Origin: Cetobacterium somerae ATCC BAA-474
GTDB taxonomy: Bacteria > Fusobacteriota > Fusobacteriia > Fusobacteriales > Fusobacteriaceae
Assembly (NCBI RefSeq): GCF_000479045.1
Contig: NZ_KI518081.1
Coordinates: forward strand, 1-35,732
Reading direction: 5' to 3'
Length of the DNA stretch: 35,732 nucleotides
The notes under the pieces were generated by a model. The model was not told the DNA's origin. It did no database searches and saw only the letters and a program-made list of their open reading frames with translations. Of the stretch, positions 1-35,732 are shown in pieces. Each line of letters starts with the position of its first letter. Positions within the stretch are counted from its first letter, which is position 1. The position numbers and the translations under genes are program-made.

Positions 1-29
1 GGTGCGCTACCGGACTGCGCTATATTCCG
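1..29 (-). tRNA. 5' end of a tRNA gene, probably tRNA-Pro, truncated by the window edge
   Basis: Read on the minus strand from base 29, the sequence starts CGGAATA (acceptor strand), then TA, then a D-arm GCGC ... GCGC, and runs off the window before the anticodon. The C1-G2-G3 start and the AGCGCAG D-arm resemble bacterial tRNA-Pro, but the anticodon is outside the window, so the identity is a guess. That it is a tRNA is well supported by the D-arm fold and by a good promoter just upstream on the same strand. Confidence 0.75.
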
Positions 30-71
30 ACTATTTAGTTTTTGTAACTCGCTTTCGTTCGCTACAAAATT

Positions 72-100
72 ATAGTATCATAAATTCTTATTTATGTCAA
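72..100 (-). promoter_or_regulatory. Promoter of the partial tRNA
   Basis: On the minus strand there is a perfect -35 TTGACA (95-100), a 17-nt spacer and a -10 TACTAT (72-77). Transcription would start near base 65, about 36 nt before the tRNA 5' end. Between the two lies a short inverted repeat (TTTTGTA 40-46 / TACAAAA 63-69) around a locally G+C-rich stretch. Confidence 0.6.
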
Positions 101-181
101 CAAAGTTTTTTTATTTTTTTTATTTTTTTATTTATACCTCAAAAAAAAGGATTGATTTTATTAAAAAAGAATAATAATTTA

Positions 182-210
182 TATACAAATATAAAAAGTT
201 TTTCTATAAT
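182..210 (+). promoter_or_regulatory. Promoter of the OmpA-like lipoprotein gene
   Basis: A -35 TATACA (182-187), a 17-nt spacer and a perfect -10 TATAAT (205-210) lie upstream of the AAGGAGG ribosome site. A second TATAAT at 214-219 lacks a good -35. Confidence 0.5.
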
Positions 211-246
211 ATCTATAATCATTTTTAGTTAAGGAGGTTTTTTATA

Positions 247-879
247 ATGAAAAATACAAAACTTATTTGTTCTGTTCTTTTAGCTGGATCTCTTTTTGGG
301 GCTTGTACAGCTACTGGATACAATAACAAAACTACTGGTACTGCTGGTGGAGCCGCAGTAGGTGCTTTAATTGGACAAGCTATTGGACAAGATACAAAAG
401 GAACACTTATCGGAGCTGGTATTGGAGCTCTTGCTGGTTTAGGTTGGGGAGCATATAAAGATCAACAAACAAAAGAATTACAAGCTAGATTACAAAATAC
501 TCAAGTTAAAGTTACAGACGAAGGAAATTACATAAATCTTAATCTTCCTGGTGGAGTTACATTCCCTACAAATGGATATGTTATAGGAAATGGATTCTAT
601 GGACCTTTAAATGATATTGCTTCTGTTTTAAATCAATATCCTGAAACAAGAATAGTTATTTCAGGTAATACAGATAATACAGGTGCTTACTCTTATAACA
701 TGGACTTATCTGTTAAAAGAGCAAGAAGTGTTGCTGATTATTTAGTACGTAGAGGAGTAAATCCTAACAGAATAACTATTAATGGATTTGGACCTGATAG
801 ACCTATAGCTAGTAACTCAACTGCTTCTGGTAGAGCACAAAATAGAAGAGTTGAAATTCAGATTTTCCCAGCTTATTAA
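247..879 (+). CDS. OmpA-family outer-membrane lipoprotein with glycine-zipper domain
   Basis: This 210-aa protein should anchor the outer membrane to peptidoglycan. The signal peptide ends in a lipobox (LFGAC, lipidated Cys20). Residues about 30-75 form a glycine-zipper stretch rich in GAxxGALIG-type patterns, as in YiaD/YfiB-like proteins. The C-terminal half (about 100-205) is an OmpA peptidoglycan-binding domain with GNTDNTG, the LSVKRARSVADYL helix and the closing GRAQNRRVEI motif. Start: AAGGAGG lies 9 nt before the ATG. It is a single-gene unit with its own promoter and a strong terminator. The family assignment is firm; a specific role beyond envelope stability is not shown. Confidence 0.93.
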   Translation: MKNTKLICSVLLAGSLFGACTATGYNNKTTGTAGGAAVGALIGQAIGQDTKGTLIGAGIGALAGLGWGAYKDQQTKELQARLQNTQVKVTDEGNYINLNLPGGVTFPTNGYVIGNGFYGPLNDIASVLNQYPETRIVISGNTDNTGAYSYNMDLSVKRARSVADYLVRRGVNPNRITINGFGPDRPIASNSTASGRAQNRRVEIQIFPAY

Positions 880-886
880 TAAAATT

Positions 887-913
887 AAAGAGGGCCTAAT
901 TGGCCCTCTTTTT
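887..913. terminator. Bidirectional intrinsic terminator
   Basis: A perfect 10-bp stem (AAAGAGGGCC, 887-896, with its complement 902-911) closes a 5-nt loop and is flanked by T-runs on both strands. It ends the OmpA-like gene on the plus strand and the FMN-binding/nucleotidase operon on the minus strand, overlapping the convergent ORF's stop codon at 912-914 by two bases (912-913). Confidence 0.9.
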
Positions 914-1271
914 AATTCTTTACTTTTTCTAACGCTTTTTTAGTAGCTTCCCTTATACCTTCTGATGTATATGTAGCTCCTGAAACAACATCGAACTCAG
1001 CATTTTGATTTTTTAGAATATATGTTTTCAATGTATCTACAGCTGGATCAGCTATTGGTGGTGTATCTTGATGAGCAACATCCACTCCAATAATTTTAAA
1101 TCCATCACCTTTTGGTTTTACTTGTAATTTTACAGTTAAATCACCATTATACCCAGTTCCAATCTCTTCAATAACTAATGGTCCTGGCTTATTTGCCTCA
1201 TATACTCCTAACAACAATCCTACCGCTATAAAAGCTAGCACTACTTTTTTCCTTAAAGATTCTTTATTCAT
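912..1271 (-). CDS. Small membrane-anchored FMN-binding domain protein
   Basis: This 119-aa protein has one N-terminal membrane anchor (about residues 8-24) and then an FMN-binding domain of the RnfG/NqrC type facing outside the cytoplasm. Residues 94-100 read DVVSGAT, matching the ApbE flavin-transferase target consensus Dxx(S/T)GAT, so Thr100 is the predicted covalent FMN site. It carries no other domain, so it is a minimal one-electron or two-electron carrier. It lies 12 nt downstream of the nucleotidase gene and is almost surely cotranscribed with it. No apbE is present in the window. The role of the pair is inferred: a periplasmic flavin carrier, possibly in extracellular electron transfer. 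Confidence 0.85.
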   Translation of the reverse strand: MNKESLRKKVVLAFIAVGLLLGVYEANKPGPLVIEEIGTGYNGDLTVKLQVKPKGDGFKIIGVDVAHQDTPPIADPAVDTLKTYILKNQNAEFDVVSGATYTSEGIREATKKALEKVKN

Positions 1272-1283
1272 CTATAACCCCTT

Positions 1284-2837
1284 TTATTTTTTCGGTATTA
1301 ATCTAGGAACTACCTTATCTCTACCTTCTAATCCAACTTTTTGGATATACTCAATTAAAACCTCATCTAATGCTGGATAATGCCCTAATTCTTTTCCACC
1401 AGCTAAAGATGAATATCCATCTCCACCTGCTGCCATAAAGTCATTTGTTGCTACAACATATGTTTTATTTGGATTTAATTTTTCATTTCCTATTTTAATT
1501 TCTAAAACTCTTCTGTATGCTGGATTTTTAACATTAAATTTAACTGTCATTCCTGCAACTTGTGCCATTGCACCTAGCGATTCTGGATATGATCTAATTC
1601 CGTTTTCAACAGCTTTTTGTAAATCTGACCCTTTTACTTCTTTTGTAATTACATAGTTTCCAAATGGCAATACACTAATTACATCTCCTACTGTAACCTC
1701 TCCTGGATTAATAGAAGCTCTAATTCCTCCTCCATTTGTAAGAGCTACATCTGCTCCTGTTTTCCATAACATTGCATCTGTTATTAATTGAGAAAGATTT
1801 GTTTCTCCTGTTCTAACAAAAGCTCTATCTCCTTCTAATAAAATTGGTGACTCTCCAACTTTAACACTTGTTATCATTTCTTGCTTTTTAGAAATTTCAT
1901 CTATCGTTGCTTTTACCTTAGCATCTTCTGGAACTGGATTATCTCCATTCATTATTATATTTTTTGTATATAGTGTATAGTCTATTGCCTCAATTTTGTT
2001 TTTTAATTTATCAAAATCAACTTTAACTACTCCAACATTTTTAGCATATTCTCCAGTTTGTACTATAGTTACTCCATTAACTACTTTCTTTTCTTTTAAT
2101 TCTGTATGGCTATGCCCATCAATAATTAAATCTATTTCAGGTACAGCTTCTGCTAATCCAACACTTTGTAAATTTTTTGCTGTACTTTCATCGTCACCTA
2201 AGTGAGAGATTACAACTATAAATTTAACTCCCTCTTTTTTCATTTGAGCTACAACTGATTTTGCTGTTGCTATTGGATCAGCTATTGTTATATTTTTTAC
2301 GTTATTTGGATTTGTTTTAAAGTAAGTTTCTGGAGTTGCTAAACCAAAGAATCCTACTTTTTTCCCATCTATTTTTCTAATATCATATGTTCCTGCTATT
2401 GGCTTCCCTGTTGTTTTATCTACAACATTTGCCGCTAATGTTTTATATTTTTGCATTGATAATAACTCTTCTAATCTATCTTGTCCATAGTTAAAATCAT
2501 GATTTCCTAAAGTTGCATAATCAAGCCCAGCTGCATTTAAAGTTTCAACCATTGACTCCCCTTTTGTTAAAGTAGCAAAAGTTGTCCCATGCATTGTATC
2601 TCCTGCATCTATTAGCAATACTTTTCCATTATTTTTATCTTGCTCTAAAGCCTTAGCTATAGTTGCTACTCTAGCTAAACCAACTCCATCATATTTCCCC
2701 TCTTTCGCTCTACCGTGAACATCATTTACATGAACTAAAGTCAGCTCATACTCTCCATCTTTCGGCGGTAACACTTTACAAGCAGAAAGAGCTAAGACTA
2801 ACCCCATCAAACCAAAAACTTTTAAATTTTTATTCAT
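1284..2837 (-). CDS. Surface lipoprotein 5'-nucleotidase (UshA/NT5E-like metallophosphoesterase)
   Basis: This 517-aa lipoprotein (lipobox LSAC, Cys20) has the two-domain 5'-nucleotidase layout. The N-terminal metallophosphatase domain shows HVNDVHGR (about 36-43), DAGDTMHG (77-84), LGNHDFNYG, SHLGDD and DGHSHTE, which together supply the dimetal site. The C-terminal domain has GGGIRASI, the LPFGNYV loop and NDFMAAGGDGY, the usual nucleoside-binding region. It should dephosphorylate nucleotides, and possibly split UDP-sugars or FAD, outside the inner membrane. The start is supported by GGGAGG upstream and a promoter at 2883-2911. It is the first gene of a two-gene operon with the FMN-binding protein. 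The exact substrate cannot be read from the sequence. Confidence 0.92.
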   Translation of the reverse strand: MNKNLKVFGLMGLVLALSACKVLPPKDGEYELTLVHVNDVHGRAKEGKYDGVGLARVATIAKALEQDKNNGKVLLIDAGDTMHGTTFATLTKGESMVETLNAAGLDYATLGNHDFNYGQDRLEELLSMQKYKTLAANVVDKTTGKPIAGTYDIRKIDGKKVGFFGLATPETYFKTNPNNVKNITIADPIATAKSVVAQMKKEGVKFIVVISHLGDDESTAKNLQSVGLAEAVPEIDLIIDGHSHTELKEKKVVNGVTIVQTGEYAKNVGVVKVDFDKLKNKIEAIDYTLYTKNIIMNGDNPVPEDAKVKATIDEISKKQEMITSVKVGESPILLEGDRAFVRTGETNLSQLITDAMLWKTGADVALTNGGGIRASINPGEVTVGDVISVLPFGNYVITKEVKGSDLQKAVENGIRSYPESLGAMAQVAGMTVKFNVKNPAYRRVLEIKIGNEKLNPNKTYVVATNDFMAAGGDGYSSLAGGKELGHYPALDEVLIEYIQKVGLEGRDKVVPRLIPKK

Positions 2838-2882
2838 TTTTCCTCCCTAATTAATCCTAGTTTTCAAATTAAATTCGAACAT

Positions 2883-2911
2883 ATTTTATCATATTTAGAC
2901 AAGATTGTAAA
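2883..2911 (-). promoter_or_regulatory. Promoter of the nucleotidase/FMN-binding operon
   Basis: On the minus strand: -35 TTTACA (2906-2911), a 17-nt spacer and -10 TAAAAT (2883-2888). It lies just past the terminator of the upstream sulfur operon, so the two units appear to be separately transcribed. Confidence 0.5.
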
Positions 2912-2913
2912 AG

Positions 2914-2941
2914 AAAAAACTGCATACAAATGCAGTTTTTT
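2914..2941 (-). terminator. Terminator of the asr-yeiH operon
   Basis: A perfect 12-bp stem (2914-2925 with 2930-2941) closes a 4-nt loop and is followed by a T-run on the minus strand. It sits just after the stop codon of the 158-aa unknown gene and marks the end of the leftward sulfur module. Confidence 0.85.
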
Positions 2942-2948
2942 CAAGACT

Positions 2949-3425
2949 TTATATTTTATTATTTAAAGTTTTAAATAATTTTAAACTAACACTCAAACTT
3001 TCTTCATCCACTTCAAATATATCCATCCACTTTTTTAAGGTTTCTATCTCTTTTAACCTCATTATTTTTTCACTTTCCTCTTGGAAAATATATTTTTTTA
3101 TACTCAATGCTTCTTGAATTTGATATTTATAAAACTCTAAATATTTTTCATCTTTTATTAAAAGCTTCTCTATTTCAATTTTTATCTTTTCTGAAGAGGA
3201 ATATCCCTCTTTCAATAAATCGACTACCATATTTTTTAAAAATAGATATTCTTTTAAAAAAAACTCTTTTTTATATCGATAAACTCTTAATTCCTGAATA
3301 TAATTGATTAAAAGAAAAGGAAATATAACAACCATCATAGATACTTTAGGTTTTTCTATTATTTCATTTGATATCTCTATAGCTCTTTTTTTTTCTTCTT
3401 CTATAAATATATCAACGTTTTGCAT
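2949..3425 (-). CDS. Unknown 158-aa protein with a hydrophobic segment, last gene of the asr-yeiH operon
   Basis: I do not recognise this family. The protein has a charged N-terminus (residues 1-27), one hydrophobic stretch at about 29-44 (MMVVIFPFLLINYI) and then about 110 residues of highly charged helix, rich in K and E with heptad-like leucine/isoleucine spacing. It looks like a membrane-anchored, largely helical cytoplasmic protein. Its start overlaps the end of the 81-aa gene by 14 nt, so the two are translationally coupled. The GGGGAGAG ribosome site lies inside the upstream gene. Position after yeiH and before the operon terminator suggests a partner of the transporter, but no function can be claimed. 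Confidence 0.75.
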   Translation of the reverse strand: MQNVDIFIEEEKKRAIEISNEIIEKPKVSMMVVIFPFLLINYIQELRVYRYKKEFFLKEYLFLKNMVVDLLKEGYSSSEKIKIEIEKLLIKDEKYLEFYKYQIQEALSIKKYIFQEESEKIMRLKEIETLKKWMDIFEVDEESLSVSLKLFKTLNNKI

Positions 3426-3657
3426 CTTTACTCTCTCCCCAATTTGAGTAAGTTAATGTATGTCTAACATTTTCTGAGCTAGGTTCAACTTTTTTTACAA
3501 AAATATAATACCATGCTCCTGATTCTATATCCTCTTCTGCTAACTTCTCATGTGCTTCTTTAAATCCTAAAGTTTCATCTAAAAAAGGCAATACAGAGAA
3601 ACAGAAAAAATATATACATACAAAACTACCTATAAAAGCTATCCACTTTTTTATCAT
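3412..3657 (-). CDS. Unknown 81-aa single-pass membrane protein
   Basis: A small protein with one transmembrane segment at about residues 5-26, followed by a soluble tail of about 55 residues containing DETLGF, ESGAWYYIF and a charged C-terminus. A good AGGAGG site precedes the ATG by a few bases. It follows the YeiH-like gene by 19 nt and overlaps the next unknown gene by 14 nt, so it is surely part of the same operon. Its size and location fit a small accessory subunit of the transporter, but I recognise no family. Confidence 0.75.
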   Translation of the reverse strand: MIKKWIAFIGSFVCIYFFCFSVLPFLDETLGFKEAHEKLAEEDIESGAWYYIFVKKVEPSSENVRHTLTYSNWGESKDAKR

Positions 3658-3676
3658 ATCTCCTCCTAAAAACTCT

Positions 3677-5434
3677 CTATAAACTCATTAAAGATTTTGT
3701 TATATCAGGGAAAACTACATGGAACATTAAGTATGCAGCTCCAAAAGTTACACCTAGGTTTATAATTTTTCCTACTATATAAAGAGTAATTGGCTTTCCA
3801 CCTTTAAATAACTTGCTTAATTCACTGAAGTTTGTAGATAATCCAATACTTGTAAAAGCTAAACAGAATAACCAACCTTGTAAAGGTGAAATCAATCCAT
3901 TTACCATTCCTTTATCTATAATAACTTTAGATCCATCCACTCCTAACATCCCATAAATTCCAGAAAAAACAAGAGAAGCACCAATAAATCCTAATATGAA
4001 TTTTGGAAATCTATTCCAAATCTCTTTTAATGAACCTTTTAAAGAGAAGTCTCTTTCTTCAGCCATAGATTTATCAACTTTTAACGACCAATATGCTGCT
4101 ACACCTAATGCCATTACCCCGATTATTATATTTTGAATCATCTTTATAGTTGCTGCAACGTCTCTAGCAACTGGTCCTAAATATTCTCCAGCAGCAACTA
4201 CTGCTCCTGTTGAATCAACTGTTCCTCCAATCCATGCTCCACCTAACACTGGATCCATATTTAAAGCCTTTATAAACATCGGCATTGCTATCATCATAAA
4301 CGCAGTAAACATAATAGAGATACTTACAGATAGTGTAAGCTCTTCTTTTTTAGCTTTACAAGCTGCCGCTGCTGCAATCGCTGCTGATACACCACTTACA
4401 GACATATCCGCTGACATAACCATATTTAAACTCTTTGATTCCATTTTTAAAATTTTATCTCCAAATCCAAAAGTTAAAACTAAAACTACTGGAGTTACAA
4501 ACCAAGTTACGAAAATTCCTGGTATTCCTATTAATAAAACTTTATTTACTAAAACTGTTGACCCCAATAAAATCAATCCTGTTTTTATAAAGTATTCTGT
4601 TTGAGCTGCTGCTAAAAGCTTTTTTGGTGTCCCAACTGTATTACTAACTATTAATCCTAAAACTAGACCCCAGAAAACATACCCTAGACCCCAAGCCTTT
4701 AAAGTTTCTTGCTCTCCTAATAAATAAGCTCCTGTAGCTAAAGCGAAAACTGCTGGGAATCCTTGTAAAAATCCTTCTCTATCTCTTCCCATTTTTCTCA
4801 TACCTAAACTAAAATAAATACCTATAAACGCTAATAATATTGCTAAATTAGGTATTAAGTTATAAGGTTTTACAATAGCTTTAGATTTCATTTTATTTTC
4901 TTTATCTCTACTAAGAAGCCATTTATCTATTGATTCATTTGCAGTTGTATTTAAACTAGTATCTGCAAAAGCTTTTTCTTCAGCTAGTGCAGTAGCAGCT
5001 AAAGCTTGATTTTTTAGCAATGCTGTCTCTTTTTTTAAATCTTCATATTGTTGAATGAATGGTGCACCTTTTACTTTAGCTGCACTTTCACTTAAATATA
5101 TTGACTCAATTGGGTTAGTCACCCACTTTTTAGGTTTTCCTAAAATACTTTTTACCTTTTCTGTTGTTGATGTCTTTATAGCCAAACTATTTTTATCAAA
5201 TTGTGCTTCATGCCACTGAACTGTTTTAAAAGGAGCTCTCTCTCCCTCTGTCTTCATTATACTATTATAGACCTCTGTTTTACCTAAAACACTTTGTGAA
5301 TCTGACCCCATGTAAATAATTGTACAAAATATAAGTATAATTGTTGCTAGTAATATTGCCCAGTAATCCTCAAATTTAAATAAATCTAGTATTGTTTCCT
5401 TTAAACTTTTTTTGTTCTCTTTTACAGCTTCCAT
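3677..5434 (-). CDS. YeiH-family (UPF0324) putative sulfur-anion transporter with extra N-terminal domain
   Basis: This 585-aa polytopic membrane protein has the core of the putative sulfate exporter family: repeated transmembrane helices from about residue 193 to the end, the SADMSVSGVSAAIAAAAA stretch, the GGTVDSTGAVVAAGEYLG motif and the SIGLSTNF helix near the C-terminus. Typical YeiH proteins have about 350 residues. This one adds a leading transmembrane helix (about 25-42) and some 145 mostly hydrophilic residues (43-190) before the core. It follows asrC by 130 nt and is followed closely by two small unknown membrane genes. Known biochemistry for the family is thin. Sulfite, sulfate or sulfide movement is inferred from the sulfite reductase next door. 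Confidence 0.85.
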   Translation of the reverse strand: MEAVKENKKSLKETILDLFKFEDYWAILLATIILIFCTIIYMGSDSQSVLGKTEVYNSIMKTEGERAPFKTVQWHEAQFDKNSLAIKTSTTEKVKSILGKPKKWVTNPIESIYLSESAAKVKGAPFIQQYEDLKKETALLKNQALAATALAEEKAFADTSLNTTANESIDKWLLSRDKENKMKSKAIVKPYNLIPNLAILLAFIGIYFSLGMRKMGRDREGFLQGFPAVFALATGAYLLGEQETLKAWGLGYVFWGLVLGLIVSNTVGTPKKLLAAAQTEYFIKTGLILLGSTVLVNKVLLIGIPGIFVTWFVTPVVLVLTFGFGDKILKMESKSLNMVMSADMSVSGVSAAIAAAAACKAKKEELTLSVSISIMFTAFMMIAMPMFIKALNMDPVLGGAWIGGTVDSTGAVVAAGEYLGPVARDVAATIKMIQNIIIGVMALGVAAYWSLKVDKSMAEERDFSLKGSLKEIWNRFPKFILGFIGASLVFSGIYGMLGVDGSKVIIDKGMVNGLISPLQGWLFCLAFTSIGLSTNFSELSKLFKGGKPITLYIVGKIINLGVTFGAAYLMFHVVFPDITKSLMSL

Positions 5435-5499
5435 TTTTACCCCCTAGGTTTTTTTTAATGTGCTCTTGTTGAACTGATATTCAAAGTCCCAAACATGAC

Positions 5500-5528
5500 T
5501 AATGGGAACCCTTTTGGGGTCCCCATTA
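5500..5528 (-). promoter_or_regulatory. Hairpin between asrC and yeiH
   Basis: An 11-bp inverted repeat interrupted by one A-C mismatch (outer arm TAATGGG 5500-5506 with 5522-5528; inner ACCC/GGGT) closes a 5-nt loop. No T-run follows on the minus strand, so it is not a standard terminator there. It may be an mRNA processing or stabilising structure that sets different levels for asrABC and yeiH, or an operator. Confidence 0.5.
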
Positions 5529-5564
5529 ATCAGACTATATTTTTTTGATTTTAAAAACTAAATT

Positions 5565-6635
5565 TTAGTGACCTCCACCGTAGTTAAAAGGTTTTTCTAA
5601 TGTATATGTCTCTCCTGGACTTGGGTGTTGAGAGATTGGCTTAACGTTGATATTAGCTCTATACTCTGTTTCTGCCCAAAGGATTCTTTGTGCTACTTGT
5701 GCTTCTGGATTTAACTCTACTCCATCAAGTATCATCTCTTTAAACTTCTGATATCCAGCTCTGTCAATTAAGTGACCTCCATGAATATACATAGGCTTAT
5801 GATGTAATACATTAGCAGAGAACTTCTGCCAGTTTCCTATAACTTGAAGAATTACATCCTCTGTTACCCAGTTTAAGAACATTTTACCCATTCTTGGATA
5901 TTGCTTTCCTGTTCTTCCACCTATTGTCATTCTATATAATTTTTGCTCTGGTCTTACCCATGCAGATGATGGACATGCCTCAACACACTCTCCACATCCT
6001 ACACAACAGCAAGAATCCTTCACAATTCTATGATTTTCTAACTTTAAAACTCTTGTAGCAGCGTGATCACAAACCTTAACACATCTTCCACATCCAATAC
6101 ATCTATCTTTTAAATAGATTGGCTTAGTTACACCCATAATTCCAAAATCATTAAAGTGTGCTTTAGCACAGTCATTTGGACATCCAGCTATAGCCATTTT
6201 TATATGATAGTGACTTGGGAAAATTTTCTTCTCAAGTTTTCTAGCTAATTCCCAAGTATTGATATTAGCTTTTACACAGTGAGAGTTTCCGATACATGCC
6301 ATGATGTTTCTAGCTCCGATAGTAGGATATCCAGCTTTGTTAACTTCCATCTCAGCTCCACACATCTCTACATCTACTTCTTTAATATATTCCTCTAAGT
6401 AAGCATTTACTGCGTCTACATTTTCGAATTTTATTCCAGGAGCGTTAAGAGTTTGTCTCATACCCATGTGGAATGTTCCATCTCCCCATCTCTCTGCAAT
6501 CTCTTGTATTACTTTTAAATATTTAGCTTCAATTAATCCACCTGGAACACGAAGTTGGATCATGAACTCTCCAGGTACTTTTGATTGACGAAAGCAGTTT
6601 AATTTTAGTTTAGTTATATTAATATCGTGATTCAC
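5565..6635 (-). CDS. asrC: Anaerobic sulfite reductase subunit C (siroheme/4Fe-4S catalytic subunit)
   Basis: This 356-aa subunit carries out the six-electron reduction of sulfite to sulfide. It has the siroheme-4Fe4S signature with cysteines 114 and 120 (ACIGNSHC) and 152 and 156 (GCPNDC). A two-cluster ferredoxin insert follows (Cys179/182/185/189 and Cys211/214/217/221). The N-terminal region (about 20-95) is the nitrite/sulfite reductase ferredoxin-like half. It is slightly longer than the Salmonella enzyme. It is the third gene of asrABC, 13 nt after asrB, in the standard order. All key cysteines are present, so it should be active. Confidence 0.96.
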   Translation of the reverse strand: MNHDINITKLKLNCFRQSKVPGEFMIQLRVPGGLIEAKYLKVIQEIAERWGDGTFHMGMRQTLNAPGIKFENVDAVNAYLEEYIKEVDVEMCGAEMEVNKAGYPTIGARNIMACIGNSHCVKANINTWELARKLEKKIFPSHYHIKMAIAGCPNDCAKAHFNDFGIMGVTKPIYLKDRCIGCGRCVKVCDHAATRVLKLENHRIVKDSCCCVGCGECVEACPSSAWVRPEQKLYRMTIGGRTGKQYPRMGKMFLNWVTEDVILQVIGNWQKFSANVLHHKPMYIHGGHLIDRAGYQKFKEMILDGVELNPEAQVAQRILWAETEYRANINVKPISQHPSPGETYTLEKPFNYGGGH

Positions 6636-6648
6636 TTATTTTACCCCC

Positions 6649-7458
6649 TTAGTCGATTAGATATTTAGCTTGAGAATAGTTGAATACTGGTCCTTCTAGA
6701 CAAACATAAACTTCGTCAATTCTACAGTGACCACATTTTCCAATTGCACATGACATCTTTCTTTCAAAAGAAACCCAAATCTTATCAGCTGGAACTCCTA
6801 GCTTTTCAAATTCAATAGCTGTATATTTCATCATATTAGGTGGTCCAACAATTACAACCTCTAAATCATCAAAATTATCCGATACCATTTTTAAATGAGG
6901 TACATACTCTGTTACAAGCCCTACACACTCACCGTCTAATCCGCATCCTTTATCTACAGTTAATACCATTGGATGTTTTTTTCTCCAATTGATAATCTCA
7001 TCTCTAAATAGTATAGATGCGTCATCTTTAAATCCAAATAATAATTCCATTGATTGAACTTCCTCTGGATTTCTATGAATATGATTAATTAAAGATCTAA
7101 CTGGAGCTAATCCTGATCCTCCTGTTACGATAACTACTTTTTTATTTTTTATATCAATTGCATCAAAACCTTTTCCATAAGGTCCTCTCATTGGTAATAA
7201 ATCCCCTGCATGAAGATTAAAAATCTCATCAGTTACTATTCCAACTTTTCTAATTAAAAACTCTACCCATCCATCTGCTGCTGAGAAATCTGTAACAGAA
7301 ATTGGACACTCTCCAACTTTTGGTAAAGATAATTGCATAAATTGTCCAAACTTTACATTTCCTGCCTCTGGATATTCAACTCTAAATAGGTATTCTATAT
7401 CAGTAACTTTTTTTACATCTAAAAGTCTATATGGCGTTGGCATTATTAAATTTTCCAT
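6649..7458 (-). CDS. asrB: Anaerobic sulfite reductase subunit B (FAD/NAD(P)H-binding)
   Basis: A 269-aa flavoprotein of the ferredoxin-NADP reductase fold that passes electrons from NAD(P)H toward the Asr iron-sulfur subunits. Residues about 1-100 are the FAD-binding barrel, then comes the nucleotide-binding fold with VTGGSGLAPVRSL. Near the C-terminus is a 2Fe-2S motif with Cys237, Cys242, Cys245 and Cys253, as in the dihydroorotate dehydrogenase electron-transfer subunit. The ATG overlaps the asrA stop by one base (TAATG), with a GGAGG site inside asrA, so translation is coupled. Confidence 0.96.
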   Translation of the reverse strand: MENLIMPTPYRLLDVKKVTDIEYLFRVEYPEAGNVKFGQFMQLSLPKVGECPISVTDFSAADGWVEFLIRKVGIVTDEIFNLHAGDLLPMRGPYGKGFDAIDIKNKKVVIVTGGSGLAPVRSLINHIHRNPEEVQSMELLFGFKDDASILFRDEIINWRKKHPMVLTVDKGCGLDGECVGLVTEYVPHLKMVSDNFDDLEVVIVGPPNMMKYTAIEFEKLGVPADKIWVSFERKMSCAIGKCGHCRIDEVYVCLEGPVFNYSQAKYLID

Positions 7459-8495
7459 TACTTATTACCTCCATTTAGTTTATCAACTTCTGCAGCTAAT
7501 TTGTTTACAGTAGTTGAGAAAGATATAAACACTGGACACTTATCATCACATCTTCCACATCCAACACACATATGGTGCTCTTTAAATCTCTTTTTATGAT
7601 CGTGGATTTTATGCATAACTTTAAATCTCATTCTGTCTCCACCTGTTTTTCTAAACGAGTGGTTTCCAGCCATATCTGTATACCCATCAACGTGGCAAGA
7701 AGCATTTATTCTTCTTCTTTCTCCTGCATTTGTATCAGAACTATAGTTCATATCATAAGTTGTAAAACAAGTACATGTAGAACATGATACAGTACAACTA
7801 CCACACATTAAACATCTCTTGTCAAACTCTTTCCACATCTCTAATGATTTTACAGCTATTTGAGTTTCTTTATCATTTATCTCTGGTATTCTAACAACTC
7901 TTTCATTTTCTACAACTGGAGTTACTAGGAAATCAATTTCATCATTTCCTGCAAAGTAAGAGTTAAATGCGTCGTCTTTAGTTTCTACTAAAACTTCTTC
8001 ACCATTAAATTTTACTCCAAATGCATACTCATCTGCTGATCCAGTACCCATTGAAGCACAGAAGCAAGTATCCCAACCTTTTGCTGGACACTCCATTAAT
8101 ATAAACTTTGTTTTTTCTCTCATTCTCTTATAGTATGAATCTTCGAATCCACCATTTTTTAAGAAGATATCATCATATCTTTTTATCGAGTGAATATCAC
8201 AAGCTCTTGCAAATACAAGCATTGGTCTATCGTCAACAACTTTTGACTCTCTATAGTCTGCATCTGTAAAATATAAAACTGTTTCTGTTATAGGGCTTAA
8301 TGCTTCCTTTGCTGCATAATCAGATTTCTCATCATGTACAATCTCATCTGCCGAATAAACTCTATCATATCTCACAATGTCTGTGTCTGAATATCTTCCC
8401 TGTTTAGGAAATCTTTTTGGAGCATAAATTTTATACTCTTTACTAAGATTTTTTAACAAGCTATCAAAATTTTCTGCTGTTATTTTGTATCCCAT
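7458..8495 (-). CDS. asrA: Anaerobic sulfite reductase subunit A (4Fe-4S electron-transfer subunit)
   Basis: A 345-aa iron-sulfur protein and the first gene of asrABC. The C-terminal third holds a cysteine-rich block (CLMCGSCTVSCSTCTC, about residue 228 on) and a second ferredoxin motif MCVGCGRCDDKCP near residue 309, as in AsrA and the related hydrogenase beta/FrhB-like electron carriers. It links the flavin subunit AsrB to the siroheme subunit AsrC. The start is supported by GGGAGG about 11 nt upstream and a near-consensus promoter at 8548-8576. Confidence 0.95.
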   Translation of the reverse strand: MGYKITAENFDSLLKNLSKEYKIYAPKRFPKQGRYSDTDIVRYDRVYSADEIVHDEKSDYAAKEALSPITETVLYFTDADYRESKVVDDRPMLVFARACDIHSIKRYDDIFLKNGGFEDSYYKRMREKTKFILMECPAKGWDTCFCASMGTGSADEYAFGVKFNGEEVLVETKDDAFNSYFAGNDEIDFLVTPVVENERVVRIPEINDKETQIAVKSLEMWKEFDKRCLMCGSCTVSCSTCTCFTTYDMNYSSDTNAGERRRINASCHVDGYTDMAGNHSFRKTGGDRMRFKVMHKIHDHKKRFKEHHMCVGCGRCDDKCPVFISFSTTVNKLAAEVDKLNGGNK

Positions 8496-8547
8496 TCTTA
8501 CTTTGCCTCCCTGTTATTTGAATTTTTATTCAATTCATTATGTGTTT

Positions 8548-8576
8548 ATATTACAACCTTTATGTTTTTTTGTAAA
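8548..8576 (-). promoter_or_regulatory. Promoter of the asrABC-yeiH operon
   Basis: On the minus strand: -35 TTTACA (8571-8576), exactly 17 nt, and -10 TAATAT (8548-8553). This leaves about 45 nt of 5' leader before the asrA ATG. An imperfect inverted repeat abuts the -35 on its upstream side. Confidence 0.65.
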
Positions 8577-8606
8577 CCATTAATTGCTGTTTTTTGCTAA
8601 TTGGTT
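8575..8606 (-). promoter_or_regulatory. Imperfect inverted repeat upstream of the asr -35
   Basis: On the minus strand the arms AACCAATTAGC and GCAATTAATGGTT form an imperfect dyad around a short A-rich centre, ending in the -35 box. The position, about -35 to -65 from the predicted start, fits an activator site. No known consensus is claimed. Confidence 0.35.
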
Positions 8607-8710
8607 AAATTTGAATTTTTAGTCGAAAAGTATTTGGTCATACTTTAATTTCTTTATTTTTTTACTAAAGTTTTTACTTTTGAATATCCTTTCAAATTCT
8701 AATTTCATAC

Positions 8711-8738
8711 AACACTAGTATACTTATACACTAGTGTT
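8711..8738. promoter_or_regulatory. Perfect 9+9 bp inverted repeat, candidate operator
   Basis: The arms AACACTAGT (8711-8719) and ACTAGTGTT (8730-8738) are exact inverse complements separated by 10 bp. No T-run follows on either strand, so it is not an intrinsic terminator. It lies in the 343-bp divergent region between asrA (-) and the pseudouridine synthase gene (+), about 135 bp upstream of the asr -35 and 100 bp upstream of the plus-strand ATG. The rest of this intergenic region is A+T-rich; apart from the promoter and the dyads listed separately, I see no gene in it. Confidence 0.5.
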
Positions 8739-8838
8739 AAAACGATCATTTTTTTGTCACTTTAAAATCAAAAGATTGTTTTTTTCTGAATTTCATTATA
8801 AAATATTATAAAATAATATAAATTTTAAAGGTGGAAAT

Positions 8839-9711
8839 ATGAAAAAATTTGTTGTTGAGCCTGAATTTCACAATATGAAAATTTCTCAATACCTTAGAGA
8901 AAAAGGATATTCTGGAAGAGGTATTAGAAATGTTGAAGTATATTTAAATGGAAAAAGAACCAAAACTACAAAGCAAGTTAAAAAAAACGCAAGACTTTTA
9001 GTTAAAGAAAAAGAAAAAGAAGTTGGAATTAGATCTATTCAGATGGACCTTAAAATAATGTATGAAGATAAAAATCTACTTATTATTGATAAAGATCCAT
9101 ATTTAGTTGTTCATCCAACTACTAAAAAAACAGATTTAACATTAGCTAACGGTGTTGTTCACTATCTTCAAGAACAAACTGGAAAAGTTCAGCCTCCTAG
9201 ATTTTTCAATCGTTTAGATATGAATACTTCTGGACTAATCGTTGTAGCTAAAAATGCTTATACTCAAGCTTTTTTACAAAGTGATAAAGAAAAAGTTTCA
9301 AAATTTTATCAAGCTATTGTAAAAGGTATTGTTAAAGAAGATGAAATGATGATTGAAATTCCTATTGGTAAAGAGGGAGATGAACTTAGACGTAAAGAGA
9401 TGACCCCTGAAAATGGTGGTCAAACTGCTAAAACTTATATGAAAGTTTTAGAGCGTTTCCCTAACGAAGACCTAACTTTAATTGAATTAAAACTTTTCAC
9501 TGGTAGAACTCACCAAATCCGTGCCCATATGTCTTTAGTAGGTTACCCTATTTTAGGAGATGAACTTTACGGTGGTGATGATATTAGAGCTAAAAGACAA
9601 CTTCTTCATGCATTTAAACTAATTTTTACTGATGTTGAAAGTGGTGAAAAAATCCTAGTTGAAGCACCTTTACCTGAAGATTTCAAGGAAATTCTTCATA
9701 TAGCAAATTAA
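8839..9711 (+). CDS. RluA-family RNA pseudouridine synthase
   Basis: This 290-aa enzyme should convert uridine to pseudouridine in rRNA or tRNA. Residues about 12-60 look like an S4-type RNA-binding domain (SQYLREKGYSGRGIRN, VYLNGKR). The catalytic core follows, with the RLDMNTSGL motif holding the nucleophile Asp127; the usual HRLD reads NRLD here. GRTHQIRAHM and the LGDELYGG loop are the later RluA motifs. Start: AAAGGTGG precedes the ATG. A TTGTTT / TAAAAT promoter-like pair at 8776-8804 could drive it. Which RluA paralogue it is (C, D or other) cannot be told from this. Confidence 0.92.
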   Translation: MKKFVVEPEFHNMKISQYLREKGYSGRGIRNVEVYLNGKRTKTTKQVKKNARLLVKEKEKEVGIRSIQMDLKIMYEDKNLLIIDKDPYLVVHPTTKKTDLTLANGVVHYLQEQTGKVQPPRFFNRLDMNTSGLIVVAKNAYTQAFLQSDKEKVSKFYQAIVKGIVKEDEMMIEIPIGKEGDELRRKEMTPENGGQTAKTYMKVLERFPNEDLTLIELKLFTGRTHQIRAHMSLVGYPILGDELYGGDDIRAKRQLLHAFKLIFTDVESGEKILVEAPLPEDFKEILHIAN

Positions 9712-9733
9712 CTTTAAATTATAATTAAAAATG

Positions 9734-9760
9734 AAAAAAGATACCTGAGGTATCTTTTTT
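9734..9760. terminator. Bidirectional intrinsic terminator
   Basis: A perfect 12-bp stem (9734-9745 with 9749-9760) closes a 3-nt loop and has A/T-runs on both flanks. It serves the convergent pseudouridine synthase (+) and symporter (-) genes. Confidence 0.85.
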
Positions 9761-9770
9761 TATTTTAATA

Positions 9771-11042
9771 TTAAGCTAATGTATTTTTTTTAACCGGTGT
9801 AACTACCTCTTCACCTTTTAATTCTCCCTCTGTTCTCGCTACAATCAATGTACAAACTGCGTCTCCTGTTATATTAACAGTTGTTCTAAACATATCCACA
9901 AATCTATCTATTCCCATTACAAGAGCCATCCCTTCTAAAGGTAATCCAACTTGTTGCAATACCATTCCTAACATTATTACTCCAACGCCTGGAACTCCTG
10001 CAGTTCCTATTGAAGCTAATGTAGCTGTTATAATTACTGTTACAAAATCTCCCATTGTTAAATTAACTCCATAGATTTGAGCTATAAATATTGTTGCAAC
10101 ACCTTGCATTATTGCTGTTCCATCCATATTTATTGTGCTTCCTAAAGGAAGTGTAAATGAAGATATTGTTTTAGATACTCCAAATTCATCTTGCATTGTT
10201 TCCATTGAAGATGGTAAAGTTGCACTACTTGAAGAAGTTGAAAATGCTACCATCATTGGTCCTGAGAATTTCTTTAAAAATTTAATAGGGTTATACTTAG
10301 CTACGAAAATCAACAAACTTTGATATGTTATTAAATAATGTAATAATAAAACAATAACTACACCTATAAAGTATTTTAGTAAAGGTAACATTGCTGTATA
10401 TCCTAATGTTGCAAATGTTTTTCCAATTAATCCATATACTCCAAATGGAGCTAACTGCATTATAATCTCAACTAATTTTAAAACTAAACTATTTGACTCT
10501 TCCATCCCTTTTCTAACTGTAGAAACTTTATCTCCTAATATAGCCATACCAACACCACATAAAATTGCGAATACTATTATCTGTAGCATATCTCCTTTAG
10601 CTAAAGCTTCTATTGGATTTATTGGTATCATCCCTAACAATATATCTATGAATGGTTTTGTTTCATTTACTGAAACATTAGTTGTTGTAATCTGAGACAA
10701 AACAACTCCTTTTCCTGGATTTATTAGAGATCCTACTCCTAAAGCTAAAGTTATCGCTACTGCTGTAGTTCCTAAGTAAAATGCTAAAGTTTTTACTCCC
10801 ACTCTTCCTAATTTCTTTATATCTTCAACACCTGCTGCTCCTACAGTTAACGAACAAAAAACTAATGGAACCACTATCATTCTTATTGCTCTTATAAATC
10901 CTGTTCCTAAGAAGTTAAAGAAAAAGTCTATTATATATTTTTTCACTATTAAATCGTTTCTAAAGGGATATAAAATCAATCCACTTATAACACCTAAAAT
11001 CAATGATATAAAAATCTTATTTGTCAAACTTAACTTTTTCAT
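9771..11042 (-). CDS. Dicarboxylate/amino acid:cation symporter (DAACS family, GltP/GltT-like)
   Basis: This 423-aa inner-membrane transporter would take up glutamate, aspartate or C4-dicarboxylates with H+ or Na+. Family motifs are clear: the HP1 serine-rich loop SSSSATLPSS, the NMDGTA motif of TM7, the HP2 loop GTAGVPGVG, and DRFVDMFRTTVNITGD in TM8, with the NxxxD pair that binds the amino acid and cation. About eight transmembrane helices plus two re-entrant hairpins span the length. It is monocistronic, with a good promoter at 11084-11112 and a shared terminator. The arginine in TGDAVCTLIVAR suggests an acidic amino acid substrate, but this is not decisive. Confidence 0.93.
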   Translation of the reverse strand: MKKLSLTNKIFISLILGVISGLILYPFRNDLIVKKYIIDFFFNFLGTGFIRAIRMIVVPLVFCSLTVGAAGVEDIKKLGRVGVKTLAFYLGTTAVAITLALGVGSLINPGKGVVLSQITTTNVSVNETKPFIDILLGMIPINPIEALAKGDMLQIIVFAILCGVGMAILGDKVSTVRKGMEESNSLVLKLVEIIMQLAPFGVYGLIGKTFATLGYTAMLPLLKYFIGVVIVLLLHYLITYQSLLIFVAKYNPIKFLKKFSGPMMVAFSTSSSSATLPSSMETMQDEFGVSKTISSFTLPLGSTINMDGTAIMQGVATIFIAQIYGVNLTMGDFVTVIITATLASIGTAGVPGVGVIMLGMVLQQVGLPLEGMALVMGIDRFVDMFRTTVNITGDAVCTLIVARTEGELKGEEVVTPVKKNTLA

Positions 11043-11083
11043 TTCAATTCACTCCTTATAAACATCTTATTTTTACAAAATGA

Positions 11084-11112
11084 ATTATATATTTAAAAAT
11101 CAAAAAAATCAA
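11084..11112 (-). promoter_or_regulatory. Promoter of the symporter gene
   Basis: On the minus strand: -35 TTGATT (11107-11112), a 17-nt spacer and -10 TATAAT (11084-11089). Confidence 0.6.
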
Positions 11113-11210
11113 GAAAAAAATAAATTATTTTTTCTAAATATATTTTTTTGAAAATATATTTTTAATTTTAAATTGGTGTAGGATTTTTTATTTTTCCATT
11201 GAATAACCTT

Positions 11211-11216
11211 TATAAT
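11211..11216 (+). promoter_or_regulatory. -10 box for the exporter gene
   Basis: A perfect TATAAT lies 31 nt before the exporter ATG, but the -35 region (TTATTT) is poor. It is the only good -10 seen upstream of the exporter and the decarboxylase island. Confidence 0.4.
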
Positions 11217-11246
11217 AATTTAATCTCATTTTAGGGAGGATTTTTT

Positions 11247-12209
11247 ATGATATTTAATAAACTAAGTACTTATGATAAACATAAAGTTTTTAAAAATATG
11301 ATTGGCCCTTATGCAGCTGTTCTTATTGCTCAATATTTTTCTTTAGAATATCAATACTCCGCTGCTACAATTTGTATCTTAAGTTTAGAAAGTACTCGAA
11401 AAGCTTCTTTTAGAAGTTCTTTTGAAAGAGTTCTTGCCGCTTCTTTTGGTTTAATTTTATCTGCTACTATCATTAAAATTTTTAAATTTAATCCTATTTC
11501 TTTAGTTATATTTACAGCTATTTTTATGCCTCTTTGTATACGATTTAACTTAATGCAGGGATTTTTCACCAACATTGTTCTAGCGACACATTTTCTATTA
11601 GATGAAAATGTATCTTTAATTTTTGTTCTTGATCAATATCTTCTTTTATTAGTTGGAGTTCTTTGTGCTATTATTTCAAACTTATATATGCCTAGCCAGA
11701 ACAATGAAATCATCTCCCAATTAGAAAAAATTGATTCTATTATGAAAGATATTATTTTTGACTTCTCTAAAGCTTTAAAATATAAAGCTGTTTCATTAAA
11801 ACAAGATGAACTCTTTGAAGAGCTAAAAATTAACCTAGATGATTGCAAACAATTAGTTGAAATGGAAAAGGATAATCGATTATTTTTTAAAAAAGTAGAT
11901 ATTTCTAAAAATTATTCATTAAAATTTTCAGAATATATCATTCTTTCAAAAATAAGAGAGTGTTTTGGTAAAATTTCTACTGATATCTCAATCACTTCTG
12001 AATTAGCTGTAATTTTAAGAGATTTAGCCACATCATCTTCAAATAATTATACTTACAATATTCTTTTAAGTAAAATAAAACGCTCAGAAGATAGATTTAA
12101 AAAAGAGATTGATGAGAATAGTTTAAATATTGAAAATAAAGCAATTTATTTCCTACTTATAGAAAATATTAAAGAACTTATTAAATTAAGAATAAAAAAT
12201 ATTTTTTAA
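11247..12209 (+). CDS. Aromatic acid exporter family protein (ArAE/FUSC-like, DUF939)
   Basis: This 320-aa protein has four to five closely spaced transmembrane segments in residues about 15-150 (including the ATICILSLESTRKASFRSSFERVLAASFG region typical of the FUSC-type fold). A soluble, helix-rich C-terminal domain of about 165 residues follows, matching the two-part layout of Gram-positive aromatic acid exporter family 1 members. It would export weak organic acids or help control ion balance; the substrate is unknown. Start: GGGAGG lies before the ATG. It precedes the decarboxylase island by 76 nt, with a hairpin between, so cotranscription is uncertain. Confidence 0.8.
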   Translation: MIFNKLSTYDKHKVFKNMIGPYAAVLIAQYFSLEYQYSAATICILSLESTRKASFRSSFERVLAASFGLILSATIIKIFKFNPISLVIFTAIFMPLCIRFNLMQGFFTNIVLATHFLLDENVSLIFVLDQYLLLLVGVLCAIISNLYMPSQNNEIISQLEKIDSIMKDIIFDFSKALKYKAVSLKQDELFEELKINLDDCKQLVEMEKDNRLFFKKVDISKNYSLKFSEYIILSKIRECFGKISTDISITSELAVILRDLATSSSNNYTYNILLSKIKRSEDRFKKEIDENSLNIENKAIYFLLIENIKELIKLRIKNIF

Positions 12210-12213
12210 AGGA

Positions 12214-12255
12214 AACTCACATTTTTTTTTTAACAATATCGTGAGTTAAAATTTT
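12214..12255 (+). terminator. Weak terminator or attenuator before the decarboxylase island
   Basis: A 7-bp stem AACTCAC / GTGAGTT (12214-12220 with 12241-12247) closes a 20-nt, T-rich loop and is followed by AAAA and seven Ts (12252-12258). The long loop and the A interruption make it a weak terminator. It may uncouple the exporter from the decarboxylase or act as an attenuator for it. Confidence 0.45.
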
Positions 12256-12285
12256 TTTGTTCTAACAATTAAGGAGGTTTTTTTT

Positions 12286-14541
12286 ATGAAGTCTGTTGAT
12301 TATTTAAATTGGTCCTTATTAGTTTTTCACGAGTTAGATTCAACTTATGAATCTTCTAAACAATTAGATATCCTTTTAGAATCTTTCACTACTTCTTTTG
12401 TTGACAATGAGACTGATTTTAAAAGAGTTTATATGTCTAATAAAACTCTTTCTGGAATTATTTTAAATTCCAATGAAAATTTAGAAGAATTAGTTAAATT
12501 TGTTAGAAAAACAAATCCAAAAATCCCAATTGTTGTGTTAACAGAAAACGGTTCTTCAAATATCCCATTACAAATTTTAAATTCAATAAATCTTGTAATA
12601 AATATTTTTGAAGATAGCATCTCTTTTTTAGCAGGTCAAATAGAATTAGAAATTGAACGATATCTTGAAGCTATCAAACCTGTCTTTTTCGGTAAATTAA
12701 TGGATTATACTCAAAAATTTAAGTATCCTTGGCATACGCCTGGTCATGCTGGTGGACTTATGTTTATGACTAATCCAATTGGAAAAATGATGTTTGACTT
12801 TTATGGAGAAAACACTCTAAGATCAGACCTTTCTATATCAGTTCCAGAATTAGGTTCTCTTTTAGATGATGAAGGTCCTGTTAAAGATGCTGAAAGTAAT
12901 TCAGCTAGAGTTTTCTCTGCTGATAAAACTTACTATATTTTAAACGGAACAAGTTCAGTTAATCAGGTTATTTGGAAAGGTAGAGTTACTAAAGATAACT
13001 TAGCTTTTGTTGATAGAAACTGTCACAAATCCCTAAATTACGGAATGGTTATAACAGAAGCTATCCCAATGTATATGATTCCTAGAAGAAATAGTTTAGG
13101 TATAATCGGTCCTGTTAAATTAAATGAATTTACAAAAGAGTATATTAATAAAATAATTGAGGATAATTCAAAATTAACTGATGAACAGAAAAAACAAAAG
13201 ATTAAAATGTCAGCATTAACAAACTCCACTTACGATGGTCTTTGTTATAACGTTAACAAAATAAAAGAAACTTTGAATAATAATGTTGAAAATCTACATT
13301 TTGATGAAGCTTGGTATGCTTATGCTAAGTTCCATCCTATATATAAAGATCACTATGCTATGACTGAATCTGATAACTTTATCGAACATCCACCAATTTT
13401 TGCGTCTCACTCTACACATAAGTTATTAGGAGCATTTTCCCAAGCTTCTATGCTTCATGTTAAAGATGGAACTAAAGATAAAGTTGATTTTGTAGTTTTC
13501 GATGAAGCATATTTAATGTATGGGTCAACATCTCCACAATATAGCATGATTGCTTCTTTAGATGTATCTACAGCTATGATGGATTTTTCTGGTAAAGAGT
13601 TGATGAATGAAACTATTTTAAATGCTATTCACTTTAGAAAAAGAATTGCTAAATTAAATAAAGAGTATGCTAGTTTTAATCAATGGTTTTTCTCTTTATG
13701 GCAACCAGAAAAAGTTTTATACAATGGAATTTTAACAAATTTTGAAGATGTTCCAGACAAGTATCTTCTAGAAAATCAAAGTTGTTGGACTTTAGATACA
13801 GATAACAATTGGCATGGATTTAATGATATCGAAAAAAATTATGTTATGCTAGATCCTATTAAACTAACACTAAAATGTCCAGGTTTAAAAGTAAATGGTG
13901 AATATGAAGATATTGGTATTCCTGCTTCTATTTTAAGTAACTATATCATCGACAGAGGAGTAGTTAATGAAAAAACAGACACATATTCACTTTTATTCCT
14001 TCACTCTATTGGAACTACTATAACAAAACAAGAAGCTCTTATCAAAGTTTTAATGGACTTTAAAAAGGATTTTGATAAAAATACTCCTCTTGTTGAAATA
14101 TTCCCAGATTTAGTTAATTCTTATCCTGAAAAATACTCTAACAAAGGATTAAAAGATCATTGCTTAGATATGCATAAATATATTATAGAATCAAAACTTC
14201 TAGAACTTATGGATAAAGCATTTCAGATTATCCCTAAACAAGAGCTAACACCTGCTGAAGCTTCTAGAGAGGTATTTAGAGGAAACATTGAGCATGTTCC
14301 TGTTAAAGATTGTATGAACAGAGTTGCTGGAGTTATTGTGGTTCCATATCCACCAGGAATTCCAGTTTTAATGGGTGGAGAAAAAATTGATGAAAACTCA
14401 AAATCTATTTTAGATTTTCTTTTAGCAAGAGAGGAGTTTGAAAGAGTTTTCCCTGGATATTTCAGTGATATCCATGGAGTTGAAGCGTTTATTGACAATG
14501 ATGGAGTTAGAAGATTCCATACTATGGTTATAAAAAATTAA
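12286..14541 (+). CDS. PLP-dependent Orn/Lys/Arg decarboxylase, AdiA-like
   Basis: This 751-aa enzyme is a class III PLP decarboxylase of the bacterial acid-induced type. Residues about 1-130 form the response-regulator-like wing domain. The core has HTPGHAGG (150-157), SVPELGSLLDDEGPV, a GTSSVNQ phosphate-binding turn, HFDEAWYAYAKF (338-349, Asp340 binding the PLP nitrogen) and SHSTHKLLGAFSQAS, with the Schiff-base Lys379. Length (AdiA is about 755) and the HFDEAWYxYA motif favour arginine, whereas lysine decarboxylases have HFDSAW. Lysine or ornithine cannot be excluded. It starts a tight five-gene run, with an AAGGAGG site. It consumes a proton and releases CO2 and a polyamine such as agmatine. 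Confidence 0.88.
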   Translation: MKSVDYLNWSLLVFHELDSTYESSKQLDILLESFTTSFVDNETDFKRVYMSNKTLSGIILNSNENLEELVKFVRKTNPKIPIVVLTENGSSNIPLQILNSINLVINIFEDSISFLAGQIELEIERYLEAIKPVFFGKLMDYTQKFKYPWHTPGHAGGLMFMTNPIGKMMFDFYGENTLRSDLSISVPELGSLLDDEGPVKDAESNSARVFSADKTYYILNGTSSVNQVIWKGRVTKDNLAFVDRNCHKSLNYGMVITEAIPMYMIPRRNSLGIIGPVKLNEFTKEYINKIIEDNSKLTDEQKKQKIKMSALTNSTYDGLCYNVNKIKETLNNNVENLHFDEAWYAYAKFHPIYKDHYAMTESDNFIEHPPIFASHSTHKLLGAFSQASMLHVKDGTKDKVDFVVFDEAYLMYGSTSPQYSMIASLDVSTAMMDFSGKELMNETILNAIHFRKRIAKLNKEYASFNQWFFSLWQPEKVLYNGILTNFEDVPDKYLLENQSCWTLDTDNNWHGFNDIEKNYVMLDPIKLTLKCPGLKVNGEYEDIGIPASILSNYIIDRGVVNEKTDTYSLLFLHSIGTTITKQEALIKVLMDFKKDFDKNTPLVEIFPDLVNSYPEKYSNKGLKDHCLDMHKYIIESKLLELMDKAFQIIPKQELTPAEASREVFRGNIEHVPVKDCMNRVAGVIVVPYPPGIPVLMGGEKIDENSKSILDFLLAREEFERVFPGYFSDIHGVEAFIDNDGVRRFHTMVIKN

Positions 14542-14560
14542 TTTTTAAGGAGGGTTTAAA

Positions 14561-16024
14561 ATGGCTGACGATAACAAAAAACTTGGTTTAGTAGCTCTTA
14601 CTGCCGTTGTTATTAGTGCTATGATTGGTGGTGGTGTATTTAACTTACCTCAAAACATGGCTCAATCTGCTGGGGCTGGAGCTATTACTATTGCGTGGGT
14701 TATAACTGGTGTGGGGATGTGGTTTGTTGCTAATACATTTAGAATTTTAGCTGAAGCTAGACCTGATGCTACAACTGGAATCTATGCCTACGGTGAACTT
14801 GGATTTGGAAACTTTACTGGTTTCCTTATGGCTTGGGGTTATTGGATTTGTAACTGTTTCGCAAATATTGGCTATGCAGTTTTATTAATGGATTCCCTAA
14901 ACTATTTCTTCCCTGGATATTTTACTGGTGGAAATAATTTCAACTCAGTAATTGGTGGTTCTTTAGTTATTTGGATTATCTACTTTATCGTTTTAGCTGG
15001 AGTTAAGGGTGCTACTTCATTAAACACTATTGGTACTATTGGTAAATTGGTTCCAATTGTATTATTCCTACTTATTACAGCTTTCTTCTTTAAGGTTGGA
15101 TTCTTCTTCACTAACTTCTGGGGTACAGAAACTATAACAACTCTTTCTGATAAACCTCTTGGTAGTCTTTTAAGTCAAGTTAAAGGTACAATGCTTGTAA
15201 CTTTATGGGTATTTATTGGAATTGAAGGAGCTGTTGTTGTATCTGACAGAGCAAAAGATCAAGCTGAAGTTGGTAAAGCAACTCTTTTAGGATTCTTAGG
15301 ATGTTTAATTCTTTATGTTTTATTATCTTTACTTCCACTTGGACATTATTCTCAAGGTCAACTTTCAAATATGGCAGCTCCTTCAACTGCAGCTGTTTTA
15401 GGTGGAATTGTTGGTCAATGGGGAGATTGGTTAATGAATATTGGAGTTATGATAGCTATATTAAGTTCTTGGCTTGTTTGGACTATTATGCTTGCTGAGT
15501 TACCATTTGCTGCAGCTAAAGGAAAAACATTCCCAAAAGCATTTGCTAAAGTAAATAAAAATGATTCTCCATCATTCTCTTTACTTATTTCTAGTATTAT
15601 TATGCAAGTTACTATGATTGTCGTTTATTTCTCTAATAACGCATGGAATTTAATGTTAAGTATTACAGGAGTAATGGTTTTACCTTGTTATATTGTTTGT
15701 ACTGCTTATCTATGGAAAATTGCAGCTAAAAATGATAATTATCCAACTAATATATTTGCTAGCAGAAAAAATGCTGAAATTACAGGATTATTAGGAACTA
15801 TTTATGGTTTATGGCTTGTTTACGCAGCCGGATTAAACTACATGCTTTTAGCAGCAGTTATATATGCTATTGGTATTCCATTCTTCATGAAAGCTAGAAA
15901 AGAATTTGACCCTAGTAACCCTGAATTCAATAAAGAAGAAAGAATTTTCTCTATTGTTTTATTCATATTAGGAATTTTAGGACTGATATATTTAATCATG
16001 AACTATAAAGCTTTATTAGGTTAA
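14561..16024 (+). CDS. Basic amino acid/polyamine antiporter (APC superfamily, ArcD-like)
   Basis: A 487-aa, about 12-helix membrane exchanger. The N-terminal GGGVFNLPQNMAQSAGAG motif in TM1, the TGIYAYGELGFGNFTGF loop and AWGYWICN in TM3 are those of the arginine/ornithine-type (ArcD, TIGR00905-like) antiporters; the family includes lysine and histidine exchangers. It follows the AdiA-like gene by 19 nt with a good AAGGAGG site, so it is the likely partner swapping the external amino acid for the internal polyamine. It is a clear paralogue of the last gene of the island. Confidence 0.88.
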   Translation: MADDNKKLGLVALTAVVISAMIGGGVFNLPQNMAQSAGAGAITIAWVITGVGMWFVANTFRILAEARPDATTGIYAYGELGFGNFTGFLMAWGYWICNCFANIGYAVLLMDSLNYFFPGYFTGGNNFNSVIGGSLVIWIIYFIVLAGVKGATSLNTIGTIGKLVPIVLFLLITAFFFKVGFFFTNFWGTETITTLSDKPLGSLLSQVKGTMLVTLWVFIGIEGAVVVSDRAKDQAEVGKATLLGFLGCLILYVLLSLLPLGHYSQGQLSNMAAPSTAAVLGGIVGQWGDWLMNIGVMIAILSSWLVWTIMLAELPFAAAKGKTFPKAFAKVNKNDSPSFSLLISSIIMQVTMIVVYFSNNAWNLMLSITGVMVLPCYIVCTAYLWKIAAKNDNYPTNIFASRKNAEITGLLGTIYGLWLVYAAGLNYMLLAAVIYAIGIPFFMKARKEFDPSNPEFNKEERIFSIVLFILGILGLIYLIMNYKALLG

Positions 16025-16033
16025 TGAAAAGAG

Positions 16034-16966
16034 ATGAGTATGATGAATAGTCAAATAACAAGTAAAGTTCTAATGATTAAACCTGTTAAGTTTTATTACA
16101 ATGCACAAACTGCAGTTAATAATGCTTATCAAAAAAATCTTGAAGAAAATCCAGAACTTGTAGAAAAAAAAGCATTAGACGAGTTCGATGCTCTTGTTAA
16201 TAAAATGAAAAGTGTTGAAATTGAAGTGGACGTTATTCAAGATACGTCCACTCCATATACACCTGATAGTATTTTTCCAAATAACTGGTTTAGTTCTCAC
16301 AAAAATAATACTCTTATTATTTATCCTATGTTTGCTGAAAACAGACGACTAGAACGAACTAAATTTCTTCCAAATTTAAAAAAACTTTTTTTAAACGAAA
16401 CTATAAATATTATAGATTTAACATCTTTTGAAAAAGAAAATAAATTTTTGGAAGGAACAGGAGCTTTAGTTTTAGATAGAATCAATAAAATTGCTTATTG
16501 TTCTCTCTCTCCTAGAGCAAATGAAGATGTTTTAGATGAATTTTGCAAACTAACTAACTATAAATCATTAAAGTTTCACTCTGCTCAAAATTTCAATAAT
16601 ATCTCTACTCCTATTTATCACACTAATGTTATGATGGGAGTCACTGAAAATTTTGTTGTAGTTTGTCTAGAATCTATTTCTAATTTAAAAGAAAGGGATG
16701 CTTTAAAAAACTCTATTTTAAATTCGAAAAAAGAGATTATTGATATCTCTCTTAATCAAGTTTTAAAGTTTTGTGGGAATGTTTTAGAGTTAAAGAATTC
16801 TCATGGAAAACGTTATACACTTATGTCTAAATCAGCTTTTGAAGGCTTTACAAAAGAACAAATCGATGTAATTAAAAAAAGTTCTGAAATTATTTATTCA
16901 GATATTTCTACCATTGAAACTTATGGTGGTGGCTCTGTAAGATGTATGATTGCTGAACTTTTTTAA
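16034..16966 (+). CDS. ctlX: CtlX-like amidinohydrolase (arginine deiminase/amidinotransferase superfamily)
   Basis: A soluble enzyme of up to 310 aa with the guanidino-group-modifying fold. It shows FPNNWFSSH and IIYPMFAENRRLER, the LEGTGALV strand, a conserved histidine in HTNVMMGV and the catalytic Cys304 in GGGSVRCM near the C-terminus. These match the citrulline-utilisation hydrolase (CtlX) group, which converts citrulline toward ornithine, but superfamily members also act on arginine-like compounds. The ribosome site is weak and lies around AAAAGAG; ATGs at 16034, 16040 and 16043 are all possible. It begins 9 nt after the antiporter stop, so translational coupling is likely. It may feed ornithine to the upstream decarboxylase or be a separate arginine/citrulline step. 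Confidence 0.8.
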   Translation: MSMMNSQITSKVLMIKPVKFYYNAQTAVNNAYQKNLEENPELVEKKALDEFDALVNKMKSVEIEVDVIQDTSTPYTPDSIFPNNWFSSHKNNTLIIYPMFAENRRLERTKFLPNLKKLFLNETINIIDLTSFEKENKFLEGTGALVLDRINKIAYCSLSPRANEDVLDEFCKLTNYKSLKFHSAQNFNNISTPIYHTNVMMGVTENFVVVCLESISNLKERDALKNSILNSKKEIIDISLNQVLKFCGNVLELKNSHGKRYTLMSKSAFEGFTKEQIDVIKKSSEIIYSDISTIETYGGGSVRCMIAELF

Positions 16967-16984
16967 AATAAAGGAGGAACAAAA

Positions 16985-17863
16985 ATGAAAATTGACAAAA
17001 CTGCGATTAGCTTTTATGAGGATTATTGTGATGGATATGGAGCTCCTGGTTCAACTGGAAACGGATACGTTTCAGTTTTAAAAGTTTCTGTAGGAACAGT
17101 TCCTAAAACTGATGATATTTTAATAGATGGTATTGTAGCTTATGATAGAGCTGAGGTTAATGATGCTTATGTTGGACAAATCAATATGTTAACTGCTTCA
17201 TCTTTTTGTGGTCTTGCTGGGCAAGTTTGGGGATACGACTTAGCTAAACATGATTCAATTGCTGAAGATTCTAATCCAACAGTTTTAGAAGTACCTCAAT
17301 TTGACGGTTCAATTTTAAAAGTTTATGATGCTAAACCTCTTTTAGAAGCTGGTGTTGAACTTTTTGGAACTGAATCTAAAAGAAGATTTACTCCACTTCC
17401 TGGATCACATATGATTTGTGCTAATAAAGGCGTTACTGCATATAGACCTACAGAAAATAGAGAGTTTAAAGAAAATGAAGGATATGGTGTTTGGTGTTTC
17501 ATCGCAATCTCAATAGCAAAAGATAGAGATAAAGATGCCAGTCTATTTATAGAAGATGCTGGAATCTGGACTGAAAATGATAATCCAGAAGATTTAAAAA
17601 AATTCTTAGAAGATCATAGAAAAGCTATTGTTTGGTCTGTTGTTGAGTGTGGAAAAGATTCTCATGTTGCATATGATAGAACTTATGTGGGATTTGCTTA
17701 TACTATCATGAAACCAGGAGAAATTGGAACATCTTTAACTTGTGGACCATATGTTACTTTAGCTAGAAAAGCCGTTCCTGAAAAAGGATTTGGAGAGTTA
17801 AACAACCTAACTCTTTCTCAATGGCTAGATGTTCAAGGATTAGAACCTATTGTAAAAAAATAG
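16985..17863 (+). CDS. hdcA: Pyruvoyl-dependent histidine decarboxylase proenzyme
   Basis: This 292-aa proenzyme is closely similar in layout to HdcA of lactic acid bacteria. It is predicted to cleave itself between Ser72 and Ser73 in TASSF, giving a beta chain and an alpha chain with an N-terminal pyruvoyl group made from Ser73. Tyr53-Asp54 in AYDRAE correspond to Tyr62 and Asp63 of the Lactobacillus 30a enzyme. Phe188 and Glu190 in LFIEDAG correspond to Phe195 and Glu197. YDAKPL, CANKGVTA, GYGVW and IGFAYT-like segments are also kept. It turns histidine into histamine plus CO2 and needs no PLP. AAAGGAGG precedes the ATG. No hdcB or hisS gene accompanies it. All visible active-site residues are intact. 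Confidence 0.95.
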   Translation: MKIDKTAISFYEDYCDGYGAPGSTGNGYVSVLKVSVGTVPKTDDILIDGIVAYDRAEVNDAYVGQINMLTASSFCGLAGQVWGYDLAKHDSIAEDSNPTVLEVPQFDGSILKVYDAKPLLEAGVELFGTESKRRFTPLPGSHMICANKGVTAYRPTENREFKENEGYGVWCFIAISIAKDRDKDASLFIEDAGIWTENDNPEDLKKFLEDHRKAIVWSVVECGKDSHVAYDRTYVGFAYTIMKPGEIGTSLTCGPYVTLARKAVPEKGFGELNNLTLSQWLDVQGLEPIVKK

Positions 17864-17893
17864 TTCTAAATATTTAAGGAGGTTTTGGCTATT

Positions 17894-19279
17894 ATGGAAA
17901 AAAAGAGCTCTTTAGGAATTTTTACATTATCAACAATTGTTGTTGGTTCTATGATTGGTGGAGGAATATTTAATATGCCTAAAAATATTGCTCAATCGTC
18001 ATCGGCTGGAGCTGCCATGATTGGATGGTTAATCTCTGGTATTGGGGTTCTTTTTTTAGCCAAAACCTTTCAAATCTTAGCTAGTGAAACTCCTGATGTT
18101 ACAGATGGAATTTATAAATATGCCAAAGAGGGATTTGGAACTTTTTCAGGTTTTCATTCTGCCTGGGGATATTGGATTTCAAACGTTATAAGTAATGCCA
18201 GCTACCCTGTTCTTTTAGTTCAAACTTTAAATTATTTTTTTCCTAGTATTGGACCTATCAATAGTTTTAACGGTATTATTTTAGGAAGTGTTTTAATTTG
18301 GATTGTTATTGGAACTGCCCTTGCTGGAGATGTTGGATTAAAATTTATAAATGTCTTAGCTACAATAGGTAAAGTTGTAGCTATTTTTTTAGGTGTTATT
18401 ATATTGTATATTGGATTCACTAGACAGATATTTTTTAAAGATTTTTGGGGTGGTTCATTTAATAACGCATCTATCTTTTCTCAAGTTAAAGGTTGCATGC
18501 TACAAACGTTGTGGGCTTTTATTGGAATAGAAGGTGCTGTTGTTATTTCTGACAAAGCTTCAGATATTAAACTAGTTGGAAGAGCCACTATGATTGGATA
18601 TTTCATATCTTTATTTTTATATGTTTTTATTGTACTTTTAAGTTATGGTGTTTTAAGTGATGCTGAACTAGCTGCACTTAAAGACCCTGCCCTATCTTAT
18701 ATTATTGAAGCTGTTATTGGTCCTGTTGGAGCTACTTTAGTTAATGTAGCTGTTTTAATATCTGTTGGAGGAGCTTGGCTTAGCTGGACTTTTTTAACAG
18801 CAGAAATACCATATAACGTAGCTTTGGATGGACTTTTTCCTAATTTTTTTAAAAAAGTAAATAAAAATGATGCTTGTTCTGGGGCTCTTTTTACAAATGG
18901 TATCTTAAAGCAGATTGTATTTTTTCTTTCATTATCTGCTCAAAATGCATATCTTGTTATTACTAACTCTGCATCATGTATGATTCTTATTCCTTATATT
19001 TTTTCATCGTTATTTTTAATGAAAATTGCAATTAAACATGCTCATAAAAAATGTTTTTATTGGGGAATAGGTGGAGTTATTTATGGTGCTTGGATGATTT
19101 ATTCATCTGGATTAAGTTATGTTTTCCAATCTTTAACTATTTATTCTTTGGGAACTCTTTATTTTTTATTTGATACCAAAAGAAAAACTGGATATTTTTT
19201 TCAAAATATTAAGGAAAAGCTCATATCTTTTATAATTCTAACTTTAGGGTTTATTTCATTTTACAGTATAATAACTTAA
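17894..19279 (+). CDS. APC-family antiporter, probably histidine/histamine exchanger
   Basis: A 461-aa, about 12-helix exchanger, paralogous to the ArcD-like gene of the same island (GGGIFNMPKNIAQSSSAG in TM1, GIYKYAKEGFGTFSGF, AWGYWISN). It starts about 30 nt after hdcA. An in-frame TTG at 17885 lies only 2 nt past AAGGAGG, too close to be used, so I chose the ATG at 17894 (11-nt spacing). By position it is the histidine-in/histamine-out partner of HdcA (HdcP/HdcC role), but the sequence alone does not prove the substrate; arginine or ornithine exchange remains possible. Confidence 0.82.
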   Translation: MEKKSSLGIFTLSTIVVGSMIGGGIFNMPKNIAQSSSAGAAMIGWLISGIGVLFLAKTFQILASETPDVTDGIYKYAKEGFGTFSGFHSAWGYWISNVISNASYPVLLVQTLNYFFPSIGPINSFNGIILGSVLIWIVIGTALAGDVGLKFINVLATIGKVVAIFLGVIILYIGFTRQIFFKDFWGGSFNNASIFSQVKGCMLQTLWAFIGIEGAVVISDKASDIKLVGRATMIGYFISLFLYVFIVLLSYGVLSDAELAALKDPALSYIIEAVIGPVGATLVNVAVLISVGGAWLSWTFLTAEIPYNVALDGLFPNFFKKVNKNDACSGALFTNGILKQIVFFLSLSAQNAYLVITNSASCMILIPYIFSSLFLMKIAIKHAHKKCFYWGIGGVIYGAWMIYSSGLSYVFQSLTIYSLGTLYFLFDTKRKTGYFFQNIKEKLISFIILTLGFISFYSIIT

Positions 19280-19290
19280 TTTAAAATAAT

Positions 19291-19317
19291 AAAGGGAACA
19301 AAATATTTTGCTCCCTT
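19291..19317. terminator. Bidirectional terminator after the decarboxylase island
   Basis: The arms AAAGGGA and TCCCTTT plus an inner CAAAA/TTTTG, with one mismatch, form a long hairpin centred near 19304. On the minus strand it is followed by a T-rich run and ends the HD-GYP gene; on the plus strand it ends the antiporter transcript. Confidence 0.7.
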
Positions 19318-19320
19318 TTG

Positions 19321-21399
19321 CTATATATTTGAATTGAATAATCTTTCAAATTTGAATTCATTTTCTAAAAATATTTTTACTATATTTGGATCAAAACTTT
19401 TTCCACTTTCATTTTTTATTATCTCTATCGCTTTTTCATGAGTAAATCCATCTTTATAAACTCTCTTTTGTCTCAGTGCATCATAAACATCTACAACTGA
19501 TACAATTCTAGCTTCTAGTGGTATTTCTAATCCCTTTAAGCCACAAGGATAACCACTTCCATCCCATTTTTCATGATGATATCTTGCTATATTTTCAGCC
19601 ATTATACTTACACCTGACTTTTTTATAATTTCATAACCTATCTCTGGATGTTCTTTTATTACTTTAAACTCTTCTTCTGTTAATTTTCCTGGTTTTTTAA
19701 GTATACTTCTATCTATACCTATTTTTCCAACATCATGAAGTGAAGCAACTCTTCCTATCTCTTCATAGAACTTTTTACTACATCCAAGTTTATTAGCTAA
19801 AAGTTCTGAATATAAATTTAACCTTTTTATATGATTGCCTGTTTCAAGATCGTTAAATTGATTTACTGCCTCTAAAGACGACACTAAAGATAACATTAAA
19901 TCCTCATATTTTCTTTTCTCTACTAAGTTTTTTCTTCCTTTATATAATAAAATAAAACTGATTAACAAAATTCCCATTGAAAATATAAGAATTTTTTTAG
20001 ATTTATCTGTTTCATAACTATTTTTTTCTAAATAAATATTTTTACTCATATTTTCATTTAAAAAACTAGCTGAAATATCTTTTAAAGCTTCATAAAGTTC
20101 TTTTTGCTCACTATTTACAACCATAGATACATCATATTTTTTATCTAAAATACCTGCAATTTTTATCTCTTTATCATAGCCAGTGTTATATAGTTTGTTA
20201 ATCAATGTTTTATAATCACCAATACTATAATCTGCCTCTTTTCTTTTTACTTTCTCTATTGTTTCATCCATATCTTTAGCATAAATAAAGTTTTCTTCTT
20301 TTAGAAACTTCCTTAAATAATCCATATAATATGAATTCTCTACAACAGCAAATCTCTTCTTTCTTGCTTCTACCAAATTATTTATAAACCCATCCTCTTT
20401 TCTATTAAAAATAACAGGAGTTAATGTGTAATATGGATTTGTATAATTTTCATTATCTCTTATACTACTCTCTATTGTTGAGGCAATTGTTATATCATTA
20501 CTTTTCCAATCCTCCTCTTTTGAATAAAAAATTTTTCTTACTTGAATACCTAAAATTTCTCCTACATCTTTTAAATACTCAATTGCTAAACCTTTTTCTT
20601 CACCATCTTCTATATAATAAAGAGGATAATTAGTTTTTTCTGTTGGAAAAACCACACTTATTGATTTATCTTTTAAATTCGTATATTTATCTCCAAATTT
20701 ATCTTTATAATACTCTCTTCTAGAGTCACTTATCATATTTTTTAATGTTTCTGGTGAAATCTCTTCAAAATATCTCTTTAAATTTTTATAGAGCTTTTTT
20801 TCACTTTTTGGAACTGCTAGCGTTGTTACCATGATTGGAATTCTGCTTAACTCTATTTTACTTAAATTATCCTTAAATCCATATTGATTATCCGCTACAA
20901 ATCCATCAACTTCACCATCTTTGAGCATTTGTAAACCTTTTTCTCGAGTTTCTATATCTATTATTTCACTATGCAAAAAATCATATTTTTCTAAAAATTC
21001 TCTATCTAAGTATGTTCCTTTAATAACTCCAACTCTTTTTTTATAAAAATTTGTAATATCTATAAAGTTATTATTTAAAAAATACATATTTGCTTTTAAA
21101 TAAAAAAATGTGGGAATAAAGTAATACTTTTCTCTTCTTTCTTCATTTTCTATTAAATCCATTATTAAAATATTTTTACCTTTTTCCATATCTAAGATCA
21201 GATTTGTATCTAATTCTTTTAAATTTAAGTTTATTTTCTTTTTTTTATTAATGTCCTCAAATATTTTCGGATATAATCCTTTATACTGATTTTTTTCTTT
21301 ATAGAAGAAAAAACTATTTTCATTTTCTAATAAAACTACATGCTCTTTTCCCATTAAAGTTGTACATAATAAAAAAGAAAAGAGTAGAAATTTTAGCAT
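19321..21399 (-). CDS. Membrane sensor with two solute-binding domains and an HD-GYP phosphodiesterase
   Basis: A 692-aa protein. A signal sequence (1-17) precedes two periplasmic bacterial extracellular solute-binding family 3 domains (about 19-235 and 245-455). One transmembrane helix (about 469-487) and a cytoplasmic HD-GYP domain (about 505-685) follow. The HD-GYP residues are present: H555-D556 in SLHDVGKIG, H584, H608-H609 and DGSGYP (613-618). The domain should break down cyclic di-GMP when an amino acid or similar ligand binds outside. The ATG is preceded by GGGGGAG. It is a single-gene unit. No diguanylate cyclase (GGDEF) gene lies in the window, so the signal and substrate are inferred from domain families. 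Confidence 0.9.
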   Translation of the reverse strand: MLKFLLFSFLLCTTLMGKEHVVLLENENSFFFYKEKNQYKGLYPKIFEDINKKKKINLNLKELDTNLILDMEKGKNILIMDLIENEERREKYYFIPTFFYLKANMYFLNNNFIDITNFYKKRVGVIKGTYLDREFLEKYDFLHSEIIDIETREKGLQMLKDGEVDGFVADNQYGFKDNLSKIELSRIPIMVTTLAVPKSEKKLYKNLKRYFEEISPETLKNMISDSRREYYKDKFGDKYTNLKDKSISVVFPTEKTNYPLYYIEDGEEKGLAIEYLKDVGEILGIQVRKIFYSKEEDWKSNDITIASTIESSIRDNENYTNPYYTLTPVIFNRKEDGFINNLVEARKKRFAVVENSYYMDYLRKFLKEENFIYAKDMDETIEKVKRKEADYSIGDYKTLINKLYNTGYDKEIKIAGILDKKYDVSMVVNSEQKELYEALKDISASFLNENMSKNIYLEKNSYETDKSKKILIFSMGILLISFILLYKGRKNLVEKRKYEDLMLSLVSSLEAVNQFNDLETGNHIKRLNLYSELLANKLGCSKKFYEEIGRVASLHDVGKIGIDRSILKKPGKLTEEEFKVIKEHPEIGYEIIKKSGVSIMAENIARYHHEKWDGSGYPCGLKGLEIPLEARIVSVVDVYDALRQKRVYKDGFTHEKAIEIIKNESGKSFDPNIVKIFLENEFKFERLFNSNI

Positions 21400-21431
21400 G
21401 TGTTCGGTCTCCCCCTAATTTATTTTTTTTA

Positions 21432-21437
21432 ATTATA
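21432..21437 (-). promoter_or_regulatory. -10 box for the HD-GYP gene
   Basis: A perfect TATAAT on the minus strand lies about 30 nt before the HD-GYP ATG; the -35 region is poor. It is divergent from the gapA promoter 60 bp away. Confidence 0.45.
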
Positions 21438-21495
21438 CTATAATTTTAATGAAAAAGTAATCATAAAAAGATTAATTTTAGTTCCCATGAATAAA

Positions 21496-21524
21496 TTGAC
21501 AAATTAACCAAGATAATATATCAT
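21496..21524 (+). promoter_or_regulatory. Strong promoter of gapA
   Basis: A perfect -35 TTGACA (21496-21501), a 17-nt spacer and a -10 TATCAT (21519-21524) lie about 132 nt before the gapA ATG. This gives a leader of about 125 nt. I see no recognisable riboswitch in the leader. Confidence 0.7.
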
Positions 21525-21655
21525 TAAGACATAAACAAAAGCATTTTAGAAAAAAAGAAAAAAGGAAATACAGATTTATCTTGTATTCTCTAAAAGATGT
21601 ACAAATATTTATCGAACTTAATTTAAAAAAATATAAATTTTTAGGAGGTTTCCAA

Positions 21656-22663
21656 ATGGCAGTTAAAGTAGCGATTAATGGATTCGGAAGAATTGGAAGA
21701 TTAGCATTAAGATTAATGATGAACAACCCTGAGTTTGAGGTAGTAGCAATAAACGACTTAACAGACGCAAAAACTCTTGCTCACCTTTTCAAATATGACT
21801 CAGCACAAGGTAGATTCAACGGAACTATCGAGGTTATCGAAGGAGGATTCTCAGTTAACGGAAAAGAAATTAAAGTTTTAGCTGATAGAGATCCTAAAAA
21901 CTTACCATGGGGAGAGTTAAAAGTAGACGTTGTTCTTGAGTGTACTGGATTCTTCACTTCTCAAGAGAAAGCTGGACTTCACTTAGAAGCTGGAGCTAAG
22001 AAAGTTGTTATATCTGCACCTGCAACAGGAGATATCAAAACTGTAGTTTATAACGTAAACCACCAAATTTTAGATGGTACAGAGACAGTAATTTCTGGAG
22101 CTTCTTGTACAACTAACTGTTTAGCACCAATGGCTAACGTATTAAACAATGAGTTTGGAGTTGTAGAAGGATTAATGACTACTATCCATGCTTATACAAA
22201 CGACCAAAACACATTAGATGGACCACACGGTAAAGGAGATTTAAGAAGAGGTAGAGCTGCTGCTGCTAACATCGTTCCTAACACAACTGGAGCTGCAAAA
22301 GCAATCGGATTAGTAATCCCTGCACTAGCTGGAAAATTAGATGGAGCTGCTCAAAGAGTACCAGTAATCACTGGATCATTAACTGAGTTAGTAACTGTTT
22401 TAGAGAAGCCAGTAACTGTTGCTGAAATCAACGCTGCTATGAAAGCTGCTGCAAACGAGTCATTCGGATACACTGAGGAAGAGTTAGTATCTTCTGATAT
22501 CATCGGAATCGAGTTCGGATCATTATTTGATGCAACTCAAACAAGAGTTATGACAGTTGGAGATAAGCAATTAGTTAAAACTGTTGCTTGGTACGATAAC
22601 GAAATGTCTTATACTGCTCAATTAATAAGAACTTTAAAGTACTTCGTAGAAATTTCTAAGTAA
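21656..22663 (+). CDS. gapA: Glyceraldehyde-3-phosphate dehydrogenase
   Basis: A 335-aa glycolytic enzyme that oxidises glyceraldehyde-3-phosphate to 1,3-bisphosphoglycerate with NAD. It shows the N-terminal [13 protein letters not shown] nucleotide fold, the active-site SCTTNC, and the [19 protein letters not shown] segment. An earlier in-frame ATG would add 25 residues, but AGGAGG sits 7 nt before the ATG used here, and the protein then starts [11 protein letters not shown] as is standard. The codon choice is strikingly even (many NNC codons), fitting a highly expressed gene. pgk follows in the usual glycolytic order. Confidence 0.98.
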
Positions 22664-22697
22664 TTAGAGCATCTAGGAAAAACAGAATAAACAGAAT

Positions 22698-22726
22698 AGC
22701 GGGACTATTTAGTTCCGCTTTTTTTT
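22698..22726 (+). terminator. Terminator after gapA
   Basis: An 8-bp stem AGCGGGAC / GTTCCGCT with one G-T wobble and a 6-nt loop, followed by eight Ts. It lies between gapA and pgk. I see no strong pgk promoter after it, so partial readthrough probably feeds pgk. Confidence 0.85.
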
Positions 22727-22772
22727 AAGAAAATATAAGTTGTTTATAAAAATTTTGGGAGGTTCATACAAA

Positions 22773-23972
22773 ATGGCAAAAAAAATTGTAACTGATTTAA
22801 ATGTAGCTGGTAAGAAAGTTTTAATGAGAGTTGATTTTAACGTTCCTATGAAAGATGGAAAAATCACTGACGAAAACAGAATCGTAGCTGCTTTACCAAC
22901 TATAAAGTATGTTTTAGAAAATGGAGGAAAAGTAATCGCTTTTTCTCACTTAGGAAAAGTTAAAGAAGCTGCTGACTTAGAAAAAAGAAATATCGAGCCT
23001 GTTGCTAAGAGATTAGCTGAGCTTTTAGGACAACCTGTAACTTTCATCAATGCTACAAGAGGAGAAGAGTTAGAAAAGGCTGTTGCTAACTTAAAAGATG
23101 GAGAAATCTTAATGTTCCAAAACACTAGATTTGAAGATTTAGATGGTAAAAAAGAATCTAAAAATGATCCAGAGTTAGGAAAATACTGGGCTTCTTTAGG
23201 AGATTTATTCGTTAACGATGCATTTGGAACTGCTCACAGAGCTCATGCTTCTAACGTTGGAATCGCTGCTAACATTGGAGAAGGAAACACTGCTGCTGGA
23301 TTCTTAATGGAAAAAGAGATTAAATTCATAGGTGGAGCTGTTGATGCACCAGAAAGACCTTTAGTTGCTATCTTAGGAGGAGCTAAAGTTTCTGATAAAA
23401 TTGGAGTTATTGAAAACTTATTAGTTAAAGCTGATAAAATATTAATCGGTGGAGCTATGATGTTCACATTCTTTAAAGCTTTAGGAAAAAATACAGGAAA
23501 ATCTCTTGTTGAAGAAGATAAAGTTGAGTTAGCTAAATCTTTATTAGAAAAAGCTAATGGAAAGATTATATTACCTATCGATACTGTAATCTGTAAAGAG
23601 TTCTCTAATGATGCACCTCACTCAGTTGTATCTGTAGATGCAATTCCTGATGACGAGATGGGATTAGATGTAGGACCTGCTACAGTTAAATTATTTGCTG
23701 ATCAATTAGTTGGAGCAAAAACAGTTGTATGGAATGGACCTATGGGTGTATTTGAAATGTCTAACTACGCTAAAGGAACTATCGGAGTTTGTGAAGCTAT
23801 AGCTAACTTAGAGAACGCTACAACTATCATCGGTGGAGGAGACTCTGCTGCTGCTGCTATCTCTTTAGGATTCGCTGATAAGTTCTCTCACATCTCTACT
23901 GGTGGAGGAGCTTCTCTAGAATATTTAGAAGGTAAAAAATTACCAGGTGTAGAATCTATTTCTAACAAGTAA
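22773..23972 (+). CDS. pgk: Phosphoglycerate kinase
   Basis: A 399-aa enzyme making ATP from 1,3-bisphosphoglycerate. It shows the [13 protein letters not shown]-terminal motif, the SHLGK substrate loop, [11 protein letters not shown] and the C-terminal GGGDSAAA nucleotide-binding turn. Length is normal. An in-frame ATG 33 nt further upstream exists, but GGGAGG lies just before the ATG chosen and the protein then begins MAKKIV. It follows gapA by 109 nt, with a terminator between. Confidence 0.98.
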
Positions 23973-24021
23973 TATATAAATAATTTAAAAATTAAGACTA
24001 CCACATTAATTTTTAGAACAA

Positions 24022-24050
24022 AAAAAGGACGTTTTATCAACGTCCTTTTT
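24022..24050 (+). terminator. Terminator after pgk
   Basis: A perfect 12-bp stem (24022-24033 with 24039-24050), a 5-nt loop and a T-run. The A-run on the other flank could let it also stop minus-strand transcripts. Confidence 0.9.
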
Positions 24051-24090
24051 CTATTTTAACCTTTAAACTATTTAAATTAAAATACTTTAA

Positions 24091-24121
24091 TAAAAAAAGA
24101 ACTCCGGGGGGTGGAGTTCTT
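24091..24121 (-). terminator. Terminator downstream of the PRD-like regulator
   Basis: On the minus strand a 9-bp stem AAGAACTCC / GGAGTTCTT (24113-24121 with 24097-24105) has a 7-nt C-rich loop and is followed by seven Ts. It lies about 135 nt past the regulator's stop codon. Confidence 0.8.
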
Positions 24122-24200
24122 CTGGAATTTTTCTCAAATATATATTAGGGGGAATATATTAGAGAAAAGGATTTGTACATATAGAGTATCATTTTTGAGG
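24097..24200 (-). ncRNA. Possible 3'-UTR-derived small RNA with C-rich hairpin loops
   Basis: Between the regulator stop (24255) and its terminator, the minus strand holds a second hairpin: GAGAAA/TTTCTC outer arms (24162-24167 with 24130-24135) and a 7-bp A+T inner stem, with an asymmetric internal loop and a CCCCCT apical loop (24147-24152). The adjacent terminator hairpin has the loop ACCCCCC. Two neighbouring C-rich loops resemble the seed regions of Gram-positive sRNAs that pair with Shine-Dalgarno sequences. No clear promoter or ORF was found, so the upstream limit is arbitrary. Confidence 0.3.
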
Positions 24201-24254
24201 TAGCATGTATATATACTTTTTTTAACTCTTTTTATATCATAAAAAACACATTTA

Positions 24255-25661
24255 TTACTTTTTAAAATTTTCAAATCTTTTATCTAAGACATATTCTATG
24301 AAACACCTTTGAATCTCTCTTAAACTTAAAGTATTTACTTTTCTTAAAGTTTTTATACTATAACTTTCTGTATCTGATATTATTAAATTATAACTATCAA
24401 TCTCTTCTTTACTTTTAAATCTAAACTCTAAAAAAGATTCTGTTGTAAAGGATATTTTAGGATAAAAAACTTTCATAGCTTCTATAACTCTTTGACTGTA
24501 TTCATTATCAATATTTCTTGATACACTTAATACTTTAAAACCCTCAACATATTCTTCTAACATAAAGAAATTTGTTATACAACCTGCTAATCTTAAAACA
24601 TCTGAATAAATCATATCTATGCCCAATTCTTTCAATATTTCTTCAACTATTTGACCTAGTCTTTTACATCTCTCAGAATTTGGACTTTTTCTAACCCATA
24701 AAACTCCATATTTTTTATCTAAGTATCCCATTGTATAGCATGTTACAAGTTGACTACATAACTTTTTCTTCTCTTTATCATCAAGCTTAAATATCTCTTG
24801 AACTTTATTAATAAATTTTTTATAACTCTCTTTTAATGGATTATTTAAATCACAATTATATCTAATCTTTAATGCTACACTTGCTAAAAATCTTTTAAAT
24901 TCAGAGGAAAATACTATTGGCGTAATTATATTTTCCATCTCTAATAACGTTTCATTAAATTCCTCATGATTTTCAATTCCATTTATTTCATAATTAATAG
25001 GTCCTTTTATCTTTTCAATTATTGCCATTGTATAAATAGCGTAATATGAAAATGAGGATTTTTTTAATTTAAATTTTTCTGTTATTTGAGAATATACCTT
25101 TAAATACTCTTTCTCTTCTAAAATATCTATCTCTTCTAATAGCTCTTTTCTCTGTTTAGAAAGGAACTCTCTATCTATAAACAATTTCATTATTTTTTCA
25201 CAAAGTATGTTATATAGATTACCTTCATTAATCTCTTTAAGAAAAATCCCCTTAGAATTTCTAGATTCAACCTTTATTCCCTCTTCCTCTAAAAACTCTC
25301 TTACCTTCTTCAAATCTTTGATTGCTGTGGTTCTTGAAACACCCATAGCTTGTCTTTCTTTTTCCAAATTAATATATCCATCTAAAAGTAACCTTATACA
25401 ATATATATCTTGTCTTTCTCTAGATGAAAGAATATCTAATTTTGAAAAAAATTCTGAAAATTTCTCATCTCTATTTTCAAGACTATATATATTATTTACT
25501 TTTCTTATTGGCTTTATTCCTTTTTCATGTAGGTATTCATTAAGTACATTTATATTTCTTTCTATAGAATTAATATCTAAATCCACATATTTTGTTATTT
25601 CATCTAAATGGATATCTCCATGTAACAAAACTTTTAGCAGAGCTATTGCTTTATTTGACAT
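24255..25661 (-). CDS. BglG/Mga-type transcriptional regulator with degenerate PRD domains
   Basis: A 468-aa regulator. Two helix-turn-helix units occur in the N-terminal part (about residues 1-60 and 85-140; RQAMGVSRTTAIKDLKKV is the second recognition region). The middle (about 190-350) is all-helical and resembles PTS regulation domains, but the usual phosphorylated histidines are not obvious. The C-terminus (about 370-465) has an alternating strand/helix pattern like a PTS EIIB-type domain without a clear cysteine. It begins 23 nt after manA and is cotranscribed with it, suggesting control of sugar (mannose or fructose) genes elsewhere. No PTS transporter is in the window. Family-level confidence only. 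Confidence 0.7.
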   Translation of the reverse strand: MSNKAIALLKVLLHGDIHLDEITKYVDLDINSIERNINVLNEYLHEKGIKPIRKVNNIYSLENRDEKFSEFFSKLDILSSRERQDIYCIRLLLDGYINLEKERQAMGVSRTTAIKDLKKVREFLEEEGIKVESRNSKGIFLKEINEGNLYNILCEKIMKLFIDREFLSKQRKELLEEIDILEEKEYLKVYSQITEKFKLKKSSFSYYAIYTMAIIEKIKGPINYEINGIENHEEFNETLLEMENIITPIVFSSEFKRFLASVALKIRYNCDLNNPLKESYKKFINKVQEIFKLDDKEKKKLCSQLVTCYTMGYLDKKYGVLWVRKSPNSERCKRLGQIVEEILKELGIDMIYSDVLRLAGCITNFFMLEEYVEGFKVLSVSRNIDNEYSQRVIEAMKVFYPKISFTTESFLEFRFKSKEEIDSYNLIISDTESYSIKTLRKVNTLSLREIQRCFIEYVLDKRFENFKK

Positions 25662-25684
25662 ATACCATCCCCCTAAAATTTTAT

Positions 25685-26653
25685 TTATATATAGCTTTTC
25701 ATAACCTCTAATTTCCCACTTATTGTAACTGATGTATTTGCTGGTATGAAGTATGTATCACCTTTTTTCACTTCATACTCTTTTTCTTTAGACTTTAATT
25801 TTCCCTCTCCATCAAGTATTGAGTATATTTTAAAGTTTTTATAACTTTCATCTTGGAATATTCCATTAACTAATAGTCTATCAATAGAAAAATACTCTCC
25901 TCTTATTAACTCTTCAACAGTTGCATCTTGAACTCTTATTTTTTCTCTTGAAACCTCTGAACTTATCTCTACATCTTTTCCAAATTCAATTACATCCATA
26001 GCTTTATCTAAATGCAGTTCTCTTTTTACTCCATTTACTTCTCTATCAAAATCATATATTCTATAAGTTGTGTCTGAGTTTTGCTGTATCTCACATATTA
26101 AAATAGATCCCTCTAAAGTTCCATGAACAACTCCAGGTTTTACATCTATAAAATCACCTTTTTTTACACTTACCTCATTGAATAATCCTGTAAAATCCTT
26201 TTTATCAACTTTTTCTTTATATATCTCTGGTGTAATCTCTTTTTTTAATCCTAATATTAGTTTAGCATCCGAACTAGCTTCCATAACATACCAAACTTCA
26301 CTTTTACCAAACTCTTTTTCTACTCTTAATGCATATTCATCACTTGGATGAACCTGTACAGAAAGCTTATCATTGATATCTAAATACTTTATTAAAAGTG
26401 GAAACTTTTCTCCATATTTTTCAACAATCTCTTTTCCTACAAGCTCTTCACCATATTTTTTAAATATATCTTCTAGACTTTTTCCTTCTAATTCGCCGTT
26501 TTCAACATAAGACATCCCTGCTGGATGACAGCTCACTTCCCAAGATTCTCCATATAACTCATCAGTAGGTAATTGAAATCCTAAAGTTGTTTCAAAACCT
26601 CTTCCACCCCATATTTTTTCAACTAAATTCTTTTTAAATTTTAATAGATACAT
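25685..26653 (-). CDS. manA: Mannose-6-phosphate isomerase, class I
   Basis: A 322-aa zinc enzyme interconverting mannose-6-phosphate and fructose-6-phosphate. It shows WGG near the start, ESWEVSCHPAG, the QVHPSDEYA zinc motif (Gln100 and His102), Glu119 in GKSEVWYV, and VVHGT supplying another zinc ligand. A cupin-like C-terminal half follows. An upstream ATG would add seven residues, but AGGAGG sits directly before the ATG chosen, so the protein begins MYLLKFKKN. It is the first gene of a two-gene unit with the PRD-like regulator. Confidence 0.95.
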   Translation of the reverse strand: MYLLKFKKNLVEKIWGGRGFETTLGFQLPTDELYGESWEVSCHPAGMSYVENGELEGKSLEDIFKKYGEELVGKEIVEKYGEKFPLLIKYLDINDKLSVQVHPSDEYALRVEKEFGKSEVWYVMEASSDAKLILGLKKEITPEIYKEKVDKKDFTGLFNEVSVKKGDFIDVKPGVVHGTLEGSILICEIQQNSDTTYRIYDFDREVNGVKRELHLDKAMDVIEFGKDVEISSEVSREKIRVQDATVEELIRGEYFSIDRLLVNGIFQDESYKNFKIYSILDGEGKLKSKEKEYEVKKGDTYFIPANTSVTISGKLEVMKSYI

Positions 26654-26715
26654 CTTTCCTCCTAGAACTAACACATATGATATATATTAAGTATATAATT
26701 TTCTAAATTCCCTTT

Positions 26716-26744
26716 ATTGTATCTTGATTTATTGAAAAAGTAAA
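26716..26744 (-). promoter_or_regulatory. Promoter of manA
   Basis: On the minus strand: -35 TTTACT (26739-26744), a 17-nt spacer and -10 TACAAT (26716-26721), just past the upstream operon's terminator. Confidence 0.45.
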
Positions 26745-26745
26745 C

Positions 26746-26775
26746 AAAAAAGAGGAAAAACCTTTCCTCTTTTTT
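26746..26775 (-). terminator. Terminator of the YibE/F-nucleotidase operon
   Basis: A 13-bp stem (26746-26758 with 26763-26775) and a 4-nt loop with a T-run on the minus strand, right after the nucleotidase stop codon. Confidence 0.85.
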
Positions 26776-26788
26776 GCTTTTACTACTA

Positions 26789-28654
26789 TTATAAGTTATT
26801 TATGTTTATTGATTGAACATTTAATGTTCTTCCATCCTCAGACATTGGTACTTTTATTTCACCTGTTCTAATTTTTTCAATAACAATATCCTTTCCAGGA
26901 ACATTTTCTTCAAATCCAATTATCGACCAGTTATTATCAACTTTTGGATTTAATTCACCTTTTAAGTTTTCTTGTACATATCTTACAATAAGATCTCTAA
27001 TTCTTCCACCATCTTGTAACTCTTCATAAGAATCATAATATTTATCTTCAGCTGTTACAAGTCCTAAGTTCATAAGAGTTCCAAATCTATAGTTATTTAC
27101 AGCTACTTTATATGTTTTCTTTGGATCTATAGGTTGACCATTTATTGTTGCATCAACTATTCTTTGCCCAGTTGGCTTAGATATATCAACTTTATAATTT
27201 ACTCCATCAAACATATCATAGTTATATCCTCTAACTTTTGGATTAAATGATATAGTTACATCTCCTGGTTCTGTTTGATTATAGTAATCCATCGACCATT
27301 CCATATATTTTAATAAGTTCTCTCCAGTCATATTTACGCCCATTAAAGTATTTGTATACTTGTAGATAAATGCAACATCCTTCTTTTTAAAATCTCCTGC
27401 ATTTAAATTTGAGTCAAAATTAAATACTGCTGCTGCTGAAACATCTGATTTTGCAAAATGATTTTGTACTTCATTTATTAGTTCAATTATTGCATTATCC
27501 TCTAATTGAGATGTTGGCATTGTTGTAACTTTATCTTCACCAGTAATATAATCTGTTCTCTCTATAAATTTACCATTTACTTTTCCAACTACTTTATTTG
27601 CATCAGCTCTTGATTCATCATGAACATTTTTAAACTGATCTAGCATATCTTTATCTGCTGAAACATCTTTAGTTTCCACATTTTTAGCTACTATATCTTT
27701 AACTTCCCACTTACCATCTTTTTTAACAACTTTGATTTCTCCATTAGAAACTCCCCATCCGTAAGCACCTGGCTCAAGAACTGTTGTTCCATTTACATCA
27801 GTTACATATCTAGCATGCTCGTGACCTGCAAATATAAGATCAAATTGAGGATAAGCTTGTGCTAAATCAAATACACCAGTTTTTCCGTACTCATCTTTTC
27901 TTCCTAAGTGGAAAGCTCCTACAAGTACATCATATTTTCCTTCTAATTCATCTAAAGTTTCTTTTACTGCTGTCATTGGATCTTCAAAAGTAAGTCCTTT
28001 AAAATGCTCTGGAGCTGAAGCTTCCCACATAGGAACATGAGGTGGAATTCCTCCTACTAAAGCTACCTTTACTCCTTGAACGTCATAAATTTGGTATGGT
28101 AAAACAAATTTTGATCCATCATCTTCATTCTCTATGTTTACAGAGATTACCGATCCTTTGAAATTTTTAACATTTCTTAATAAAAAATCTTTTTCAAAAT
28201 TAAATTCGTGATTTCCTAAAATCCATGCATCATAATCCATTGTATTCATAGCTTCAACCATAGGATGTGTTTCTAAGTTATTAAATAATTCAGCACTATT
28301 ATCTTGAACAGTATCTCCTATATCCATTAAAATTAAGTTTGGATTTTTTTCTCTTAAATTTTTTACAATTGTATAAGTTTTTGCAAATCCTGCACTTTTA
28401 TCTTCAGAATCAATTCCATACTCATATGGATATATTCTTCCATGAACGTCAGACGTAGCTGCAAAAGATAGAGTAACTTCCTCTGGCCCTGCCTCTCCCT
28501 TTGTAATAACTTTTTTTTCTAGATTAAGTTTATTTTCTTTATACTCCTTAACCTCTGTGTTTGTTGCTGTTTTAGGTGTTTCCTCTTTTTTTCCACAACC
28601 AATTAAAGCCATAGATAAAAGAGCTCCTAAAACTAAGAATTTAGTGCTTTTCAC
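26789..28654 (-). CDS. Surface lipoprotein nucleotidase / 2',3'-cyclic phosphodiesterase-like
   Basis: A 621-aa lipoprotein (lipobox LIGC, Cys20) of the UshA/CpdB superfamily. The metallophosphatase domain shows AATSDVHGRIYPYEYG, DIGDTVQDNSAE, ILGNHEFNFE, GAFHLGRKDEYG and GHEHARYV. The YGIDSEDKSAGFAKT region is more like 2',3'-cyclic nucleotide phosphodiesterases than plain 5'-nucleotidases. The C-terminal nucleotide domain includes NYRFGTLMNLG. It starts with GTG, with GGGGAGG 7 nt upstream, and begins 2 nt past the YibE/F stop. It is a distant relative of the nucleotidase at the left of the window. Confidence 0.88.
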   Translation of the reverse strand: MKSTKFLVLGALLSMALIGCGKKEETPKTATNTEVKEYKENKLNLEKKVITKGEAGPEEVTLSFAATSDVHGRIYPYEYGIDSEDKSAGFAKTYTIVKNLREKNPNLILMDIGDTVQDNSAELFNNLETHPMVEAMNTMDYDAWILGNHEFNFEKDFLLRNVKNFKGSVISVNIENEDDGSKFVLPYQIYDVQGVKVALVGGIPPHVPMWEASAPEHFKGLTFEDPMTAVKETLDELEGKYDVLVGAFHLGRKDEYGKTGVFDLAQAYPQFDLIFAGHEHARYVTDVNGTTVLEPGAYGWGVSNGEIKVVKKDGKWEVKDIVAKNVETKDVSADKDMLDQFKNVHDESRADANKVVGKVNGKFIERTDYITGEDKVTTMPTSQLEDNAIIELINEVQNHFAKSDVSAAAVFNFDSNLNAGDFKKKDVAFIYKYTNTLMGVNMTGENLLKYMEWSMDYYNQTEPGDVTISFNPKVRGYNYDMFDGVNYKVDISKPTGQRIVDATINGQPIDPKKTYKVAVNNYRFGTLMNLGLVTAEDKYYDSYEELQDGGRIRDLIVRYVQENLKGELNPKVDNNWSIIGFEENVPGKDIVIEKIRTGEIKVPMSEDGRTLNVQSININNL

Positions 28655-28656
28655 TA

Positions 28657-29781
28657 TTATTCCTCCCCTTTTCTTTTTATTAATAATATTGAAACAACTG
28701 CTGTTATTGGTACAGTTGCTATTATACCTATACTTCCTGCTAAAGCATTGACAATCTCAATTGCTATAGCTGGTATATTTATGAATTGCTGATAAACCAT
28801 TCCGTAACCCCATATCATCATCATTAAAGGTAATGATCCTCCTGCAAAAGCAAGTATCAATGTGTTTATCATTGTTCCAACTATATCCTTTCCTATTACC
28901 ATAGCCGAATGGAATAGTTCCTTTGAAGTTAAACTTTTTTTATGTTGATGTATTTCATTTACAGATGATGATATAGACATTGCCACATCCATAACGGCTC
29001 CTAGAGAAGCAATTAATATGGATACAAATAATAATCCTTCTATCTGAAGTTTAAAATCTTTTGTTATATAAAGTAATTGTTGTCCTTCAGATAAATTTAG
29101 TCCACTTAAACTCATTATTTTTCCAAATCCATAGGAGATTAATCCTGCAATAGTTATACCACTAATAGTTCCTATTATTGCTGAATATGTTTTTCTATCA
29201 TATCCACCTATTAATAAAAAACTAACTACTATTATTATGGAAGATAAAAGTATTGAAGTCGATACCGGATCTGCACCTTTAAATAAAAGTGGTAATAATA
29301 CATATATTATCATTGACCCTGTAAAAACTAAAGCTAGTAGAGATTTCACTCCCTTCATTTTACCTAAAATTAAAACAGCACCTATAAATATTGTACCTAA
29401 AAGATATATAGCTCGATCTCTTTTTAAGTTATATAGCCAAACTGTAGTTTTTTCTTTTTCCTCTCTCACTGTAAATATAGCTTTTAATCCTACATCTGCA
29501 TATACATTGTGAAGAGCGCTTAAAGAGTTGTAAACTTTAAAAGTTTTATCTTTATATTTCCCTTCTAAAATCTTTACTTCTAAATTTTGTCCGCCTCTAA
29601 ATTTACCCTTTATAACAGGGTCTTTCATTAGTTCTTCATCTATAACTTTAGTTACTTCACCTTGAACAAACTCTTGCGGAAATTTTGTTTTCCCTTTTAA
29701 ATCTATACTTAGTTTAGGTGAATAAATTGCCATTATAAAAATAGATATCACAACTAATATTGGTAATATTATCCTCTTCAT
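28657..29781 (-). CDS. YibE/F family membrane protein
   Basis: A 374-aa protein with one N-terminal transmembrane helix, an extracytoplasmic domain of about 100 residues (including GQNLEVKILEGKYKDKTFKVYN) and then seven or so transmembrane helices from about residue 128. The AVMDVAMSISSSVNEIHQ segment is typical of the YibE/F family. Function is unknown for the family. Here it heads a two-gene operon with the surface nucleotidase (2-nt gap), which suggests a link to phosphate, nucleotide or envelope physiology. An extended -10 promoter lies at 29821-29829. Confidence 0.88.
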   Translation of the reverse strand: MKRIILPILVVISIFIMAIYSPKLSIDLKGKTKFPQEFVQGEVTKVIDEELMKDPVIKGKFRGGQNLEVKILEGKYKDKTFKVYNSLSALHNVYADVGLKAIFTVREEKEKTTVWLYNLKRDRAIYLLGTIFIGAVLILGKMKGVKSLLALVFTGSMIIYVLLPLLFKGADPVSTSILLSSIIIVVSFLLIGGYDRKTYSAIIGTISGITIAGLISYGFGKIMSLSGLNLSEGQQLLYITKDFKLQIEGLLFVSILIASLGAVMDVAMSISSSVNEIHQHKKSLTSKELFHSAMVIGKDIVGTMINTLILAFAGGSLPLMMMIWGYGMVYQQFINIPAIAIEIVNALAGSIGIIATVPITAVVSILLIKRKGEE

Positions 29782-29820
29782 TTCAACCTCTTGTTCTATT
29801 AAAAATCATTTTCACTGTAA

Positions 29821-29829
29821 ATTATAACA
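29821..29829 (-). promoter_or_regulatory. Extended -10 promoter of yibE/F
   Basis: On the minus strand TGTTATAAT (TGn plus a perfect TATAAT) lies about 40 nt before the ATG; the -35 is poor. It is divergent from the small-ORF promoter. Confidence 0.5.
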
Positions 29830-29857
29830 TTTTTTTTGAAAAAAATCTCTTTTTTGT

Positions 29858-29886
29858 TTGACTATTTCATAAAATTTTTGTATTAT
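29858..29886 (+). promoter_or_regulatory. Promoter of the 49-aa ORF
   Basis: -35 TTGACT (29858-29863), exactly 17 nt, and -10 TATTAT (29881-29886), giving a leader of about 35 nt before the ATG at 29927. Confidence 0.65.
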
Positions 29887-29926
29887 TATATGTGTAATAT
29901 TATAACTTTTGGGGTGAGGTGGAAAA

Positions 29927-30076
29927 ATGCTTGAAGCTAACATAAAAGAACTACTAAAAGGTAAAACTATGGATGAATTACTAGAGCTAATAATTTTAGG
30001 ATTGGAAGCTACTGATGATAAAGAATCTTTTATCAATACTTTTAATGAAGATAAACCTCTTATGGAGATTGCCTAA
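29927..30076 (+). CDS. 49-aa orphan small protein with its own promoter and terminator
   Basis: The ORF is preceded by GAGGTGG about 5 nt before the ATG. It encodes a predicted amphipathic helix (MLEANIKELL, TMDELLELIILGLEATDD) and an acidic tail ending PLMEIA. There is no signal peptide or transmembrane segment. A near-consensus promoter before it and a terminator right after it make it a complete transcription unit, which supports it being real despite its length. I recognise no family; it could be a small adaptor, antitoxin-like or regulatory protein. Confidence 0.65.
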   Translation: MLEANIKELLKGKTMDELLELIILGLEATDDKESFINTFNEDKPLMEIA

Positions 30077-30077
30077 T

Positions 30078-30110
30078 AAACTTCCTTGATATTTTTCAAG
30101 GAGTTTTTTT
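30078..30110 (+). terminator. Terminator of the 49-aa ORF
   Basis: Arms AAACTTCCTTGA (30078-30089) and TCAAGGAGTTT (30096-30106) pair with a single bulged T and a 6-nt loop, followed by a run of Ts. Confidence 0.8.
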
Positions 30111-30129
30111 ATTTTTTGTAAAATTAGCC

Positions 30130-30158
30130 TTGATTATTTGAAATTTATGAGCTATATA
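30130..30158 (+). promoter_or_regulatory. Promoter of the HutD-like gene
   Basis: -35 TTGATT (30130-30135), 17 nt, and -10 TATATA (30153-30158). Confidence 0.5.
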
Positions 30159-30193
30159 AGTAGTGAGATTAACTTCAATATATGGAGGGTACT

Positions 30194-30757
30194 ATGGATT
30201 ATAAAATTGTTAGAAAAGAAAACCAAAAAGAACGCCTTTGGACTGGAGGAGTTTCTAAAGAACTATATATTTATCCTGATGGTTCAACTATTAATAGTCC
30301 TTTTAATTTCAGGGTTTCAACGGCAAGTATAAATCCTGGAGAATATAATTTCACATCTTTTAAAGGATACAAAAGACTTCTTATACTTTTATCAGGAAAT
30401 GTTAAATTAGAAGTAGATGGAAGAGATTACTACTTAAAGCCTCTATCACATATATTTTTCTCTGGAGATAGCCACACAAGTAGTTTAGCAGATGAAAAAA
30501 GCATTGATTTTAACCTTATTTTTAAAGAGAATATCAATCTTTTAGATTTTAAAATTATTGAAACAGAGTTTTCAGGAAAAGAGCTCTCTTCTAAAGCAAT
30601 TAATATATTTTATAATTTAGAAGAAAATCGTCATATTCGTGTAAATCATAATGAATATACTTTAGGAAAAGAGGATACTCTTATTGCATGTGGAAATAAC
30701 TTTAATATTGAAGATCATGGTAAAGGAATTATTTTATCTTTAGATATAAAAATATAA
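30194..30757 (+). CDS. HutD/Ves-family cupin protein
   Basis: A 187-aa bicupin-type protein. It shows the family signature WTGGVSKELYIYPDG near the N-terminus, FRVSTASI, SFKGYKRLLILLSG, and FFSGDSHTS followed by IDFNLIF. The family is often linked to histidine utilisation or to environmental adaptation, but no hut gene is adjacent, so no pathway is claimed. An ATG at 30182 also exists but lacks a ribosome site; GGAGGG lies just before the ATG at 30194, so I use that one. It is monocistronic. Confidence 0.85.
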   Translation: MDYKIVRKENQKERLWTGGVSKELYIYPDGSTINSPFNFRVSTASINPGEYNFTSFKGYKRLLILLSGNVKLEVDGRDYYLKPLSHIFFSGDSHTSSLADEKSIDFNLIFKENINLLDFKIIETEFSGKELSSKAINIFYNLEENRHIRVNHNEYTLGKEDTLIACGNNFNIEDHGKGIILSLDIKI

Positions 30758-30759
30758 AT

Positions 30760-30788
30760 AAAAATCCCCTCATAATAAGGGGATTTTT
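30760..30788. terminator. Bidirectional terminator
   Basis: A perfect 11-bp stem AAAAATCCCCT (30760-30770) with its complement (30778-30788) and a 7-nt loop, with T-runs on both strands. It ends the HutD-like gene (+) and, on the minus strand, the autotransporter transcript, including the putative 22-residue peptide. Confidence 0.9.
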
Positions 30789-30791
30789 ATT

Positions 30792-30860
30792 TTAAATTAC
30801 ATTTCTCATGAACATCATCGTAAGTAAAATTAGCATAGTAATTGTGATTTTTTCTTCCAA
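30792..30860 (-). CDS. Putative 22-residue membrane peptide downstream of the autotransporter
   Basis: On the minus strand AGGAGG (30870-30875) lies 9 nt before a TTG start. The 22-codon ORF has a charged head (MEEK) and then a hydrophobic stretch (ITITMLILLTMMFM), ending RNVI and a TAA stop just before the shared terminator. The strong, well-spaced ribosome site is the main support; the size and hydrophobicity are those of a single-pass microprotein. It may be expressed from autotransporter readthrough, since no terminator separates them. Confidence 0.45.
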   Translation of the reverse strand: MEEKITITMLILLTMMFMRNVI

Positions 30861-30925
30861 TTTAAAACTCCTCCTATTTTTACTAATCACTTTATTTTAT
30901 CACTAATGCTAAAATTTTTCAACTT

Positions 30926-33900
30926 CTAGAATCTATATCCTATTCCTGCACCTATTATCCAACTTTTCTCACTGTTCTTTGAATTACTATTAGATTCATC
31001 TACATTGAATGAATAACTTCCTTTTAAATCAAATAAAATTCCTTTTTCACCCTCATATTCATAACCCAATATTACACTGTATCTATTTTTTACTTTATCA
31101 GGAACTAATAAATCAAACTTATTTCCACCTTTCATTTTTGCCTGTAAATATTCCTCTTCTGCTCCACTAAGTATTCTATTATATGCTATACCGGCTTTAA
31201 TAGAGCTCTTTCCATTTACATTGTAAAATTCTTTTCTTATATCTAATCCAATTTCTCCTTCAAGCATATTGAAATCTTTAGATTCTACATTCATTGCCAA
31301 TGCACTATTTCCTTCATTTACACCATCTTGTTTTATATAGTTGTATATTAAATTAGCTCTTGGAACTAGATAATAGTTATCTCCTAAAGAATACTTATAC
31401 TTTCCATCTAAGTATATATTTAATCCATTATCATTATAACTATTTTTATAAGAGAATGATTGCATCATATTTTTAGCAACTCTCTTAGCATCATAGTTCA
31501 TATATTGATATCCTATTCCTCCTAAAATTCTTAGCTCTTTTATATCCTTTTTAAAATATCCACCTATATAAAAACCATTTCCATCTAAATTAGAACCATT
31601 TGATATATCACTTTTATTTTTATTTCCTCCTAAAAGAACTCCAAGAGAAAGTGTACTATTTATACCATATTCTCCTAATGCATATGCTCCAGTTATTTTA
31701 TTATCTGCTTTTACATTATATGTTTTATCTCGTGTATCAAAACCATGATAGTTCTTACCGTAATACTTATCTTTTAAGTCTACACTCTCATGTAATAGCC
31801 CTCCGTAAAACATCCATTCTTTATCTCGAGCTTTAAATGGATTATCTATTATTGTCTTCGCATATAAATTCATTGATTTATTTGATAGATCACTAGAGAA
31901 AGAATATGGAGACGATGCATATATATCATTTAAAAGTTTTATTAAATTCTCTAAAGCTTTCTCCTCTATTTTACTACTACATTCAGTTGGATAATTCAAG
32001 TATTTGTTTAGCATCTCTATACTTGTTGTCGCATATATTGCATTTATATTATCACCATTAGCTATTAAACTTTTATAAATTTTGTTTAATTGTTCGTATC
32101 TTTGGCAATTATCTGGGTTTACTGGTGGATCTGGGTTTACTGGTGGATCTGGATTTACTGGTGGATCTGGATTTACTGGTGGATTTGTCAGTAAATCTGG
32201 ATTTACTGTTATTATTATATCTCCAGCTTGTGCTTGACCTGTTGTATAATCTCTTGTTGCTGTAGTTGCTCCTCCAGAAACACTTGCACTATGAATTATT
32301 GAATCTGATCTTACGTATAATTTTTCATCTGACGGATTTAGTGTTGTTACTCCACTATTAGAATTTCCTCCTACTTCACTCATAGCTATAACTCCACCAA
32401 CACCTACTCCATTTGTTACTACGTTTAATACACCTCCTGTTAGATAGTTAGCTGTACTTCCACTTTGCCAATATTCATTTACATTGTCATTTTTACTACA
32501 CGCATCAGCTGTTATAACTTTATCTCCTCTGCTATATAAAGCATGCCCTATTATTCTTCCTAAACTATCTGTTTTAGTTGTATCAACTCTTAAATTTAAG
32601 CTACTCTTTCCATTTATATGAATACTTGTATTCCCTTCAACTTTTGCACTTTCATACAATGTTACAGGACCATTTACACTAATTGTTTCAAAATCACTTA
32701 TTGTATTGTAAAGTGCTAAGCCTCTGTGGTCACCATGATCTATCACTCCATCTCCATTTCCATCATGGTTATTTAATGGTTTATTTAAGTCTGGTATTAG
32801 AACATCTCCTAATTGCAAAGAATCTGTCCCGGCGTTTCCTAATAGATTTCCATTTACTTGAACACCACTTCCAATAACCAAATTATCGTCTCCTGCACCT
32901 AAATCTACATTACCATTTATTATTGATGTTCCTAAGATTTTAGCAGTGTTATTTCCACTATCTCCTTTTATTACCACCACATCATTTTTTAATCCACCAC
33001 CATTAAATACAACATTTGTTCCCTTAAAAGTTTTATTTGCTGATAGATAAAGTGCTGTATTATAACCATTTATTATTGAATCTGATATTGTTGTATTAGT
33101 ATTTACATTTAAAGCTCCTTTTCCTTTTCCTACACCATTAATTATAAAGTTTTTACTTAATGATAAATTTGATGAATCTATGTATGTATCTTTATCTCCC
33201 GTTAGAGTTTGTGTTGCTCCTGAAATTGCTCCATTTTCTAATGCATTTAAAACTACAACATTTTTTCCATCAATTTGTACTATTCCACTTGTATTTACTT
33301 TAATTTCTGCGATAGTTGCATAACCATTGGCATCTTTTAAAACTTTATCACCATCTTTTAAAACTCCTGGTGATAAGTAATCCTCTTGTAGATTAATTGT
33401 TATTCCAGAATTTGTATATGTTGTTGGAGTTAAGGCTGTTAATACTTTAGTAATTATCGACGGTTGATTTGACGCATTTTTTTGAAGTTCCAATCCATCA
33501 CTAAAAATCTCTCTTCCAGCTAAAATACCATAGTTATTAACTACTCCTATATTAGCAACTGACGAAGCTGCTATAGCACTTTGACTTCCTTTTATGATTC
33601 CACTATTTTTTATATTAGGTGTCTTACCTGCCATTACAACAAATCCACTTCCTGTGTAATTTGTTCTTTCATACTCTTTTCCAAGTCTATATGTTCCAGG
33701 TGTAGCTGATGCATAACCACTTATATTTCCACTATTACTCATTTGTGCTGGGGTAGTTAATGATAGACCTGTTTTATATGTCACACCATTTCCATTATTT
33801 GATGAACTTATAAAAGCAGCTGTATATGCTGTTCCACTTGTAGTTGCTATTCCTCCTTTTAATTCCGCTGATCCACTTATAATTCCACTATTATTATCAG

Positions 33901-35038
33901 TTACTAAACCTAAAGATGACGTAGCACCATTTCCACTGTCTCCAGCTGTTACAAATGCTTGAATATTATCGTTTCCTGTGGCTTTATTTGCTGTTGCAAC
34001 TACTTTTCCTGATATTACTCCTTTATTATCTCTAGCTTCTATCCCTGAACTTGTGAAAACTCCATTTCCATTTTCATTAGTTGTGACGTATGAGTAAGTA
34101 TATCCTGCCGGTCTATTATTAGTTGCTTGAGCCGCAATTAAAGTTATTTCCCCTTTTATATTTCCATAATTTAAAAGATTAGAAATTAGTGAATATTGTC
34201 CTGTTCTTACAGCTATTCCATTTCCACTAGCTCTAGATTCTGGAGTTGAATAACATACTCCTGTATTTGCTCCTGCTATCCCTACTGTTGAACCAGCTTG
34301 AGAAAAAACTTTACCTGTTATTACTCCACTGTTATTTATACTATTTATTCCTACTCTTGATACAATTCCATTTCCACTGTCTAATGATCCTGAAACTGCG
34401 TTTATAGTATTCCCAAGTGCTCCTTCTACTGTTCCACCTTTTAAACTAACATCTCCTTTAATTAATCCATAATTTTCAATTTGATTGATGGAAAAATCTG
34501 AAGATATTCCATTTCCTCCATTAGTTGATGCAGCGTAGTTTATTGCCAGTCCATTAAATGTTCCACTTCCACCTTGTAAATTATTTAATCCTGAAATTAC
34601 TCCTGTATTAGTTATACTATCTACTATTGATTTCAAATATATTCCATTTGCACTACCTGTAAGCGAAGCAAATCCAGTCGCTGCATTTTTACCTGTTATA
34701 AATAACTCTCCCTGCATTGTTCCTATATTCGTTATATCTTTTATATTACTAACACTTCCTAAAGACATGACTCCATTTGATTGTTCAACCTGATTTACAC
34801 TTACATTTGTTAACAAACCTTTAGAACTGATAAATCCCTTATTAGATAAACTTATATCGTTCTGAGTAAAAACTAAAGATTCATTTACTCTTTGGTTATC
34901 AGTTACAATTGTATCCCCTGTGATGTCTTGTCCAAAAATAAAACTTCCAGTTATAAGATAACAAATTATAGTACCAATATTCAGTGAGATTTTTCGTTTT
35001 AAAAAGCGTTTCAATATTTTTTCTTCTTTCATATACAT
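30926..35038 (-). CDS. Large type V autotransporter (fusobacterial family)
   Basis: A 1370-aa outer-membrane protein. A charged extended signal region leads into a hydrophobic core (about 17-36). Residues about 90-510 carry about eight degenerate beta-helix repeats with N-x-G-x-I-x-G and SGNGI patterns, as in adhesin-type passengers. At 712-745 there are RTX-like turns (LGAGDDNLVIG, LGNAGTDSLQLGD), and at 759-770 an EF-hand-like loop (DGNGDGVIDHGD). A proline-rich linker of four PPVNPD units (953-976) precedes a short helical linker and the beta-barrel translocator (about 1060-1370), ending in the outer-membrane signature GAGIGYRF. Cysteines at 262, 847, 978 and 1020 are unusual for a passenger. 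Probably an adhesin; the target is unknown. Confidence 0.92.
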   Translation of the reverse strand: MYMKEEKILKRFLKRKISLNIGTIICYLITGSFIFGQDITGDTIVTDNQRVNESLVFTQNDISLSNKGFISSKGLLTNVSVNQVEQSNGVMSLGSVSNIKDITNIGTMQGELFITGKNAATGFASLTGSANGIYLKSIVDSITNTGVISGLNNLQGGSGTFNGLAINYAASTNGGNGISSDFSINQIENYGLIKGDVSLKGGTVEGALGNTINAVSGSLDSGNGIVSRVGINSINNSGVITGKVFSQAGSTVGIAGANTGVCYSTPESRASGNGIAVRTGQYSLISNLLNYGNIKGEITLIAAQATNNRPAGYTYSYVTTNENGNGVFTSSGIEARDNKGVISGKVVATANKATGNDNIQAFVTAGDSGNGATSSLGLVTDNNSGIISGSAELKGGIATTSGTAYTAAFISSSNNGNGVTYKTGLSLTTPAQMSNSGNISGYASATPGTYRLGKEYERTNYTGSGFVVMAGKTPNIKNSGIIKGSQSAIAASSVANIGVVNNYGILAGREIFSDGLELQKNASNQPSIITKVLTALTPTTYTNSGITINLQEDYLSPGVLKDGDKVLKDANGYATIAEIKVNTSGIVQIDGKNVVVLNALENGAISGATQTLTGDKDTYIDSSNLSLSKNFIINGVGKGKGALNVNTNTTISDSIINGYNTALYLSANKTFKGTNVVFNGGGLKNDVVVIKGDSGNNTAKILGTSIINGNVDLGAGDDNLVIGSGVQVNGNLLGNAGTDSLQLGDVLIPDLNKPLNNHDGNGDGVIDHGDHRGLALYNTISDFETISVNGPVTLYESAKVEGNTSIHINGKSSLNLRVDTTKTDSLGRIIGHALYSRGDKVITADACSKNDNVNEYWQSGSTANYLTGGVLNVVTNGVGVGGVIAMSEVGGNSNSGVTTLNPSDEKLYVRSDSIIHSASVSGGATTATRDYTTGQAQAGDIIITVNPDLLTNPPVNPDPPVNPDPPVNPDPPVNPDNCQRYEQLNKIYKSLIANGDNINAIYATTSIEMLNKYLNYPTECSSKIEEKALENLIKLLNDIYASSPYSFSSDLSNKSMNLYAKTIIDNPFKARDKEWMFYGGLLHESVDLKDKYYGKNYHGFDTRDKTYNVKADNKITGAYALGEYGINSTLSLGVLLGGNKNKSDISNGSNLDGNGFYIGGYFKKDIKELRILGGIGYQYMNYDAKRVAKNMMQSFSYKNSYNDNGLNIYLDGKYKYSLGDNYYLVPRANLIYNYIKQDGVNEGNSALAMNVESKDFNMLEGEIGLDIRKEFYNVNGKSSIKAGIAYNRILSGAEEEYLQAKMKGGNKFDLLVPDKVKNRYSVILGYEYEGEKGILFDLKGSYSFNVDESNSNSKNSEKSWIIGAGIGYRF
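32112..32183 (-). repeat. Four tandem 18-bp repeats encoding PPVNPD
   Basis: Four near-identical 18-bp units (the two left units differ from the two right ones by one base) encode the proline-rich linker of the autotransporter. The unit is a multiple of three, so copy-number change would lengthen or shorten the linker without a frameshift. Confidence 0.9.
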
Positions 35039-35079
35039 ATTTGACTCCCTCCTAATATTTTATTATCCTACTGTAATAT

Positions 35080-35108
35080 TTTTTATGTTGCTTCATTTAT
35101 TCTATCAA
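35080..35108 (-). promoter_or_regulatory. Possible promoter of the autotransporter
   Basis: On the minus strand: -35 TTGATA (35103-35108), 17 nt, and -10 TAAAAA (35080-35085), giving a leader of about 35 nt. No terminator separates the MORN lipoprotein gene from it, so readthrough is also possible. Confidence 0.4.
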
Positions 35109-35148
35109 TAAAACTAAATCCTTTTTTACTATTTCTTTTTTTATCTCT

Positions 35149-35670
35149 TTATAAATTTTGTTTAAAGGCTGATTCTATTAGTTTATCATTTTCATAATTT
35201 TCAACAACCTTCTCTTTACCGTTTTCATAGTATGTTACCCTGCGCCCATGTAAAAAATCATTTTTGTATGTTTCTAAAGTTTTTATGTTTCCATTTTCAT
35301 AAAACTCTTTTTTTATACCATTTAAAATGCCACTTTTAAAATTTTCTTCTAAAATTAAAAATCCATTACTATTGTACTCTTTTATTACTCCATCAGGTAA
35401 TCCATCTTTAAACTCTCCATAAAACTTTATATTTCCATTTTCATAAAAATTTTTACATACTCCATCATTCTTTCCATTTTTATAGTTCCAAATTGTAATT
35501 TTTTTATTATCATTTATTGTTTTAAACGCTGTTCCTGAAAAAGGTTTATTTTCATTAATTTTATAAAATAATCCATCTACCTTATTATAGTATAACTCGT
35601 CTATCCTAGTATTTTCTTCATTACTACACGCTTGCAATATTAGACAAATAAAAAAAATAAATTTTTTCAA
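35149..35670 (-). CDS. MORN-repeat (YwqK-like) lipoprotein
   Basis: A 173-aa lipoprotein with a short signal peptide and lipobox (LQAC, Cys15). At least five MORN-variant repeats follow, of the pattern Y-x-N-G-x ... G-x-x-x-x-Y-x-x-N-G (YENGNIKFYGEFKDG, FYENGNIKTLETYK, YYENGKEKVVENYE). The start is a TTG, with GGGGGAGG 8 nt upstream. Such proteins are often annotated as YwqK-family antitoxins, but no toxin is adjacent, so that name is not supported here. It precedes the autotransporter by 110 nt on the same strand and may act with it at the cell surface. Confidence 0.82.
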   Translation of the reverse strand: MKKFIFFICLILQACSNEENTRIDELYYNKVDGLFYKINENKPFSGTAFKTINDNKKITIWNYKNGKNDGVCKNFYENGNIKFYGEFKDGLPDGVIKEYNSNGFLILEENFKSGILNGIKKEFYENGNIKTLETYKNDFLHGRRVTYYENGKEKVVENYENDKLIESAFKQNL

Positions 35671-35715
35671 TTTTTTTTACCTCCCCCTTTTTATTGTAAG
35701 GTTACCACTAATTCT

Positions 35716-35721
35716 ATTATA
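35716..35721 (-). promoter_or_regulatory. -10 box for the MORN lipoprotein gene
   Basis: A perfect TATAAT on the minus strand, about 46 nt before the TTG start. Its -35 would lie beyond the window edge. Confidence 0.4.
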
Positions 35722-35732
35722 TTTTTATATAA

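Follow-up and report, generated by a model that had tools for sequence, protein, structure and literature searches.

A five-gene decarboxylation and exchange island of Cetobacterium somerae that combines a pyruvoyl histidine decarboxylase, a lysine-like PLP decarboxylase and a putative citrullinase

Five adjacent genes of Cetobacterium somerae ATCC BAA-474, here called OKR-A, T1, CtlX, HDC and T2, are best explained as a modular decarboxylation/exchange operon in which the histidine decarboxylase HDC and the PLP decarboxylase OKR-A would use the antiporter T1 in common, and to which a putative citrullinase (CtlX) and a second exchanger (T2) have been added. We consider this explanation fairly probable. 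It builds on gene identities, gene order, synteny, phylogeny and the absence of arginine deiminase (ArcA) and ornithine carbamoyltransferase (OTC) from the genome. The core of HDC, antiporter and PLP decarboxylase is already published; what is new is that the enzyme and the transporters are reassigned and that the operon also contains a citrulline enzyme and a second exchanger.

The genes lie in a window of 35,732 nucleotides, which is the whole stretch of DNA that was analysed. An ORF check confirmed the row of five plus-strand genes with gaps of 9–30 nt described in an initial annotation: all five reading frames are intact, their coordinates are unchanged (Table 1), and the successive gaps measure 19, 9, 18 and 30 nt. 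Gaps of this size suggest one transcript, and the five genes may be co-transcribed. The ORF listing begins T2 at TTG 17885, but the ribosome binding site AAGGAGG at 17876–17882 suits ATG 17894 better. The five proteins match their Pfam families far above chance (E-values of 6e-137, 1.5e-52, 2e-108, 4e-152 and 4e-47 in gene order) and pass the NCBI curated cut-offs of TIGR00541 (HDC), NF046062 (CtlX) and TIGR00905 (both T1 and T2). The earlier notion of a decarboxylation/exchange island in a fusobacterium holds up.

Table 1. Features of the island and its borders.
Feature	Coordinates	Strand	Description
ArAE-like gene	11247..12209	+	aromatic-acid-exporter-like; PF06081/PF11728; upstream of OKR-A
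OKR-A	12286..14541	+	751 aa; AAT-fold Orn/Lys/Arg PLP decarboxylase with wing domain, LdcA/lysine-like; PF03709+PF01276+PF03711
T1	14561..16024	+	487 aa; APC basic amino acid/polyamine antiporter, HdcC-like; TIGR00905
CtlX	16034..16966	+	310 aa; putative citrullinase (citrulline to ornithine + NH3/CO2); NF046062
HDC	16985..17863	+	292 aa; pyruvoyl histidine decarboxylase proenzyme; TIGR00541
T2	17894..19279	+	461 aa from ATG 17894; ArcD-like APC antiporter, clade apart from T1
Terminal hairpin	19291..19318	.	terminator scan; fold z = -2.74

A terminator scan returned two matches, compared with 3.1 expected in shuffled sequences. One follows T2; this hairpin marks the end of the operon and is probably a bidirectional terminator common to the operon and a convergent HD-GYP-type gene. 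The other, at 18357–18383 within the T2 coding sequence, was discarded as a chance-level match, in agreement with the initial statement that the run contains no internal terminator. The ArAE-like gene is a neighbour rather than a defined operon member, being separated from OKR-A by 76 nt and occurring in the sister species G007 without HDC. A hairpin at about 12215–12255 in this gap found no support as a conserved terminator or attenuator, as its left arm is not conserved in the sister species and its fold z is only -1.14. The window contains no Rfam match and no tRNA, and no flanking repeats or mobile element were found that explain insertion of the island.

HDC scores 478.5 bits against the equivalog model TIGR00541 (family PF02329; cut-off 346.65). 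It could be aligned to the HDC of Lactobacillus 30a (PDB 1hq6/1pya) through the self-cleavage site, which is predicted between residues 72 and 73 (17200/17201), after TAS in the sequence TASSF, with the Ser-Ser site present. The beta chain of 1hq6 stops at residue 72, and the alpha-chain match restarts at residue 74. Judging from its sequence, HDC probably produces histamine from histidine for export. In the hdcC/hdcA/hdcB clusters of Limosilactobacillus reuteri and Tetragenococcus halophilus, a pyruvoyl HDC 43–48% identical to the present one likewise adjoins an antiporter homologous to T1 (42–43% identity). In contrast, these clusters contain hdcB and hisS, neither of which lies beside HDC here, and PLP decarboxylase, CtlX and second exchanger are all missing from the stretches examined.

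The initial annotation had placed each decarboxylase beside an ArcD-like exchanger of its own. This pairing is misleading: T1, which is next to OKR-A, is an HDC-type antiporter by its adjacencies and its identity to HdcC. In a tree, T1 groups with known HdcC antiporters and not with T2. T2 is 30% identical to HdcC, against 42–43% for T1, and was accordingly rejected as the partner of HDC. T1 homologues adjoin HDC in three phyla (Bacillota, Actinomycetota and Fusobacteriota), with examples in Clostridium, Eggerthellaceae, Bifidobacterium, Fusobacterium and other Cetobacterium. T1 also retains the equivalents of AdiC W202, E208 and W293, and its best model is the histidine-histamine antiporter NF040512, with 545 bits against a cut-off of 725. 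On these comparisons, T1 is the predicted partner antiporter of HDC. We propose that it serves as a common histidine/histamine and lysine/cadaverine exchanger; the arrangement in G048, where a single T1 has OKR-A on one side and AdiA on the other, with HDC next in line, fits such common use of one antiporter.

OKR-A, whose PLP lysine is K379 in HSTHK (codon 13420–13422), most likely forms cadaverine from lysine and not agmatine from arginine. At 30 columns diagnostic for arginine or lysine enzymes, it is Lys-like in 16, Arg-like in none and neither in 14. It carries the lysine-type motif SISVPELG and lacks the AdiA hallmarks GIER, NCTYDG and PTRTTDFQ. It has no close relative among characterised enzymes. 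PDB entry 6q6i (751 aa), at only 45% identity, is labelled "biodegradative arginine decarboxylase" but is taken here to be the lysine decarboxylase LdcA of Pseudomonas aeruginosa; identity to Escherichia coli AdiA is 36%. LdcA, a member of the proteobacterial LAOdc family, has the same domain architecture and has the motifs PELGSLLD, NSTYDGLCYN, HFDEAWYAY and EKT in common with OKR-A. The two do not form a resolved joint clade, however: OKR-A falls outside the AdiA clade, in a polytomy that also includes LdcA, LdcI/LdcC and the AdiA side. Against the LdcC model it reaches 624.7 bits (cut-off 968). The lysine "NCHK tetrad" (PMC12484125) was rejected as a discriminator because DRNCHK is common to OKR-A, AdiA and lysine decarboxylases, and our literature search found no substrate-binding residues that separate lysine from arginine enzymes of this fold.

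It follows that the joint arginine/ornithine and histidine system initially envisaged does not fit the PLP enzyme. In that reading, which also corresponds to the published adiA/antiporter/hdcA interpretation, OKR-A would be an arginine decarboxylase making agmatine, with T1 common to both enzymes. The best NCBIfam model for OKR-A is indeed the AdiA equivalog ("arginine decarboxylase"), although at 663.7 bits against a cut-off of 1167; the label of 6q6i points the same way, and at the Fusobacterium-type loci L142–L145 it is a true AdiA that is linked to HDC. Here, however, the AdiA orthologue of the genome lies on a separate contig, C37, and has no neighbouring antiporter. Together with the low identity to AdiA, the position in the tree and the lack of any Arg-type column, this led us to reject OKR-A as AdiA, and we regard the arginine reading as unlikely.

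Nor do we give much credence to a citrulline-to-putrescine route, in which CtlX would make ornithine, OKR-A would be an ornithine decarboxylase (ODC), and HDC would be an independent activity driven from a common promoter. The joint presence of OKR-A and the CtlX-A clade in 7/7 genomes and the lack of OTC and ArcA would agree with it, as would G001, G007 and G011, which have a distant decarboxylase (32% identity) adjoining a 23%-identical APC transporter and no OKR-A. Yet OKR-A is only 30–31% identical to SpeF and has the lysine-type motif. In addition, contig C2 encodes a relative with 30% identity that resembles the ODC-arginase fusion described for Fusobacteriaceae (PMC8503589), and ODC activity may thus already be covered.

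CtlX is probably a citrullinase converting citrulline to ornithine. It scores 393.6 bits against the NF046062 equivalog (cut-off 334) and contains the motifs FPNN, HTN and GGGSVRC; no PDB relative was found by sequence. The asparagines of FPNN and HTN are those of putative citrullinases (Asp-to-Asn) and replace the guanidine-binding aspartates. By the cut-off and both asparagines, the protein matches the putative citrullinases of Price et al. 2022 (PMC9007349), whose examples adjoin ornithine cyclodeaminase or aruG, whereas the neighbours here are HDC and antiporters.

For T2, the ArcD-like label was upheld: its nearest model is the arginine-ornithine antiporter TIGR03810, with 419 bits against a cut-off of 591, and it barely exceeds the cut-off of TIGR00905. 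No arc neighbourhood surrounds it in this genome. Because T1 and T2 both score under their equivalog cut-offs, we infer their substrates rather than assign them. Lys, His, Arg and Orn are all high-affinity substrates of the characterised ArcD1, in line with the operon proposed below; the same protein translocates citrulline poorly (PMC5300872), which makes T2 doubtful as a citrulline importer. The island can do without T2, a gene that G004 lacks and that G003 carries unlinked.

In the modular operon that we favour, HDC would convert histidine to histamine and OKR-A most likely lysine to cadaverine, while T1 would bring the amino acid in and take the amine out. Each turnover would consume one cytoplasmic proton and move net positive charge outward, resulting in acid tolerance and proton-motive force. 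CtlX could provide a third reaction that consumes a proton and follows this design, turning imported neutral citrulline into ornithine (+1), NH3 and CO2, with T2 as a likely ornithine exchanger (citrulline/ornithine or ornithine/basic amino acid). The island might then run on three substrates as an operon for acid tolerance and energy, with T1 serving two chemically unrelated decarboxylases and with CtlX and T2 providing ornithine, either as charge to be exported or as a counter-substrate in histidine/lysine import; we put this extension forward tentatively, as a possibility that we would not yet bet on. If true, the citrullinase would be a functional analogue of a decarboxylase, and its use alongside decarboxylases would give the known acid-resistance repertoire a new reaction that consumes protons.

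Cetobacterium is common in freshwater fish gut communities, and an operon for histamine and probably cadaverine therefore matters for the physiology of the fish gut and for spoilage amines. Should OKR-A prove to be a lysine decarboxylase, the "adiA" labels of such cluster genes need correcting in Cetobacterium.

Two decarboxylases in one operon, although present here in the order first noted, are not new in kind. Mou et al. 2021 (PMC8465708) describe clusters of PLP decarboxylase, antiporter and pyruvoyl HDC in Fusobacteriota as three-component systems and list C. somerae among putative histamine producers. As in their adiA/antiporter/hdcA arginine/histidine system, a pyruvoyl HDC is clustered here with a PLP decarboxylase for basic amino acids and with one APC antiporter; unlike in that system, the PLP enzyme is LdcA/lysine-like, and the cluster also takes in a second exchanger and CtlX, of which the sections consulted make no mention. 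The same source cites the lysine/ornithine three-component system of Lactobacillus saerimneri 30a, which also has two decarboxylases and one antiporter, but for another substrate pair and with genes 24 kb apart rather than contiguous. The anatomy of such a system, two decarboxylases and one antiporter in adjacency, is found here, with T1 as the proposed shared antiporter. In the literature consulted, we found no description of CtlX and T2 in such an operon, nor of the co-occurrence and swapped slot described below.

A search of other genomes for the same gene order, as the initial annotation had suggested, found all five genes in identical order in two further species (G008 and G010) and four of them, without T2, in G004. 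Of 61 Fusobacteriaceae genomes, exactly 7 contain OKR-A, the CtlX-A clade and HDC together; they span three genera and are all the holders of OKR-A. In G002, G003 and G048 the trio is present though partly unlinked. The adjacencies CtlX-HDC and OKR-A-T1 recur. A coincidental gathering of niche-specific amino-acid genes in a tolerant insertion slot, with no joint role, would suit a slot that is empty or differently filled in sister species and a T2 that comes and goes, but these recurrent adjacencies, the trio kept even when partly unlinked and the short gaps that suggest a single transcript make it quite improbable. The operon is probably modular and horizontally assembled. DctA and the HD-GYP-type gene before gapA border its slot, which holds nothing in the sister species G005, while in G007 the place before gapA is taken by an unrelated glutamate-decarboxylase island; the three states (empty, glutamate-decarboxylase island and OKR-A-HDC island) form a natural series for studying system swaps.

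The five genes that the initial annotation joined into an arginine/ornithine and histidine decarboxylation/exchange operon lie at the coordinates it gave, and all are intact. The intergenic gaps are 19, 9, 18, and 30 nt, the last assuming that T2 starts at ATG 17894, which is preceded by the RBS AAGGAGG. As had been claimed, no significant internal terminator was detected, the only one found being the hairpin at the operon end. Domain and family searches identify OKR-A as an Orn/Lys/Arg-type PLP decarboxylase with a wing domain, T1 and T2 as AA_permease_2 antiporters, CtlX as DDAH-like, and HDC as a pyruvoyl-type histidine decarboxylase. Equivalog cut-offs are exceeded by HDC (TIGR00541) and CtlX (NF046062); T1 and T2 meet only that of TIGR00905, and OKR-A reaches that of none of the specific family models. 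The alignment of HDC to the solved Lactobacillus 30a enzyme spans the Ser-Ser cleavage point.

Features of the island and its downstream border
Feature	Position	Strand	Remark
OKR-A	12286-14541	+	
T1	14561-16024	+	
CtlX	16034-16966	+	
HDC	16985-17863	+	
T2	17894-19279	+	
Hairpin, operon end	19291-19318	common to convergent gene	terminator scan and fold
SBP_bac_3 domain fused to HD-GYP-type domain	19321-21399	-	adjoins gapA even without island

The island is real and largely ordinary in kind, with assignments corrected and some detail new. Its core is already known, since Mou et al. 2021 (PMC8465708) describe PLP-decarboxylase/antiporter/pyruvoyl-HDC clusters in Fusobacteriota and list Cetobacterium somerae among putative histamine producers. 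In bacterium BMS3Abin01 (L036:5334-10038), an OKR decarboxylase 49% identical to OKR-A, an antiporter, and HDC are likewise adjacent; unlike in the window, however, the antiporter is GadC-like and unrelated.

Arginine, the substrate initially assigned to OKR-A, is also the label given by the best NCBIfam model and by the PDB title of the nearest structure, 6q6i, but tree placement speaks against arginine and diagnostic columns favour lysine. We take 6q6i to be the lysine decarboxylase LdcA of P. aeruginosa; PMC7806604 names LdcA among the lysine enzymes whose structures have been solved. In trees, true AdiA arginine decarboxylases, including one from the same genome, form a single clade (59–69% identical to AdiA/Adc), outside which OKR-A falls, with no resolved grouping with LdcA. 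At 30 columns where Arg and Lys enzymes have fixed different residues, OKR-A is Lys-like at 16, Arg-like at 0, and neither at 14, although part of these may represent ancestral states rather than specificity residues, because SpeF has several of them. Judged from its sequence, OKR-A most likely acts on lysine, with fair confidence.

The proposed pairing of each decarboxylase with its adjacent exchanger proved to be crossed: T1, beside OKR-A, is HDC-type by neighbourhood and identity. T1 homologues lie immediately beside HDC in Clostridium, [Eubacterium] tenue, Eggerthellaceae, Bifidobacterium, Atopobiaceae, and Fusobacteriaceae, and T1 shares 42–43% identity with annotated HdcC (L. reuteri, T. 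halophilus) and 48% with the antiporter linked to HDC in S. capitis, compared with 30–31% for T2, which forms an ArcD-like group of its own. Both retain the AdiC-equivalent W202, E208, and W293. Antiporters adjoining AdiA alone, and others adjoining both AdiA and HDC, also fall in the T1 clade, a spread that suggests broad or readily switched specificity. The AdiA gene of the same genome, on another contig, C37 (L148:7748-10081), lies downstream of recJ and differs in context from those of related species (G005, G007, G009); since no antiporter adjoins it, T1 may serve this enzyme too.

CtlX retains FPNN and HTN, asparagine substitutions that Price et al. (PMC9007349) tie to citrulline and not to guanidino substrates. 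Because neither an arginine deiminase nor an OTC match over cut-off was found in the genome (the only match, of 151 bits, probably represents aspartate carbamoyltransferase), the putative citrullinase CtlX is the evident route for citrulline, which would necessarily come from outside. OKR-A and a monophyletic CtlX clade (support 100/99) have an identical distribution, confined to seven genomes in three genera, and all seven have HDC, which completes the trio; G001 and G046, congeners of two of them (G002 and G048), have a different CtlX. The co-occurrence of OKR-A with this CtlX clade (Fisher p = 2e-9) is overstated by this value, as the genomes are related. In G026 (L098, L100), CtlX is broken into two reading frames that overlap, and is probably a pseudogene with a frameshift; in G048 (L175:4703-6636), a carbamate kinase gene lies tail to tail with a trio-type CtlX.

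From the observed gene identities, order, synteny, and phylogeny we infer exchange by T1 and proton-consuming roles. T1 would exchange histidine/histamine and lysine/cadaverine, with one cytoplasmic proton consumed and net charge exported per turnover, and citrulline hydrolysis would use up protons and yield exportable ornithine. The weakest link is the role of T2. L. lactis ArcD1 has good affinity for Arg, Orn, Lys, and His but is a poor transporter of citrulline (PMC5300872); T2 might therefore bring in histidine or lysine, rather than citrulline, against CtlX-derived ornithine.

The chromosomal slot appears to exchange decarboxylation modules, since in G005 it is empty, with DctA and the SBP/HD-GYP-type gene directly adjacent (174 bp apart), and in the sister species G007 (L196:869-5934) the position before gapA, adjoining the SBP-HD gene, holds a response regulator, a sensor kinase, a glutamate decarboxylase whose 617 bits exceed the cut-off of 380, and an antiporter. 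The fusion protein itself has a possible role in amino-acid-sensing signalling. No repeats or mobile genes were found at the island boundaries. In the literature consulted, we found no description of the enzyme in Cetobacterium as LdcA-like, of the antiporter pairing as crossed, or of an operon that includes CtlX and T2, and none of the co-occurring trio or the exchangeable slot.

HDC occurs in 14 of 61 Fusobacteriaceae genomes. The neighbourhood search suggested initially recovered the complete five-gene order in three species (the window, G008, G010), and public contigs labelled Cetobacterium (L015) carry the same island, which places the window in this genus. It lacks T2 in G004 and consists of T1-HDC alone in G012; G003 has T1-CtlX-HDC at the island site and OKR-A-T1 at another place, and G002 keeps CtlX-HDC together, with OKR-A and T1 elsewhere. 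A single run in G048 (L147:8144-15117) comprises OKR-A, T1, AdiA, and HDC, that is, three decarboxylase genes and one antiporter gene. In four genomes (G024-G027), which would fit the group named Fusobacterium ulcerans/varium by Mou et al., a divergent AdiA adjoins T1-HDC. Among the three species with the complete order, the window's HDC protein is 99.7–100% identical to those of G010 and G008, and the flanking island genes except T1 are 91–95% identical; fourfold-site divergence of HDC (0.11–0.15) equals or lies slightly under the lowest among neighbouring genes, so its identity mostly reflects purifying selection.
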